64,000 nt of DNA from an uncultured Christensenellaceae bacterium (GTDB lineage: Bacteria > Bacillota > Clostridia > Christensenellales > Aristaeellaceae), in the NCBI GenBank assembly GCA_905234985.1, contig CAJOJQ010000004.1:51592-115591 (forward strand), given 5' to 3'. A program made the translations under genes and the position numbers. The stretch's first letter is position 1; every line of letters starts with the position of its first letter. Below are positions 1 to 64,000 of this stretch, in pieces. A model generated the notes under the pieces. It had not been told where the DNA came from. It was given only the letters and a program-made list of their open reading frames with translations, and did not search any database.

Positions 1-22
1 TTTTAGATCACGAAAAAAGCTG

Positions 23-51
23 TTGACAAAAAATTGAATTGGATTTATAAT
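23..51 (+). promoter_or_regulatory. Sigma-A-type promoter (TTGACA-17 bp-TATAAT) for LacI regulator 1
   Basis: TTGACA at 23-28, 17-bp spacer, TATAAT at 46-51; gene start at 92. Confidence 0.85.
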
Positions 52-62
52 GCAATTGAAAA

Positions 63-78
63 TTGTAACCGGTACCAA
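63..78. promoter_or_regulatory. LacI-type operator, imperfect copy (TTGTAACCGGTACCAA)
   Basis: 14/16 match to the perfect palindrome at 1089-1104; lies just downstream of the -10 box. Confidence 0.8.
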
Positions 79-91
79 TGGAGGGAATATC

Positions 92-1072
92 ATGGCTGTA
101 ACGATTCGGGATGTGGCGCGCCACGCGGGCGTATCAGTGGCGACGGTGTCCCGTTATCTGAACAACAGCCCTCTGATTGCCCAGGATTCCCGGGAAAAGG
201 TGCGCCGCAGCATTGAGGAACTGCGCTATGAACCGAATTTCCTGGCCCGGAATATGCTCACCAAGCAGTCCCAGTCCATCGCCTTTGTGATCGAGGAATC
301 CAGCCCGGAAACCTACGGGAACGAGAACTATCTTCGCATCCAGTACGGCGTGGAGCAGGCCCTTGCCCAGCACGGCTATTATCTCATGATCATTTCGGTC
401 AGGCGGAGCGACCATTTTCAGAGCCTGAAAAAGGTGATCCTGGAAAACCGGATCGACGGCGTGATCCTGCCCGTGCAGATGGCAAGCAAAAGCCTGGTGC
501 GGTTTTTGCGGGAAAAGCAGACGCCTTTCGTGGTGATCGGTCGGACGGACCTAGGCAGTTGGGTGGATATCGACAACGTCAGCGGGGGACGGGCGGCGGC
601 GGAAGCCCTGCTGCAAACCGGCGCGCGGGACGTGTGCTTCATTGGCAACGGCGAGGAAAAGGTTTTTGTCCGCGAGCGCGCCGAAGGGTTCCGCGCCGCG
701 GCGGAAGCAAGCGGCGCGAAGATCGCCATGCGGCTGGATTGCCCGGCTTCCGCGGAGGCGGGCCGGGAGATCGGGCGCGGGGACGGGCTGAATGAAGGGT
801 ATGTGGTATCCGATAACGTGACGGCTTTCGGGCTGCTGCAGGGCTTGAGGGAGCGGGATATTTCCGTTCCCGGCCAGGTGCAGGTCATTTCTTTTGACGA
901 TGGAATCATTGCGCAGCTGTGCGCGCCGAAGCTGACGGTGGTGGATATTGACGTTCATCAATTGGGCGTCTGGGCCGCGGAGCTGCTGTATCAGCAGCTT
1001 CAATCCGCCGCCGACGCGGACCAGCAACGGCTCTTGCCGGTTCGTTTAATTCGCCGCGCCAGCAGTCGCTGA
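92..1072 (+). CDS. LacI family transcriptional regulator
   Basis: N-terminal HTH MAVTIRDVARHAGVSVATVSRYLN and periplasmic-binding-like effector domain; ATG at 92 is preferred over the upstream ORF start. Confidence 0.95.
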   Translation: MAVTIRDVARHAGVSVATVSRYLNNSPLIAQDSREKVRRSIEELRYEPNFLARNMLTKQSQSIAFVIEESSPETYGNENYLRIQYGVEQALAQHGYYLMIISVRRSDHFQSLKKVILENRIDGVILPVQMASKSLVRFLREKQTPFVVIGRTDLGSWVDIDNVSGGRAAAEALLQTGARDVCFIGNGEEKVFVRERAEGFRAAAEASGAKIAMRLDCPASAEAGREIGRGDGLNEGYVVSDNVTAFGLLQGLRERDISVPGQVQVISFDDGIIAQLCAPKLTVVDIDVHQLGVWAAELLYQQLQSAADADQQRLLPVRLIRRASSR

Positions 1073-1088
1073 TTTATTTTTCTCCAAT

Positions 1089-1104
1089 TTGTAACCGGTT
1101 ACAA
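1089..1104. promoter_or_regulatory. LacI-type operator, perfect palindrome TTGTAACCGGTTACAA
   Basis: 16-bp perfect palindrome with central CG, upstream of the ABC binding-protein gene. Confidence 0.85.
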
Positions 1105-1180
1105 TGAAAGGAGGGGCAGAAAAACCGGCCGTTTCAACCGTAAACCGAACGACGAAAACGAAGATCAAGGAGGCTTTTCC

Positions 1181-2395
1181 ATGAAAAAACTGACGGCTGT
1201 GCTGCTCGCGCTTGCGATGATCCTGACTGTGGCCTGCTCCGCCCTGGCGGAAACGGAAATCACATTCTGGCACACGTACAGCGAAGGCGAAGAAAAAACG
1301 TTCCTCGAACAGGTATTGCCCGCTTTCGAGGCCGCTTACCCCGAAATCAAGGTGAACCCCATTCGGATGCCCTACGAAGGGCTGAATCAGCAGATCATTA
1401 CCGCCGTGGCCGGTGAAACCGCGCCGGACCTGGTGCGGATGGACATTACCTGGGTGGCCCAGTTCGCAAAACTCGGCGCGCTGCTGCCCATCGACGAAAT
1501 GGAAGGCTCCGCCGAGGTGCTTGCCGACGCGCTGCCCGGCCCCATGGCCACCACGGTGTACCAGGGAAAGCACTACGGCGTACCCATGAACACCAATACC
1601 ACCACCGGCGTGTTCAATTTAGAACGGCTGAAGGAGCTGGGCTTTGACGCGCCGCCCGCCACCCTGGACGAGCTGCTGGCTGCCGCCGACAAGGCCGACC
1701 CCGCCAACGAAAAATGGCTGTTTGCCGTGCAGGGTTCCTTTAACTGGGCCATGCTGCCCTTTATCTGGACCCTGGGCGGCTCCATTACCGACGGCGATTT
1801 CACCACCGCCACCGGGTATCTCAACAGCGAAGCCACGGTGAATGCCCTGGAAACCATCAAAGCCTGGATGGATGAAAAGATCATCAGCACCTCCGTGCTG
1901 GGCGAGGAACCCGGCACCTGGGGCGGCATTGAAGCGGGCAATTACGCCATGGTGGTGGAAGGCCCCTGGTTCTACAGCGCGGGCGAAGCGAAGCCCAATT
2001 TCCCCTCCGCGCCCATTCCCGCCTATGAAGGCCGCAGCATTTCCATCGTGGGCGGCGAAGACCTGGTGATGCTGAAAGGCACCCGGCACCAGGAAGCGGC
2101 CTGGACGTTCATGAAGTTCATGCTCAGCGAAGAAGCCCAGATCCCCATGGTCAACGCCGGCATGATCCCCACCATGGCGAGCAACCTGGACAAGGTGGAT
2201 ACTTCCGCGTCTCCCTGGATGGACGCGTATCTGGAGCAGCTGAAAACCGCCGCGCCCCGCACGCCGTCCGCCGAGTGGCCCTCCATCGAAGAAGTGCTGA
2301 ACACCGCCTTTGAAAGCGCCCTGCGCGGCGTGGTTTCCGCCCAGGAAGCTCTGGACGCCGCCGCCGCCGAAATCGACGCGCTGCTTGCAAAGTAA
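1181..2395 (+). CDS. Sugar ABC transporter extracellular solute-binding protein
   Basis: Signal peptide MKKLTAVLLALAMILTVACSALA, then SBP family 1 fold (ITFWHTYSEGEEKTFLEQVLPAFEAAYP). Confidence 0.93.
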   Translation: MKKLTAVLLALAMILTVACSALAETEITFWHTYSEGEEKTFLEQVLPAFEAAYPEIKVNPIRMPYEGLNQQIITAVAGETAPDLVRMDITWVAQFAKLGALLPIDEMEGSAEVLADALPGPMATTVYQGKHYGVPMNTNTTTGVFNLERLKELGFDAPPATLDELLAAADKADPANEKWLFAVQGSFNWAMLPFIWTLGGSITDGDFTTATGYLNSEATVNALETIKAWMDEKIISTSVLGEEPGTWGGIEAGNYAMVVEGPWFYSAGEAKPNFPSAPIPAYEGRSISIVGGEDLVMLKGTRHQEAAWTFMKFMLSEEAQIPMVNAGMIPTMASNLDKVDTSASPWMDAYLEQLKTAAPRTPSAEWPSIEEVLNTAFESALRGVVSAQEALDAAAAEIDALLAK

Positions 2396-2417
2396 ACCGT
2401 TATAAAGTAAACTTGGA

Positions 2418-2443
2418 GGAGAGGAAGAACCGGCTTCCTCTCC
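2418..2443 (+). other. Intercistronic hairpin between SBP and permease
   Basis: GGAGAGGAAG - AACCGG - CTTCCTCTCC, 10-bp perfect stem. Confidence 0.7.
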
Positions 2444-2466
2444 CTCCTATTCTTGCGGAAAGGGGA

Positions 2467-3357
2467 ATGACCATGCGGAAGGGAATCCGTCAGTGGGAGC
2501 AGGCGCTGCCGTTCGTCGCGCCTGCGCTGATCCTGCTTTGCATGTTCGTGCTGTATCCGCTGGCACGGAACATTCAAATCAGCTTTTCCGATTACGATAT
2601 ACTGGCGAATCGGATCACGGCGTCTGTGGGCCTGGGCCATTATCAGGCGCTGTTCCAAAGCAAGCGGTATCTGCTCGCCCTGCGGAACACCTTGCTTTAC
2701 GCCCTGGTAACGGTGCCCGGCCAAATGTTTTTGGGCCTGGTGCTGGCGTGCCTGATCAATAATATCCGGCGCGGGCAGACCGTATGCAAGGTCATTTCCT
2801 ATCTGCCGGTATTGACCAGTTGGGTGATCGTATCCCTGATTTTCCGGTATCTATTCATGTCCGGCAAGGGCGGGCTGATCAATTACGCCCTGATGCAGGT
2901 CGGCCTGCTGTCGTCGCCCGTGTCCTGGCTGCAAAACGAGTGGACGGCGAATCTGGTTCTGTGGCTGTTCGGTATTTGGAAGGGCGTGGGCTGGGTGATG
3001 GTGATTGATCTGGCCTCGCTGCAGGGCGTGCCCCGGGATCTGTACGAGGCGGCGCAGATTGATTCCGCCAACGCGGTGCAGATTTTCTTCCGGATCACCA
3101 TCCCCATGGTGCGCAACACCACGCTGTATCTGCTCACCGTGCTGACCATCGGCGCGTTCGGCGCGTACATCCACGTGATGATGATCACGGAGGGCGCGCC
3201 GCTGGGCACCACCAACGAGCTGATGAATTTCATGTACGACACGGCGTTTTCCAAGTATGAATTCGGTTCCGCCGCCGCGCAAAGCGTGCTGATGGGCCTG
3301 ATGATCTTCCTGCTGACGCTGATTCAGCGGCGGGTCACAACCGAAATGGTCAATTGA
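2467..3357 (+). CDS. Sugar ABC transporter permease (MalF-type)
   Basis: Multiple TM segments and EAA motif EAAQIDSANAVQIFFRITIPM; start at 2467 or 2473. Confidence 0.92.
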   Translation: MTMRKGIRQWEQALPFVAPALILLCMFVLYPLARNIQISFSDYDILANRITASVGLGHYQALFQSKRYLLALRNTLLYALVTVPGQMFLGLVLACLINNIRRGQTVCKVISYLPVLTSWVIVSLIFRYLFMSGKGGLINYALMQVGLLSSPVSWLQNEWTANLVLWLFGIWKGVGWVMVIDLASLQGVPRDLYEAAQIDSANAVQIFFRITIPMVRNTTLYLLTVLTIGAFGAYIHVMMITEGAPLGTTNELMNFMYDTAFSKYEFGSAAAQSVLMGLMIFLLTLIQRRVTTEMVN

Positions 3358-3373
3358 CGGGAGGCGCTGGAGG

Positions 3374-4216
3374 ATGCTTCAAAAATGCGTAGGGGCGCTG
3401 AAAAAAGCGCCGTCCCGGCTGCTGCTGCTGGCCTTCATGGCTTCGGCGCTGATTCCCTTCTTCTACATGACCGCCACGGCCATGACGCCCCAGGCGTTCA
3501 CACTGCCCTATCCGCCCATCCTGTTTCCCCAGCGGTTCTATCTGGATAATTTCGCGGAAGCCTGGGGTTCCAATCATTTTTCGGATTATTTTCTCAACAG
3601 CGTCCTGGTCAGCCTCATTTCCACCGTGCTGATCATCCTGGTTTCCTCCCTGGCGGGGTACGGCTTCGCGCGCATCGCGTTCCCGGGGAAAAACATCCTG
3701 TTCATGATCCTCATGTTCAGCATGATGGTGCCCACGCTGACCAATCTGCTGCCCCAGTTCCTTTTGATTAAAGGCCTGAAGCTGATGGATAAGTATACCG
3801 GCCTGATCCTGACCTATTTGGGCACCGGCATCGCCGCCAATACCTTCTTTCTGCGGAGCAGCTTTTTGTCCGTTCCCCACGCGCTGGAGGAATCGGTGGT
3901 GATCGACGGCGGGGGACACTGGACGATTTGGCTGCATATTGCGATGCCGCTTTCCGCGCCCGCCGTGGGCACGTTCACCATCATGGCGTTTTCCAACGTC
4001 TGGGACGAGTTTCTGTATGCCCTGACGATCATCAAAAGCCCCGCCAAGCGGACGCTGCCCATCGCCCTGCGCATGTTCCAGGGGCAGAACGTGAACAACT
4101 GGAGCCTGATTTTCGCGGCGTCCCTCATCGCGCTGCTGCCCATCCTGCTGGTGTATATCACCATGCAAAAACAACTCATTCGTGGCGGAATCACGGATGG
4201 CATGCTGAAGGAATGA
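3374..4216 (+). CDS. Carbohydrate ABC transporter permease (MalG-type)
   Basis: TM segments; EAA-like loop EESVVIDGGGHWTIWLHIAMPL; C-terminal RGGITDGMLKE. Confidence 0.92.
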   Translation: MLQKCVGALKKAPSRLLLLAFMASALIPFFYMTATAMTPQAFTLPYPPILFPQRFYLDNFAEAWGSNHFSDYFLNSVLVSLISTVLIILVSSLAGYGFARIAFPGKNILFMILMFSMMVPTLTNLLPQFLLIKGLKLMDKYTGLILTYLGTGIAANTFFLRSSFLSVPHALEESVVIDGGGHWTIWLHIAMPLSAPAVGTFTIMAFSNVWDEFLYALTIIKSPAKRTLPIALRMFQGQNVNNWSLIFAASLIALLPILLVYITMQKQLIRGGITDGMLKE

Positions 4217-4220
4217 TCGT

Positions 4221-5912
4221 ATGAAATGGATTCACAGTGTACAGGCCCCCTGGCTTCTGTCCGACCGGCCCGACGCGTTCACCCTCCGCTGCTGGGCGGA
4301 GCCGGGGGCGTTTGTTTCCATGCGCGCGTATTACAGCGATCCCTATGATTATTTGCCCGGGCCGGGAAAAAAGCTGAATTGGGCGGCGGCGGAGATGGCG
4401 CTGCTGGTCAGAACCGAGGACTATGAGGTGTGGACGGGGGAAGTGCCGGTGCCCACCCGCAAGCTGGCCTATCATTTCCGGGCGGAGGACGGCGCGGGGC
4501 GCGTCTTCTGGCTGGGCCGGAAAGGCATGGCCGACCGGCAGAGCGAAACGGACAATTTTCGCATCGGGTATCATTTTGGGGAAGACCGGCTTCCCGCGTG
4601 GAGCGGCAAATCCGTCTGGTATCAGATTTTTCCCGATCGCTTTTTCGGCGGCCCGGAAACGGGCGGTTTTGTGCCCACCACGAAAAACGTGTGGGGCGGC
4701 ACCCTGGAGGGGATTCGGCAGAAAATCCCGTATCTTCGGGAACTGGGCGTCACGGGCGTTTATTTGAACCCCGTCTTTTCCAGCCCGTCCAATCACCGCT
4801 ACGACACGCTGGATTACACAAGAGTGGACGCGCGGCTCGGCACAAACGAGGATTTGATTCGGCTGGCGGAGGAACTGCACTGCGGCGGCCTTCGGCTGAT
4901 GCTGGACGGCGTTTTTAACCATGCCAGCGACCGGCATCCCTTCTTTCAGGACGTGAAGGCCCGGGGGGAGCGCTCGCCCTATCGGCGCTGGTTTTTGATT
5001 CATGATTTGCGGGCGCTGATGACGGAACCGACAGAAGCGCTGACGCCTGAACGGATGAAAAAAAATCCGCCCTACGAATGCTTCGCCTACGCCGCGTGCA
5101 TGCCCAAGTGGAACACGGAGCTTCCGGCGGTGCAGGACTATCTGATCGGCGCGGCGGAGCAATGGACGCGGGCTTTGAACCTGGACGCGTGGCGGCTGGA
5201 CGTTCCAGACGAAGTCAGCCCCGCCTTCCTGCGCGCTTTCCGAAGAAGGATTCGGGCGATTCAGCCGGAATGTCTGATCATCGGCGAAATCTGGACGGAC
5301 CCCACCGGCTGGACGCAGACCGGGCTGTTTGACGGCACCATGGATTATCCGCTCTATGACGCGGTTTCCCGTTTCCTGCTCAAAGGGGATATGGACGCTT
5401 TCGCCTTCTGCGAAGCCATGAACCGGCGGGAAGGGCTGATGACCCGGAGCATGCAGCGGAACCAAATGCTGTTTATCGGCAATCACGACCTGCCCCGGTG
5501 CCTGACTCTGGCAGGGGGAGACGCTGAACGGATCCGGGCAGCCTGGGCCTTGCTTTGCCTCATGGACGGCGAACTGAACCTGTATTACGGGGATGAACGG
5601 GCCATGCAGGGCGGGGAAGACCCCGCCAACCGCGGCGTGATGCGGTGGGACGGGCGGGACGCGGCGCTGGAAATGCAACGGTTCACCCGGGAAACGCTGG
5701 CGCTGCGAAAGCGCTTGCTGTCCTCCGGCTTGACGGACGTACGCTTTGAAGCGCTGCGCCCGGATACGGCCCGCATCCGCTTGATTCGCGGGCATACGGA
5801 ATACGCGCTCTTCCTGACGGGAGGACGGGAAACGCGCCGCCTGCCGGAACCGCCGGACGGGCGGTTGCTGCTGGGCGGAGAACGGTTTGCCTTATGGGAA
5901 AAATCGGTCTGA
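4221..5912 (+). CDS. GH13 alpha-glycosidase / neopullulanase-like
   Basis: GH13 motifs GVFNH, LDAWRLDVPDEV, IIGEIW, IGNHD. Confidence 0.92.
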   Translation: MKWIHSVQAPWLLSDRPDAFTLRCWAEPGAFVSMRAYYSDPYDYLPGPGKKLNWAAAEMALLVRTEDYEVWTGEVPVPTRKLAYHFRAEDGAGRVFWLGRKGMADRQSETDNFRIGYHFGEDRLPAWSGKSVWYQIFPDRFFGGPETGGFVPTTKNVWGGTLEGIRQKIPYLRELGVTGVYLNPVFSSPSNHRYDTLDYTRVDARLGTNEDLIRLAEELHCGGLRLMLDGVFNHASDRHPFFQDVKARGERSPYRRWFLIHDLRALMTEPTEALTPERMKKNPPYECFAYAACMPKWNTELPAVQDYLIGAAEQWTRALNLDAWRLDVPDEVSPAFLRAFRRRIRAIQPECLIIGEIWTDPTGWTQTGLFDGTMDYPLYDAVSRFLLKGDMDAFAFCEAMNRREGLMTRSMQRNQMLFIGNHDLPRCLTLAGGDAERIRAAWALLCLMDGELNLYYGDERAMQGGEDPANRGVMRWDGRDAALEMQRFTRETLALRKRLLSSGLTDVRFEALRPDTARIRLIRGHTEYALFLTGGRETRRLPEPPDGRLLLGGERFALWEKSV

Positions 5913-5918
5913 AATCAA

Positions 5919-8228
5919 TCAGATCAACCGCCATTCTCCCGCTTCGCCTTCCGGGATCACCCATTCCCTGCCGTTCCCGCGCAGACGAACGGCTTTCTTT
6001 CCGCCGCGCCGGATGGTAAGATATGTCAAAAGGCCGTCGGAAAAATCAAAGCTCACCGTTACGCCGCCGGGCGCGCGAAAACCGCGAACGCTGCCCGTTT
6101 TCCAGGCGCGCGGCAGCGCGGGCAGCACTGTGATCCAGCCGTCCCTTTCCTGCAGGAGCATTTGGCCGATCGCCGCGCAGGCCCCGAAGTTCCCGTCGAT
6201 CTGAAAAGGCGGATGAGCGTCCAGGAGGCTGATGTAGCTTCCGCCGTGGTTCAGGTTGCAGGCGGTTCCCGCTTCCACGGGCTGCAATTGGCGGCGCAGC
6301 AGGCGCAGCGCGTGTTCGCCGTCCCCAAGGCGCGCCCATGCCGCGGCTTTCCAGGCCAGGCTCCAGCCCGTCCCCTCGTCTCCGCGCAGAAGAAGGGATT
6401 GCCGGGCTGCTTCACACAGCTTTTCCTCCGTGCTTTCCCCCGGATACAGGGCGTACAGGTGCGAAATATGCCTGTGGTCCGGTTCGATCTCCGAATATTC
6501 TTTCTCCCACTCAAGAACCTGGCCCTGGCTGCCGGTTTGAAGGGGGGCCAGCCTGGCAAGGGCTGCCTCCGCTTCCCGGGCCATGGGTTCTTTTTGGTTA
6601 AGGCGGCGCAGGATCAGCAGGTAGTTGTTGAATACCTCCCCCATGATTTGGGTGGTCATGGCGGCGCGGGCGGAAACCCGGCATTTTTGGCCCTGATACC
6701 GGAAGCGGTTTTCCGGGGAAACCGCCGGGGCGATGGTCAAATACCCGTCCTGATCCACTGCCGCCGTATCCAGGAAAAACCGGACGGCCAGCCGATGCGG
6801 CTCCAGCGCCCAGCCCCGCAGAAAATCATCGTCCGGCTGATAGCGGTCATGCTCCATGAGATGGCGGAGCAGCCAGCCCAGCCCCAGGGGCCAGAACGCG
6901 CAGCCCGCAAAGCCGCTGTACTGTTCCCCTACGGGATTGGTCAGCCGCCACAGGTCGGTGTTGTGATGGGCCACGGCTCCTTTGGCTCCATAGTGCGTCC
7001 CGGCGGTGCGCCGGCCTGTTTTGCACAAATCGGCGATCAGCTGAAAAAGCGGCTGGCACAATTCCTGCAGGGCCGCCTGCTCCGCCGCCCAGTAATTCAT
7101 CTGGGTATTGATGTTGATGGTGTAATTGCAGCTCCAGATGGCCCGGAGATCCTGGCTCCAGACGCCCTGCAGGTTTGCCGGTTCCCCGCCGGGCCGGGAG
7201 GAAGCGATGAGCAGATACCGCCCGAACTGGTACAGCAAAGCGAACAGCCCCATATCGTCCTCCCGGGGATTGCGCAGGCGCTCATCCGTGGGGATGCGGT
7301 CATAGGGGCCGTCCCCCAGGGTCAGACAGACCCTGCTGAACAGGGCCTGGTGATCCGCCGTGTGCCGGGACAGGGCCGATGACCAATCAAGTCCCGCCGT
7401 TTTCTCCGCGTCCTTTTGGCACAAATCCTTTTCATCCAGGCCGTCCGTAAAGGGCTGACGCTCAAAGCCGTTGAAGCTGGTGCGGGCGAACACGCGGATC
7501 TCCGCCGCGTTCGCCCCTTCCACCCGCAGGCCGCCGGGGCAGGGGAATACCCGGCCGCCCTCCGCGGCCACGGATACAAGCACCCTGGCGCGCATGCCCC
7601 GTTTTTCCGGCGCGACTTCATACTGAATGGGAGTATCGCAGGGGATGTAAGAGGGCGCCACGTTGGAAGGGGCTTCTAAATCCATCCAGAGCAGGTGATC
7701 CCGCGCTTCCGTCTTTCCCCGCAGCGGGGTTCTGAGCAGGACGTTTAGGCGCAAAGCGCCGGGCTGATCCGCCGTTACGCGCAGGAAAAGCGCCTGATCG
7801 GGATAGGAAAGAAAGGCGGAGCGGGTATAGCCCACGCCGTTCAGCACGTACGCCGTTTCATGCACCGCCTGATCCAGCCGCAGCCGCCGGGTCAGCTTTT
7901 GCGCTTCCCCGGAACCGTGATGGCAAAGCAGCAAATCCCCCAGGGGCAGATAGCTTTGGGTGAAGCTCCCCATCAATTTGTCCTCTGCCAATGCCTGCGC
8001 TCCGAGGAAATCTCCCTTCAAAGCCATATCCCGGGCCTTCGGATAATAAGCCGCCGCGCCGGGCCGGTCGGTTTCCCTGGGATAACCGGACCAGAACGTT
8101 TCCTCGTTCAGGGCGATCCGTTCCTCCCGGCCTCCGCCGAACAGCATGGCCCCCATCCGCCCGTTGCCGATGGGCAGCGCTTCCTCCCAGTGCTTCGCCG
8201 GTTCGCGCATCCAAATCTGCGTATCCAT
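5919..8228 (-). CDS. GH95-family glycoside hydrolase (alpha-L-fucosidase/galactosidase-like)
   Basis: N-terminal motif EALPIGNGRMGAMLFGG...LNEETFWSGYP; ININTQMNYWAAE. Confidence 0.9.
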   Translation of the reverse strand: MDTQIWMREPAKHWEEALPIGNGRMGAMLFGGGREERIALNEETFWSGYPRETDRPGAAAYYPKARDMALKGDFLGAQALAEDKLMGSFTQSYLPLGDLLLCHHGSGEAQKLTRRLRLDQAVHETAYVLNGVGYTRSAFLSYPDQALFLRVTADQPGALRLNVLLRTPLRGKTEARDHLLWMDLEAPSNVAPSYIPCDTPIQYEVAPEKRGMRARVLVSVAAEGGRVFPCPGGLRVEGANAAEIRVFARTSFNGFERQPFTDGLDEKDLCQKDAEKTAGLDWSSALSRHTADHQALFSRVCLTLGDGPYDRIPTDERLRNPREDDMGLFALLYQFGRYLLIASSRPGGEPANLQGVWSQDLRAIWSCNYTININTQMNYWAAEQAALQELCQPLFQLIADLCKTGRRTAGTHYGAKGAVAHHNTDLWRLTNPVGEQYSGFAGCAFWPLGLGWLLRHLMEHDRYQPDDDFLRGWALEPHRLAVRFFLDTAAVDQDGYLTIAPAVSPENRFRYQGQKCRVSARAAMTTQIMGEVFNNYLLILRRLNQKEPMAREAEAALARLAPLQTGSQGQVLEWEKEYSEIEPDHRHISHLYALYPGESTEEKLCEAARQSLLLRGDEGTGWSLAWKAAAWARLGDGEHALRLLRRQLQPVEAGTACNLNHGGSYISLLDAHPPFQIDGNFGACAAIGQMLLQERDGWITVLPALPRAWKTGSVRGFRAPGGVTVSFDFSDGLLTYLTIRRGGKKAVRLRGNGREWVIPEGEAGEWRLI

Positions 8229-8272
8229 GGCTTTCTTCCTTTTTCGTGAAAGTCACGCCGCATATGAACAGC

Positions 8273-8298
8273 TTGCCCCTCCCGACCGGGAGGGGCAA
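8273..8298 (-). other. Intercistronic hairpin
   Basis: TTGCCCCTCCC-GACC-GGGAGGGGCAA, 11-bp perfect stem between permease and GH95 genes. Confidence 0.7.
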
Positions 8299-8320
8299 AA
8301 GCGGCGTATAGAAGCTGTGA

Positions 8321-9160
8321 TCATCCTTTTACCGCGCCCGCGGTCACGCCGTCCATCAGATACCGGTTGAAGAACAGGAACAGCAGAAAGACGGGAATCA
8401 GCGACAGGGTGGACATGGCGAACATGGGGCCGAAATTGGTGCCCTGAGCGTCCGCGAAGCCCTTGATCGCCAGGGACACGGTGTACAGCGCCGGTTTGCT
8501 CAAATAGAGCAGGGGACCCATGTAATCATCCCAGATCCAATAGAAGGAAATCACGATGGTGGTGATGATGGACGGGTAAAGCAGCGGCAGCACGATGCGG
8601 GTGAAGATGGAATACTTGTTGCACCCGTCGATCATGGCGGCTTCGTCCAGCTCCTTGGGCAGGCCCCGAATGAACTGCATCATCATGTAAATGAAGAAGG
8701 GCCAGCCCAGGAATTTGGGAAGGATCAGGGGAATGAAGGTGCCCACAAAGTTCAGCCGGTTCCAGATGATATACTGCGGGATCATCAGCACCTGGCCGGG
8801 CAGCAGCATGGTCATGATCATGGCGGTGAACCAGAATTTCCGGCCCTGAAATTTGATCCTTGCCAGCGCGTAGGACACCATGGCCGAAGAAATCACCGTG
8901 CCCAGGGTGCCCAGGCAGGATACGATGATGGAATTGCGGAAATAGGTGGCGAAGGTCAGGCTGCCGCTGCCCTGCCAGCCGTTTGGATAGTTTTCAAACA
9001 CCCATTTGGAGGGCAGGAAAGGGGCGTTGTTGCCCAGGATTTCGCTTTTCATTTTGAAGGATGACAGGATCATCCACAGCACCGGGTAAACCATCAGCAG
9101 CCCGAAGGCGACCACGAAGAGATGGTAAATCGTATTGCGGACGGCGCGTTTCGTTTGCAT
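8321..9160 (-). CDS. Carbohydrate ABC transporter permease
   Basis: EAA motif DEAAMIDGCNKYSIFTRIVLPLL; C-terminal YLMDGVTAGAVKG. Confidence 0.93.
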   Translation of the reverse strand: MQTKRAVRNTIYHLFVVAFGLLMVYPVLWMILSSFKMKSEILGNNAPFLPSKWVFENYPNGWQGSGSLTFATYFRNSIIVSCLGTLGTVISSAMVSYALARIKFQGRKFWFTAMIMTMLLPGQVLMIPQYIIWNRLNFVGTFIPLILPKFLGWPFFIYMMMQFIRGLPKELDEAAMIDGCNKYSIFTRIVLPLLYPSIITTIVISFYWIWDDYMGPLLYLSKPALYTVSLAIKGFADAQGTNFGPMFAMSTLSLIPVFLLFLFFNRYLMDGVTAGAVKG

Positions 9161-9173
9161 TGCTTCGCCCTCC

Positions 9174-10112
9174 TCAATTCTCGTAGAACGTCCAATGGGA
9201 CGAGGTTTTGAAAATAACGCCCGTGATCGCCGCCATGATGAGCAGCATCACCCAGCTTTCGGCGCAGGCGTAGCCCATGCGCTGATACGAAAAGCCTTCC
9301 TTGAAGATGTTCAGGGCGATGTAGTTGGTGGCGTAATTCGGCCCGCCGTCGGTGATGATTTGGGCCTGGGTGAAGGTCATAAAGCCGGAAATCAGCTGCA
9401 TGATGAGGTTAAACAGAATGATGGGAGACAGAATGGGCAGGGTGATGGAAAAGAACCGCTGCACCCCGTTGGCCCCGTCGATTTCGGCGGCCTCGTAGTA
9501 ATCCCGGGGAATTTGCTTTAAGCCCGAGGCGAAAATGAGCATGGAGGAGCCGAACTGCCAGGCGTTGCACAGCACCAGGGGCACGAAAGCCCACACGGTG
9601 GAGCCGAAGAAGCTGAAATTCTTCACCCCCATGGCCTTGATCAGCGTCACCACAGGCCCGCGGCTGCCGAACAGCTGCTTCCATACCAGCGCCACGGCCA
9701 CCGAGCCGCCGATCAGAGAAGGAATGTAATATACCGCCCGGTAAAAGCCCTGCAGCCGGGTGGGCTTGGTGAGCAGCATGGCTACCAGCAAGGCGAAAAC
9801 CAGCTTCAGCGGCACGCCGATGATCACGTATTGAATGGTGACCAGCAGGGAATTGCCGAAGGTGGCGTCTTTCATGAGGTCGGCAAAGTTCTTCAGCCCC
9901 ACCCACACCGGCGCCGCGGCGATTTTATAATTGCAGAAGGAATAAAACAGGGACAGCGCCATGGGGATCATGGTCAGGCACAGGAAGCTGATCACGAAGG
10001 GAGCGGCGAAGAAATAGCCCACCACGCTTTCGTTTTGCAGGATGCTGCCCTTCCCTCTGGCGTTTCGCCCGGCTTTTGCGGCTTGCATTGCGCGACCTCC
10101 TTTGGAAAACAC
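9174..10112 (-). CDS. Sugar ABC transporter permease
   Basis: TM segments; EAAEIDGANGVQRFFSITLPILSP; start could be 10112 or 10088. Confidence 0.92.
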   Translation of the reverse strand: MFSKGGRAMQAAKAGRNARGKGSILQNESVVGYFFAAPFVISFLCLTMIPMALSLFYSFCNYKIAAAPVWVGLKNFADLMKDATFGNSLLVTIQYVIIGVPLKLVFALLVAMLLTKPTRLQGFYRAVYYIPSLIGGSVAVALVWKQLFGSRGPVVTLIKAMGVKNFSFFGSTVWAFVPLVLCNAWQFGSSMLIFASGLKQIPRDYYEAAEIDGANGVQRFFSITLPILSPIILFNLIMQLISGFMTFTQAQIITDGGPNYATNYIALNIFKEGFSYQRMGYACAESWVMLLIMAAITGVIFKTSSHWTFYEN

Positions 10113-10122
10113 GATTTGAAGA

Positions 10123-10153
10123 GGGCACCCTGAAGGAAAGGATCAGGGTGCCC
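10123..10153 (-). other. Intercistronic hairpin between SBP and permease
   Basis: GGGCACCCTGA - 9 nt - TCAGGGTGCCC, 11-bp perfect stem. Confidence 0.75.
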
Positions 10154-10187
10154 AAATACCGTTAGGGTTTATCGCCCTGACGCCGAA

Positions 10188-11549
10188 TTACTGGTGCTTG
10201 GCCCAGATTTCCTGCGCTTCGGCCCAGAACAGGTCGGCAGCGGCCTGAGCGCTTTCAAACTTGCCCTCGGCCAGACCCTGGAAGTAGGTCTTCTTGAGCG
10301 TGTCGGAGATTTCTTCGTTGGCGGCAGGCTCGGCGGGGCTGGTGTTGGCGGCGTCCGCGAAGGAACCGATCAGGTCGATGATGGTGTACACCTTGCCGGT
10401 CACTTCGTTGGTCTTTTCCGTGTCAGCCTTCAGGGCGGCCAGCACGTCGCTGTTGATGGACACGCCGCGCTCGCAGTTGAGGATCATGTTGGCTTCCACA
10501 CTGTTGATGAAGAAGTTGATGAAGTTGGCGGCCATTTCCTTCTTTTCGGAACCCTTCCAGATGCTCATCTGCTGGGAGGAGCGCACCACCATGCCGCTCT
10601 GGCCGTCATGGGACACGCGGGGAATGGTGCAAAGATCGAGGGTGATGCCGCTTTCGGCGGCCACGTTGCTCAGCGCCTGGAACTGGTTGGAGGACAGCAT
10701 GATGATGGCGGAATCACCGTAGGCGATCCAGTCCGCTTCGATGTTGGAGCCGATTTCGTTCTGGATGCCGTAGTCGGCGATGGCGCCTTCCTGCTGCAGG
10801 GTGGTCAGCAGATCGAACAGGTAGGCCAGGGGCGCGGTGTCGCCGTCAAAAGCGAAGCCGGTGCCGTCCATGGTGTAGAAGTTGTAGCCTTCCTTCCACT
10901 GGGTGAACACGGAGTAGGCCAGGGAGTTGTATTCCAGGGTGGTGACGGCGGGATTGCCGGTGGCCGCGTAGATCTTGCGGCAGGCGTCCGCGAACTCTTC
11001 CCAGGTCCAGGTGTCGGTGGGATAGGGCACGCCGGCCTCGTCGAAGAGGGCGGGATTGTAGGCAAAGCAGCGGGCGTTGGTGCCGTTGGAAATACCGGTC
11101 ACATCGCCGTTGGCCTGGTTGACGGTGGTGGCGATCATGGCGGGGCCGATGGCGGTGGTGTCGATGATGCCCGCGTCAATGTAGGCGTTCAGGGGTTCGA
11201 TGGTGTCGTAGTAGGTGAGCCAGTTATTGCCCATCTGGAACACGTCGGTCAGGCTGTTCGCGGCCATCTTGGCCTGGAACTGGGTCCAGTAGGTACCGCC
11301 GTCATAGTACTCGAATTCGACCTTCGCGCCGGTCTTTGCTTCCCACAGGTGAATGACTTCTTCGGTCCTCTTGGCGCGGGTATCGGAACCCCACCACATG
11401 ATGCTCAGGGTCTGGCCCGAATAGTCGGGGAACACGTAGCCTTCGGCGTTTACGTTGTTCCAGCCTTCGGCCTTTTCTTCGGCGACGGCAGGAACGAACA
11501 GGGTACACAGCATGGCAGCGACCAACAGAATCACGACGGTTTTCCTCAT
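10188..11549 (-). CDS. Sugar ABC transporter extracellular solute-binding protein
   Basis: Signal peptide MRKTVVILLVAAMLCTLFVPAVA; SBP fold LSIMWWGSDTRAKRTEEVIHLWE; start set at internal Met after AGGAGG. Confidence 0.92.
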   Translation of the reverse strand: MRKTVVILLVAAMLCTLFVPAVAEEKAEGWNNVNAEGYVFPDYSGQTLSIMWWGSDTRAKRTEEVIHLWEAKTGAKVEFEYYDGGTYWTQFQAKMAANSLTDVFQMGNNWLTYYDTIEPLNAYIDAGIIDTTAIGPAMIATTVNQANGDVTGISNGTNARCFAYNPALFDEAGVPYPTDTWTWEEFADACRKIYAATGNPAVTTLEYNSLAYSVFTQWKEGYNFYTMDGTGFAFDGDTAPLAYLFDLLTTLQQEGAIADYGIQNEIGSNIEADWIAYGDSAIIMLSSNQFQALSNVAAESGITLDLCTIPRVSHDGQSGMVVRSSQQMSIWKGSEKKEMAANFINFFINSVEANMILNCERGVSINSDVLAALKADTEKTNEVTGKVYTIIDLIGSFADAANTSPAEPAANEEISDTLKKTYFQGLAEGKFESAQAAADLFWAEAQEIWAKHQ

Positions 11550-11612
11550 TGAGGGACGCCTCCTTTTTGTTTTTTGCTCATTTATGAAGTTACATGAGCT
11601 TTTCTGAACTGA

Positions 11613-11645
11613 ATTGTAGCAGTATTTCACCGCTTTGTCAATGCG
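11613..11645 (-). promoter_or_regulatory. Promoter of the ABC operon; left copy of the 33-bp direct repeat
   Basis: Minus strand CGCA-TTGACA-AAGCGGTGAAATACTGC(17)-TACAAT; identical to 13599-13631. Confidence 0.85.
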
Positions 11646-11728
11646 GGAGTTTGACAGTCCGAGAGCAGAAAAACAGCTTGAAAGCCTTATAGGGCTTATA
11701 TTTTTTTGTCAATTCCCGAATTTAATTA

Positions 11729-11757
11729 TTGAGTAATAGGCGTATTTATGGTATAAT
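11729..11757 (+). promoter_or_regulatory. Putative transposase promoter
   Basis: TTGAGT (11729-11734), 17-bp spacer, TATAAT (11752-11757). Confidence 0.65.
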
Positions 11758-11791
11758 ATAGGTAATTTCTACTTGGCAGGAGGAAGTCATC

Positions 11792-13528
11792 ATGCGGCTG
11801 CGAATCCAACGGACACAAAACGACGCACACTATTATGCGATAGAGTCCACATATTCGGAGGGGAAGCACTCATCAAAGGTAGTAATGAAACTTGGGCTTG
11901 AGTCGGAAATTCGGAAGGAACATCCAGAACCAGAGAAGTGGGCGCGGGAATATCTGGCAGAATTAACGAAGAAAGAAAAAGAAGAAGGAGGGGCCGTGCG
12001 GGTAGATTTCCATCCGCAGGAACAAATGAAGCTGGGAGAACAGAGCACATGGAATGGCGGATACCTGTTTCTACAGCAGATTTACAGCAATCTTGGATTG
12101 GACAAAATATGTGCGCAAATTGCCCGGCGTCATTCTTTTGATTATGATTTGAACAGCATTCTGAGCCGATTGCTGTACGGACGGATTCTACAGCCGGGTT
12201 CCAAGCTTAGCACATGTGAGTTTTCCGGGACGTTGCTGGAGAAACCGAACTTTCAGCAGCACCAGGTATACCGGGCATTAAGCGTATTAGCGGAAGAAAG
12301 CGATTTCATTCAGGCGGAACTTTATAGGCGCAGCAAAAAGCTCGGTGAACGGAATGATAAAAGACTCTATTATGACTGTACCAACTACTATTTTGAGATC
12401 GAGATGGAGGCGGACGATAAACAGTATGGACATTCCAAGGAAAATCGTCCGAACCCGATCATCCAGATGGGACTGATGATGGATGGAGATGGGATTCCGC
12501 TGGCCTACTGTATTCATCCTGGCAATACAAACGAACAGACAACCTTGCGTCCATTAGAACAGCAAATCATCCGTGACTTTGATCACAGGGAATTCGTGGT
12601 CTGCACAGACGCCGGACTGTCTTCCTCTGCCAACAGACTATTCAATTCCCTCAGCGGACGCCGCTTCATCACAGCCCAGTCGCTGAAACAGCTTCCCCAG
12701 ACTCTCCAGGAATGGGCGCTTTCACCAAAGGGGTGGCATTTGCCGGATGATCGTAAAGAATATGATCTGAATACGGTTCTCAGCGATGAAAAACAGTATA
12801 CCGCTTTCCACGACGCCGTTTTTGTCAAGGAGCAGTCCTACACGTTGAAAGACGTTCCGCAGCGCTTCATCGTCACTTTTTCCATAAAGTATATGGAATA
12901 TCTCCGCACAGTCCGCAGCCGTCAGGTGAAACGGGCACAAAAAATTATCGATGTGCCCTCCGATATGCAGAAGAACCGCCCAACTGACTGTAAACGTTTT
13001 ATCCAGCAGACCTTCCTGACCGAAGACGGAGAAATCGCCAATGCACACCAGGTTACATTGGACGTGGAGAAAATCGCGGATGAAGAACGTTTCGATGGGT
13101 TCTATGCTGTGGCTACAAACCTGGAAGACAGTGTACAAAAAGTCATCCGGATCAATCGCCGTCGCTGGGAAATCGAAGAATGCTTCCGAATTATGAAGCA
13201 CGAGTTCAAAGCACGTCCCATTTATCTCCAGCGAAAGGAGCGTATCCGCGCCCACTTCTTGACCTGCTTCCTCGCACTAACCCTTTACCGTTATCTCGAA
13301 AAGCAGTTGAAATGCCGCTTTACCGTGGAACAGATCGTCTCAACACTGGCTGATATGACTTTCCTTGAAATCCCTGGCTCTGGTTACGTCCCCTGTTATA
13401 CACGAACCGACATTACCGATGCACTTCATCACGCTTTTGGTTTCCGTACAGACTCCCAGCTAATCCCCATCTCCGCTATGAAAAAAATTTTTACATGTAC
13501 CAAAAAGGCAAATCAATTACTCAAATAA
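11792..13528 (+). CDS. IS1634-type DDE transposase
   Basis: DDE-type motifs LYYDCTNYYFEIE, VCTDAGLSS, RWEIEECFRIMKHEFKARPIYLQRKERIRAHFLTCFLAL. Confidence 0.93.
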   Translation: MRLRIQRTQNDAHYYAIESTYSEGKHSSKVVMKLGLESEIRKEHPEPEKWAREYLAELTKKEKEEGGAVRVDFHPQEQMKLGEQSTWNGGYLFLQQIYSNLGLDKICAQIARRHSFDYDLNSILSRLLYGRILQPGSKLSTCEFSGTLLEKPNFQQHQVYRALSVLAEESDFIQAELYRRSKKLGERNDKRLYYDCTNYYFEIEMEADDKQYGHSKENRPNPIIQMGLMMDGDGIPLAYCIHPGNTNEQTTLRPLEQQIIRDFDHREFVVCTDAGLSSSANRLFNSLSGRRFITAQSLKQLPQTLQEWALSPKGWHLPDDRKEYDLNTVLSDEKQYTAFHDAVFVKEQSYTLKDVPQRFIVTFSIKYMEYLRTVRSRQVKRAQKIIDVPSDMQKNRPTDCKRFIQQTFLTEDGEIANAHQVTLDVEKIADEERFDGFYAVATNLEDSVQKVIRINRRRWEIEECFRIMKHEFKARPIYLQRKERIRAHFLTCFLALTLYRYLEKQLKCRFTVEQIVSTLADMTFLEIPGSGYVPCYTRTDITDALHHAFGFRTDSQLIPISAMKKIFTCTKKANQLLK

Positions 13529-13535
13529 TCTTACC

Positions 13536-13585
13536 CCCAAAAACGCCGGAAAGCCACGTCTCGCTTGCTTTTCGGCGTTTTTGGG
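13536..13585. terminator. Hairpin terminator at the right end of the IS, possibly bidirectional
   Basis: CCCAAAAACGCCGGAAAGC ... GCTTTTCGGCGTTTTTGGG, 19-bp stem with one G-T pair, directly after the transposase stop. Confidence 0.75.
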
Positions 13586-13598
13586 TGTCAAAGATGGG

Positions 13599-13631
13599 AT
13601 TGTAGCAGTATTTCACCGCTTTGTCAATGCG
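13599..13631. repeat. Right copy of 33-bp direct repeat (candidate target-site duplication)
   Basis: ATTGTAGCAGTATTTCACCGCTTTGTCAATGCG identical to 11613-11645. Confidence 0.88.
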
Positions 13632-13704
13632 TTTGCGCGTCGATATCCACGCGGCTGATCCGGTGACGCGCCTCCTTTCCCCGCAGATTGACAGCGACGC
13701 TCTT

Positions 13705-15006
13705 TCAGCCACCGTATTTCAGGAGCAGCACCCAATCGTTCTGCCCGCCGCGGCGGTTCGGCGGGGTGAAACGGGCGCATTCCGCGGGGGCAATTTTCCC
13801 GGCATAGCTTTTTCCGCCGGATACGGGATCGAACCACCAGGCCTCCGTTTCGCCCAAAGCGCGGGTATCCGCCGTAAACGGCTTGCCGGAATAGCTGTAT
13901 ACGCAGAAGGCCCGATCCGTTTTCAGGGCCAGATTGTAATCGTATTTTCCCCCGGTATTGTCCGGCAGGTATTCCTGGGCGGGTTTCCCGGTCTGCCAGT
14001 TGATTTCCTCCATCAGGCGGCGAACGTGGGTCATCTGCATGCTGCCCGGATTGTGCAGCGCCTCCCGCCAGGTTTCCATTACGCCGAAGGAACCCGCCTC
14101 CGTGCCGCGCCAGAACTGCATGATGGCGTTGCTGCCGTAGGTGAAGCCCGCCGCCCCCGCCAGCAGGGACCAATAGGCGTAGCGCCGCACGTCGTGGGTC
14201 TGCCAATAGGGCTGGGTGGGATCGTGCAGCCCCTGGAGAATGAACTCATAGCTGGGTTCTCCGTCCAGCACGGGCCGAACGGGCGTCAGCGCCCGGTCGT
14301 GCCGCACGTATTTGTAATTGTCCTCTCCCACGTAGGTTTCCGCGTCCACCTTGTCGTCCCACTGGTTCAGCTTCATCTGGTCATACCGCCGGTGGCCGGA
14401 CTGGAACAGGTGGAAGTCCAGCCAGGGCGCGTCCTGGAACCATTGGGAGGAGGAGCAGCGGCCGAAGGGATGAAAGCCGATCAGCTGGTTGGGGCATTTT
14501 TCCCGGAGCCTGCTTCCGATGCGGTGAAAATCCTCCGGCGCGTCGCTGCCCCGCACGTCGCCGCCCGCCAGCCAGATCACGTTTTCGCAGTCCCCGAAAC
14601 GCCGAGCCAGAAAATCAATGTACACGTCGACGGTGCTGCCCGCCAGATACCCGGCGGAAACAAAGCGCCCCCAGGACGGAAGCAGCGCCATCACCAGACC
14701 CATTTCCGCCGCCGCGTCCACGATTCTCCGCACCGTGGGCCAGTAAGCGTCTTCCGCTAAATCGGGATTGGGCCGGGCGAAATCGTCCGCAAGCAATGCG
14801 GGCGAACCGGCCCGGTTCCTGTAATCGTCGGTGTGTACAAGGGTGGCCTGAATCACATTGAAGCCCTTTTCCGCCCGGTTTTTCAGGTAGACCATGGCTT
14901 CCTCAAAGGTGAGCTTCTGGAAGAGCAGCCAGGCCGTATCGCCCAACCAGAAAAAGGGCTTCCCGTCCCGCAGGAAGTGCCGCCTGTCTTCGGATAAGGT
15001 GAGCAT
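13705..15006 (-). CDS. DUF4038 / GH140-like glycoside hydrolase (apiosidase-like)
   Basis: DGKPFFWLGDTAWLLFQKLTFEEAMVYLKNRAEKGFNVIQATLV and GENVIWLAGGDV-type motifs; no signal peptide; start set at MLTLSEDRR. Confidence 0.82.
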   Translation of the reverse strand: MLTLSEDRRHFLRDGKPFFWLGDTAWLLFQKLTFEEAMVYLKNRAEKGFNVIQATLVHTDDYRNRAGSPALLADDFARPNPDLAEDAYWPTVRRIVDAAAEMGLVMALLPSWGRFVSAGYLAGSTVDVYIDFLARRFGDCENVIWLAGGDVRGSDAPEDFHRIGSRLREKCPNQLIGFHPFGRCSSSQWFQDAPWLDFHLFQSGHRRYDQMKLNQWDDKVDAETYVGEDNYKYVRHDRALTPVRPVLDGEPSYEFILQGLHDPTQPYWQTHDVRRYAYWSLLAGAAGFTYGSNAIMQFWRGTEAGSFGVMETWREALHNPGSMQMTHVRRLMEEINWQTGKPAQEYLPDNTGGKYDYNLALKTDRAFCVYSYSGKPFTADTRALGETEAWWFDPVSGGKSYAGKIAPAECARFTPPNRRGGQNDWVLLLKYGG

Positions 15007-15404
15007 GCTTTTTCCTCCTTCAATCATCCCAGGGCATATTCCGGGCCACAGTGATGCAGCGGTGTTCCGGCGAACGGGGGGAAGGCGGCGTCGCCCTCCG
15101 CTCCGGGCGGCAGGCGCAGGCCGTGATTTGTTCACAGGTTTCGTTCATCTCCCTTAATTCAACGAAAAAGGGGAAATTCCTGCTGGATAAGTGGCTTTTT
15201 AAAAAATTTTTACTAAATAATTTATTAACAAAAAGCTAATCACGAGTTTCTATTGAAAATATCGGCACATTGATGTAAAAATATATTCCATATTATCCAT
15301 TTATATGGGGAACGACACGATTTATAATATGAACGTGGCTGAAACTTGTTTAGTAATTATTTATCGCACAGTTACCTGCCGCGCAGACGGAAAGGAGCAT
15401 GCCC

Positions 15405-15497
15405 ATGCGTATTCCGAAGGAATTTAAAAGCGCCGTCGCGGATCAGCGTACTTGCTTGCCCATCATCTCTTTTGACCGCGTGGAGGCAGTCTTATGA
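15405..15497 (+). CDS. Small ORF (30 aa) translationally coupled to GH29
   Basis: MRIPKEFKSAVADQRTCLPIISFDRVEAVL; AAAGGAG 7 nt upstream of ATG; stop overlaps the GH29 start as ATGA (15494-15497). Confidence 0.45.
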   Translation: MRIPKEFKSAVADQRTCLPIISFDRVEAVL

Positions 15498-16921
15498 ACT
15501 GGAGCATGGATTGGACGCCCCTGATGCACGGCGCGCCGCAATGGATGCGGGACGGGAAGTTCGGCCTGTTTTTCCATTGGGGCGTATACAGCGTGCCCGC
15601 CTGCGAAAACGAATGGTATTCCCGCAATATGTATTTGAAGGGCTGCAAGCAGAATGTAGAACACGAAAAAAGGTTCGGGAAGCTGAGCGAATTCGGCTAT
15701 AAGGACTTTATTCCCCAGTTCAGGGCGGAACGCTTCGATCCCGACGCCTGGGCTGCCCTGGTGAAAGCCAGCGGGGCGAAGTACGCCGGGCCTGTTTCCG
15801 AACACGCGGACAATTATTCCCTGTGGAACAGCGCGGTCAACCCCGTCAATTCCGTCAAAACCGGCCCCCATCGGGATGTTGCGGGGGAATGCGCCGCCGC
15901 TTTCCGCCGCCAGGGCGTCAAGTATCTGGCTGCCTTCCATCATCAATGGCTGTGGGGCTGGTTCATGTCCACCGACAACGAGGCGGACGTGTACGACCCG
16001 AAAAACGAAATCTATTATGGACCCGCCCTGCCCCTGGAAACCAACCGCTATCAGCCCTACCGCCTGCCCGACAAAAAATTCTGCGACGTATGGCTGGAAA
16101 AGATCAGGGAGGTTTCGGAGCAATACCGCCCCGACGCGCTGTATTTTGACGGGCGCTGCATGATCCTGCCGGAGGAATACCGCTACCGGGCCGCCGAATG
16201 CTATTATGGCGCGGTGCCCCAGGGGGTGATCACCTACAAGCAGGAGGATTATCCCAAGGGGCTGGGCGTGTTCGACGTGGAATGCGGCCGGTTCGCGGAA
16301 AAGCAGGATTTCTTCTGGCAGACCGACGACCGGCTGGAGGACGGCATTACCTGGTGCATCGTGCAGAACCCCAAGTATAAATCCGCCGGGAAAATAATTC
16401 AGCAGCTTGCCGACGTGACCGCCAAAAACGGCTGCCTGGTGCTGAACGTGGGGCCGCGGGCGGACGGAACCTTCCATCCCGACGCCGTCAGGGAGCTGAC
16501 CCGCATCGGCGCGTGGCTGAAAGTCAACGGCGAGGCGATTTACGGAACCCGGCCCTTCGCCGTGGCGGGGGAGGGCGTCACGGCGGGCGTCAACGAGGAT
16601 TACAACGTGGAGCGGGTGAAGCAGCAGATGAAGGACGGCCTGGCCATCGAAAGCGGCCAGTGCCGCCTGACGGGGGACGACGTGCGCTTTACCCAGACGG
16701 ATGAGGCGATGTATGTGATCGGCTTTGGCATTCCGAAGGACAACACCCTGCGGCTGCACAGTCTGCGGGAAGGCGGCGAGCTGGGGCCGGTGCGGTCTGC
16801 CCGGATGCTGGGCACGGACGCGAAGGTGACGTTTGTCCGGGACGGTGAAGCCATGACGATCCGCCTGCCGGAGAAACGTCCCTTTGAGGAAGGGTTTGCG
16901 ATTCGACTGGGGAAGGCGTGA
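15494..16921 (+). CDS. GH29 alpha-L-fucosidase
   Basis: MRDGKFGLFFHWGVYSVPACENEWYSRNMY; YLAAFHHQW; DALYFDG; NGCLVLNVGPRADGT. Confidence 0.93.
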   Translation: MNWSMDWTPLMHGAPQWMRDGKFGLFFHWGVYSVPACENEWYSRNMYLKGCKQNVEHEKRFGKLSEFGYKDFIPQFRAERFDPDAWAALVKASGAKYAGPVSEHADNYSLWNSAVNPVNSVKTGPHRDVAGECAAAFRRQGVKYLAAFHHQWLWGWFMSTDNEADVYDPKNEIYYGPALPLETNRYQPYRLPDKKFCDVWLEKIREVSEQYRPDALYFDGRCMILPEEYRYRAAECYYGAVPQGVITYKQEDYPKGLGVFDVECGRFAEKQDFFWQTDDRLEDGITWCIVQNPKYKSAGKIIQQLADVTAKNGCLVLNVGPRADGTFHPDAVRELTRIGAWLKVNGEAIYGTRPFAVAGEGVTAGVNEDYNVERVKQQMKDGLAIESGQCRLTGDDVRFTQTDEAMYVIGFGIPKDNTLRLHSLREGGELGPVRSARMLGTDAKVTFVRDGEAMTIRLPEKRPFEEGFAIRLGKA

Positions 16922-16980
16922 GGCTTCCCTTTCTCTTTCCTGAGCGGAGACGGATTATTTATATAAATTTAGTTCAATTA

Positions 16981-17009
16981 TTGACGAATGTTTACTTTAG
17001 GAGTATAAT
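16981..17009 (+). promoter_or_regulatory. Promoter of LacI-led operon (TTGACG-17-TATAAT)
   Basis: TTGACG 16981-16986, 17-bp spacer, TATAAT 17004-17009. Confidence 0.8.
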
Positions 17010-17057
17010 TTTCATGAAGAATCCAGGCCTTCAAATCATCAGGAAGGGATGAAAACC

Positions 17058-18071
17058 ATGAAATACACGATGCGGGATATTGCGGTAAAAGCCCGGGTCT
17101 CTCCTGCCACGGTCAGCAACGCGCTGAACGGGCGTCCGGGCGTCAGCGACGAAGTGAAGGAGCATATTCTTTCCATCGCGCAGGATATGGGTTATCAGAC
17201 CGCGCGGGAATCCGGCAAAGCCAGCCGGTATGTGCGCCTGATCGTTTATCGCTCCCATGGCGTCGTGGTGGCGGATACGCCTTTTTTCGCGGAGCTGATC
17301 GAAAGCATCCAGTCGGAATGCCATCGGGAGGGCCTGGAGCTGATGATCAGCCATCTTCACGCGCGGCAGGACAGCGATTTTGCCGCCCAGATCCGGGCGT
17401 TCTGCAATGAAAAGTGCGCGGGGATCATTTTGCTGGGCACGGAAATGTCCTCGGAGGAGCTGGCGCTGTTTACCGATCTTCATTCCCCCGTGGTGGTGCT
17501 GGACAATTCCTTCCCTTCGGAAAACGTGCATTCGGTGGTCATGAACAATTGGGACGCGGGATACAAGGCCGCGCGGGCCTTGATTGCCGCGGGGCACAAA
17601 AGCATCGGCCATATCACCAGCAGCATTGATTTTCGGAACAACCTGGAACGCAGAGAAGGCTTCCGCATGGGCCTGACGGAAGCGGGCATGACGCTGCCGC
17701 AGGACAGGCTCTGGCCCGTCACCCCCACCATGAACGGCGCGTATGAGGATATGAAGCGCCTGATCCAGGAGCGCAAAACCCTGCCGGAAGCGTTTTTCGC
17801 CGCCAACGACCTGATGGCCATCGGCAGCATGCGCGCCATCACGGAGGCGGGCTACCGGGTGCCGGACGACGTATCCATCATCGGCATGGACGATACCGCC
17901 ATCTGCGAGGCGTGTACCCCCCAGCTGACCACCGTTCACGTGTACCGGCGGGAGTTGGGGATCACGGTGACGCGCACGCTGCTGTCCCTTGTGGAATCGT
18001 CCACGCCCTGCGCCATCAAAACCACAGTGGGCGTGAAGATCGTTGAAAGAAGCTCGGTGAAACGCAAGTAA
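17058..18071 (+). CDS. LacI family transcriptional regulator
   Basis: MKYTMRDIAVKARVSPATVSNALNGRPGVSDEVKEHI. Confidence 0.95.
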   Translation: MKYTMRDIAVKARVSPATVSNALNGRPGVSDEVKEHILSIAQDMGYQTARESGKASRYVRLIVYRSHGVVVADTPFFAELIESIQSECHREGLELMISHLHARQDSDFAAQIRAFCNEKCAGIILLGTEMSSEELALFTDLHSPVVVLDNSFPSENVHSVVMNNWDAGYKAARALIAAGHKSIGHITSSIDFRNNLERREGFRMGLTEAGMTLPQDRLWPVTPTMNGAYEDMKRLIQERKTLPEAFFAANDLMAIGSMRAITEAGYRVPDDVSIIGMDDTAICEACTPQLTTVHVYRRELGITVTRTLLSLVESSTPCAIKTTVGVKIVERSSVKRK

Positions 18072-18106
18072 ACGAAGCATCGCGCCCTTTGCGAGGAGGA
18101 TCGGCC

Positions 18107-20140
18107 ATGAGGCTGGCGGACAGGATTTATTTCGGCGGAGACTACAATCCCGACCAGTGGGATGAAAAGACGATCCGGGAAGACATGCGCCTGTTTAAGC
18201 AGGCGGGCGTCAATCTGCTGACGCTGCCCGTTTTCTCCTGGGCCAAGCTGGAGCCGGACGAGGGCGTGTACGACTTTTCCTGGCTGGACAGAATCATCGA
18301 CGTCATCTGGGGAAACGGGATTTATCTCTGTTTGGCTACGCCTACCACCGCGCAGCCCGCTTGGCTTTCCACCCGTTATCCCGAGGTGCTGCCGGTCGAT
18401 ATTCAGGGCAGGAAACGCACCCATGGGATGCGGGTGTTTTTCTGCGTCAACAGCCTGAAATATCGAGAACGGGCCGCCGCCATCGCCCATGAGTTCGGAA
18501 AGCGCTACGCCCGTCATCCGGCGCTGAAAATGTGGCATGTGTCCAACGAATACGGCACCTCCTGCTACTGTCCCGCCTGCCAGGCCAAATTCCGGCTGTG
18601 GCTGAAAAAGCGCTACGGCGATGTTGCGGAGCTGAACGAACGCTGGCACACGGCCTTCTGGGGCCGCACGGTGTATTCCTTTGAGGAAGTGACCCTGCCC
18701 ACGGAGCTGAACGACGATTACCGCTTTAACCCCGCCGTTCAGCTGGATTATATGCGGTTCCTCACCGATTCCACGGCAGAATGCTTTCGGAACGAATACG
18801 ACGTGCTGAAAAGCTATAACCCGGAAATCCCCGTGCTGACCAACATGAGCGGCTTTATCAAAAAGCTGGATCAGTTTGCGTTTACTAGGGAAATGGACGC
18901 GGTGGGCTGGGATAATTACCCCTGGCCCGGCGATCCGCCCTATTTCGTGGCGATGAAGCATGATATCATGCGGGGCCTCAAGGGCGGGCAGTCCTTCGTA
19001 CTGACGGAGCAGTCCCCCAACCAGCAGAACTGGCAGCCCTATAATAAACTGAAGCGCCCCGGCGAAGTGCGGCTGCTGTCCTATCAGGCCATGGCCCACG
19101 GGGCGGATACCTGCCTGTTTTTCCAGATGCGCCAGTCTGTAGCCGGGCAGGAAAAATTTCACGGGGCCATCATCAGCCACGCGGGCCACGAAAACACTCG
19201 GGTTTTCCGGGAAGCGGAAACCCTGGGCCGCGAGCTGAACCGGTTAGGCGGCGTGTTCCTGCGGGGGCGCACGCCGGCAAAGACCGCCATCCTGATGGAC
19301 TGGAACAACTGGTGGGCCTTGGAGCTTGCCAGCGGCCCTAACAAGGACATGGATTACCTGAAAACCCTGTCCCTGTACTACAAGCCCTTCCATGACCGGA
19401 ATATTCCGGTGGATATCGTCAATCCCGCCGCCGATACGGACTATTCCGGCTATGCACTGGTAGTCGCGCCCATGCTGTACATGACCAAGCCCGGCGTGGC
19501 GGAACGCCTGACGGAATACGTGAAAAACGGCGGCACGCTGATTGCCACCGTCATGAGCGGCCTGGCGGATGAAAACGACCGGTGTGTGTTCGGGGAATAC
19601 CCGGGAAAGCTCAAGGAGGTATTGGGCGTTTGGGTGGAGGAAACGGACGCGCTGCGCCCGGAGGAAAGCAACCGGATGCTGATGAACGGGGAAATCACGC
19701 TGCCCAAACAGGAATATACCTGCTCTTTTCTGTGCGATTTGATCCATCTCCGGACGGCGAAGGCGCTGGCGGTCTATGGGGACGATTTCTACGCGGGGAT
19801 GCCCTGCGTGACCCAAAACCGCTTTGGGCAGGGGACCGCCTATTATATCGGCACCCAACCGGAGAACGCTTTTTTGACCGATCTGCTGGGGCTGATTTTT
19901 TCGGAAACGGGCCTGCGCGGCGCGTTTCCCGCCGAACCGGGCGTGGAAATCACCCGGCGAGTGAATGACCAGGGGGAAACGGTCTTCGTGCTGAACCATG
20001 AGCAAGCGCCCCGGGAGGTCGATTTCGGCGAAACGGCGCTGACGAACCTGCTGACGGGGGAAAGCGTGACCGGGAAGAAAACCGTGGCCGCCCGGGACGT
20101 GATGATCCTGCAAGCGAATAGGCGGGGAGAAAAGCCATGA
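18107..20140 (+). CDS. GH42 beta-galactosidase
   Basis: YFGGDYNPDQWDE; MWHVSNEYGTSCYCPACQAKFRLWLKKRYG; NMSGFIKKLDQFAF. Confidence 0.94.
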   Translation: MRLADRIYFGGDYNPDQWDEKTIREDMRLFKQAGVNLLTLPVFSWAKLEPDEGVYDFSWLDRIIDVIWGNGIYLCLATPTTAQPAWLSTRYPEVLPVDIQGRKRTHGMRVFFCVNSLKYRERAAAIAHEFGKRYARHPALKMWHVSNEYGTSCYCPACQAKFRLWLKKRYGDVAELNERWHTAFWGRTVYSFEEVTLPTELNDDYRFNPAVQLDYMRFLTDSTAECFRNEYDVLKSYNPEIPVLTNMSGFIKKLDQFAFTREMDAVGWDNYPWPGDPPYFVAMKHDIMRGLKGGQSFVLTEQSPNQQNWQPYNKLKRPGEVRLLSYQAMAHGADTCLFFQMRQSVAGQEKFHGAIISHAGHENTRVFREAETLGRELNRLGGVFLRGRTPAKTAILMDWNNWWALELASGPNKDMDYLKTLSLYYKPFHDRNIPVDIVNPAADTDYSGYALVVAPMLYMTKPGVAERLTEYVKNGGTLIATVMSGLADENDRCVFGEYPGKLKEVLGVWVEETDALRPEESNRMLMNGEITLPKQEYTCSFLCDLIHLRTAKALAVYGDDFYAGMPCVTQNRFGQGTAYYIGTQPENAFLTDLLGLIFSETGLRGAFPAEPGVEITRRVNDQGETVFVLNHEQAPREVDFGETALTNLLTGESVTGKKTVAARDVMILQANRRGEKP

Positions 20141-22905
20141 TCGAAATTCAAAAGCTGCTGCCGGATGGTTTGGAGCGCCCGCAAGGCGTGGAAAGCATGC
20201 CGAAGCTCACCTGGATCCTGGCAAGCGATGGCCGAAACGTGTACCAAAGCGCGTACCGGGTTCAGTTATCCGTAAGCGCGGATTTTGCCGCTCCCTTGTA
20301 TGACAGCGGTCGGGTGGCAAGCGGGGAATCGGCCCACGTAACGCTTCCCTTTGAAGGGCTGCTGCCTTGCAGGGAATATTTCGTCCGGGCGCGGGTGTGG
20401 ACGGATACGGAGGAAAGCCCCTGGAGCGCGCCCACCTCTTTTTTGACCGGCATGATCGGCGGGGGCTGGCGGGCCAGGTTCGTTTCCGCCGAAACGGAAA
20501 ACGACTGGGTGAATTCCAAGGGCACGTATCTGCGCAAAAGCTGGCGGGTGGAAAAGCCCGTCCGGGAGGCGTTTATATGCGCCACGGCGCTGGGGCTGTA
20601 TCACCTGTACCTCAACGGCCAGATTGTGAACGAAGAAAAAATGCTGCCCGGCTGGACCAGCTATCACAAGCATCTTTGCTACCAGACCTGGAAAGTGACC
20701 GATCTCATTCGCCCCGGCGAAAACGTGCTGGGCGCTCACGTGGGCGCGGGCTGGTACAAGGGCATGATGGGCTTTATCCATCAGCGCTGCAACTGGGGAA
20801 AGAGCACGGCGCTGCTGGCCCAATTGATCATCCGGTACGAGGACGGCACGGAGGAAACGATCGTGACCGACGAAAGCTGGCTGGGCTGTGCGTCCCCCGT
20901 TACATTTTCGGAAATCTATGACGGCGAGCGGTACGACGCGCGACTTTCGCAGCCTGGCTGGAACGCTCCGGGCTTCGCGCCGGAAATGGGGGCGGAAAGA
21001 AAGGAAGCCCCCGTTCCACCCCTCAGGGATCGGCTGACCAACGATTATTCCGACAGTGAAAAAGCCGCCCAGCGGCGATTTGCCCAGGAGTATTATCCCC
21101 AAGATATCCTCTGGCAGCCTGTGGAACGGGTGGATTATCCTTTGAATATCCTCTCTCCGCAGCCGGGCAGCCGCCCCGTGATCGAAACGACCCTGCCCGT
21201 TCAAGCAATCCTCACCACCCCCAAAGGCGAAACGGTGCTGGACTTCGGGCAGAACCTGACCGGTTACGTGCGCTTTACCGTGCGGGGAAAGGCGGGCGCG
21301 CTCTGTCTTCTTCGCTGCTTTGAAACCCTGGACGCTTCGGGCAATGCCTATTTTGATAATCTTCGCGGCGCGCTGGCGGAGATCCGGTATATTTGCAAGG
21401 ATGAAAACCCCGTTACTTACGACGAACTATTTTCCTTCCAGGGCTTCCGATACGCGCTCATCGAAGCCTGGCCAGAGGAAATCAAAAAAGAAAGCTTCAC
21501 CGCCTGCGCGGTGCACTCCGACATGCGGCAAACCGGGCGCTTTTCCTGCTCCAACTCCTTGCTCAATCAATTGCAGCACAACATTGAATGGAGCCTCCGG
21601 GGCAATTTTCTGGACATTCCCACGGACTGCCCCCAACGGGACGAGCGCATGGGCTGGACGGGAGACGCACAGATTTTCTGCCGCACGGCGGCGTATCTCC
21701 GCTTCTGCGCTCCCTTCTTCCGCAAATGGCTCCGGGACGTGGCCCTAGATCAGACGGAAGAGGGCGGCGTGCCCCACGTGGTGCCCGATCAATTGCAGTA
21801 TTACCGGAACAACGATTGGCTTTTGAGCCAGGGCGCCCATTCCGCCGCCGCATGGGCGGACGTAGCGGTGATCCTGCCCTGGACGCTGTATCTGACCTAC
21901 GGCGATAAAACCGTGCTTTCTGACCAGTTTGACAGCATGAAGGCCTGGATCGACTTTATGCGTTCCCACGCCAAAGATTATATTTGGAATTACAAGCTGC
22001 AATTCGGCGACTGGGTGGCCCTGGACGCGGAGGAGGGCAGCTATTGGGGGGCCACGCCCAACGACCTGACCTGCACCGCGTATTTCGCGTATTCCACGGG
22101 CCTGTTCGTCAAAGCCTGCCGGGCCTTGGGCAAGGACGCGCTGACGCAGGAATACGCGGCCTTATATCACAGAATCGTCGAAAAGTTCCAGCGTACCTTC
22201 TGCGACGAGGGCGGCGTCATGACCGTGCAGACCCAGACCGCCCACGTGATCGCCCTGTATTTCCATCTGATCCCTGAAAAGGGCGTCCCCGGCACGGTGG
22301 CGGGCTTAAAACGGCTGCTGGACAAGGAAAACGGCCATCTGGTCACCGGGTTCGTGGGCACGCCCTATATCTGCCACGCCTTGAGCCAGAACGGCTGCAA
22401 AAAGGAAGCCTACGACCTGCTTTTGAAAGAGGATTTTCCCTCCTGGCTGTACCAGGTGAAATCCGGGGCTACCACCATTTGGGAGCATTGGGACGGCTTG
22501 AAGCCCGACGGCGCCATGTGGAGTCCGGACATGAATTCCTTCAACCATTACGCCTACGGGGCCATCGGCGAATGGCTGTACCGGGTGATCGCCGGGCTGG
22601 AAATCGACGAAAACGCGCCGGGGTACAAACGCGCCGTCATTGCGCCCCAAACGGGCGGTGGCCTGACCTTCGCGGAAGGCAGCTTTGACAGCCTGTACGG
22701 CACGGTGGCTTCCCGCTGGGAGCGGCAGGGAAACGCCGTCACGCTTTCCGTCACGGCGCCGGTAAACGCCGCCGCCGCCATCATTTTGGAGCGGGGGGCC
22801 GTAAGCCCCCAAAGCGAGCTTTCTTTTGCCCGGAACGAACAAGGTCAATGGCAGGCGGAAGCCGGTTCCGGTTCCTGGACGGTTTCTTATGTACTGAATG
22901 AATAA
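20137..22905 (+). CDS. GH78 alpha-L-rhamnosidase
   Basis: DIPTDCPQRDERMGWTGDAQIFCRTAAY catalytic region; ATGA overlap with the upstream gene. Confidence 0.95.
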   Translation: MIEIQKLLPDGLERPQGVESMPKLTWILASDGRNVYQSAYRVQLSVSADFAAPLYDSGRVASGESAHVTLPFEGLLPCREYFVRARVWTDTEESPWSAPTSFLTGMIGGGWRARFVSAETENDWVNSKGTYLRKSWRVEKPVREAFICATALGLYHLYLNGQIVNEEKMLPGWTSYHKHLCYQTWKVTDLIRPGENVLGAHVGAGWYKGMMGFIHQRCNWGKSTALLAQLIIRYEDGTEETIVTDESWLGCASPVTFSEIYDGERYDARLSQPGWNAPGFAPEMGAERKEAPVPPLRDRLTNDYSDSEKAAQRRFAQEYYPQDILWQPVERVDYPLNILSPQPGSRPVIETTLPVQAILTTPKGETVLDFGQNLTGYVRFTVRGKAGALCLLRCFETLDASGNAYFDNLRGALAEIRYICKDENPVTYDELFSFQGFRYALIEAWPEEIKKESFTACAVHSDMRQTGRFSCSNSLLNQLQHNIEWSLRGNFLDIPTDCPQRDERMGWTGDAQIFCRTAAYLRFCAPFFRKWLRDVALDQTEEGGVPHVVPDQLQYYRNNDWLLSQGAHSAAAWADVAVILPWTLYLTYGDKTVLSDQFDSMKAWIDFMRSHAKDYIWNYKLQFGDWVALDAEEGSYWGATPNDLTCTAYFAYSTGLFVKACRALGKDALTQEYAALYHRIVEKFQRTFCDEGGVMTVQTQTAHVIALYFHLIPEKGVPGTVAGLKRLLDKENGHLVTGFVGTPYICHALSQNGCKKEAYDLLLKEDFPSWLYQVKSGATTIWEHWDGLKPDGAMWSPDMNSFNHYAYGAIGEWLYRVIAGLEIDENAPGYKRAVIAPQTGGGLTFAEGSFDSLYGTVASRWERQGNAVTLSVTAPVNAAAAIILERGAVSPQSELSFARNEQGQWQAEAGSGSWTVSYVLNE

Positions 22906-22931
22906 CGCATGAGCATAAGGAGGGTTTTCTC

Positions 22932-24356
22932 ATGAGCGCACAGATCAAGCTGGGTTTCGCCCCCACCCGCAGGGCCATCTTCTCCGCCCCCGCCGCCGTG
23001 GAATACCGGAAGCTGACCGCCAACCGGCTTCGGGAAATGGGCGTGGACTTCGTGGACATCGACGATATCAATGACGAGGGCCTGCTCTACGACGACGCGG
23101 GGATGGAGAAAATCGCCGAAAAATTCAAGCGGGAAAAGGTGGACGGCCTGTTCATCCCCCACGCCAATTTCGGCACGGAATACGAGTGCGCGCGGCTTGC
23201 CAAGGAATTGAACGTGCCGGTGCTGCTCTGGGGCCCTCGGGACGAGCGGCCCGACGCAAACGGTATGCGCCTTCGGGATTCCCAGTGCGGCCTGTTCGCC
23301 ACCGGCAAGGTGATGCGCCGTTTCAAGGCGCCCTTCACCTATATGAATAACTGCAACCTGGAAGATCCGGCATTTGAACGGGGCGTGAAGGACTTCCTGG
23401 CCGTGTGCAACGTGGTTCGTGTCTTCCGCCACACCCGCGTTTTGCAGATCGGCCCCCGGCCCTTCGATTTCTGGTCCACCATGTGCAACGAAGGGGAATT
23501 GCTGGAAAAATTCAATATTCAGCTGGCCCCCATCCCTTTGCCGGAGCTTTACGCCGAAATGAAGAAGTGGCGGGAAGAAAAAAACGAAGTGGATAAGGTG
23601 GTTTCCTACTGCAAGGAAAACATGGTTTGCAAAATCGCGGACAATTACCTGCGCAGCGTGGCGGAATTAAAAGTCGCCATGAAAGCCCTGGCGGAAAAAT
23701 ACGGCTGCAACGCCATCGCCATCCAGTGCTGGAACGCCCTCCAGGATGAAATTCACATCATGCCCTGCGCCGCCAACAGCCTGCTCAACGAGGAAGGCAT
23801 TCCCGTGGTCTGCGAAACGGACATTCACGGGGCCATTTCCCAATTGATGGCCGAGGCCGCCAGCATGAACCAGCGCCGGGTCATGTTCTCCGACTGGACG
23901 GTGCGCCACCCGGACAACGACAACGGCGAGCTTTTGCAGCACTGCGGCCCCTGGCCCATTTCGGTCGCCAAGGAAAAGCCCACCATCTGCGTGCCCGTGG
24001 CCTTCCCGGAAAACGGGGCTGTATCCGCCGAAGCCAAGGGCGGCCTCATGAGCCTGCTTCGCTTTGACGGAGACGAAGGGGAATATTCCATCCTGCTGGG
24101 CCACGCCCGGGGCATTGAAGGCCCCTGGACCCGGGGCACCTATGTGTGGGTGGAGGTCAACAATTTGAAGCGCCTGGAAGCCAAGGTGGTGGAAGGGCCT
24201 TACATCCATCACGTGGCCGCCATCCACGGGGATGTCGTGCCCATCGTGTACGAGGCGTGCAAGTACATCGGCGTGAAGCCCGACCTGTACGATCCCATCG
24301 AGGAAAAAGTCAAGGCGTACCTGCATGGAGAAGATGTGGCGTTTGACGAGGTATGA
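22932..24356 (+). CDS. L-fucose/L-arabinose isomerase-like protein
   Basis: FucI/AraA-like fold: KVDGLFIPHANFGTE, VLQIGPRPFDFWSTMCNEGELLEKFNI, NAIAIQCWNALQ, EGIPVVCETDIHGAIS. Confidence 0.85.
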   Translation: MSAQIKLGFAPTRRAIFSAPAAVEYRKLTANRLREMGVDFVDIDDINDEGLLYDDAGMEKIAEKFKREKVDGLFIPHANFGTEYECARLAKELNVPVLLWGPRDERPDANGMRLRDSQCGLFATGKVMRRFKAPFTYMNNCNLEDPAFERGVKDFLAVCNVVRVFRHTRVLQIGPRPFDFWSTMCNEGELLEKFNIQLAPIPLPELYAEMKKWREEKNEVDKVVSYCKENMVCKIADNYLRSVAELKVAMKALAEKYGCNAIAIQCWNALQDEIHIMPCAANSLLNEEGIPVVCETDIHGAISQLMAEAASMNQRRVMFSDWTVRHPDNDNGELLQHCGPWPISVAKEKPTICVPVAFPENGAVSAEAKGGLMSLLRFDGDEGEYSILLGHARGIEGPWTRGTYVWVEVNNLKRLEAKVVEGPYIHHVAAIHGDVVPIVYEACKYIGVKPDLYDPIEEKVKAYLHGEDVAFDEV

Positions 24357-24360
24357 AAAA

Positions 24361-25191
24361 ATGAATCCTCTTTCTGTAAAAGCCTATGACCTGCGGCAGG
24401 ATGTATTGGATATCATCGTATCCGGCGGCGGGGGGCACATCGGCGGGGACATGAGCAGCATGGAAATCGTGCTGACGCTGTACAGCCGTATGAACGTATC
24501 GCCGGAAAGGGCGGATGATCCCGACCGGGACCGGTTCGTGCTTTCCAAGGGCCATTGTGTGGAAACGCTGTACGCGGTGCTGGCCTGGAAGGGCTTCCTG
24601 AACATTGAGGAAGTGAAAGCCAGGTTCTCCAGGTTCGGCAGCGAATACATCGGCCATCCCCACAACACCCTGCCGGGCATTGAAATGAATTCCGGCTCCC
24701 TGGGCCACGGGCTTTCCGTGTGCGTGGGCATGGCCCTGGCGGGGAAAATGGACGGGAAGGCTTATCGGGTCTATACCCTCATGGGCGACGGCGAATTGGC
24801 GGAGGGTTCCGTGTGGGAAGGGGCCATGGCGGCGAACCATTATCATTTGGATAACCTGTGCGCCGTGGTGGACAGGAATCATTTGCAAATTTCCGGCTTA
24901 ACCGAGCAGGTGATGACCCCCGGCGACCTTTCCGCCCGCTTCGCCGCCTTCGGCTGGCATGTGATCGAAGTGAAAGACGGCAACGACGTGGATCAATTAA
25001 GCGCCGCGTTTGACGAAGCGGAAAACACCAAGGGACAGCCCACGGTGATCATCGCCGATACCGTGAAGGGCAAGGGTTCCGCCCTCATGGAAAACAAAGC
25101 CTCCTGGCACCATCATCTGCCCAACGCCGAAGAATATGAGATCATCAGCCGGGAACTCCGGGAGAGGAAGGAGGCGCTGCTGCGTGAATAA
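24361..25191 (+). CDS. Transketolase, N-terminal (ThDP-binding) subunit
   Basis: GGGHIGGDMSSMEIVLTLY; LPGIEMNSGSLGHGLSVCVGMA; MGDGELAEGSVWE...DRNHLQ. Confidence 0.93.
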   Translation: MNPLSVKAYDLRQDVLDIIVSGGGGHIGGDMSSMEIVLTLYSRMNVSPERADDPDRDRFVLSKGHCVETLYAVLAWKGFLNIEEVKARFSRFGSEYIGHPHNTLPGIEMNSGSLGHGLSVCVGMALAGKMDGKAYRVYTLMGDGELAEGSVWEGAMAANHYHLDNLCAVVDRNHLQISGLTEQVMTPGDLSARFAAFGWHVIEVKDGNDVDQLSAAFDEAENTKGQPTVIIADTVKGKGSALMENKASWHHHLPNAEEYEIISRELRERKEALLRE

Positions 25192-26119
25192 AATCCCCAA
25201 CCGGGCGGTCATGTGCGAAGTGTTAAAAGAAGCCGCCGCACAGGACAGAAACGTGGTGGTGCTGTGCAGCGACAGCCGGGGCAGCGGCAGCATGACCTCC
25301 TTTGCCGAAGGCTATCCCAAGCAGTTCGTGGAAGTGGGCATCGCGGAGCAGAACCTGGTTTCCATCGCGGCGGGGCTGGCCTCCTGCGGCAAGAAGCCTT
25401 TCACCGTCTCGCCCGCCTCCTTCATCTCCACCCGCGGCTATGAGCAGTGCAAGGTGGACTGCGCCTATTCCAACATGAATGTAAAGCTGGTGGGCATTTC
25501 CGGCGGCGTGAGCTATGGGACCCTGGGCATGACCCATCATTCCGCCCAGGACATCGCCGCCATGAGCGCCATCCCCGGCATGCGGGTGTATCTGCCCAGC
25601 GATCGCCACCAGACTCGGAAGCTGTTTGAAGCCCTTTTGCGGGACAGGCAAACCGCCTATATCCGCCTGGGCCGCAATCCCGTTGAAGATGTGTATGAAG
25701 AAAACAATGTGCCCTTTGAAATGAACAAATCCACCGTTTTGTCCGAAGGCACGGACGTGCTGCTGGTAGCCTGCGGGGAAATGGTAAAACCCATCCAGGA
25801 CGCGGCGAAGCTGCTGAACGAAGCGGGCATTTCCACCGGGGCCTTGGACATGTACTGCGTTAAGCCCCTGGACAAAGAAGGCCTGCTGAATGCGGCGGCG
25901 GGGAAAAAGCTCGTCGTCACAGCGGAGGAACACGCGCCTTTCGGGGGTCTTGGCAGCATGGCGGCCCAGGTGATTTCCGCAAACGACCCGAAACGGGTCA
26001 TCAATCTGGCGCTGCCCGACAGCCCCGTCATCACCGGCACCTCCAAAGAAGTATTCGCTTATTACGGCCTGACGGGAGCGGGCATTGCGGACACGGTGAA
26101 AAAAGCGCTGGGGAAGTGA
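25184..26119 (+). CDS. Transketolase, C-terminal subunit (GTG start)
   Basis: FVEVGIAEQNLVSIAAGLASCGKKPF; VTAEEHAPFGGLGS; 8-bp overlap with N-subunit gene. Confidence 0.93.
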   Translation: MNKIPNRAVMCEVLKEAAAQDRNVVVLCSDSRGSGSMTSFAEGYPKQFVEVGIAEQNLVSIAAGLASCGKKPFTVSPASFISTRGYEQCKVDCAYSNMNVKLVGISGGVSYGTLGMTHHSAQDIAAMSAIPGMRVYLPSDRHQTRKLFEALLRDRQTAYIRLGRNPVEDVYEENNVPFEMNKSTVLSEGTDVLLVACGEMVKPIQDAAKLLNEAGISTGALDMYCVKPLDKEGLLNAAAGKKLVVTAEEHAPFGGLGSMAAQVISANDPKRVINLALPDSPVITGTSKEVFAYYGLTGAGIADTVKKALGK

Positions 26120-26128
26120 GGGAAAACC

Positions 26129-27595
26129 ATGGCGGATTACATCGTTGCCATCGACCAAAGCACCCAAAGCACCAAGGCCCTGCTGTTTGACGGGAAAGGG
26201 CGCATATGCCTCCGGGTGGACAGGCCCCACCGGCAGCTCATAGACGAAAAAGGCTGGGTGGAGCATGATCCGGAAGAAATCTGGCAAAACGTGCTGGCCC
26301 TGATCCCGGAGCTTTTGCAAAAAAGCGGCGTTTCGCCCAAAGACATCCGGGCGGTGGGCGTCAGCAACCAGCGGGAAACGGCGGTGATGTGGGAAAGGGC
26401 CACCGGAAGACCCGTATACAACGCCGTAGTGTGGCAGTGCGCCCGGGGCGCGGCCATATGCGAAGCGCTGGAAGAACAGGCCGAAACCATCCGGCAAAAA
26501 ACGGGGCTTCAATTGTCCCCCTATTTTTCCGCCGCCAAGCTCGCCTGGATCCTGCAAAACGTGCCTGGCGTGAAAGAACAGACGGATAAGGGCGAAATCT
26601 GCTGCGGCACCGTGGACAGCTATCTTTTGTACCGGCTGACCGGGGGAAAAGCGTTCAAAACCGATTTTTCCAACGCCTCCCGCACCCAGCTTTTCAACCT
26701 CCATACGCTCGCCTGGGACGAAGATATTCTCTCCCTTTTCGACATTCCCGCCTGCTGCATGGCGGAAGTGACGGATTCCGACGCGGTGTTCGGCGAAACC
26801 GATTTTGAAGGGGTGCTCCCCCGTCCCGTGCCCATCCACTGTATGTTAGGCGATTCCCACGCCGCGCTGTTCGCCCAGGGGTGTTTGGAGCGGGGCATGA
26901 TCAAGGTGGGCTACGGCACCGGTTCCTCCATCATGATGAACATCGGGGAAAATCCCCTGCTGTCCGATAAAGGTGTGGTCACATCCCTGGCCTGGAAGCT
27001 GAAAGGGAAAGTCAGCTATATCTTAGAAGGCAACGTGAATTATTCAGGGGCCATCGTCACCTGGCTCAAGGATCAGGCGGGGCTGCTGAAAACCAGCGCG
27101 GAATCGGAGGAACTGGCGAAGCGGGCCAATCCAAACGACAAAACCTATCTGGTGCCCGCTTTTTCGGGCCTGGGCGCGCCCTACTGGCGCAGCGACGTTT
27201 CCGCCGCCTTCATCGGCATGAGCCGCGCCACCTGCAAAGCCGAACTGGTGAAAGCGGGGCTGGAAGCCATCGCCTACCAGATCACGGATATCGTGGACAT
27301 CATGCGGGACGAGGCGCAAATCCCTGATATCGAGCTGCGGGTGGACGGCGGGCCGTCCCGGAACAAATGGCTCATGCAGTTCCAGAGCGATATGCTGCGC
27401 TGCCCGGTGCTGGCGCCGGAAGCGGAAGAACTGTCCTGCGTGGGCGTGGCCTACGCCGCCGGCATGGCGATGGGCCTGTATGACGAAAGCATTTTTGAAA
27501 ACAATCGCTATACCCGGTATGAACCGCGCATGGACGAAGCCGTGCGAAAAACCAAGCACGCGGGCTGGAAAGCCGCCGTTCAGCGGATTTTGTAA
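26129..27595 (+). CDS. FGGY-family carbohydrate kinase
   Basis: YIVAIDQSTQSTKALLFDGKG; GVSNQRETAVMW; GYGTGSSIMMNIG; VDGGPSRNKWLMQFQSD. Confidence 0.93.
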   Translation: MADYIVAIDQSTQSTKALLFDGKGRICLRVDRPHRQLIDEKGWVEHDPEEIWQNVLALIPELLQKSGVSPKDIRAVGVSNQRETAVMWERATGRPVYNAVVWQCARGAAICEALEEQAETIRQKTGLQLSPYFSAAKLAWILQNVPGVKEQTDKGEICCGTVDSYLLYRLTGGKAFKTDFSNASRTQLFNLHTLAWDEDILSLFDIPACCMAEVTDSDAVFGETDFEGVLPRPVPIHCMLGDSHAALFAQGCLERGMIKVGYGTGSSIMMNIGENPLLSDKGVVTSLAWKLKGKVSYILEGNVNYSGAIVTWLKDQAGLLKTSAESEELAKRANPNDKTYLVPAFSGLGAPYWRSDVSAAFIGMSRATCKAELVKAGLEAIAYQITDIVDIMRDEAQIPDIELRVDGGPSRNKWLMQFQSDMLRCPVLAPEAEELSCVGVAYAAGMAMGLYDESIFENNRYTRYEPRMDEAVRKTKHAGWKAAVQRIL

Positions 27596-27644
27596 TGCTG
27601 TCAGTGGGTCCGAATAAGGCGCTGCAGGCGAAAGGACTGATTGC

Positions 27645-29585
27645 ATGATCACCGATACGTCCCGATCCCCCTATGCCAAGGCCGCCGCCATTCCCTATGA
27701 AAACGTGGAATGGACGGGAGGCTTGTATCGGGAGCGGTTTGATACCGTGGCCGCCGTGACCGTGACCCATCTCCAGCGCATGTTTGAAGAAAAGGACGTA
27801 AGCCACGTGGTGGAGAATTTTCGCATCGCCGCGGGGGAGGCGGAAGGGGATTTCGGCGGCACGGTGTTCGGGGACGGGGATTTTTACAAGTGGTTCGAGG
27901 CCGCGGTTTATACGGCGGTGAAAACGGGCAACGAAAAGCTCCTTGCCCGGCTGGAAGACTATATCGCCCTGTTTTCCCGCGCCCAGCAGCCGGACGGCTA
28001 CCTGTCCACCAAGCAGATCATCGGGGAAAAGCAGGGCAAGGGGCCGATGCGGCAGGGGGATATCAACGATTTTGAAGTGTACAACATGGGCCATATGTTC
28101 ACCTCCGCCTGCCTGTATTTCCGCCTGACGGGGAAGAACAGCTTTTTGAACGCGGCGGAAAAAGCCGCGCAATATCTCAAAGCGCTGTATGAGGAAGCGG
28201 CCCGCACGGGGGAAGTGAAAACCGCCGTGTGCCCCTCCCACTATATGGGCCTGATCGAGCTGTTCCGCACCACGGGCAAGAAGGAATACCTGGATTTGGC
28301 CCGGCTTTCCGTACAACTGCGGGATTCGGTGAAAAACGGCCTGGACGACAACCAGGATCGGCTGCCTCTCAAGCGGCACCGGAAAATCATCGGCCACGCG
28401 GTGCGGGCCAATTACCTGTACGCGGGCCTGGCCGATCTGTACCTGGAGGAAGGGGATCCGGATTACCGCACGGTGCTTGAATCGGTGTGGAATCACCTGG
28501 TCACCCGGAAGCTGTATATCACCGGCGGCTGCGGGGCGCTGTACAACGGCGCGTCCCCCTACGGAGATTTCTTTCACCATCAATTGGTGCATCAGGCGTA
28601 CGGCTATGAGTACCAATTGCCCAACGTGACGGCCTATAACGAAACCTGCGCTTCCTTAGGCGGGGTGTTCTGGGCCTGGCGTATGTTCCTGATGGACCCC
28701 AAGGCGGAATATATGGACGTCCTGGAGCGCATGATCCTGAACGTGAACATGGCGGGAATCAGCCTGGACGGGAAAAAATTCTTTTATGTAAATATGCTCC
28801 TCCGGGCCAAAAAGCTGGATTACGAGCTGCTTTGGGGCCAGGAGCGGACGGAGTATATCACCAGCTACTGCTGCCCGCCCAACCTGGCCCGCACCCTGGC
28901 CCAGACGGCGGAATACGCCTATGCGGCGGACGCCGACGGCGTATGGACGGGGCTGTATGGCGCCAGCAGCGCCCGGTTCAGCCTGAAAAACGGCGCGGCC
29001 TTCACCTTGACCCAGGAAACGGATTACCCCTTTGACGGAAGGCTGGCCTTCACCGTTTCCGAAAGCAACGGCCTGCCTTTCGCCCTGCGCCTGCGCGTGC
29101 CCGCCTGGGCCGAAAACGGGTCGGTGACCGTAAACGGGGAAAGGAGGCCGCTGAACGCCGGGACCTATATCAGCCTGGAAGCCGGGCCGGATTTCTCCTG
29201 TGTTCTCAACCTGCCCATGTCTCCCCGTCTGACCGTGGGGCACAGCATGATCGAAGAGGACAGAAACCAGGCCGCCGTGGAGGCCGGGCCGCTGGTATAC
29301 TGCATCGAGAGTGCCGACGCGCCCCCCGACGCGGAGCTGAGCGATCTGCTGCTGCCCGCAAACGCGGCCTTCCGACCGGAAAAACTGACGGTGGCGGGGC
29401 GGACGGTAAACGCTTATGAAACCACGCTGCTGTGCCGGAACAGAGAGCCAAACGCCCTGTATTATCCCCTGCGCGGCGAAGCGCTCCGGCCCGTTCGCGC
29501 CCGGCTGATTCCCTACTATGCCTGGGATAACCGGGGCATGGGCGAAATGATGATCTGGCTGCCCCTGGCCTGGCGGGAGATGTAA
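27645..29585 (+). CDS. GH127-like beta-L-arabinofuranosidase
   Basis: YNMGHMFTSACLYFRLTG; TGGCGA...ETCASLGGVFWAWRMF; SYCCPPNLAR Cys pair. Confidence 0.9.
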   Translation: MITDTSRSPYAKAAAIPYENVEWTGGLYRERFDTVAAVTVTHLQRMFEEKDVSHVVENFRIAAGEAEGDFGGTVFGDGDFYKWFEAAVYTAVKTGNEKLLARLEDYIALFSRAQQPDGYLSTKQIIGEKQGKGPMRQGDINDFEVYNMGHMFTSACLYFRLTGKNSFLNAAEKAAQYLKALYEEAARTGEVKTAVCPSHYMGLIELFRTTGKKEYLDLARLSVQLRDSVKNGLDDNQDRLPLKRHRKIIGHAVRANYLYAGLADLYLEEGDPDYRTVLESVWNHLVTRKLYITGGCGALYNGASPYGDFFHHQLVHQAYGYEYQLPNVTAYNETCASLGGVFWAWRMFLMDPKAEYMDVLERMILNVNMAGISLDGKKFFYVNMLLRAKKLDYELLWGQERTEYITSYCCPPNLARTLAQTAEYAYAADADGVWTGLYGASSARFSLKNGAAFTLTQETDYPFDGRLAFTVSESNGLPFALRLRVPAWAENGSVTVNGERRPLNAGTYISLEAGPDFSCVLNLPMSPRLTVGHSMIEEDRNQAAVEAGPLVYCIESADAPPDAELSDLLLPANAAFRPEKLTVAGRTVNAYETTLLCRNREPNALYYPLRGEALRPVRARLIPYYAWDNRGMGEMMIWLPLAWREM

Positions 29586-29637
29586 ATATGCCCATGGAAC
29601 CGGGAAGAAAAGCGCCTCGCTGAACGGCTGGCGCGGC

Positions 29638-30483
29638 TTAGATCGCGTCCAAGGGCAGGAATACCGGGTGTTCCTTGAGATGGTCGTTGGGCTGGTGCAG
29701 CGCGAGCATGAGCTGCTGTTCCTTCGTTCTAAACAGCATGCCGTGGCCGCCGTTTTTCATGAACAGCGGCTTCAGCTGGGAAAAATGGCTGTCGATGGTC
29801 CCACTGTCAGATACTGCCAACGCTTGGGTGTAGCCCTCCGTTGAGAAAGAAGACCACAGGCAAAGCAGCTTTCCTTCTTCCGTCCGCCAAAGAAAGGGGC
29901 CGTCCGTCACATAGCCCGTTTGGCCGGAGGAATGATGCATTTCGACGGCCCAGTCCGCCTCCGAAGCGCGGAACAGAAGCCGCGGTTCGCCTTCCGCCCT
30001 GCGCAGGTCCCGGCTCAGCCGCACGGCCCAGACTTCTCCGTCGCCCGCCTGCACCCATTCGTGGCAGAACACCATCCAGGGCGTTTCGTCCCGATCCGCG
30101 TAAAAGGTGCCGTCTAAGCATTCCCATGCGCTTGGCGTGACCGGGCCATCCGACCAGGGAATGAAGGGGCCGAGGGGAGAATCGGCTCGCAGGATGGCGG
30201 TGCCGCGGCGGCGGGATGCGCTTTTGAAGCTGGCGAACATATAGAAGCCGCCCTGCCAGCGATGTACCTCCGGCGCCCAATAATTGCGGTCCGCCCAGAA
30301 GGAGCCGTCGTTTTCAAAGCAGGGGAAAGGCCCTTCCCAATCCGTCAGCTCATGGCTGGTATACACGTCAAAGCCGCTGGCAGGCCCCCAGCAGGTCGCG
30401 CCTCTGGTGCCGTACAGATAGTAGACGCCCTTTTCCAGCAGAACAAAAGGATCCCGTATGTTGATTTCCCGGGTGGTCGGCAT
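29638..30483 (-). CDS. GH43-like glycoside hydrolase (five-bladed propeller)
   Basis: INIRDPFVLLEKGVYYLYGTRG; FWADRNYWAPEVHRWQGGFYMFAS; start set at MPTTREINIRD. Confidence 0.85.
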   Translation of the reverse strand: MPTTREINIRDPFVLLEKGVYYLYGTRGATCWGPASGFDVYTSHELTDWEGPFPCFENDGSFWADRNYWAPEVHRWQGGFYMFASFKSASRRRGTAILRADSPLGPFIPWSDGPVTPSAWECLDGTFYADRDETPWMVFCHEWVQAGDGEVWAVRLSRDLRRAEGEPRLLFRASEADWAVEMHHSSGQTGYVTDGPFLWRTEEGKLLCLWSSFSTEGYTQALAVSDSGTIDSHFSQLKPLFMKNGGHGMLFRTKEQQLMLALHQPNDHLKEHPVFLPLDAI

Positions 30484-30614
30484 GGTGCTCTCCTCCTCTT
30501 TCGCGATGGGCGCGCAGAACGGCCCTCCGCCACGATTATACAGAATAAACCCGCGTTTGCCAAGCCGCAAACGACTGCGGGAAGCAGATTCCCACATTGA
30601 ATGAGGTGACTCGG

Positions 30615-32060
30615 ATGAAGCGGAAATTGCCAGAAACAGGCGTGTCCTTCCAATGCGAAAACGAAAGGCTGCAGCGGCTGTACGACGCGGCGGAAAAGAA
30701 ATGCCGCGAAAATCTGAAGCCGTTCGGAAGCCGCCCCGTGCTGGTGGAAGGCGGCGGATATGAAAAGATCTGGCTGGAAACCCAGCCCATGGGCGGCGAA
30801 ATGTACGCGCTGCGGCATTTGGAAGCGGGGCTGAACAACTGCCTTTTGTTCATGGAGCATCAGCGCCCGGACGGCCGCCTGCCCGGTTCCATACAGTGCG
30901 CGGAGGGAAAAATCGAACCGCAGTTCAATAAATACCAGGGCTTCTGCTTTCCCTTCCCGGCCCTGAACCTGTATTACCTGACGGGGGAGGACGCGGAATA
31001 TCTTGACCTGCTGAAAAACACGCTCATCCGCTTCGACGATTGCCTGTGGCGCACCAGGAGCCTCCATGAAGACGGGCTGCTGCGCTCCTTCTGCGTGTAT
31101 GATACGGGAGAGGATTTGGCGCTGCGCTACGGCGACGCGCCGTGCTGGTGGACGGAGGACGCGCCGCCGGAGGGGTATCAGGTGGTGCCCATGGCCTCCA
31201 TGGATGTGACCAGCTGGAGCTACGCCTGCCGGGATACGCTGGCGGCGATTTGCCGCATTCAGCATAAAACCGGCGAGGCGGAAACGTGGGAAAAGCGGGC
31301 CGACGCGGTGGCGGCGTCCCTGAAAAAGGGCTTGTGGGACGAAAAGCGGGGAGCGCTGTACGACCGGGACAAAAACGGCAAAACCGTGGATATCCTGTGC
31401 CACAACACCCTGCGCTGCATGTATTGGGGTTCCATATCCCGGCAAATGGCCGACAGATTTGTGAAAGAACACTTGCTGAACCCGGCGGAATTCTGGACGC
31501 CCTGCCCGCTGCCCAGCGTGGCGGCCAACGATCCCGCGTTCCGCAACGCGCCGGAAAACAACTGGAGCGGCCAGCCGGAGGGGCTGACCTATCAGCGGGC
31601 GATCCTGGCCCTGGAAAGGTACGGGTACCACAAGCTTGTGACGGTGCTGGGGGATAAGCTGTTTTCCTGCGTTGTGGAAAACGGGTACCGCTTTATCCAG
31701 CAGTTCGATCCCTTCACCGGCGCGCCGTCCCTGGTTCACGCCGTGACGCATCAGCCCCTGACGCCGGGGGAAACCGGACCGATCCAGGACGCGTATGGCC
31801 CCACCCTGCTGTCCGTGCTGGAGTATATGGCCCATCGGTTCGGTATTCATCCGCATTTGGGAAACGTGTGGTTCAGCCTGGGAACGGGCGAGCGTTATGA
31901 ATACGGCGCGCGCTTCTTCGGCCACCGGTACGGGATTTGCAGCGACGGAAAACAGGCCGAGATCCGCGTGGATGGGCAGCCCGTTCTCACCCATCCCTGC
32001 GGCTGGCGCGTGATCACGGACCGCTTGGGGAACGTTTTGGACAAATATACGATTGAATAA
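30615..32060 (+). CDS. Uncharacterised (alpha/alpha)-barrel glycosidase-like protein
   Basis: LETQPMGGEMYALRHLEAGLNNCLLFMEHQRPDGRLPGSI; NWSGQPEGLTYQRAILALERYGYHKL; resembles alpha/alpha6 hydrolases but family not recognised. Confidence 0.6.
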   Translation: MKRKLPETGVSFQCENERLQRLYDAAEKKCRENLKPFGSRPVLVEGGGYEKIWLETQPMGGEMYALRHLEAGLNNCLLFMEHQRPDGRLPGSIQCAEGKIEPQFNKYQGFCFPFPALNLYYLTGEDAEYLDLLKNTLIRFDDCLWRTRSLHEDGLLRSFCVYDTGEDLALRYGDAPCWWTEDAPPEGYQVVPMASMDVTSWSYACRDTLAAICRIQHKTGEAETWEKRADAVAASLKKGLWDEKRGALYDRDKNGKTVDILCHNTLRCMYWGSISRQMADRFVKEHLLNPAEFWTPCPLPSVAANDPAFRNAPENNWSGQPEGLTYQRAILALERYGYHKLVTVLGDKLFSCVVENGYRFIQQFDPFTGAPSLVHAVTHQPLTPGETGPIQDAYGPTLLSVLEYMAHRFGIHPHLGNVWFSLGTGERYEYGARFFGHRYGICSDGKQAEIRVDGQPVLTHPCGWRVITDRLGNVLDKYTIE

Positions 32061-32068
32061 AAGGAGCT

Positions 32069-33472
32069 ATGAGCATGGAAGCGCTACAATCAACGCCCTT
32101 ATGGTGCAAAGAACTCCAGGATTCTCTTTCCGCTATGGCTGAAGCGCTGCTGAAGGACGCCGCGCCCTGGCATGGGCCGGAGCAGGTTTTTTATCCTGAA
32201 AGCTACGGGTTCGTTCCGGGCCTTCCGGCAACGGCCTCCGTTCAGGCCGCCATCGACGCGGCTTCCAGGGACGGGGGAACGGTTCGCCTGGAGCAGGGAG
32301 ACTATGTCAGCGGCACGCTGATCCTGCGCTCCGGCGTCCGGCTGGAGGTTTGCGCCGGGGCGCGGCTGCTTGCCAGCACGGAGCTGGCCGATTATCCGGA
32401 AATGCGCGCCAAAAGGCTGACCGTGCAGGACACGAGCATGGGGATGCACCAATCCCTGCTGTTTGCGGAGGGCTGCGAAAACATTTGCATCTGCGGCGAG
32501 GGAATCATCGACGGCCAGGGTAATCAGCGGAATTTTCCCGGCGCTGAAACGGCCCAGGGTACGCCGGGACGTCCGTTCCTGATTCGCGCGATTGATTGCA
32601 GAAACGTTCATATCACCGGAATCACCCTGAAAAACGCCGCCTGCTGGATGCAGAACTATCTGAACTGCGACCGCCTGCTGATCGAGGGGATCACCGTGCG
32701 GAACCACGCGAATTACAACAACGACGGCTTGGATATCGACGGATGCCGGGACGTGGTGGTTCGCCATTGCAGGATCAGCAGCGGCGACGACGGCTTATGC
32801 TTCAAGGGCGCTTCCCAAAGGAACACCGAAAGGGTGCTGGTGGAGGACTGCGATTTTTATTCCGCCTGCAACGCCGTTAAAATCGGAACGGACACCCAGG
32901 GCGACTTCCGGAATATCCTGATCTGCAACTGCCGCATCGGCGGCCTGGCCGAAGACCCGTCCGGGCTGAAACACGCCTGCGCCGACAGCGGGATTTCCCT
33001 TGAAACGGTGGACGGCGGAACGGTGGAAAATATCTGGCTCCATCAAATCCACATCGTTCGGGCCTGGAGTCCCTTTTTCCTTCGGCTGGCGAACCGCGGG
33101 CGCGTCAAACCGGGCGATCCCGCGCCCGGCCCCGGGAAGCTCCGCCGGGTGCTGTTCTCCCGGATCACGGGCACGGGCAACGGCCCCAGAGGCTCCTACA
33201 TGTTGGGGATTCGGGAACAGCCCATCGAGGATATCGCGTTCTCCCATGTCAGGCTGGAGCAGTACGCCTGGAAAAAGGACCTGCCCGCCCTGCCGGAATA
33301 CCCCGAATTGCTGGAGGAATACCCGGACGCGCATATGATCGACGGCGTCGGCCCGGCCCGCGCCTACGGCCTGTGGACAAGGGACGCGAAAAAAATTACC
33401 CTTGACCGCTACGATATCGTTTGCGGCGGGCAGGAGCGCCGTCCCATGTTTCTTTCCGAACGGGCCGAATGA
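32069..33472 (+). CDS. GH28 family protein (polygalacturonase-like)
   Basis: Right-handed beta-helix; NYNNDGLDIDGCRDVVVRHCRISSGDDGLCFKG; NAVKIGTDTQGDFRN. Confidence 0.92.
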   Translation: MSMEALQSTPLWCKELQDSLSAMAEALLKDAAPWHGPEQVFYPESYGFVPGLPATASVQAAIDAASRDGGTVRLEQGDYVSGTLILRSGVRLEVCAGARLLASTELADYPEMRAKRLTVQDTSMGMHQSLLFAEGCENICICGEGIIDGQGNQRNFPGAETAQGTPGRPFLIRAIDCRNVHITGITLKNAACWMQNYLNCDRLLIEGITVRNHANYNNDGLDIDGCRDVVVRHCRISSGDDGLCFKGASQRNTERVLVEDCDFYSACNAVKIGTDTQGDFRNILICNCRIGGLAEDPSGLKHACADSGISLETVDGGTVENIWLHQIHIVRAWSPFFLRLANRGRVKPGDPAPGPGKLRRVLFSRITGTGNGPRGSYMLGIREQPIEDIAFSHVRLEQYAWKKDLPALPEYPELLEEYPDAHMIDGVGPARAYGLWTRDAKKITLDRYDIVCGGQERRPMFLSERAE

Positions 33473-33520
33473 ACTTCGTTTCGATCCGCTGAACCACAAT
33501 GGACGCAGGAGAAAAGAAAA

Positions 33521-34888
33521 ATGAAACAGAGAGCGATGGATGTCAAACTGGTCGTCAGGCCCATTATGGGATGGCTCACCCATTCCCACTTCTGGGAAGG
33601 CCCCTGCCGCGCGGGGCGGGCGGAGGATATGACCCCCGAGGCGGAAAGCCGCGCCGCGGACAGCGCCTTTGCCGCCGCGAAAAAGCTGCTGGAAGACGCG
33701 ACGGACGAGATCGAATTCCTGGAACCCATTGACGCGCGCTATGACGAAAAGTTCGTGGTGGGCGAGGATGTGTTCGCTCAAATCGAGCGGGACATGGACA
33801 GGGTGGACTTCTTTCTGTGCATGAACTGGCGCGTGCCCAAGTTAGAGCGCTATCGGAAGCCCGTCGTCATCCTTCAAAACGGCAACGAAGGCATCGACTT
33901 CGCGGCCTATTGCCGTTCCATCGGCGTGGAGGCCCATGTGTGCATGGACGTGCGGGATTTCAATGAGCTGGCCCATGCCCTCTGGGTGCGCAAGGCGGTG
34001 GCGAACACCCGCGCGCTGGTGCTGACCGCGGGCGGACAGCCCACCTTCGGCATTCAAAGCCTGATCCGCGACCCGGAAATTTTGCGGCAGAAGTACGGCT
34101 TTGAGGTGGTCAAGTTGCCGTTCACCGCCATCTTTCCTTACATGGACGCCGTGACCGACGAGGAAGCGCGGCCCATTGCCGATCGGCTTGTGAGCGGCGC
34201 CAAGGACGTGAAGGTGAACACCGAATGGTTCATCAACGATATCAAGTATTATCTGGCCGCGAAGAAAATGATGGACGTGTACCAGTGCAACGCTTTCTCC
34301 ACGGCCTGCCACGAATTATGCACGTCTGAAATTCCCCAGAACCGCAAGTTTACGCCCTGCGTGTGCCATTCCCTGCTCAAGGGCGAGGGCATTCCCAGCG
34401 CCTGCGAGGAAGACCTGAACGTGCTGATGGCCATGCTGATCATGCAGTATGCCGCCAATCGCCCGGCTTTCATGGGCAATCCAAGTTTTGAAGCGGAAGA
34501 ACTGCTGTGCCTCCATCACGCGGTTCCCGCCCTGTGCATGAACGGCTTCGGCACCCAGCCGCTGGATTACAGCCTGTGGGCGTTCACGGGCCAGGGCTTC
34601 GGCGGCAAGCTGCAAATCGACTTTGCCCAGAACCGGAGCGACTGCGTCACCCTGGGCCGCTTCAATCCGGCGGGAGACGCCATGTGCGTCAAGGTGGGCA
34701 AGGTACTGCGTTCCGAATTTATGGAAACATATTGCAGCCCCTATTACTACATTCAGTTGGACGACGCCAAGGAATTCATGCACAATCTGGCGGGCTTCGG
34801 CCATCATCAGGTGCTGATTTTCGGCGACTACATGAAGCAGATCAAGCGGATCGCCAGGCTGATGGGCTTTCAGGTGCTGGAGGGCTGA
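33521..34888 (+). CDS. Second L-fucose/L-arabinose isomerase-like protein
   Basis: FucI/AraA-like C-terminal features: DIKYYLAAKKMMDVYQCNAFSTACHELC; CHSLLKGEGIPSACEEDLNVLMAMLIMQY; GNPSF. Confidence 0.75.
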   Translation: MKQRAMDVKLVVRPIMGWLTHSHFWEGPCRAGRAEDMTPEAESRAADSAFAAAKKLLEDATDEIEFLEPIDARYDEKFVVGEDVFAQIERDMDRVDFFLCMNWRVPKLERYRKPVVILQNGNEGIDFAAYCRSIGVEAHVCMDVRDFNELAHALWVRKAVANTRALVLTAGGQPTFGIQSLIRDPEILRQKYGFEVVKLPFTAIFPYMDAVTDEEARPIADRLVSGAKDVKVNTEWFINDIKYYLAAKKMMDVYQCNAFSTACHELCTSEIPQNRKFTPCVCHSLLKGEGIPSACEEDLNVLMAMLIMQYAANRPAFMGNPSFEAEELLCLHHAVPALCMNGFGTQPLDYSLWAFTGQGFGGKLQIDFAQNRSDCVTLGRFNPAGDAMCVKVGKVLRSEFMETYCSPYYYIQLDDAKEFMHNLAGFGHHQVLIFGDYMKQIKRIARLMGFQVLEG

Positions 34889-34890
34889 GC

Positions 34891-36042
34891 ATGGTCTACC
34901 TGAATCAGGCGGCGACCACCTGGCCCAAACCGCCCTGCGTGCTGGAAGCTCACGCATCGGCCCTTGCCGCCGTCCCCGCCGGACAGTTTCGCGGCGGCGC
35001 GCCGGAGGAGGGGCGGGACGTGATGGACGGCTGCCGGAACCTCCTGGGCCGGATCCTGGGCATTTCGGATACGGGAAATGTCTTTTTTTCCTCCGGCGCC
35101 ACGGATTCCGCCAACGCGGTGATTTACGGGCTGCCATTGAAGGGCGGGCGCGTACTCGCCACGCAAACGGAACACAACAGCGTCCTTCGCCCCCTGATGA
35201 ACCTCAAGGACCGGGTGGGCCGGGTGGATATCGTTCCCTGCGGCGCGACGGGCCGTGTGGACGCGGAAACGGTGGAGGCCATGCTGGACGCGGATACCGC
35301 CGCCGTGTTCCTGAATCATTGCTCCAACGTAACCGGCGTGATCCAGGACGTGCGGGCCATCGCCCAGGCCGCTCATCGGCACGGCGCGCTGCTGGTGCTG
35401 GACGCGGCGCAGAGCGCGGGCTGCATTCCGATAGAGGCGGAGGCCTGGGGCGTGGACGCGCTGATTTTCACCGGACACAAGGGTCTGTTCGGCGTTCAGG
35501 GAACGGGCGGGTATTACGTGCGAAAGGGCGTCCCCTTTTCGCCGTACCGATATGGCGGCACAGGCCGCGACAGCCGTCGGCTGACCTATGAGGCGGGGGA
35601 CTACGAATACGAACCGGGCACCCAAAACCTGCCCGGCATCGCGGCGCTGGCCGCGGGCGCGGCCTATGTGCTGCGGGAAGGCGTGGAGCAAATCGCGCGC
35701 AAAGAACAGGCGCTGCTGGAAAGACTGCGGCGCGGCCTGGAAGCCCTGGAGCGAGTCAGGCTGTACGGGGACAGCGGCTCCGGCGGCCCCGTATTGAGTT
35801 TTACCATCGACGGCCTGAAGCCCGCCGACGCGGCCTATATGCTGGAGGGCGCGTTCGGCATCCGGGTGCGGGCCGGGCTGCACTGCGCGCCGCTGATTCA
35901 CCGGGCCATCGGCACGGAAGCGTGGGGCACGGTGCGCGTAAGCGTTTCCAATATGAATACCGAAGCGGAGATGGACTGCCTGATCGAGGCTGTGCGGCAA
36001 ATCTGCTCCGGCATGGAGGCTGTGCATGCGGATCGTGGATAA
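34891..36042 (+). CDS. Class V aminotransferase / cysteine desulfurase-like
   Basis: MVYLNQAATTWPKPPCVLEA; FLNHCSNVTGVIQDV; LVLDAAQSAGCIPIE; FTGHKGLFGVQGTGG; GLHCAP. Confidence 0.9.
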   Translation: MVYLNQAATTWPKPPCVLEAHASALAAVPAGQFRGGAPEEGRDVMDGCRNLLGRILGISDTGNVFFSSGATDSANAVIYGLPLKGGRVLATQTEHNSVLRPLMNLKDRVGRVDIVPCGATGRVDAETVEAMLDADTAAVFLNHCSNVTGVIQDVRAIAQAAHRHGALLVLDAAQSAGCIPIEAEAWGVDALIFTGHKGLFGVQGTGGYYVRKGVPFSPYRYGGTGRDSRRLTYEAGDYEYEPGTQNLPGIAALAAGAAYVLREGVEQIARKEQALLERLRRGLEALERVRLYGDSGSGGPVLSFTIDGLKPADAAYMLEGAFGIRVRAGLHCAPLIHRAIGTEAWGTVRVSVSNMNTEAEMDCLIEAVRQICSGMEAVHADRG

Positions 36043-36316
36043 GGTTCCTTCCCGGGAACGCTGCGCCGAAGCGGGCTGGTACGCCTGGGATTTTGTGCTG
36101 GATCAGCCCATGGACGACGATTTTATCCTGTCTCTGCGTCCCCTGGGCAGCTTCCTGTATCTGCAATCGCTGTCCAAGCCGTTTTTTAGAATCGAATCCC
36201 AGTACCTTTTTATCAAGGGCCTTCGGGGAGATTCCTTCTTCCGCGTGGCGGTACACGGCGCGTACCCGGAAAAGGCGGCGGAGGTGGAGGCGCTGGTAGC
36301 CCGGACAAAACCGTGA
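36026..36316 (+). CDS. Hypothetical protein (96 aa)
   Basis: Overlaps the aminotransferase 3' end by 17 bp, same strand; coding-like composition; no family recognised. Confidence 0.6.
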   Translation: MRIVDKVPSRERCAEAGWYAWDFVLDQPMDDDFILSLRPLGSFLYLQSLSKPFFRIESQYLFIKGLRGDSFFRVAVHGAYPEKAAEVEALVARTKP

Positions 36317-36366
36317 AATCATCCATTCGTTATCCTTTTCAATCATTTTGACGGGAGGTTCAAGCT

Positions 36367-38682
36367 ATGCTGATAGCGCTTCACAGACCCGAACGAAAAA
36401 TCCTGGAAACCCGGTTATCAGATTGCGGCGCGGTGCTTCGCAGCGAATACGGCTGCCTGCGGCTTCAGGCATACGAGCGGGGCATTCTGCGCGTCACCTT
36501 CACGCGGGGCGAATCGTTCCCCGAAGCCAGCCCGTTTCTCTTGGGCCGCGCCCCGGCGCCGCTGGCCGGCGCGGGGGAGGACGAAGCGTTCGTTTCCGTA
36601 TCCACCGGCGCGCTGCGCGCCCGCGTATCCAAAGCCACCGGCGTTCTTGAAACCTTTGACAGCCGCGGGGAGCCGGTGTTTGCCGAAGGGGGGCTTCGTA
36701 CCCTGGAGGCTTTTGACGCCCGCGTCATCGACCGAAGCCGTCCCGCCGCCGCCGAGCGGGTGGAAACCGCCGACGGCGTGAAGCTGCGGGTGCGGGAAGC
36801 GGATAAGATCGAATATAAACGGCTCTTCCGGGCGCGCCTGCCGCTGGCTTTCCGGGACGGCGAGGCGCTGTACGGCCTGGGACAGCCGGAGAGCGGGCCT
36901 GCCAATCTGCGCGGAAGAACGCTGTATCAGTGCCAGACCAACAAATCCATCGCCCTGCCTTTTCTGGTGTCTACGGGGGGTTACGGGCTGCTGATCGACT
37001 GCGGATGTCCGTTCATCTTCAGCGACGGCGGCGCTCCGGAAGGGGCGTACCTGTACTTCTCCGCCGTGGAGGCGCTGGATTACTATATCATCCCCGGCTC
37101 CTGCGAGGACGCGGTGCGGGGCTATCACTATCTGTCGGGGAATCCTTCGCTGCCCCCCGCCTGGCTCTTCGGCTACATCCAGTCCCAGGAACGCTATGAA
37201 ACCGCGGAGGAACTGCTTTCCGTTGCCCGGCAATACCGGGAACGGGGCATCGGGCTGGACTGCGTGGTGCTGGACTGGTGTTCCTGGAAGGACGGCCACT
37301 GGGGCCAGAAATCCTTTGATGAAGAGCGCTTCCCCGATCCGCTTGCCATGACGGAAGCGCTGCACGCCATGGACGCTCGCCTGATGGTTTCCGTTTGGCC
37401 CAACATGAATCCCTGCACGGAAAATTACGTGGAATTTAAAAAGAAGGGCCTGCTGCTGCCGGGCGGCGAGCTGTACGACCCCTTGAATCCCGACGCCCGC
37501 GCCCTTTATTGGGAACAGGCCCGACGCGGACTGTTTGACATGGGCGTGGACGCCTGGTGGTGCGATTCCTCCGAACCGTGGTCCAGCGAATGGGAACGGG
37601 AGGAAGCGCCCGTGATGAGCGAAGTTTACCAGGAAACCGCCCGCACAGCGGCGGAAGCCATCGGCGCGGACAAGGGCAACGCCTATGCCTTTTATCACGC
37701 CATGACCATGTGGGAGGGCCAAAAACGGACGGGCAGCGAAAAGCGCGTCGTGAACCTGACCCGCAGTGCCTGGCTCGGCCAGCAGCGCTTCGGCACGGTG
37801 ATGTGGTCCGGCGATATTTCGGCGAAGTGGGAAACGCTGAAAAAGCAGATCGCCATCGGCCTGGATTTCAGCGCTTCGGGGATGCCCTACTGGACGCAGG
37901 ATATCGGCGGTTTCTTTGTCAAGCGCGGCAAGCCGTGGTATTGGGACGGCGATTTTGACGCGGGCTGGGACGACCCCGAATATCGGGAGCTGTTCGTACG
38001 CTGGTATGAATACGCGGCGTTCCTGCCGGTATTCCGGGGGCACGGCACGGATATCCGAAGGGAGTTGACCTGCTTAAGCGGCGCGGAATACGAAGCCGTC
38101 CTTCGTTCCAACCGGGCGCGGTACCGCCTGTTGCCTTATCTGTACTCCATGGCGGGCCGCATCGCCATGGAGGGCGGCGTTATGATGAAGCCGCTGGGCT
38201 TTTACGCGCCGGATGACGCCCGCGCCAAAGAGATCGACGATGAATTCCTGCTGGGGGATGATTTGCTCGTTTGCCCGGTGACGGACTATCTGGCCCGCGC
38301 CCGAACGGTATACCTGCCCCGGGGCGAATGGTGTGAGCTGCACACGGGACGGCGGCTGGCGGGCGGCGCGGATTACGCGGTGGACGCGCCGCTGGACGCG
38401 CTGCCGGTGTTTGTGAAAGCCGGTGCGGTGCTGCCTGTGGCGGATAAAAGCACCTGCGCCCGGGAAGCGCTGGAGAAAGCGCCGGCGCTGTGGGTATTCC
38501 CCGGCGCAGACGGGAAACTGACGCTCTACAGCGACGCGGGCGACGGCAGCGGCTGGGAAAAGGGCGAATATTCCCTGAAAACCTATCTGTGGAACGACGC
38601 GGCGCGCCGCCTGACAGACGAGGACGGAAGAGCGGTTCCCTTTTCTGTTATTGATTCAGAAAATCCTTCCGCATGGGGGTGA
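36367..38682 (+). CDS. GH31 family glycosidase (alpha-xylosidase/alpha-glucosidase-like)
   Basis: LPPAWLFGYIQSQERYETAEELL; LDCVVLDWCSWKDGHWG; GVDAWWCDSSEPW; YWTQDIGGFF. Confidence 0.93.
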   Translation: MLIALHRPERKILETRLSDCGAVLRSEYGCLRLQAYERGILRVTFTRGESFPEASPFLLGRAPAPLAGAGEDEAFVSVSTGALRARVSKATGVLETFDSRGEPVFAEGGLRTLEAFDARVIDRSRPAAAERVETADGVKLRVREADKIEYKRLFRARLPLAFRDGEALYGLGQPESGPANLRGRTLYQCQTNKSIALPFLVSTGGYGLLIDCGCPFIFSDGGAPEGAYLYFSAVEALDYYIIPGSCEDAVRGYHYLSGNPSLPPAWLFGYIQSQERYETAEELLSVARQYRERGIGLDCVVLDWCSWKDGHWGQKSFDEERFPDPLAMTEALHAMDARLMVSVWPNMNPCTENYVEFKKKGLLLPGGELYDPLNPDARALYWEQARRGLFDMGVDAWWCDSSEPWSSEWEREEAPVMSEVYQETARTAAEAIGADKGNAYAFYHAMTMWEGQKRTGSEKRVVNLTRSAWLGQQRFGTVMWSGDISAKWETLKKQIAIGLDFSASGMPYWTQDIGGFFVKRGKPWYWDGDFDAGWDDPEYRELFVRWYEYAAFLPVFRGHGTDIRRELTCLSGAEYEAVLRSNRARYRLLPYLYSMAGRIAMEGGVMMKPLGFYAPDDARAKEIDDEFLLGDDLLVCPVTDYLARARTVYLPRGEWCELHTGRRLAGGADYAVDAPLDALPVFVKAGAVLPVADKSTCAREALEKAPALWVFPGADGKLTLYSDAGDGSGWEKGEYSLKTYLWNDAARRLTDEDGRAVPFSVIDSENPSAWG

Positions 38683-38983
38683 AGATATCCAGCAGCACGC
38701 CCTTTTCCAGGCAGACTGTGCCGTGGGGGAGATTGGAGGGCACCACGATGGAATCGCCGGGGGCTAATTCCACGGCTTTGCCCTCCACCGAGTAGCTGAA
38801 TTTGCCGGACAGCACATAGCTGCATTGGGTGTGGGGATGGGTGTGGACAGCGCCGACGGCGCCAGTTTCAAAGGAAACTTCCACCGCCATGAGGTTTTCG
38901 TCGTAGGACAGGACGCGCCGGGTGACGCCGCCGCCTAAATCAATCAGCTTTTGGTCATCGTGAAGAGCAACTTTTCCTTTCAT
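38648..38983 (-). CDS. Cupin domain protein
   Basis: AVHTHPHTQCSYVLSGKFSYSVEGKAVELAPGDSIVVPSNLPHGTVCLE. Confidence 0.92.
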   Translation of the reverse strand: MKGKVALHDDQKLIDLGGGVTRRVLSYDENLMAVEVSFETGAVGAVHTHPHTQCSYVLSGKFSYSVEGKAVELAPGDSIVVPSNLPHGTVCLEKGVLLDIFTPMRKDFLNQ

Positions 38984-41982
38984 GCCTGCATTTCCTCCTT
39001 TTTCAGCGGGACGCCCACTGTGATGATTTCAAAGGGCGAAACATAGATGCTGCTGAACGATTCCTCGTCCGCATCCTCCAGCATATTCATAAGGTATACG
39101 TCTTCCGGGAAGCGCACCAGCCTGCGGCTTCCGTCCTGTTCGGACAGGCGCAGCACGATATATTTTTCGTTTTCTGATACCTTCATGCTTTGCAGCCACA
39201 GGCCGCTTTCGCAAAGGGCCTTGCGCCACGCTTCGGGTATGTTCGGCGCGGCCTTGGTGAGCGGCACGTTATAGGCGAAGGCTAATTTGTTGATCCCCGC
39301 CTGTACCGCGTCGCCCTCGTGGGGCACGATCAGGTATTTGATGAAATGCTTTCCCATATCGCTGGTGATGTCGGGCCGGATGGTGGAGCGCAGCAGGCTC
39401 AGGCTCACTTCGCCGTCCTCGATGCCCACGCCGTACTTGCCGCTGTTGACGATAGCCACCCCCGCGCCGGTTTCGGAAAGATCGAACCACTTGTGATGAC
39501 AGACCTCGAAGCGGGCCTGCTCCCAGGTGGTGTTTTTGGTTAGCGACCGCTTGACGAACCCCGCACTGGTATCGCAGACCAGCTCCCGGGTCAGGATGTT
39601 GGGGCCGAAATTCACCTTCATCAGCCGGTGTTTTTCCTGCCAGTCCACGATGTGTTCCACCTCGATGGCCCGGCTGTCCCGGAACAGGCGGATCACCATG
39701 CGCCAGGCGCTCTTTTCCGTGGCGAAATCCACGGTGAACTCGGCGGATACGCCGTCCAGGTAGGTCAGGCGCGCTTTTTCCGTCACCGGGAGGTCGATTT
39801 CAACGTCCTTGTAATTGGGCAGGATGTCCCAGGCGTCGTACATGCCGGGGTTGTCGGCCCACAGGTGCAGCTTGTTAAAGCCCCGATCATCCCGCACCCA
39901 TTGACGGCTGCCATCTTTCTCCCACCAGGAGGCGATGCTGCCGTCTTTTTTCAGGCACAGGCGGTACAGGGGCGTATCAATGAGCAGATCGCCCTCATCA
40001 CGAACACGGGAAACGGTGAGCCAGTTTTCTTTGCCTGTCAGCGGCTTCACCGTTCCGACGGTCAGCCCGGGCAGATGGGGCCGCGCCCAGAAGCCCTTCA
40101 CGCCCTCCCGAAGGATGGGGCCGTTTTCGTCGGGGATAAAGGTAAGCGCCTCCCGATCAAAGGGCAGGGAATTGAAGTATTGATTGGCCGTGTGTTTTGC
40201 CAAAATCGCGTCCAGCTTTTGGTCGATCTCCGCGTAATCCGCCATGGCGTCCTCGTACACGGGATGGATGTGGGAACCGGGCAGGATATCGTGGAACTGG
40301 TTCAGCAGCAGCTTTTTCCAGCATTCCCGAAGCGTTTCGGCGGGATAGTCCGCGCCGTTCCAGGCGGCGATAGCGCAGAGCATTTCCGCTTCCCGGAGCT
40401 TGAATTCCAGGGTCCGGTTCATCTTTTTCAGATTGGATTTGGTGGTGAAGGTACCCCGGTGCATTTCCAGGTATAATTCCCCGTCCCAGACGGCCAGTTT
40501 TTTGTTGTCCTTCAAATTCTTATGCAGGAAATCCGCCCCACCGGTCAGCTCGATTTTGGGCATCACCGATACTTTGGGGAACCGCCGCGCCATTTCCAGC
40601 ATTTCTTCCGTCACGCCGCTGCCCCCGTCGCCGTAGCCGTACATGGACAGGGTCTGGCCTCCCACCTCCTTATCCTGGTAGGCTTCCCAGTTTTCCTGGA
40701 TCTGGCTGGGCATGTTCCAGGTGATGAAGTGGGTGGGGGGCACGCAGGCGTAAACGGCGCTCCCGTCGATACCCTTCCAGATGAAATTGTTGTGGGGGAA
40801 GCGGTTGGTATCGTTCCAGGTTGACATTTTGTTGGAAACGAAGTAATCCACTTTGGATTTTTTCAGGATCTGCGGCATGATCCAGGAATTGCCGAACACA
40901 TCCGGCAGCCAGGCGTTATCCACGGTTTCGCCGAACTTTTCCCGGAAATAGTGCTGGCCGTACAGGAATTGGCGGATGAGGCTTTCGGCGGCGGGCACGT
41001 TGCAGTCCGGCTCCACATACATGGCCCCCACCGGCTCGAACTGGCCGGAAGCGATTTTTTCTTTCAGCTCCGCGAAAATGTCGGGATAATATTTTTCCAG
41101 GGTTTCGTAGGTGTACGCCTGGGTGTGGGTATAGCGGAACTCGGGATACTTGTCCATCAGGCGAAGCTGAATCAAAATGGTGCGGGCGTTTTTCTGTACC
41201 GCGTGGATGCGCCGCCAGTAATAGGCGATATCCAAATGGGAATGGCCCACCAGCGCCACGTCGCCGCTGCCCTTGAAATCGGTGTTGGCGTAAATCACCT
41301 TTTCGATGTACGCCGCCGCTTCGTCCACGCCCGCCCAGGTGTCAAAATCCACCTTGTCCAGGGCGCGGCTCAGCTCCGCGAACAGGAATTTGCGATAATC
41401 TTCATTGAAATATTCGCTGTGAGCGATATCCATGAGCAGGATATAATCATAAATCAGGGACTGCACGTTTTCCCGGATGGTACACAGATACGCCCCTTCA
41501 AATATCTGGCGGCAGCCCCGTTTGCCCAAGGCGGCGGGGTTGCGCTCGTCGTCCGGCTTGGAGCGGTTGTAGGCCTCGATTTCAATGGTCAAATCGTCCT
41601 TGTCAATATAAGGATTCAGCAGAATCCTTTCCCGGTTGGGATCGACGCCGCCCACGTATTTTCCGTTGATTTTCACGATCATTTCCGCGGCGGTTTTCAG
41701 GGAAAAATACACGTCCCGGCCCTTAAATTCCGGCGGGATGACGGCATGCCCCTTGATGAACGCGGTGCCGTCGGGAGTGAAATACATATCGCCGTTTTTC
41801 AGGGGCCTTTCCTCACCGTCCAAATACACGTATTCGTTTTCGCTGACCTGGCGGGCGTCCCGGATCGTCAGGTCCGTGATTTCGGCCTTATGCTCATAGA
41901 CGCCCCGCTGGAGCCAATTGAAGCGCAGGTCCGTCCATTCCTCGGGCCGCATGGAGCGGCGCACCACTTTTACATGTGCCAT
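38980..41982 (-). CDS. GH38 alpha-mannosidase
   Basis: VALVGHSHLDIAYYWR; PDVFGNSWIMPQILKKSKVDYFVSNKMSTWND; NQFHDILPGSHI. Confidence 0.95.
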   Translation of the reverse strand: MAHVKVVRRSMRPEEWTDLRFNWLQRGVYEHKAEITDLTIRDARQVSENEYVYLDGEERPLKNGDMYFTPDGTAFIKGHAVIPPEFKGRDVYFSLKTAAEMIVKINGKYVGGVDPNRERILLNPYIDKDDLTIEIEAYNRSKPDDERNPAALGKRGCRQIFEGAYLCTIRENVQSLIYDYILLMDIAHSEYFNEDYRKFLFAELSRALDKVDFDTWAGVDEAAAYIEKVIYANTDFKGSGDVALVGHSHLDIAYYWRRIHAVQKNARTILIQLRLMDKYPEFRYTHTQAYTYETLEKYYPDIFAELKEKIASGQFEPVGAMYVEPDCNVPAAESLIRQFLYGQHYFREKFGETVDNAWLPDVFGNSWIMPQILKKSKVDYFVSNKMSTWNDTNRFPHNNFIWKGIDGSAVYACVPPTHFITWNMPSQIQENWEAYQDKEVGGQTLSMYGYGDGGSGVTEEMLEMARRFPKVSVMPKIELTGGADFLHKNLKDNKKLAVWDGELYLEMHRGTFTTKSNLKKMNRTLEFKLREAEMLCAIAAWNGADYPAETLRECWKKLLLNQFHDILPGSHIHPVYEDAMADYAEIDQKLDAILAKHTANQYFNSLPFDREALTFIPDENGPILREGVKGFWARPHLPGLTVGTVKPLTGKENWLTVSRVRDEGDLLIDTPLYRLCLKKDGSIASWWEKDGSRQWVRDDRGFNKLHLWADNPGMYDAWDILPNYKDVEIDLPVTEKARLTYLDGVSAEFTVDFATEKSAWRMVIRLFRDSRAIEVEHIVDWQEKHRLMKVNFGPNILTRELVCDTSAGFVKRSLTKNTTWEQARFEVCHHKWFDLSETGAGVAIVNSGKYGVGIEDGEVSLSLLRSTIRPDITSDMGKHFIKYLIVPHEGDAVQAGINKLAFAYNVPLTKAAPNIPEAWRKALCESGLWLQSMKVSENEKYIVLRLSEQDGSRRLVRFPEDVYLMNMLEDADEESFSSIYVSPFEIITVGVPLKKEEMQA

Positions 41983-41997
41983 CTGCTTTCCCTCCCG

Positions 41998-42234
41998 TCA
42001 ATCCTGGTCCCAGAAAAAGGGCTTTTTGCGCACGGGAATCACAGTGACCGTCTGCCCTTTATCTTCTTTGATTTTTTGTTCGATCCAGGCCGTGCAGCGA
42101 TTCAGGATCATGCATTTGGAACATTCCCCCCGGAAAACGAGGGTGAGCCTGTCCCCCTCCAGGGAGTGAAATTCCACCCAGCCGCCGTCGCCCTGGATGC
42201 GGGGGGCCAAAACGGTTTCGATATATTTCTTCAC
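41998..42234 (-). CDS. NifU C-terminal-like small protein
   Basis: VLAPRIQGDGGWVEFHSLEGDRLTLVFRGECSKC...AWIEQKIKE; DGG and CxxC layout like the NifU Fe-S scaffold domain. Confidence 0.65.
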   Translation of the reverse strand: MKKYIETVLAPRIQGDGGWVEFHSLEGDRLTLVFRGECSKCMILNRCTAWIEQKIKEDKGQTVTVIPVRKKPFFWDQD

Positions 42235-42454
42235 GAAAGGCCACGCTCCTTATCCGTATGAAAATCCTCGCGTTTTCATTATAAACGAAAACGAGCGGGC
42301 TTGGCAAGTCTTTCCTGAACGCGCGGGTCTGCCCGAAAATCAGGGAAACAGGCAATCGTTCCGGTTTTTCGGCGGTTTTTTGTGAAAAGAATGGATTGAT
42401 TCTAATTTGTTATAAATGATTCCATATAACTATCAATATTATATAGATTTTATA

Positions 42455-42484
42455 TTGAATTTTTGTGCAATTTGGATATATAAT
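42455..42484 (+). promoter_or_regulatory. Putative promoter of the SBP gene
   Basis: TTGAAT (42455-42460), 18-bp spacer, TATAAT (42479-42484). Confidence 0.55.
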
Positions 42485-42552
42485 GAACCATAAAGACATC
42501 GGAACACTTCGGCAGAATCATCCTTCCGATGGAAAAAAAGGAGGAATACGAC

Positions 42553-43896
42553 ATGAAAAGAACGCTTTCCCTTGCGCTTGCATGCATGATGGCACTGGTG
42601 CTGGTACTCTCGGCGGCCCCCGCGCTTGCTGAAAAGACAATCGTCAAATACTGGAGCAACGACCGCCACGACGAAGTGTACATGACCGCCATGATCGAAA
42701 AATTCAATGCCGAGCATGACGACATCGAAATCAAAATGACCATCATGACCGACGATTTCGAGAATTCCATCCTGCTGGCCTATCAGGGCGGCACCGCTCC
42801 TGATCTGGTGGGTCAGAGCATCGATGTGAAGAACTTCGCTGACATCGGCGCCATCGTGAACCTGCGTCCCTACATCGAAAAGGACGAGGAATATCAGAAG
42901 GTCAACGAGCCTTTCTCCCACATGTTTGAAGGCAAGAACGCTATCGGCGATGAAATCTACTGGGTAGCTTCCGGTATTCGTTCCGGCGTGCGCATCGAAT
43001 ACAACAAGGCTCTGCTGGAAGCCTCCGGCTTTGAAGGCATCCCCGCCACCCTGCCTGAATACATTGAAATGGCCAAGAAGATCACCGAAGACGGCGCAAA
43101 GAACGATCCTGTGACCTACGGCATCGGCTTCACCTCTTCTTCTCCCTTTGAACGTCAGCTGGAAATGATGGCTCAGGTCTCCGGCGTGTACTATTATGAC
43201 TATGCCAACGGCAAGTTTGACTTCACTGGCTACAAACCCTTCCTGGAAGCGGGCCGTGAGCTGGTGGCTGTGGCTTATCCCGATCAGCAGGGCGTAGACA
43301 ACATGCGCGCTCAGTTTGCCGCCGGCGCTTTCGCGCTGTGGGGCAACGCTTCTCAGGAAGTCAACGTGTTCACCAACCAGTTCCCCATTGAAGGCTTTGA
43401 ATGGGGCGTAGCTCCCGTTCCCTCCCTGGATGGCCAAATCAAAGGTGCGTTGGAAACCAATCCCAACAAGGGCTACATCATGATGAGCTCCTCCAAGAAC
43501 AAGGATGCTGCTTGGGAAGTGATCAAGTATTTCCAGAGCGAAGAATTCCTGGTTGGTTATATGGAGGGCGGCAATGATCTGCCTATCACTTCCTATATCA
43601 ATGAACGCATTGACCACAGCAAGATGGGCCGCTTGGGAGACTTCTCTTTGCTGGAATATGAATCTGTGTATCCGCAAGTTCCCTCCATCAACCTGACCGG
43701 TGACAACTACCGCACCGTACTGTGGAACGCCATCATGGGCTATGTGGATATCGATGCCGCCATCGAAGACCTGAATACCCGCTACAACCAGTGCTACGAC
43801 GACGATATTATGTACGGCTCCGTGCAGCGTTTGGTCATCAGGGATTACAATCCTCTCCAGCCCTCTGCCGGTACCGCCGAATATCTGGACAAGTAA
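42553..43896 (+). CDS. Sugar ABC transporter extracellular solute-binding protein
   Basis: Signal peptide MKRTLSLALACMMALVLVLSAAPALA; KYWSNDRHDEVYMTAMIEKFNAEHDDIEI. Confidence 0.93.
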   Translation: MKRTLSLALACMMALVLVLSAAPALAEKTIVKYWSNDRHDEVYMTAMIEKFNAEHDDIEIKMTIMTDDFENSILLAYQGGTAPDLVGQSIDVKNFADIGAIVNLRPYIEKDEEYQKVNEPFSHMFEGKNAIGDEIYWVASGIRSGVRIEYNKALLEASGFEGIPATLPEYIEMAKKITEDGAKNDPVTYGIGFTSSSPFERQLEMMAQVSGVYYYDYANGKFDFTGYKPFLEAGRELVAVAYPDQQGVDNMRAQFAAGAFALWGNASQEVNVFTNQFPIEGFEWGVAPVPSLDGQIKGALETNPNKGYIMMSSSKNKDAAWEVIKYFQSEEFLVGYMEGGNDLPITSYINERIDHSKMGRLGDFSLLEYESVYPQVPSINLTGDNYRTVLWNAIMGYVDIDAAIEDLNTRYNQCYDDDIMYGSVQRLVIRDYNPLQPSAGTAEYLDK

Positions 43897-43933
43897 TTGA
43901 TTCAGCGCCGCAAAGGCGCATCAACCAATGCGG

Positions 43934-43980
43934 AAAGGCCGTCCGCAGCGGACGCGCGAGCATCCCTGCGGATGGCCTTT
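43934..43980 (+). other. Intercistronic hairpin / attenuator-like structure between SBP and permease
   Basis: AAAGGCCGTCCGCAG ... CTGCGGATGGCCTTT, 15-bp stem with one G-T pair, followed by T-rich tract; smaller hairpin at 43897-43924 precedes it. Confidence 0.75.
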
Positions 43981-44015
43981 TCAATGGTTTTGAACACGAA
44001 AAGGGGGTTTCGCCT

Positions 44016-44972
44016 GTGAGCGAACAACACCTGCAGCTGCGGCACACGGATATGCCGCCAAGGCCCGTCAATAAAAAGATGCGGCTCAAGGAAAGCGGCG
44101 GATTGGCCGCCGGCCTTATGCTGGCCCCGTCGCTGATCTTTCTGTGCATCTGCTCCATTTATCCCTTCATCTGGATTTTCCGCTATATCGGGTATAATTA
44201 TAATGGCTTTACCGCCCGCTATGTGGGTACGGCCAATTTTACCCGCATGTTCAACGATGCCACCTTCTGGGGCAGCGTGCTGACCACCTTTGAATACGCC
44301 TTCTGGAAGCTGATCATCATTATCCCGCTGGCGCTGATCATGGCTGTACTGCTGAACCAGAAGCTTCGCGGCTCCAGCTTCTTCCGCGGCGCGTTCTTCA
44401 TGCCCACGGTCATCGCCACCTCCATTTCCGGTATGATCTTCACCTTCATTTTCGCCACCCAGAACGGCATTCTGAACAATATCATGCAGACCGTGGGCCT
44501 CATGGGCACGCCCATCAACTGGCTGATGGATCAGGGCTTCGCCATGGAGGCCGTCATGATCCTGTCGGTGTGGGCGGGCTTTGGCAACTACATGCTGTAC
44601 TTCGTCACCGGCATGACCTCCATTTCCGAGGACGTGTACGAATCCAGCCGCATCGACGGAGCCAACGCCGTGCAGACCTTCTTCAAGATCACCCTGCCCA
44701 TGCTGTCCCCCGTGCTGAAGGTGGTGCTGATGCTGGCCATCACCGGCGCGTTCAAGGATTACGAGGCTATCATGGTACTCACCAACGGCGGTCCCGGCTC
44801 CCGCACCAACGTCATGTTCCTGTACATCTTCAAGCTCATTTTCGGCACCGCCGACAACGCCCGCATGCAGATCGGCTACGGTGCGCTGCTGAGCCTGATG
44901 GCGGCCGTGATCGTGGGCGCTGTGACCATCATCTACAATCTGGTCGCCAAGCGGCTGGACGACGTGGTGTAA
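44016..44972 (+). CDS. Sugar ABC transporter permease (GTG start)
   Basis: TM segments; YESSRIDGANAVQTFFKITLPMLSP; upstream in-frame ORF extension rejected. Confidence 0.9.
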   Translation: MSEQHLQLRHTDMPPRPVNKKMRLKESGGLAAGLMLAPSLIFLCICSIYPFIWIFRYIGYNYNGFTARYVGTANFTRMFNDATFWGSVLTTFEYAFWKLIIIIPLALIMAVLLNQKLRGSSFFRGAFFMPTVIATSISGMIFTFIFATQNGILNNIMQTVGLMGTPINWLMDQGFAMEAVMILSVWAGFGNYMLYFVTGMTSISEDVYESSRIDGANAVQTFFKITLPMLSPVLKVVLMLAITGAFKDYEAIMVLTNGGPGSRTNVMFLYIFKLIFGTADNARMQIGYGALLSLMAAVIVGAVTIIYNLVAKRLDDVV

Positions 44973-44987
44973 AGGAGGGAAAGCGAT

Positions 44988-45860
44988 ATGGCAAAAAACA
45001 GAGCGCAGATCGTTTACTCTCCCCAGCAAAAGGCCATCCGCGGCCTTCTGTGGCTGCTGCTGGTCTTTATGACTGTGGTGGTCATTTTCCCGGTGGCCTA
45101 CGTCATTTTGGGTTCCTTCAAGGAGAATCAGGAATTGCTGCTGGGCGGCTCCAACGTGTTCCCCCAGAAATGGATCATCCAGAACTACATCGACGCCTGG
45201 GAGCAGGCGAACTTCGCCGTTTACACCAAGAACAGCCTGATCCTGTCCATCGGCGTGATGGTGCTGTCCCTGATTATTTCCACCATGGCGGGCTATGTGT
45301 TCTCCCGCAAAACCTTCTGGGGCAAGGAAATCATCTATGGCGTCTTCACCGCCTTCATGTTCATCAACGTGGGTTCCGTTTCCCTGCGCCCCTTGTATGA
45401 ACTGGCCGTGGGCGTCAACATCCACACCAGCCTCTGGCCCGTGGTGCTGTTCTCCGCCGGCGGCGGTCAGGCCACCTACATCTTCCTCTGCCGGGGCTAT
45501 GTGAACTCTGTGCCCCGGGAACTGGACGAAGCCGCCCGCATCGACGGCTGCACCTTCTTCCAGACCTACTATAAGATCATCCTGCCCATGCTGAAGCCCG
45601 TGCTGGCCACCATCGCCATCCTGTCCTTCCGCCAGGGCTGGAACGAGTACATCATGCCCCGCGTGTTCACCATGACCAACGACAGCCTGCGCCCCCTGAC
45701 CGTGGGCGTGAACATGCTGAAAAACGCGGGCGACGGCGCGGCGGCCTGGAACATCATGTTCGCGGGCGCGACCATCGCCATCATCCCCATCCTGGTCGTG
45801 TTCATCTGCTTCAGCCGCTACTTCATGGGAGGCCTGACGGCAGGCGCGGTCAAGGGATAA
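44988..45860 (+). CDS. Carbohydrate ABC transporter permease
   Basis: DEAARIDGCTFFQTYYKIILPMLKP; C-terminal YFMGGLTAGAVKG. Confidence 0.93.
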   Translation: MAKNRAQIVYSPQQKAIRGLLWLLLVFMTVVVIFPVAYVILGSFKENQELLLGGSNVFPQKWIIQNYIDAWEQANFAVYTKNSLILSIGVMVLSLIISTMAGYVFSRKTFWGKEIIYGVFTAFMFINVGSVSLRPLYELAVGVNIHTSLWPVVLFSAGGGQATYIFLCRGYVNSVPRELDEAARIDGCTFFQTYYKIILPMLKPVLATIAILSFRQGWNEYIMPRVFTMTNDSLRPLTVGVNMLKNAGDGAAAWNIMFAGATIAIIPILVVFICFSRYFMGGLTAGAVKG

Positions 45861-45863
45861 AAT

Positions 45864-46078
45864 CGCATCGCCAAAGGCGATGCGCCATCGAAAGTCCGCT
45901 AAAGCAGTCTTTCGATGGGTACATCAATTTGCTGTAAAATGGCATTTCCGCCCTAAAAGGGCGGAAACGCTCATTTTACGGTCGCAAATTGATAGCGGAA
46001 GCGGTCAAGGGCCGCTCCTCGGCGACGTACACGCCGCCGCCTGCGGATTACAATCGAAGGGCCTGCGGGCCCTTCGAT
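45864..46078. other. Array of consecutive stem-loops in intergenic region
   Basis: Stems at 45864-45884 (9 bp), 45886-45917 (9 bp), 45923-45993 (nested 10+8+10 bp), 46053-46078 (11 bp). Confidence 0.75.
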
Positions 46079-46158
46079 GCATCCCGGGGTTTTCGTTCGT
46101 CTGATCCTGCGGCGCAAATCCGCAAGCTGTGTCTGTATCAGCGCAAAAGGAGAAGAAC

Positions 46159-47733
46159 ATGCGGGGAGCAGAAAAGATTTCTTATCCCGATTTAGGCCAT
46201 ATTTATCCCGGCGATTATCTGGAAAGCATTCCGTATGCTGATTATATCCATAAAGATCAGCCCCTGCCGGAGGGCAAGCGGGTGTTCGATATCCGGGATT
46301 TCGGTGCGGTGCCGGACGACAAGCTGAATACTGAACCCATTCGCTTAGCCTGCGAAGCCTGCCGGGACGCGGGGAGCGGCGTGGTGCTGGTGGCGGGCGG
46401 CGCGTACAAAACGGGCACGGTGCGGCTGTACAGCCATACCACCCTGTTTATCGCCCCGGACGGGGAACTGAGGGCTTCCCGAAACGGGGAGGATATGATC
46501 GCCCGCATGCCGGGCACCCAGGACTTCGGCGCGGAATCCAGCGGCGGAGCGTTCATTCTGGCGGTGGACGCGCAAAACGTATGTATCACCGGCGGCGGCG
46601 TGATCCACGGCAATGGAGAATGGTTTGTACACGAACCGCGGAAAATACCCGCGCTTACCCCCTTTCCCACCACCATGCTGCCCACCCGCGCCCAGGCCAA
46701 GACCAGCGAAATCAACACCGTACCCGGCTCCGTTCGCACCTGCTATCGGGAGCGCATTCGCTACGCAGAGGACAAGTACGGGGAAGGCAAGCCCGTGCTG
46801 CGCCGCCCCAGCGCCATGGTGTGGCTGCTGCGGTGCCAGGACGTGCGGGTGGAAAACGTCATCCTGCGGGATTCCATGTGCTGGACCCTGCACCCCGAAG
46901 CCTGCGACGGGGTGACGGTGAAAAACGTGGTCATCGACGATAACCGCCACGTGGCCAATACGGACGGGGTGGATATTTCCGGCTGCAGCCGGGTCACGGT
47001 GGAGCATTGCTTCATTTCCTGCGCCGACGACGGGGTGTGCGTGAAAAACCCGGTGTATACGAACCGGGTTTCGGAAGAAATCACGGTCAAAAACTGCACG
47101 GTCTGCACCGTGATGAACGGCTTCAAGATCGGCACCGGCACCCGGCACGATATCCGCCATGTGACCGTGGAAGCCTGCGATTTCATCATGCCGGACATAT
47201 ATCCCGGCTCCGTGTCCGGCGTTTCCATCGAAAGCTGCGACGGTTCCCGGGTGGAGGATGTGACCGTGCGGAGTATCCGCATGAAAAACGTCCTCTGTCC
47301 CCTATACATTCTTTTGAACCGCCGCAATCAGGCGAAGGAACCCTACAGCGAGGATCCGGAGGCCCTGTACTGGGGCGGCCATATCGCGGGGGTGAAGATT
47401 TCCGGCATTTCCGCCGCAAACGCAGAATTGCCCGCCATCCTGACCGGCTACGCGGATACAACGAAGGGCGGCAGGCCCGTGCGCCGGGCCATTGAGGATA
47501 TTCAAATCAGCGATTATACTGTTACCTATCGGGACAACGAAGAAATCCTGCAAATCCCCGCGGCATTTGAAGAATTCCTCACCGATTACCCGGAAAGCAA
47601 CGCCCACGGGGACGTGGACGCCTGCGGCCTTTGGGTGCGCCACGCCGACCGGGTGAAGCTGGAAAACATTCAGGTAACGCCCCGCACCATGAATACCCGG
47701 GACACGATCAAATTATACGATGTGAACGATTAA
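46159..47733 (+). CDS. GH28 polygalacturonase-like protein
   Basis: NTDGVDISGCSRVTVEHCFISCADDGVCVKNP; NGFKIGTGTRHDIRHV. Confidence 0.92.
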   Translation: MRGAEKISYPDLGHIYPGDYLESIPYADYIHKDQPLPEGKRVFDIRDFGAVPDDKLNTEPIRLACEACRDAGSGVVLVAGGAYKTGTVRLYSHTTLFIAPDGELRASRNGEDMIARMPGTQDFGAESSGGAFILAVDAQNVCITGGGVIHGNGEWFVHEPRKIPALTPFPTTMLPTRAQAKTSEINTVPGSVRTCYRERIRYAEDKYGEGKPVLRRPSAMVWLLRCQDVRVENVILRDSMCWTLHPEACDGVTVKNVVIDDNRHVANTDGVDISGCSRVTVEHCFISCADDGVCVKNPVYTNRVSEEITVKNCTVCTVMNGFKIGTGTRHDIRHVTVEACDFIMPDIYPGSVSGVSIESCDGSRVEDVTVRSIRMKNVLCPLYILLNRRNQAKEPYSEDPEALYWGGHIAGVKISGISAANAELPAILTGYADTTKGGRPVRRAIEDIQISDYTVTYRDNEEILQIPAAFEEFLTDYPESNAHGDVDACGLWVRHADRVKLENIQVTPRTMNTRDTIKLYDVND

Positions 47734-47744
47734 GAGGTAGAAAA

Positions 47745-50180
47745 ATGGCAGCCTGGCATTTGGACAGAGAGGGCTTTATTACCCACTACATGGTTTCCGG
47801 GCCCCGCGTTACCCCCTTTACCTGCGCGGAACGGGACGCCAATCAACTGCGTTTTGAAGCGTATCTGCGCTCCATCGTGGCGGAGCATCCGGTTTTGACT
47901 GGAACAGAGGCCGTTTCCGCGTCGGAAAACAGCCGTTTGGGCCTGCCCTGGCATTTCCAGGGGGGCCGGGACGGGGCCTTCATCAATCTTTCCGATTTTT
48001 ATGCCGATATGCGCCGGGTGGCCTTTGACGCCGCCACGGCGTTGACCGTTCCCCGCGCAAGGACGGCTCGCGCCGTGCTGTGGTCCTACGCGGCGGTGGA
48101 CGTGTATTGCAATGGCGTTCGGGTGGGCGGCCTCAAACAGCCGGTGTACAAGCCCATCGGCCGGGCGGAAATCCCCCTGCCTCTGCGGCCCGGCAAGAAT
48201 ATGATTTATTTGGTCTGTGAAGCCTTGGGCGTGCGGGACACCCGCAGCGTGGTTGGCATACAGATTTTAGAAGACCGGGAAGAAATTCAAGTATCCTTGC
48301 CCGATGAAGCATTAGCGGAAGCCGCCGCCCCCGCCCTGGATTTCTTAGAATCGGCGGAGCTAAAGGCCCACGCCCTGCGCTTTTCCCGTCCCGCCCCAGC
48401 GGGAACCTGCTGGGCCTGGGATGGGTACGATCCGGACTACGCCCACGCCCACCTGCCGAAAACGTGGCATGACGTTTCGGGCGAAAGCCAAATCGACCTA
48501 ACGGACGGGGAAGCGTATTTGACGCTGCGCCTTTCTTTCGGGAAACAAAAGCACATGCTCCAGCGGCATTTTGAGCGCACGGAGCAAATACGCCCCGCCT
48601 ATATCCGCCCCGTTCCTTCCTACGAAGAAAACCTCGCCCTCATCTACCGCCGCATCGCGGACGTGGAAAGCCTGAGCCGGGGGGAGGAATTCGGCTTTCC
48701 CATCGCCAATATGCTGGCCCGGAAGTATGTAGGCGACACGTCCAAGGACGACGGTCGTTTGATGCGGGAAACCCTCGATCTCATTGAAAAGCGGGTGGAC
48801 TGCGCGGACTTCCTGGTGTGCGGCCTGATCAGGTACCTGAAAAACTATCCGGTTTCGGAGGAAACGGCCACGCGCGCCCGGGAGGTGCTGACCCATTTCC
48901 GCTATTGGATGGATCAGGACGGCTTCGACGGCATGTGCTTCTGGAGCGAGAATCATTGCCTCATGTTCTACGCCAGCGCCATGCAGGCGGGGGAGATGTA
49001 CCCCGACGATGATTTCCCCCTGGCAAAAATGAGCGGAAGGGAGCTGCACGCCTGGGGCCGAGGCAAGGTGCTGGACTGGCTGGAGGATATCGAAACATAC
49101 GGCTTTGAAGAATTTTTGAGTACGGTGTACATGTGCGTCACCTTCGCGGCCCTCATCAACGTGGTGGATTTCGCGGAGGAGGCCATTTCTGTCCGGGCCG
49201 CGCGCATTACGGACAAGCTGCTTTCCATGCTGGCCACCCACACATTCAAGGGCGGCGTCATCGCCCCCCAGGGCCGGGTGTACCGGGGCGTGCTTTATCC
49301 CTTCCAGGCGGGGGCCATGGCGCTGATGAACTTGGCCGATCCTGGGCAGCCTTACGATTATGGGGAGGGCTGGCTGGGCTTTTACGCCACCAGCCGCTAC
49401 CGTTTCCCCGCGGACTTGAAGGAAAAAATGGCAAAACCCGCCTCCTTGTCCTATACCACGGGCAACGCAAGGATCATCCTGGAAAAGCATAAGGATTGGT
49501 GCCTGACCAGCGTGCAAAGCCCCCGGGAATCCTTTACGCGCTGGCAAAATACCGCGAAAATGCCCGGCGCCGACCCCTCCTTCCATGCCTTTGTGAAATC
49601 CTATAACGAATGCTTTCACGGCACCACCTGCTTTCAGCCCGGCGTGTACGGCTATCAGCAGCACCTTTGGTACGCCGCCCTGGACGGGGAAGCCGCGGTG
49701 TTTATCAACCATCCCGGTTCCACGTCGGAGGGCGGCGATATGCGGCCCGGCTGCTGGCACGGCAACGGCGTGTTTCCGGCACTGAAGCAGCAGGGCGCCA
49801 TGCTGGGCCTGATCTATTGCATTCCCGAAACGCATCCCCTGCATTACATTCATCTGTATTGTCCCGAATGCCGTTTTGACGAAGTGCGGCGGGAAGGGGG
49901 CTGGCTGCTGCTCAGAAAGGGAAAAGGCTTCATCGGTCTGTGGAGCAGCGTGCCCATGGAACCCTGGAACGGGGAAAACTTTGGCTGCGAACAGCGCATG
50001 TGGGGCAGTGAAATTGCCTGCCTGTGCGTTTGCGCGGGGGAAGAAACGGAGAATATGGACGCTTTCAGCCAACACACCGCCGCGCTAAAGCCCATCTACT
50101 GCCCGGAGAGCAAAACGCTGACCGCAAAAGCGTTTTCTCTCACCTGGCAAAAGGGCGAGGACGATACCCAAGCGCTGTGA
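47745..50180 (+). CDS. Large uncharacterised protein (811 aa), possible alpha/alpha-toroid carbohydrate-active enzyme
   Basis: ATG after AGAGGTAG; WSENHCLMFYASAMQAGEMYPDD, GRVYRGVLYPFQAGAMALMN; no family recognised. Confidence 0.6.
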   Translation: MAAWHLDREGFITHYMVSGPRVTPFTCAERDANQLRFEAYLRSIVAEHPVLTGTEAVSASENSRLGLPWHFQGGRDGAFINLSDFYADMRRVAFDAATALTVPRARTARAVLWSYAAVDVYCNGVRVGGLKQPVYKPIGRAEIPLPLRPGKNMIYLVCEALGVRDTRSVVGIQILEDREEIQVSLPDEALAEAAAPALDFLESAELKAHALRFSRPAPAGTCWAWDGYDPDYAHAHLPKTWHDVSGESQIDLTDGEAYLTLRLSFGKQKHMLQRHFERTEQIRPAYIRPVPSYEENLALIYRRIADVESLSRGEEFGFPIANMLARKYVGDTSKDDGRLMRETLDLIEKRVDCADFLVCGLIRYLKNYPVSEETATRAREVLTHFRYWMDQDGFDGMCFWSENHCLMFYASAMQAGEMYPDDDFPLAKMSGRELHAWGRGKVLDWLEDIETYGFEEFLSTVYMCVTFAALINVVDFAEEAISVRAARITDKLLSMLATHTFKGGVIAPQGRVYRGVLYPFQAGAMALMNLADPGQPYDYGEGWLGFYATSRYRFPADLKEKMAKPASLSYTTGNARIILEKHKDWCLTSVQSPRESFTRWQNTAKMPGADPSFHAFVKSYNECFHGTTCFQPGVYGYQQHLWYAALDGEAAVFINHPGSTSEGGDMRPGCWHGNGVFPALKQQGAMLGLIYCIPETHPLHYIHLYCPECRFDEVRREGGWLLLRKGKGFIGLWSSVPMEPWNGENFGCEQRMWGSEIACLCVCAGEETENMDAFSQHTAALKPIYCPESKTLTAKAFSLTWQKGEDDTQAL

Positions 50181-50225
50181 AACAGGCATGGGCAGTAATG
50201 AAGGATTAAAGATTGGAGAAAGCAA

Positions 50226-51110
50226 ATGAATACGACGCAGCTTGAATGCTTTGTACGGGTGGCGGAAACCCTGAGTTACCAGCAGGCGGCGGATGATCTG
50301 CATATCTCCCAGCCCGCGGTCAGCAAGCAGATCATGGCATTGGAAAATGAACTGGACGCCGCACTTTTCATCCGCACCACCCGGACCGTGGCGCTGACGC
50401 CCATTGGGGAAAAATTTTTGGCGGACGCGAAGCGGCTTTTGCAAATCACCTATCATGCCCGCCAGCTTTCCGCCTCTGCCAGAGGCAAGGAAGAGCAGGT
50501 GCTTCGCATCGGTTACACGGACGGCAGCGAGCTGTTCTTTATGACGCCCGCTTTTCAGAAGCTCAAAGAAAAATATCCGGACTTTGTGCCGCTGCTGGCC
50601 TGCAATAAGTGGGACGTCAATACCCTGGCCGTGGAGCACGGTCAGTTGGATACCTGCTTTTCGTTCAGGAAAAGCAATCGCAACAGCCATCTGGTTTTTC
50701 AGCAGTTGAGCGGTGGTCGATTCGTCTGCCTGATGCCTCCCGGACATCCGCTGGCGGAGAGCGGCTTTATCCGCACGGAAGATATCAGGAATGAACAGTT
50801 GATCTGGATCGTGCCGATGCCGCTTCGGAATACCTTCTACAACAACAAAGACTTACAATCTTTTATTGATTCCAGTGAAAAGAAGCCCATTCTGTGCGAA
50901 ACGATCGCGGAAGCGTTTTTGCTGGTCAATGCCGGCTTCGGCTGCTGCGCCGTGCCGGAGTATCTCGCTTTTCCGCCTCCCGGCCTGCGCTTTGTGCCCT
51001 GCGATTTCCATACGGACCTGGTGCATGGCGTATATTATCACGATGAAAACAAATCCGCGCTTCTGAAGGCTTTTTTAGAGGAGATTCATACGAACAGACA
51101 GGCGGACTGA
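50226..51110 (+). CDS. LysR family transcriptional regulator
   Basis: MNTTQLECFVRVAETLSYQQAADDLHISQPAVSKQIMALENELDAALFIRTTRTVALTPIG. Confidence 0.95.
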   Translation: MNTTQLECFVRVAETLSYQQAADDLHISQPAVSKQIMALENELDAALFIRTTRTVALTPIGEKFLADAKRLLQITYHARQLSASARGKEEQVLRIGYTDGSELFFMTPAFQKLKEKYPDFVPLLACNKWDVNTLAVEHGQLDTCFSFRKSNRNSHLVFQQLSGGRFVCLMPPGHPLAESGFIRTEDIRNEQLIWIVPMPLRNTFYNNKDLQSFIDSSEKKPILCETIAEAFLLVNAGFGCCAVPEYLAFPPPGLRFVPCDFHTDLVHGVYYHDENKSALLKAFLEEIHTNRQAD

Positions 51111-51186
51111 CCTTATACATCGTTTTCGTCTTTTTTTCAACATGTAGTTTCAAAACTCAAGTGATAAGGGTATCATTGATAAAAAC

Positions 51187-51230
51187 AAGAAATCCGAACC
51201 CTCCGCCAACCGGCTGAAAGTTCGGATTTC
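51187..51230 (+). terminator. Terminator-like hairpin after LysR gene
   Basis: AGAAATCCGAAC ... GTTCGGATTTCT, 12-bp perfect stem, 20-nt loop. Confidence 0.6.
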
Positions 51231-51265
51231 TCATGTTTGGTGGAGCATAGGAGACTCAAAGCGAA

Positions 51266-51360
51266 CCAGGGATGTCCCAGGACGTCCCATTCTGTACCAT
51301 CTGGTCACATTATGTTGCCACATCACACAGGTTTATCCCATCACGTCCCACACAATACCA
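51266..51360. repeat. Degenerate ~10-bp periodic CCA/ACA repeat
   Basis: CCA/ACA trinucleotides end near 51268, 51279, 51289, 51299, 51309, 51320, 51329, 51340, 51350, 51360. Confidence 0.5.
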
Positions 51361-51576
51361 CACGGTTAATGGTACGAATAATGGTACTTGAGCAGGGGAG
51401 GAAGGTCAGACCCCCGCTCATAATTATCAATTGTATATACGATACATGCCGTTTTCCTCCTTATTGTCAGTCGTGATTTTTGATGTGCTGGGGAATGCTG
51501 ATGGAGAAGCCGGAAGGCGAAACCATCATGGTATGTTTTTCATCGTGATCCCTCTTTTCTGTTGTTGATTGATGAC

Positions 51577-52392
51577 TCAATCCCTCATCCGCATCAGCTT
51601 GGCTAGCGTGGATTCTCCAAAAGAATATTGGCTCATGTACTCCCCGTGGAAGGACTGCTTTCCCTTCGGGCTGCCCGACAAATAATGAAAAGAATCGCAG
51701 TCCAGCAGGGAAGGATTGACTCCCAGCATTCCCCGGCTTCGCACAAGCGCCTCGCCGAAGCCGCAATCGGTCAGCGTGGTTTGTAGATCGGCAATCAGCA
51801 TGCGGAGATGGCTCGCGTGGGCAGTATCTCCCGGCGCTTCCGGCCAGAAAAAGCTGATCAGTTGGCCCATGCTGCACAGCGCGCCGTTTCGGTCGATCAG
51901 GTAGGCAAAGAGTTCTTTTGTTTTTCTGCGCTGGAAAACGACGGGCTTGTCGCCGCACCAGACTTCAAACTGTCCAAAGCACTGCGCTTTGAGCTGTTTG
52001 GGAAACGCTCTGGCTGATGTGGAAACGGGATAGCGCAGGTGCCGCAGCGCTTCGTCAAGCTGTTCTTCCGAGATGGGCTTGAGCAGAAAGCCGCTGGCGT
52101 ACAGCTCCAAAGCCGAGAGGGCATATTCCGCGTGGCCAGTGATAAAGACGATGTTGGTCTGGGGCCGGAAAGTGTTCAGCCACTGGGCGACCTCCAAGCC
52201 ATTCAGGCCCGGCATTTCCACATCCAAAAAGATCACGTCTGGCGGAAATCGCGCCACCAGATCCAGCGCCTCGTCCCCGGAAGCGGCGATCCGATGGGTT
52301 CCGTTGGGATCCAGCTGAAGTAGCCCGTCCCGCACGGATTGAAGGACATTTGGGTTATCGTCAACCGTCAGCGTATTCTTGTTCATCGGCAT
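51577..52392 (-). CDS. Response regulator with SARP/OmpR-like C-terminal domain
   Basis: Receiver: LTVDDNPNVLQSVRDGL...DVIFLDVEMPGLNGLE...FITGHAEYALSALELYASGFLLKPI; C-terminal CFGQFEVWCGDKPVVFQRRKTKELFAYLIDRNGA. Confidence 0.88.
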   Translation of the reverse strand: MPMNKNTLTVDDNPNVLQSVRDGLLQLDPNGTHRIAASGDEALDLVARFPPDVIFLDVEMPGLNGLEVAQWLNTFRPQTNIVFITGHAEYALSALELYASGFLLKPISEEQLDEALRHLRYPVSTSARAFPKQLKAQCFGQFEVWCGDKPVVFQRRKTKELFAYLIDRNGALCSMGQLISFFWPEAPGDTAHASHLRMLIADLQTTLTDCGFGEALVRSRGMLGVNPSLLDCDSFHYLSGSPKGKQSFHGEYMSQYSFGESTLAKLMRMRD

Positions 52393-52711
52393 TGGATTAG
52401 CAGAAGAAAATTTTGATTATCGTTCTGACACCCAATTATTCTGCGGAAAGATAGCCGAACTCAACATCGAAATAACTGATTTAAGTACATTGAGTGGGAG
52501 AAAGTCCACTAAGCCAACGATGGTCTTATTCTTAACAAAGGAAGCGCCCCTTGATTTTGCAAATGCTGGTTTTATCCGGCTTTTTTCCATACAAAAAACC
52601 ACCGGCAGCGCCGATGGCTGATTGCGGGAGGGAAAAAATTCTCCCTCCACTATTCATTGGCTTGAGAATGGCCGTTTTTTTCCTGGATACAAAAATTTTT
52701 TTGAAATAATT

Positions 52712-53812
52712 TTATGGCCGCTCCGGTTTGGCCCGTTCCGCGCCGTCGGGCAACGGATTGATAAACGCTTCATATTGCTCTGCGATCCTGTCGATGCGTT
52801 TCTTCACAGCGCTGGGGGTCTCATAATCTACAATGTCTGCGATTTCCTGCATCGTTTTTCCCTTCATCCGCAAATCCAGGATCGTTTTGTCCTTCTGGGA
52901 TAGCGTCGCCTCAAATTGCTCCACCAATTGCTCGGACAGCACCTTTTTGTCAAAGGCCATCTGCGCATCGGGCGCGTCGATTTCATCCTCGATCAGTTTT
53001 TCCACGGAAGCGTGTTGATAATACCGGCTGTGATTCCACTTCCGCAAAAATTCTCCCCGCTTGAGGTTGTGCCCGGTGTAATCCTCCGGTTGCCGACGAT
53101 TCCATACTTCGTCAATGATGGGCTGAAATTTCTGCTCTTGTACGATCTTGTCCGTCAGGTTGAAAACCAGATTGGAAAACTGCCGCCAATTCATCCAGGG
53201 CAAGTCCTTATTCTTAAACGTGGTGAAAAGCTGCTGGAAGCTCCATTCCATTTTCGTTTCATAGCTCATGCGAAAATAGCGGATGATGTCATAGCTCATC
53301 CGCCAGAGAGGGAAATCGCCGGAATAGTTTTGCCAGTTGCCCGGTATGTCCTTGTAGCCGCCCTTGCTATTTGGCACTTTCAGCGCTTGCCAGATAGCCC
53401 AGGCATAGCAATCCCAAACCAACTCCAGGAAAGCATCGTCCTTGATGAGCTTCATATGCTTCTCGCTTTCCATCAGCTTCACAATGTTCCTGGGCAATTC
53501 CAGATATACGGGCCGCTTCTCCACCAGTTCCCGGGGCAGAGCGTAGAACATGGTCATCCAGGATAAATTGCTGTCCTGCGGGATGCGGATGATCTCGCCG
53601 GGCAGAACCACAATGAAATCTGATTTCAGGTCGTATACGCTGCCGCTGTGATCATGCTCCACCACATCGGGGTAGCCATCATCTGCATCCTCATCGGCAC
53701 TTATCTCTGTATCCTCCCCGTGATATTCATATGCGTCATCTTCCGCTTTCCGCATCCGGCTGTATTCTTCGTCATCCATATCTCCGCTGTTCTTATATTT
53801 ATTTGAGGACAT
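52712..53812 (-). CDS. Uncharacterised protein with C-terminal sigma-70 region 4-like HTH
   Basis: C-terminal LSQKDKTILDLRMKGKTMQEIADIVDYETPSAVKKRIDRI; acidic N-terminus. Confidence 0.65.
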   Translation of the reverse strand: MSSNKYKNSGDMDDEEYSRMRKAEDDAYEYHGEDTEISADEDADDGYPDVVEHDHSGSVYDLKSDFIVVLPGEIIRIPQDSNLSWMTMFYALPRELVEKRPVYLELPRNIVKLMESEKHMKLIKDDAFLELVWDCYAWAIWQALKVPNSKGGYKDIPGNWQNYSGDFPLWRMSYDIIRYFRMSYETKMEWSFQQLFTTFKNKDLPWMNWRQFSNLVFNLTDKIVQEQKFQPIIDEVWNRRQPEDYTGHNLKRGEFLRKWNHSRYYQHASVEKLIEDEIDAPDAQMAFDKKVLSEQLVEQFEATLSQKDKTILDLRMKGKTMQEIADIVDYETPSAVKKRIDRIAEQYEAFINPLPDGAERAKPERP

Positions 53813-53869
53813 ATTTCGATTCTCCGTATCTTATTCTTCACAGGAAACAAAATAAAGGTTATTAGTCCA

Positions 53870-56239
53870 TTATATTTCTGCCGGTTCCATAAGAGCTGCT
53901 ATCAAGTCATTTGACAGTTGCATGGCATAAAGCGTTGAACAGACAGCAGACATGCTTTTCCCGGAAACAAGAAGTTGGTATATTTTGTCCTTTAGTTCAT
54001 ATTGAATATGCGCATGATTCAATATTTTTTCTTGCCATGCCAAAACATGATTGCATGGAAATGAGATTTTTCCGTCAAAAAGAATCTCGACAGAAAGCTT
54101 CTGAGAAACAGATAAAAGCTGAATATCCCAAGCATATTCTGAATCAAGATACTGTTTTTGTGATGAGACCATTCTGCCATTGATTTTGACAACAGGGGTC
54201 ACACTGTTATCAAAGCCAACAAAGCGGAAATGATAGCTTCGATTCGCGGGCAGATATGCTGCGTCTGTTTGCCCTGGCTGGAGAGTTAAAGCGCAAGCAT
54301 GACCTTGATTCCATTTGAATCGAATTTGGGTGATACAGTAATCCCCTTCCTGATAAGAAAAGCTTTCTCCATCGTCCTCGTATAAATCGAACTGCCCATC
54401 TGCGCCGGCAAAAACCCGTATTTCCAAAGCCTCAGGGTTTTGAACGCCATTCTGAACGGCCTGGCCATCCGCCAGAACAACAATAGCGCCGGCTTTTGCA
54501 AGCACTGGAATCCTGTCCAACGGACGGAACATCCGGATCATCCTGTCTCCCTGATATCGGTGTCCGGAAAAGAAATCAAAATATGTGCCTTCAGGCAGCC
54601 AGCCGGTCACACAGCCCAATTCCAATTTATCGATTTGCGGAGAAGTAATGGGCATAACCATCAATTCACTGCCGAACAGATACTGATTGGGCACCTGATA
54701 GGCTTCCTCCTGTTGGGGATATGCATAATACATGGGTTGAATCAGCATTTCTCCCTGGGTATGGCAACGCCAGTTCGTGGTGTAGAGATAGGGGATCAGG
54801 CGATGGCGCATGCGAAGCATGTCGATCATGATCCGTTCACATTCCGCAGTATAGCGCCAAGGCTCCTTACTGTTAAAGCGATTGGAAGTGCTGTGCATCC
54901 GCAGGATCGGCGAAAAAACGCCGTACTGCAGCCAACGCACCTGCAATTGAGGATCTCTTTCCCCATGGGTGTGTCCGCCAATATCGTGACTCCACCAGCC
55001 ATAACCAATATTGGAAGCTGTACTTGTGAAGTAGGGCTGGAATGCCAGAGACGCCCAACTGATAACGCTGTCTCCGGAGAAACCAATCGGATATCGATGG
55101 CTGCCCGGGCCGCAATAGCGTGAAAGAATGAAAGACCGCTTCCCTTTTTTCATGCTGTGAAGCGTATGAAAATGATTCAATACCCACAGGGGATCAACGC
55201 CGGGAACGGCGCTTTTCGTTCCTTGCTGCCAATCGACCCACCAAAAATCGACACCTTGCTGCTCTAAAGGTGTAAGCACCTCCTGAAAATAAGTATTCAT
55301 AAATGGCTGATCCGTGGGATCAAAAGGAATGCGCTGATGGTGCTCCGCGTCCTTCCCAAGTGCCTGGGCAGCGGCAGAATAACTTTCCTCATGCGCCTGG
55401 ATGCCTTCCGCCGGATGCAGATTCAAGGTTACTTTCAGATTTCGGTCATGCAATTCGGCCAAAAAAGTCTGAGGATCGTGGATTAGGGAACGATTCCAGG
55501 TGTAGCCCGTCCACCCCTTTCCTTCTGTCCCGCCATCCGTGATATGCCAATTCATATCCAGAACAGCCACCGATAGCGGGATTCCCTTCTCCCGGAAGGT
55601 ATCCATCAAGGCCAAATACGCTTGGTCTGTGTATGCGTAAAACCGGCTCCACCAGTTGCCCAATGCGTAGCGGGGAAGCAGCGGTGTCGCACCGCATAAA
55701 TGGAAATAATCTCTCAGCGCCTGTCGATAGTCTGTTCCGTAACAAAAGAGATAGAAATCCTGAACATGATCTCTTCGCGCTTCATACCAGCCGTTTTCCG
55801 TCAGAACAGGAGAATGGCTGTCATCCAGCACACTGTATCCGCACACACGGGATATAATACCGGGGCACAGCGGCGTTTCTCCATCCACCTCGTCTAACGT
55901 ACGGGCTGTTCCGCCCAGGTTTTCGATGATCGGATCGCCAAAATGCCACGTTGTAAAGATTCCTTGACAGACTGCTCGGTTTTCTGCCCACAAACCTGAG
56001 GAGGAGAAAGGCTGCTCATCATAAAACAAATTGATGCACGATGTCCTAATTTCAATGCCTTTTTCCGTTTTCCAATACTGATACTGAACCGGCGCAAAAA
56101 GACGGTCCTGCGCCATTTGCGTCGGACGATCCTCAAAAAGCCCTTCCGGATCATATTCCATTCGGATGAGCTGCGGGGTCAAAATCGTGATGCGGTAATG
56201 CTCACCGACAACACAGGTAGATTGATAGGATTCGATCAT
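53870..56239 (-). CDS. GH31 alpha-glucosidase-like
   Basis: LPRYALGNWWSRFYAYTDQAYLALMDTF; QQGVDFWWVDWQQG; GWWSHDIGGHTHGE. Confidence 0.94.
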   Translation of the reverse strand: MIESYQSTCVVGEHYRITILTPQLIRMEYDPEGLFEDRPTQMAQDRLFAPVQYQYWKTEKGIEIRTSCINLFYDEQPFSSSGLWAENRAVCQGIFTTWHFGDPIIENLGGTARTLDEVDGETPLCPGIISRVCGYSVLDDSHSPVLTENGWYEARRDHVQDFYLFCYGTDYRQALRDYFHLCGATPLLPRYALGNWWSRFYAYTDQAYLALMDTFREKGIPLSVAVLDMNWHITDGGTEGKGWTGYTWNRSLIHDPQTFLAELHDRNLKVTLNLHPAEGIQAHEESYSAAAQALGKDAEHHQRIPFDPTDQPFMNTYFQEVLTPLEQQGVDFWWVDWQQGTKSAVPGVDPLWVLNHFHTLHSMKKGKRSFILSRYCGPGSHRYPIGFSGDSVISWASLAFQPYFTSTASNIGYGWWSHDIGGHTHGERDPQLQVRWLQYGVFSPILRMHSTSNRFNSKEPWRYTAECERIMIDMLRMRHRLIPYLYTTNWRCHTQGEMLIQPMYYAYPQQEEAYQVPNQYLFGSELMVMPITSPQIDKLELGCVTGWLPEGTYFDFFSGHRYQGDRMIRMFRPLDRIPVLAKAGAIVVLADGQAVQNGVQNPEALEIRVFAGADGQFDLYEDDGESFSYQEGDYCITQIRFKWNQGHACALTLQPGQTDAAYLPANRSYHFRFVGFDNSVTPVVKINGRMVSSQKQYLDSEYAWDIQLLSVSQKLSVEILFDGKISFPCNHVLAWQEKILNHAHIQYELKDKIYQLLVSGKSMSAVCSTLYAMQLSNDLIAALMEPAEI

Positions 56240-57534
56240 TCATGTGTCTCCTGATTGATTTCGATCACTTGCGGTTGTCCATCCATACAGATCAGGCCAG
56301 ATTCCACATAGACATCGCTGCCATTGAGCAAATTCCGATAAATTCCGTCGGGAAGATTCGTCCGAACAATACCAGATCTTCCTTTTGTGCTGAAAAGACC
56401 GAGAAGACGCTGGTTTCCATCCGTATATTCAGCAACAATGATGCCGTTTCCCCCGTCTTGGACGGTATAGCTTCCCTCTTTCATCAGCGGATGGCGCTTC
56501 AACAGAGCAAGTTGTGTGAAATATGCTGAAATATCCCGTCCTGTCTGCCATTGAAGCTCATCTTTATCAAACAGGCTGGGGCGATGGATATTTTCCGTTT
56601 CCTGTCCATTATACAGGAGCACCATCCCTTTTTGAAAATACAGAAAAGCTGTCCAGTTATACCGGGAACGTTCATCCGGAATCAAGAACCGTGCCCGAGG
56701 CCGATCATGATTTTCCAGAAATCTCAGCTTCACATAGTTTTCCGGATAGATATATTCCTGTTGATTGATTTTTTCCAAATATTCAGCCAAAGAAATCTCA
56801 TCCGTTAAATATCTGATCCAATCGTGGTAAATATCATATTCGTAACTGATATCAAAGGCCTGAAAAATTTCAGAATCGGAAAGGCTGGTCATCCTGCGTG
56901 ACCGATTATCAAAGGTAAATATCGGCTCCACCGATTCGCTAAGCCAAATGCAATCGGCTCGCACTTCCTTGACTGCTTCCCGTGCCGCCATCCAGAAGTC
57001 CAGCGGAATCAGCGGCGCAACGTCGCAGCGAAATCCATCTACGATTTCTACCCACATTTTCAGCGTTTCGATCTGATAATCCCATAAATCCCGATGGGAA
57101 TAATCCAGGTCGATAATGTCTGACCAATCGCCGATTTTGTTTCCGAAAGCCCCGTCCGCCTTATGATAAAACCACTCCGGATGCTCCACGGAAAGGACAG
57201 AATCAGGAGCGGTGTGGTTATAAACCACGTCGATGATGCATTTCATGCCAAGCGCGTGGATATGATCCACCAGGCTGATGAAATCCTCCCGAGTGCCGTA
57301 TTCCGGATTTACCGCCCGATAGTCCTTTATGGCGTAGGGGCTGCCCAGGCTTCCCTTCCGCTTTTTTTCACCGATGGGATGAATGGGCATCAGCCAAATG
57401 ATGTCCACGCCCAGGGCCTGGATGCGCGGCAGATCCTCCTGGACTTTTTTGAAGGTGCCTTCTTTACTGTATTGGCGGACATAGACCGAATACATAACTT
57501 GATTGCGTAACGTTTTTTGCGTATCCCTTGCCAT
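56236..57534 (-). CDS. GH13 alpha-amylase family protein
   Basis: IIWLMPIHPIGEKKRKGSLGSPYAIKDYRAVNPEYGT; DVVYNHTAPDS; DGFRCDVAPLIP; FLENHDRPR. Confidence 0.95.
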   Translation of the reverse strand: MARDTQKTLRNQVMYSVYVRQYSKEGTFKKVQEDLPRIQALGVDIIWLMPIHPIGEKKRKGSLGSPYAIKDYRAVNPEYGTREDFISLVDHIHALGMKCIIDVVYNHTAPDSVLSVEHPEWFYHKADGAFGNKIGDWSDIIDLDYSHRDLWDYQIETLKMWVEIVDGFRCDVAPLIPLDFWMAAREAVKEVRADCIWLSESVEPIFTFDNRSRRMTSLSDSEIFQAFDISYEYDIYHDWIRYLTDEISLAEYLEKINQQEYIYPENYVKLRFLENHDRPRARFLIPDERSRYNWTAFLYFQKGMVLLYNGQETENIHRPSLFDKDELQWQTGRDISAYFTQLALLKRHPLMKEGSYTVQDGGNGIIVAEYTDGNQRLLGLFSTKGRSGIVRTNLPDGIYRNLLNGSDVYVESGLICMDGQPQVIEINQETHE

Positions 57535-57551
57535 TCGTCAAACCTCCCTGG

Positions 57552-58382
57552 TCAGCCCTTTACGGCTGATGACGCGATTCCCTGAATAAACTGTTTCTGG
57601 AAGATCAGATAACAGATCACTACTGGTATTATAGCAATACTTGTCGCCGCAAACAAGCCCGCGTAGTCTGTGGAATACCGACCGCTGAACATATTTAACG
57701 CAATACTCAATAATTGTTTGCTCTCCGAACGGATCATGAGATAAGGCCAAAGATAATCTTCCCATGCCCATAAAAATTGGAATATTGCCATGCTCGCAAC
57801 TGTGTTTCGTAGCATAGGTATGACGATTCTATGGAAAATGTAGAACTCATTTGCTCCGTCAATACGAGCAGCTTCCAGGATTTCATCCGGCACAGCGGTG
57901 CAGCTTTGCCGCATCAAAAAGATTCCAAAGGCAGTAAACAAGCTGGGAATAATCAAGGCTTGGAATTGATTCAGCCATCCCAGGTATTGCATCATGCTAT
58001 ATCGCGGGATGATGGTTACTACGCCGGGAACCATCATGGTGGCGATCACCATTCCAAATACCATCTGCCTCCCGCGGAATTCATACTTGCAAAGCACGAA
58101 GCCAGCAATCGCGCTTGTGTATATCGTGATGACGGAAAGAACGAAAGCATAGCTTAAGCTGTTGAGAAAGTAACGCAAAAATGCCATTTTGCTCAAGGCG
58201 TTTTCATAGTTTTCCCAAGTTGGGTTCTGTGGCAGAAAATGTTGAGACAGCGCGCTGATTTCAGCGTTGGTTTTGAAAGAGGAAGCAAGCATCCACAGGA
58301 AGGGAAGAATGGTGATGATACTGAAAGCAAGAAGCAAAAACGTAAGAACAAGGGACTTTATTCTCATTGTTTTCATATGCAT
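57552..58382 (-). CDS. Carbohydrate ABC transporter permease
   Basis: LEAARIDGANEFYIFHRIVIPMLRN; C-terminal FIQGIASSAVKG. Confidence 0.93.
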   Translation of the reverse strand: MHMKTMRIKSLVLTFLLLAFSIITILPFLWMLASSFKTNAEISALSQHFLPQNPTWENYENALSKMAFLRYFLNSLSYAFVLSVITIYTSAIAGFVLCKYEFRGRQMVFGMVIATMMVPGVVTIIPRYSMMQYLGWLNQFQALIIPSLFTAFGIFLMRQSCTAVPDEILEAARIDGANEFYIFHRIVIPMLRNTVASMAIFQFLWAWEDYLWPYLMIRSESKQLLSIALNMFSGRYSTDYAGLFAATSIAIIPVVICYLIFQKQFIQGIASSAVKG

Positions 58383-58390
58383 TCCCCCCT

Positions 58391-59287
58391 TTACTGACCA
58401 TTTTCCCCGGCAGCCTTAAAGGAAACTGCCGTAAGAATTGCGATGATCAAAAACAGAATAAAAGACATTGCGGATGCATACCCAAAGTTGTACTTGGAAA
58501 ATGCCTGGTCAAATATCAAATAAGACGCAAGATATGTTTTCGTCCCTGGCCCGCCCTGTGTCAGAACCATGACCGGAATATACGTTTGAAAATAGGAAAT
58601 GAACGAAGTGATCACAATGAAAATCACCGTGGGTTTCAACAAAGGCAAAGTAATTCTAAAGAAACGCTGACGCGCATTGGCGCCGTCTATTTCCGCCGCT
58701 TCAAAGCAATCCATGGGCAGAGAGTACATGCCGCCCAGGAAGATTACGACAGCATAGCCAAAGTCTTTCCATATGGTCAGCAGCAAGATCGCTATCATGG
58801 CATATCGGCCGTCAAACAGCCAGTTGATTTTGGATCCCAGCAATTGATTCAATAATCCAAATTGAGGATCATACATGTTTTTCCAAACAAAAGCAACAGC
58901 CACCATCGGCGTAATGGTGGGCATGTAGTATAGCATGCGAAAAAAAGACCTGGCTTTCACAAGCTTGGAAAACAATGCGGAAGCAAGCAGCAAGCCAATG
59001 ATCACCCTTGCCGCAACCGCGACGATAGAAAAAACACCGGTATTCTTCATGGAAAACCAGAATAAGCTGTTATTCAATACTGTCTGCCAATTTTTTAACC
59101 CAATTGGTTTAAACTGCCCTTTTAACGGATTCCAAAGATGGAAGCTTCCATAAAAAGCAGCAAAAATAGGAATATAAAAAAACACCAAAAAGAATAGAAT
59201 CAAAGACGCAACAACTGTATTTCGCAGTACGATTTCACTTTTGCTGCGAAGAGAGTTTGCGCTTTTTATTCGTTTTTGCATATTCAT
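58391..59287 (-). CDS. Sugar ABC transporter permease
   Basis: FEAAEIDGANARQRFFRITLPLLKP; TM segments. Confidence 0.93.
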   Translation of the reverse strand: MNMQKRIKSANSLRSKSEIVLRNTVVASLILFFLVFFYIPIFAAFYGSFHLWNPLKGQFKPIGLKNWQTVLNNSLFWFSMKNTGVFSIVAVAARVIIGLLLASALFSKLVKARSFFRMLYYMPTITPMVAVAFVWKNMYDPQFGLLNQLLGSKINWLFDGRYAMIAILLLTIWKDFGYAVVIFLGGMYSLPMDCFEAAEIDGANARQRFFRITLPLLKPTVIFIVITSFISYFQTYIPVMVLTQGGPGTKTYLASYLIFDQAFSKYNFGYASAMSFILFLIIAILTAVSFKAAGENGQ

Positions 59288-59300
59288 CTTCCTTCCGTCA

Positions 59301-59330
59301 ATCCGGCGGAGAGAAGACTCTCCGCCGGAT
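59301..59330 (-). other. Intercistronic hairpin between SBP and permease
   Basis: ATCCGGCGGAGAG-AAGA-CTCTCCGCCGGAT, 13-bp perfect stem. Confidence 0.8.
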
Positions 59331-59341
59331 ACGGGTGAACA

Positions 59342-60688
59342 TTATTTTGCTTCAGATGCATACGTATACTGAGGTTCTACAGAAACAAATTCGCTGCCTT
59401 CCAGCTCCATGTTGCAGGTTTCTTCTGCATTCTTCAGGGCAGTTTCGATATCTGCGCCATTGTAGAAGATATCTTCCAGGGCTATTTTCATGTTGTTTTC
59501 CACAGCGCTGGGCATGGGGCCGGGCCAGATATAGCGGTCAATGTGGTTCGCCAGAACCGCAATGCTGGAAACACCCAGAATATCCGCATCTTCCGCCAGG
59601 GATTTCTTGGCCGGGAACACGGAGTTGGCAAGAACAAATTGCTTCTGCAGCGCATCCTTCGCCAGGAAGAAGCGAATAATGTCCTGCGCTACGGCCTGCT
59701 GGTCTGCCGGAGCATTCTTGTTGACGCCAAAGGTGGATTCACCGTTGTAGCGATGATAGGCGTAAGGCACTTCTTCCGTGGGCGTCGGGATTTCAAAGCT
59801 GCCGAATTCGGTTTCGGGCCACAGCGACTGGAACAGGCCATGCATGAATCCCCAGCCCAAGTACATAGCGATCATGCCTTGTCCGAAATTGTCGCCGGAA
59901 TTATTGCCAAAGTTGTAATCGCCGCTGCCATCCACCTCATAGATATCCTTCATGCGCTGAATGACAGCCTTGATGGCATCATTGTTGAAGGAAACCTTAT
60001 TGTCGGCGGTAAACAGGTTCTGGCCATACTGATACTGCATGCCCAACACATCGCCCTGAGCACCGCCATTGAAGCTAAAACCAGCCTGTACCAGATTGCC
60101 ATTTTCATCCCGGATGGTCAGCTTTTTGGCTACTTCACGGAATTCATCCCATGTCTTGGGTATGTCCGCTTCCGTCAGCCCGGCAGCCGCCCACATAGCT
60201 TTGTTATAGTACATGGTAGCTGTCATCATGCCATAGTCAGTGTAATACACCTTCCCATCAATGATATGGGCAGATACGCCGACGAAATCAGCTTCCAGAT
60301 CCTCAACGGGGATATCATAGGGAGCCAAGTAACCAATGACGTTTTCGTGATAGCTGTTGTGGACGTTGAAGATCGCAGGACCGTCCTTACCCTGAAGCGC
60401 AAGGGGGAGTTTGGTCCAGTAATCATCCCAGGGATTTTCAACCAACGTGATTTTTACATTGGGATGAATTGCAGTATATTCATCCACAACTGCCTGGAAC
60501 AGCTTGTCCGAGCCGGTCCAGTACCAGAACTCAACGGCAATGTCTTCCCCATTGTTGATGGGTTTTGACGTGTCGTACTGGATGGTGCTGCCGATGATGG
60601 TCGATTCTTCTGCAAATGCGCCGCATGCGCTCAGCAGCAAGGCAAGTGCAAGAACCAGGGAAAGAGCACGGCGGGTGAGGTGTTTCAT
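59342..60688 (-). CDS. Sugar ABC transporter extracellular solute-binding protein
   Basis: Signal peptide MKHLTRRALSLVLALALLLSACGAFA; VEFWYWTGSDKLFQAVVDEYTAIHPNVKI. Confidence 0.93.
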   Translation of the reverse strand: MKHLTRRALSLVLALALLLSACGAFAEESTIIGSTIQYDTSKPINNGEDIAVEFWYWTGSDKLFQAVVDEYTAIHPNVKITLVENPWDDYWTKLPLALQGKDGPAIFNVHNSYHENVIGYLAPYDIPVEDLEADFVGVSAHIIDGKVYYTDYGMMTATMYYNKAMWAAAGLTEADIPKTWDEFREVAKKLTIRDENGNLVQAGFSFNGGAQGDVLGMQYQYGQNLFTADNKVSFNNDAIKAVIQRMKDIYEVDGSGDYNFGNNSGDNFGQGMIAMYLGWGFMHGLFQSLWPETEFGSFEIPTPTEEVPYAYHRYNGESTFGVNKNAPADQQAVAQDIIRFFLAKDALQKQFVLANSVFPAKKSLAEDADILGVSSIAVLANHIDRYIWPGPMPSAVENNMKIALEDIFYNGADIETALKNAEETCNMELEGSEFVSVEPQYTYASEAK

Positions 60689-60720
60689 GGTCACACATCC
60701 TTTCTTGTTGATTTGCGATA

Positions 60721-60734
60721 GTATAGCGCTAAAC
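60721..60734. promoter_or_regulatory. Putative LacI-type operator downstream of the SBP -10 box
   Basis: Minus strand GTTTAGCGCTATAC, 6/7 palindromic pairs, central GC-rich core. Confidence 0.45.
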
Positions 60735-60741
60735 CAATTCA

Positions 60742-60769
60742 ATTATACTTGCGTTTGTCAAATTGTCAA
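60742..60769 (-). promoter_or_regulatory. Promoter of SBP operon (TTGACA-16-TATAAT)
   Basis: Minus strand TTGACA (60769-60764), 16-bp spacer, TATAAT (60747-60742). Confidence 0.8.
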
Positions 60770-60859
60770 TAGTAAATTCCCGTTTTTTATAAAAAATTTT
60801 GATTTTCAAGAATAATTTGCTCTTTTTCTCTTGTGTCGGTTCCGATTTCATGTTATCAT

Positions 60860-60874
60860 TGGTTTAATAAACCA
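60860..60874. promoter_or_regulatory. Palindromic putative operator TGGTTTAATAAACCA upstream of LacI
   Basis: 7-bp perfect arms around a single central base, 20 bp upstream of the start codon. Confidence 0.65.
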
Positions 60875-60894
60875 GTTTGTCAAGGAGGAACGAC

Positions 60895-61917
60895 ATGGTA
60901 ACGCTCAAGGACATTGCAGAGGAAGCACACGTCAGCTTGATGACAGTTTCCAATGTAGTAAATGGAAAACACAATAAAGTATCAAAAGAAAAATTGAAGG
61001 AGATCCAGGATCTCCTTCAAAAGCGGAATTATGTTCAAAATGCCTCCGCCCGCAGCTTGGCAAAAGCAAATTCCAATATAGTTGCAATCATTCTTCGCAG
61101 TATCGGACAAGAGAACTCTTTGAGTTCTCCGCACAACGCCCATTTAGTTGGTTCTATTGTGCGTTATATTCAGGAATTGGGTTATTACGCTATGATCAAT
61201 CTGGTTGAAGATTGTACAAGCATTGCAAAAAGCATCCGGAGCTGGAATGTGCAGGCCGCCATTTTCCTGGGCATGTTTGACGATGAAATTGAGCAGATTT
61301 ATGCGCTCAGCAATATCCCCATGGTTTTTATCGACAGTTATTCTGCGATCCGGCAATTATCCAACGTGGGCATTGATGATTATAAAGGCGGACAATTGGC
61401 CGCCGAATATTTGATCAAAAACGGGCACAAGCATGTGGCATTCGTCAGCCCGCCCAACTATGATAACGGCGTAGTTCAGCATCGCTTAAAGGGATTTAAG
61501 GATGTTTTAGCACAGCACGGCCTTTCCTTGAACTCAGAGCATTGTTTTTCTGTGATTTCCGATGCTGATCCAGAACAAATTAACCAAGCTGTTGATCAAT
61601 TAATGCTGATCAAGAATGAGATTACTGCCGTGTTTGTTACCAGCGACGGTTTGGCTGCCTCATTGATCAGCGGATTACATCGATACGGGCTTCGGATTCC
61701 GGCGGATCTTTCCGTAATCGGCTTTGATAATATGACCATCAGCAAACAAATCTATCCACCTTTAACGACGATTGCACAGGATTTGGAACTAAAAGCACGT
61801 TTGGCGGTTGAAATCCTGAATGGCCGATTAAATAACTTAAATTCATCAGCAGAATCCCGTATTTTGGATGTTTGTTTAATCGAAAGAGAGTCGGTGATCA
61901 ACATCTCTGATCAGTAA
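60895..61917 (+). CDS. LacI family transcriptional regulator
   Basis: MVTLKDIAEEAHVSLMTVSNVVNGKHNKVSKEKLKEI. Confidence 0.95.
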   Translation: MVTLKDIAEEAHVSLMTVSNVVNGKHNKVSKEKLKEIQDLLQKRNYVQNASARSLAKANSNIVAIILRSIGQENSLSSPHNAHLVGSIVRYIQELGYYAMINLVEDCTSIAKSIRSWNVQAAIFLGMFDDEIEQIYALSNIPMVFIDSYSAIRQLSNVGIDDYKGGQLAAEYLIKNGHKHVAFVSPPNYDNGVVQHRLKGFKDVLAQHGLSLNSEHCFSVISDADPEQINQAVDQLMLIKNEITAVFVTSDGLAASLISGLHRYGLRIPADLSVIGFDNMTISKQIYPPLTTIAQDLELKARLAVEILNGRLNNLNSSAESRILDVCLIERESVINISDQ

Positions 61918-62079
61918 AAGATGATAACATATAGCATACCGGGAATCGTTTGGCATGCCCCATGTTGATAGGTATTACATTGTACCAACCTGAAATCCAA
62001 GGTAGTTTTGTTTCGCATTTTAATAGATTTCTTGATTTTGCGAAATAATATGATATAATGAGAATCGAGGTGATGAAGT

Positions 62080-63270
62080 ATGCGTTTGATCCAGCGGGAT
62101 TTTTACTTGGACAAGCTGAAAGAAGTCATGGGGACGCCTGATATCAAGGTCATCACAGGGGTGCGCCGCAGCGGAAAATCCAAGCTGCTGGAATCGTTCA
62201 TGGCGTATGTTATGTCGGCTGATGAGAACGCGAATGTGATTCACGTAAATTTCAATCTGGAAATCTATGAGAATCTCATGGAGCATCACGCGCTGAATCA
62301 GTACATTGAGAATGCCTATGTGGATGGCAAGAACAATTATGTGTTTATTGATGAGGTGCAGATGTGTGACGGCTTTGAGAAAGCCATCAACAGTCTCCAC
62401 GCCTCCGAGAAATATGACATTTATATCACGGGTTCCAACGCTTTCCTACTGAGCAGCGATTTGGCAACGCTGTTCACAGGCCGCACCTTTGAAATCGAGG
62501 TCTATCCCTTCTCCTTCGCGGAGTTTATGCAGTATTTTGAACTGAATGATCCATATGCCGCTTTCACTCGCTATATCCAGGAAGGCGGCATGTCTGGCTC
62601 TTATCTGTATAAGACACCGGAGACCAAATACAGCTATATTTCCGATGTGTTCAACACGCTGATCGTCCGGGATATTCAGCGGAAGTATAAAATCAGGAAT
62701 ATGCCCCTCATGGAACGCCTCTGCGATTTCCTGATCGACAATATCTCCAACCTAACCTCTACCCGCAGCGTGGCCGCCAACTTTATTAAAGAGCAAGTGG
62801 TAACCAATGACCGCACCATCAGCGCCTACATCAAATATCTGTGCAATGCGTTCGCTTTCTATAAGGTGCGCCGCTATGACATTCAGGGCAAGCGGTATCT
62901 GGCGTCCAATGATAAGTATTATCTGAGCGACCATTCCTTCAAGTATGCGAAGCTGGGCACCAAGAATGCTGACTATGGCCGGATGATCGAGAACATCGTT
63001 GCCATTGAATTGCTGCGCCGAGGATATGAATTGTATGCCGGGGTGCTTTATAAAAAAGAAATCGACTTTGTTGCTATTAAACGCAATGAGAAGATGTATA
63101 TCCAGGTAGCCAATAGTGTGGACGATCCTGACACCTTCCAGCGGGAGATTGACCCATTGATGAAAATTAAGGACAATTATCCCAAAATGATCCTTGCTCG
63201 TACCCATCAGGAAGCCTATCAGCATGAGGGAATACAGATCGTGGATGTGGCAGATTGGCTGTTACAATAA
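62080..63270 (+). CDS. ATP-binding protein, AAA + DUF4143-type
   Basis: Walker A GVRRSGKSKLLESF, Walker B YVFIDEVQM, ITGSNAFLLSSDLATLFTGR; C-terminal KKEIDFVAIKRNEKMYIQV. Confidence 0.9.
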   Translation: MRLIQRDFYLDKLKEVMGTPDIKVITGVRRSGKSKLLESFMAYVMSADENANVIHVNFNLEIYENLMEHHALNQYIENAYVDGKNNYVFIDEVQMCDGFEKAINSLHASEKYDIYITGSNAFLLSSDLATLFTGRTFEIEVYPFSFAEFMQYFELNDPYAAFTRYIQEGGMSGSYLYKTPETKYSYISDVFNTLIVRDIQRKYKIRNMPLMERLCDFLIDNISNLTSTRSVAANFIKEQVVTNDRTISAYIKYLCNAFAFYKVRRYDIQGKRYLASNDKYYLSDHSFKYAKLGTKNADYGRMIENIVAIELLRRGYELYAGVLYKKEIDFVAIKRNEKMYIQVANSVDDPDTFQREIDPLMKIKDNYPKMILARTHQEAYQHEGIQIVDVADWLLQ

Positions 63271-63287
63271 AATCGTTGGAGGAGAAC

Positions 63288-63920
63288 ATGAAAGCCGTTA
63301 TTTATGCCCGCTATTCTTCCGACAATCAACGGGAAGAAAGCATCGAAGGACAGGTTCGGGAGTGCCTGGAATACGCGAAACGGAATGACATTACCGTTCT
63401 GTGCAACTACATTGACCGGGCCATGTCCGCCCGCACGGCTGACCGGTCGGAGTTCCAGCGGATGATCCGGGACAGTGAAAAGCATTTGTTTGATGTTGTG
63501 CTGGTCTGGAAGTTGGATCGTTTCTCACGGGATCGGTATGACAGCGCCTATTACAAGCATATCCTGAAAAAGAATGGCGTGAAGGTGCTGTCGGCGAAAG
63601 AGAATATCTCCGATGGGCCGGAAGGCATCATCCTGGAATCCATGCTGGAGGGGTATGCAGAATACTATTCCGCCGAGCTATCGCAGAAAATTCACCGCGG
63701 ACAGAAAGAAAATGCCCTAAAATGCCGGAATAATGGCGGCAATACCCCTTTGGGATATATGGTTGGTCCTGAAGGCGTTTTGGTTCTCGATCCCATGACC
63801 GCCCCCTTGGTAACGGAGATTTTTACCCGATACGATGAGGGCGAAACGATTTCAGAGATTACAAATTCGCTCAAAGAACGGGGCCTGAAAACCAAAAAGG
63901 GATGGTATCCCTTTTTGTAA
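63288..63920 (+). pseudogene. Serine recombinase, truncated C-terminus
   Basis: MKAVIYARYSSDNQREESIEGQVRECLEYA; DVVLVWKLDRFSRDRYDS; stops after LKERGLKTKKG, where the recombinase domain would normally continue. Confidence 0.8.
63894..63916. repeat. Perfect inverted repeat at recombinase truncation point
   Basis: AAAAAGGGAT-GGT-ATCCCTTTTT (10-bp arms). Confidence 0.85.
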
Positions 63921-64000
63921 ACACTTTTCTTGTCCGTGCTCTCCGAACCATCCCGCACGATACCCAGCGCTTCAAATTTGTACCCTTCCGGCTTTACCAC

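Follow-up and report, generated by a model that had tools for sequence, protein, structure and literature searches.

The window, the whole stretch of 64,000 nucleotides that was analysed, contains a sugar ABC operon close to a LacI regulator; the operon genes encode a sugar-binding protein, two permeases and a GH95 enzyme. Upstream of the first of these genes lies an IS1634-family insertion sequence (IS) flanked by two identical 33-bp repeats (Table 1). Beyond these two copies, no further exactly repeated 20-mer is present in the 64-kb window. Each 33-mer holds a promoter on the minus strand that matches the consensus at 11 of 12 positions and carries TG one base ahead of the -10 element, and the left -10 lies 63 bp from the start codon of the solute-binding protein (SBP; ATG at 11547-11549), which has an AGGAGG ribosome site. 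At 1953-1955 bp, the IS falls inside the size range of the IS1634 family (1500-2000 bp). Since the left end of related elements reads ..CCCG, the CG of the 33-mer fits the IS end as well, and it probably belongs to the IS too, in which case the formal duplication is 31 bp. A possible inward terminator at the left end of the IS (11682-11697) folds no better than its shuffles.

Table 1. Features of the insertion and its surroundings in the window.
Feature	Position	Strand	Remark
Left 33-bp repeat copy	11613..11645	-	native SBP promoter left to the operon (supported by conservation, activity inferred); single copy in the empty site of G025
Promoter elements, left copy	TTGACA 11636-11641; TACAAT 11613-11618	-	spacer 17 bp
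Right 33-bp repeat copy	13599..13631	-	-10 abuts the right end of the IS; promoter directed into the IS
Promoter elements, right copy	-35 13622-13627; -10 13599-13604	-	
IS1634-family insertion sequence	11644..13598	+	end register common to related elements; 11646-13598 if the entire 33-mer is counted as duplication
IS ends			left CGGGAGTTTGACAG; right, read inward, CCCATCTTTGACAC
IS1634-family DDE transposase	11792..13528	+	578 aa
Putative transposase promoter	11729..11757	+	TTGAGT-17-TATAAT, consensus match only
Strong hairpin, right end of the IS	13533..13588	strand-neutral	inverted repeat and fold; likely bidirectional terminator
Extracellular solute-binding protein (SBP)	10188..11549	-	first gene of the sugar ABC operon

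A reading of the locus from sequence alone had proposed an IS1634-like insertion, and this assignment held: the transposase matches the NCBIfam IS1634 profile (NF033559) with 361.5 bits against a cut-off of 100. Residues D195, D273 and E462 are invariant, while the YREK motif is incomplete, with R458, E462 and K469 present and N455 in the place of the tyrosine. The right end, CCCATCTTTGACA, satisfies the family's end rule C-----YT through C1, T7 and T8, and the target repeat, 31-33 bp long and confirmed by an empty site, fits the long and variable type known from IS1549 and IS1634. A search by sequence returned no solved homologue of the transposase. The predicted structure (mean pLDDT 77) has Tn5 transposase as its best fold match (Foldseek E 1.7e-5) and shows no obvious polymerase-binding part. 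The element resembles the Tn5/IS4 type in predicted fold and in its DDE and R-(3)-E-(6)-K residues, but IS4 elements have repeats of about 7-13 bp and a full YREK motif, and the review describing them reports no promoter anchoring (PMC2266710).

No full-length copy of exactly this IS was found elsewhere in its own genome, which otherwise holds a diverged copy on contig C28 and an IS1634 relative on contig C39. The former (G000:C28, L009 98-1849; 43% protein identity, left end CCGGAAGTTTGACAG) lies at a contig end, and its duplication is unreadable because the contig stops there. The latter (L131) has an exact 89-bp duplication (2714-2802 and 4899-4987), with no clear -10 at the duplication edge. 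Viral contigs yielded no relative.

Whether the 33-bp repeats arose with the insertion can be judged from a genome of the same genus that lacks it. In G025, the SBP orthologue shares 99% protein identity and the corresponding site (L013 2925-2957) contains one 33-mer between flanks that are 95-97% identical. The repeats are therefore a true target duplication of 31-33 bp. It could be argued that the 33-mers belong to the element or predate the insertion, but nothing was found to support this apart from the CG that the left end shares, and the single-copy empty site, together with the different duplications around other IS copies, all but excludes it. The 33-mer also appears to be the native SBP promoter. 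A ATTGACAAA..TACAAT arrangement with equal spacing is kept upstream of the orthologous SBP genes of G025, G009, G023 and G016, even though the sequence farther upstream is unrelated in some of these four genomes. This is support from conservation, and promoter activity itself remains inferred. The sequence-only reading had described identical 33-bp repeats that read TTGACA-17-TACAAT on the minus strand, with the left copy about 60 bp upstream of the SBP start so that the operon keeps its promoter. These claims held with the same proviso on activity, and the duplication passed the comparison with a relative lacking the IS that had been proposed as its check, as did the proposed comparison with other IS copies, which shows that the 33-mer is not part of the element.

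That reading had further taken the sparing of the promoter to be a consequence of a long duplication. IS1634 transposases were searched in the class and then in the phylum, flanks and plasmid records were fetched and direct repeats were sought, with alignments anchored on the IS end 3' of the transposase. This gave 62 non-redundant insertions, composed of a discovery set of 34, on which the -10 hypothesis was formed, whose ends could be delimited and whose duplications, exact or nearly so, measure 29-1018 bp, and a second set of 28, gathered afterwards, with duplications of 13-325 bp. An 82-bp repeat (L040) was left out, because its location at contig ends makes an assembly artefact possible. 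Over all 62 insertions the duplications span 13-1018 bp (median 116) and reach at least 29 bp in all but one (61/62). The site statistics assume independence; several sites stem from one element in one genome, each with its own flanks.

The last six target bases at the anchored end proved to be TATAAT-like in the discovery set, with a match of at least 5/6 ending exactly at the junction in 18 of 34 insertions. The second set reproduced this (14/28 against 1.1% of positions in the same flanks, p ~ 2e-20), and in total 32 of the 62 junctions qualify where 1.3% would be expected. A -35 element accompanies the -10: TTGACA matches occur at a spacer of 17 in 13 of the 34 discovery insertions against 0-5 at other spacers from 8 to 29, and over all 62 the peak stays at 17 (19/62), with mostly 1-4 and at most 8 elsewhere. 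Among the 32 insertions with a -10 at the edge, a -35 matching at 5/6 or better lies 16-18 bp away in 13, against 2.6% at other intergenic TATAAT-like sites (p ~ 3e-12), and at 4/6 or better in 20, against 16% (p ~ 7e-9). If an offset of 0-3 bp is allowed, 29 of 62 score at least 9/12 against 1.4%. Clear examples read TTGACA-17-TATAAT (L202, L208, L213) or TTGACA-17-TATATT (L236, Carnobacterium plasmid NZ_LN846931) directly up to the junction. The -10 is still present in 13 of 28 IS copies without a detectable duplication. It was not found on either strand at the variable end, which serves as an internal control, nor at any of 12 junctions of IS256 in similar genomes, a small control with only six delimitable insertions.

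The comparison shows a recurring geometry. At these junctions the IS end that follows the transposase gene is joined right after the last base of the -10, and it is the same IS end each time, so oriented that the promoter reads into the IS, against the direction of the transposase. The left end attaches at a variable distance upstream, 31-33 bp here and 13-1018 bp in relatives, and the whole stretch between the anchored and the variable end is duplicated. With the edge of the -10 anchored and the stretch duplicated, the gene-side copy normally keeps -35, -10, spacing and leader, and in 53 of 62 insertions the longest open frame that follows on this side is read in the direction of the promoter. 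That a long duplication spared the promoter thus held, but not as an accident: the -10 edge is the place where this clade inserts, with a constant IS end. Random insertion, with the promoter spared by chance or by selection of survivors, could nevertheless be defended, since long, variable direct repeats are established for IS1549 and IS1634 (8-514 bp depending on the copy, with no mechanistic model for the variable length; PMC2266710, 2008) and since promoter-sparing survivors would be favoured. However, selection cannot explain a junction fixed at one base position, a constant IS end and a fixed promoter direction, because any point farther downstream would spare the promoter equally, and the independent set of 28 also speaks against it. 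We therefore regard random insertion as very unlikely. Insertion at the -10 edge is very likely, on comparative evidence, a rule for this clade of elements rather than a lucky case, and we consider it very likely (roughly 0.85) that the window element reached the SBP promoter by a promoter-directed route, in the absence of data on contact with RNA polymerase.

The right promoter copy had been said to fire into the IS. Its orientation held. The hairpin at the right end of the window element is very stable (-32 kcal/mol, z -5.7, with a T run), and the right ends of other elements fold strongly too, for which no shuffle control was made. Judging from the predicted fold, this hairpin resembles a bidirectional terminator and would likely halt transcripts from the right copy. 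As it lies within about 60 nt, productive antisense transcription from the IS-side promoter is unlikely.

At the variable end, a G precedes the junction in 28 of the 38 elements with a CCG left end. Microhomology was considered here and set aside: only this final G matches, and A or T usually stands in front of it, so the G more probably reflects a second target preference than pairing.

The pattern has limits. About half of the junctions lack a -10 of at least 5/6 exactly at the edge, some being offset by 1-3 bp. In the transposase tree it is strongest in the clade with a CCCG left end, to which the window element belongs, while other branches (L083, L167, L131 and the G462 element) show it weakly or not at all; there is also a lineage with short duplications (L045, 5 bp, TCAAT). 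Elements from Rhodococcus (L239, 93 bp) and Aliarcobacter (L241, 682 bp) have long repeats too, without a -10 evident by eye; the near-exact repeat in Aliarcobacter (plasmid NZ_CP099557) copies part of a Crp/Fnr regulator gene. In another genome (L172, G703 C1:496072-504572) two copies of one element are neighbours, the second inserted close to the first, and their long duplications overlap, with matches of 145 and 46 bp. A second empty site comes from ermC plasmids: CTTGTGCTATAAT occurs once in IS-free plasmids (L243/L244; NZ_CP097641, NC_016054) but twice in a Ligilactobacillus salivarius plasmid (L238, NZ_CP089852), where it flanks a relative. This insertion is exactly at the -10 of the leader promoter, which has a poor -35 match. 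Since only 13 bp were copied, the native -35 is lost on the gene side, which shows that the promoter is not preserved in full in every case.

How the transposase finds the -10 edge can be conceived in two ways. It is possible that it simply reads an AT-rich, TATAAT-like motif, such intergenic sites being mostly promoters, without any contact with transcription. In favour of this main rival reading, the target logo is most sharply defined at the -10, AT-rich targets are known from other transposases, IS1634 targets have been described as AT-rich tracts (PMC2266710), and the ermC insertion combines a clear -10 with a poor -35. Against it, the enrichment of the -35 (13/32 versus 2.6%) indicates that the whole promoter matters, and elements ending in TTTGACA, TTTTGCA or TTTTACA all have TTGACA-17-TATAAT targets, so that the end sequence does not dictate the choice of target. 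(The last two ends also rule out homology between the IS end and the -35 as a targeting principle.) Direct motif reading is not excluded, but we lean against it.

The bolder scenario is that a widespread IS1634-family clade targets the promoter opened by RNA polymerase, with one strand transfer in the bubble at the -10 and another farther upstream at a point that varies. For the promoter-directed route in general, the inference is that the transposase would sense an active promoter, through RNA polymerase/sigma or the opened -10 region, and the junction, between -7 and -6, would lie within the transcription bubble. The 3'-OH of the right end would attack at the -10 edge, the left end would attack the opposite strand at an upstream position that usually follows a G, and the duplication would result when the long gap is repaired. 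Such a mode of insertion may have been favoured because it spares the host gene. We would give the bolder scenario slightly less than an even chance; if true, it would account for the long, variable repeats of IS1549/IS1634 as well as for an insertion that is harmless to the downstream gene.

Promoter insertion as such is known from TnGBS, ISLre2 and the ISKra4 group (Mutator-like p-MULT 3 and 4), which insert at sigma-A promoters and mostly keep one orientation, their right end toward the promoter (PMC3942029). The window element shares the promoter insertion and the right end toward the promoter, but its transposase family is unrelated, and whereas the insertion points of those elements lie about 15-17 bp upstream of the -35, its junction borders the -10 on the downstream side and the duplication takes in the promoter. 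It works like promoter-targeting elements, yet it is no member of the TnGBS type, since IS1634 does not have a Mutator-like transposase and the junction is at the -10. With IS1549 and IS1634 it shares the transposase family (NF033559) and long, variable direct repeats, whereas the promoter link, the anchored end and the fixed orientation are unreported for them in the literature searched; the IS1634 family at large has repeats of 5-6 bp (PMC2266710). None of the open-access literature searched joins long repeats with promoter targeting or describes a -10-anchored insertion that duplicates the promoter.

For genomes without transcript data, IS1634 junctions mark likely promoters, and the repeat-flanked promoters they leave behind may break short-read assemblies. 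For the family, the end anchored at the -10 is the first handle found on a repeat variation from 8 to more than 500 bp, all of which resides at the other end. With this finding, the promoter-directed elements would also gain a second, unrelated transposase family, one whose logic is to copy the promoter rather than to avoid it.
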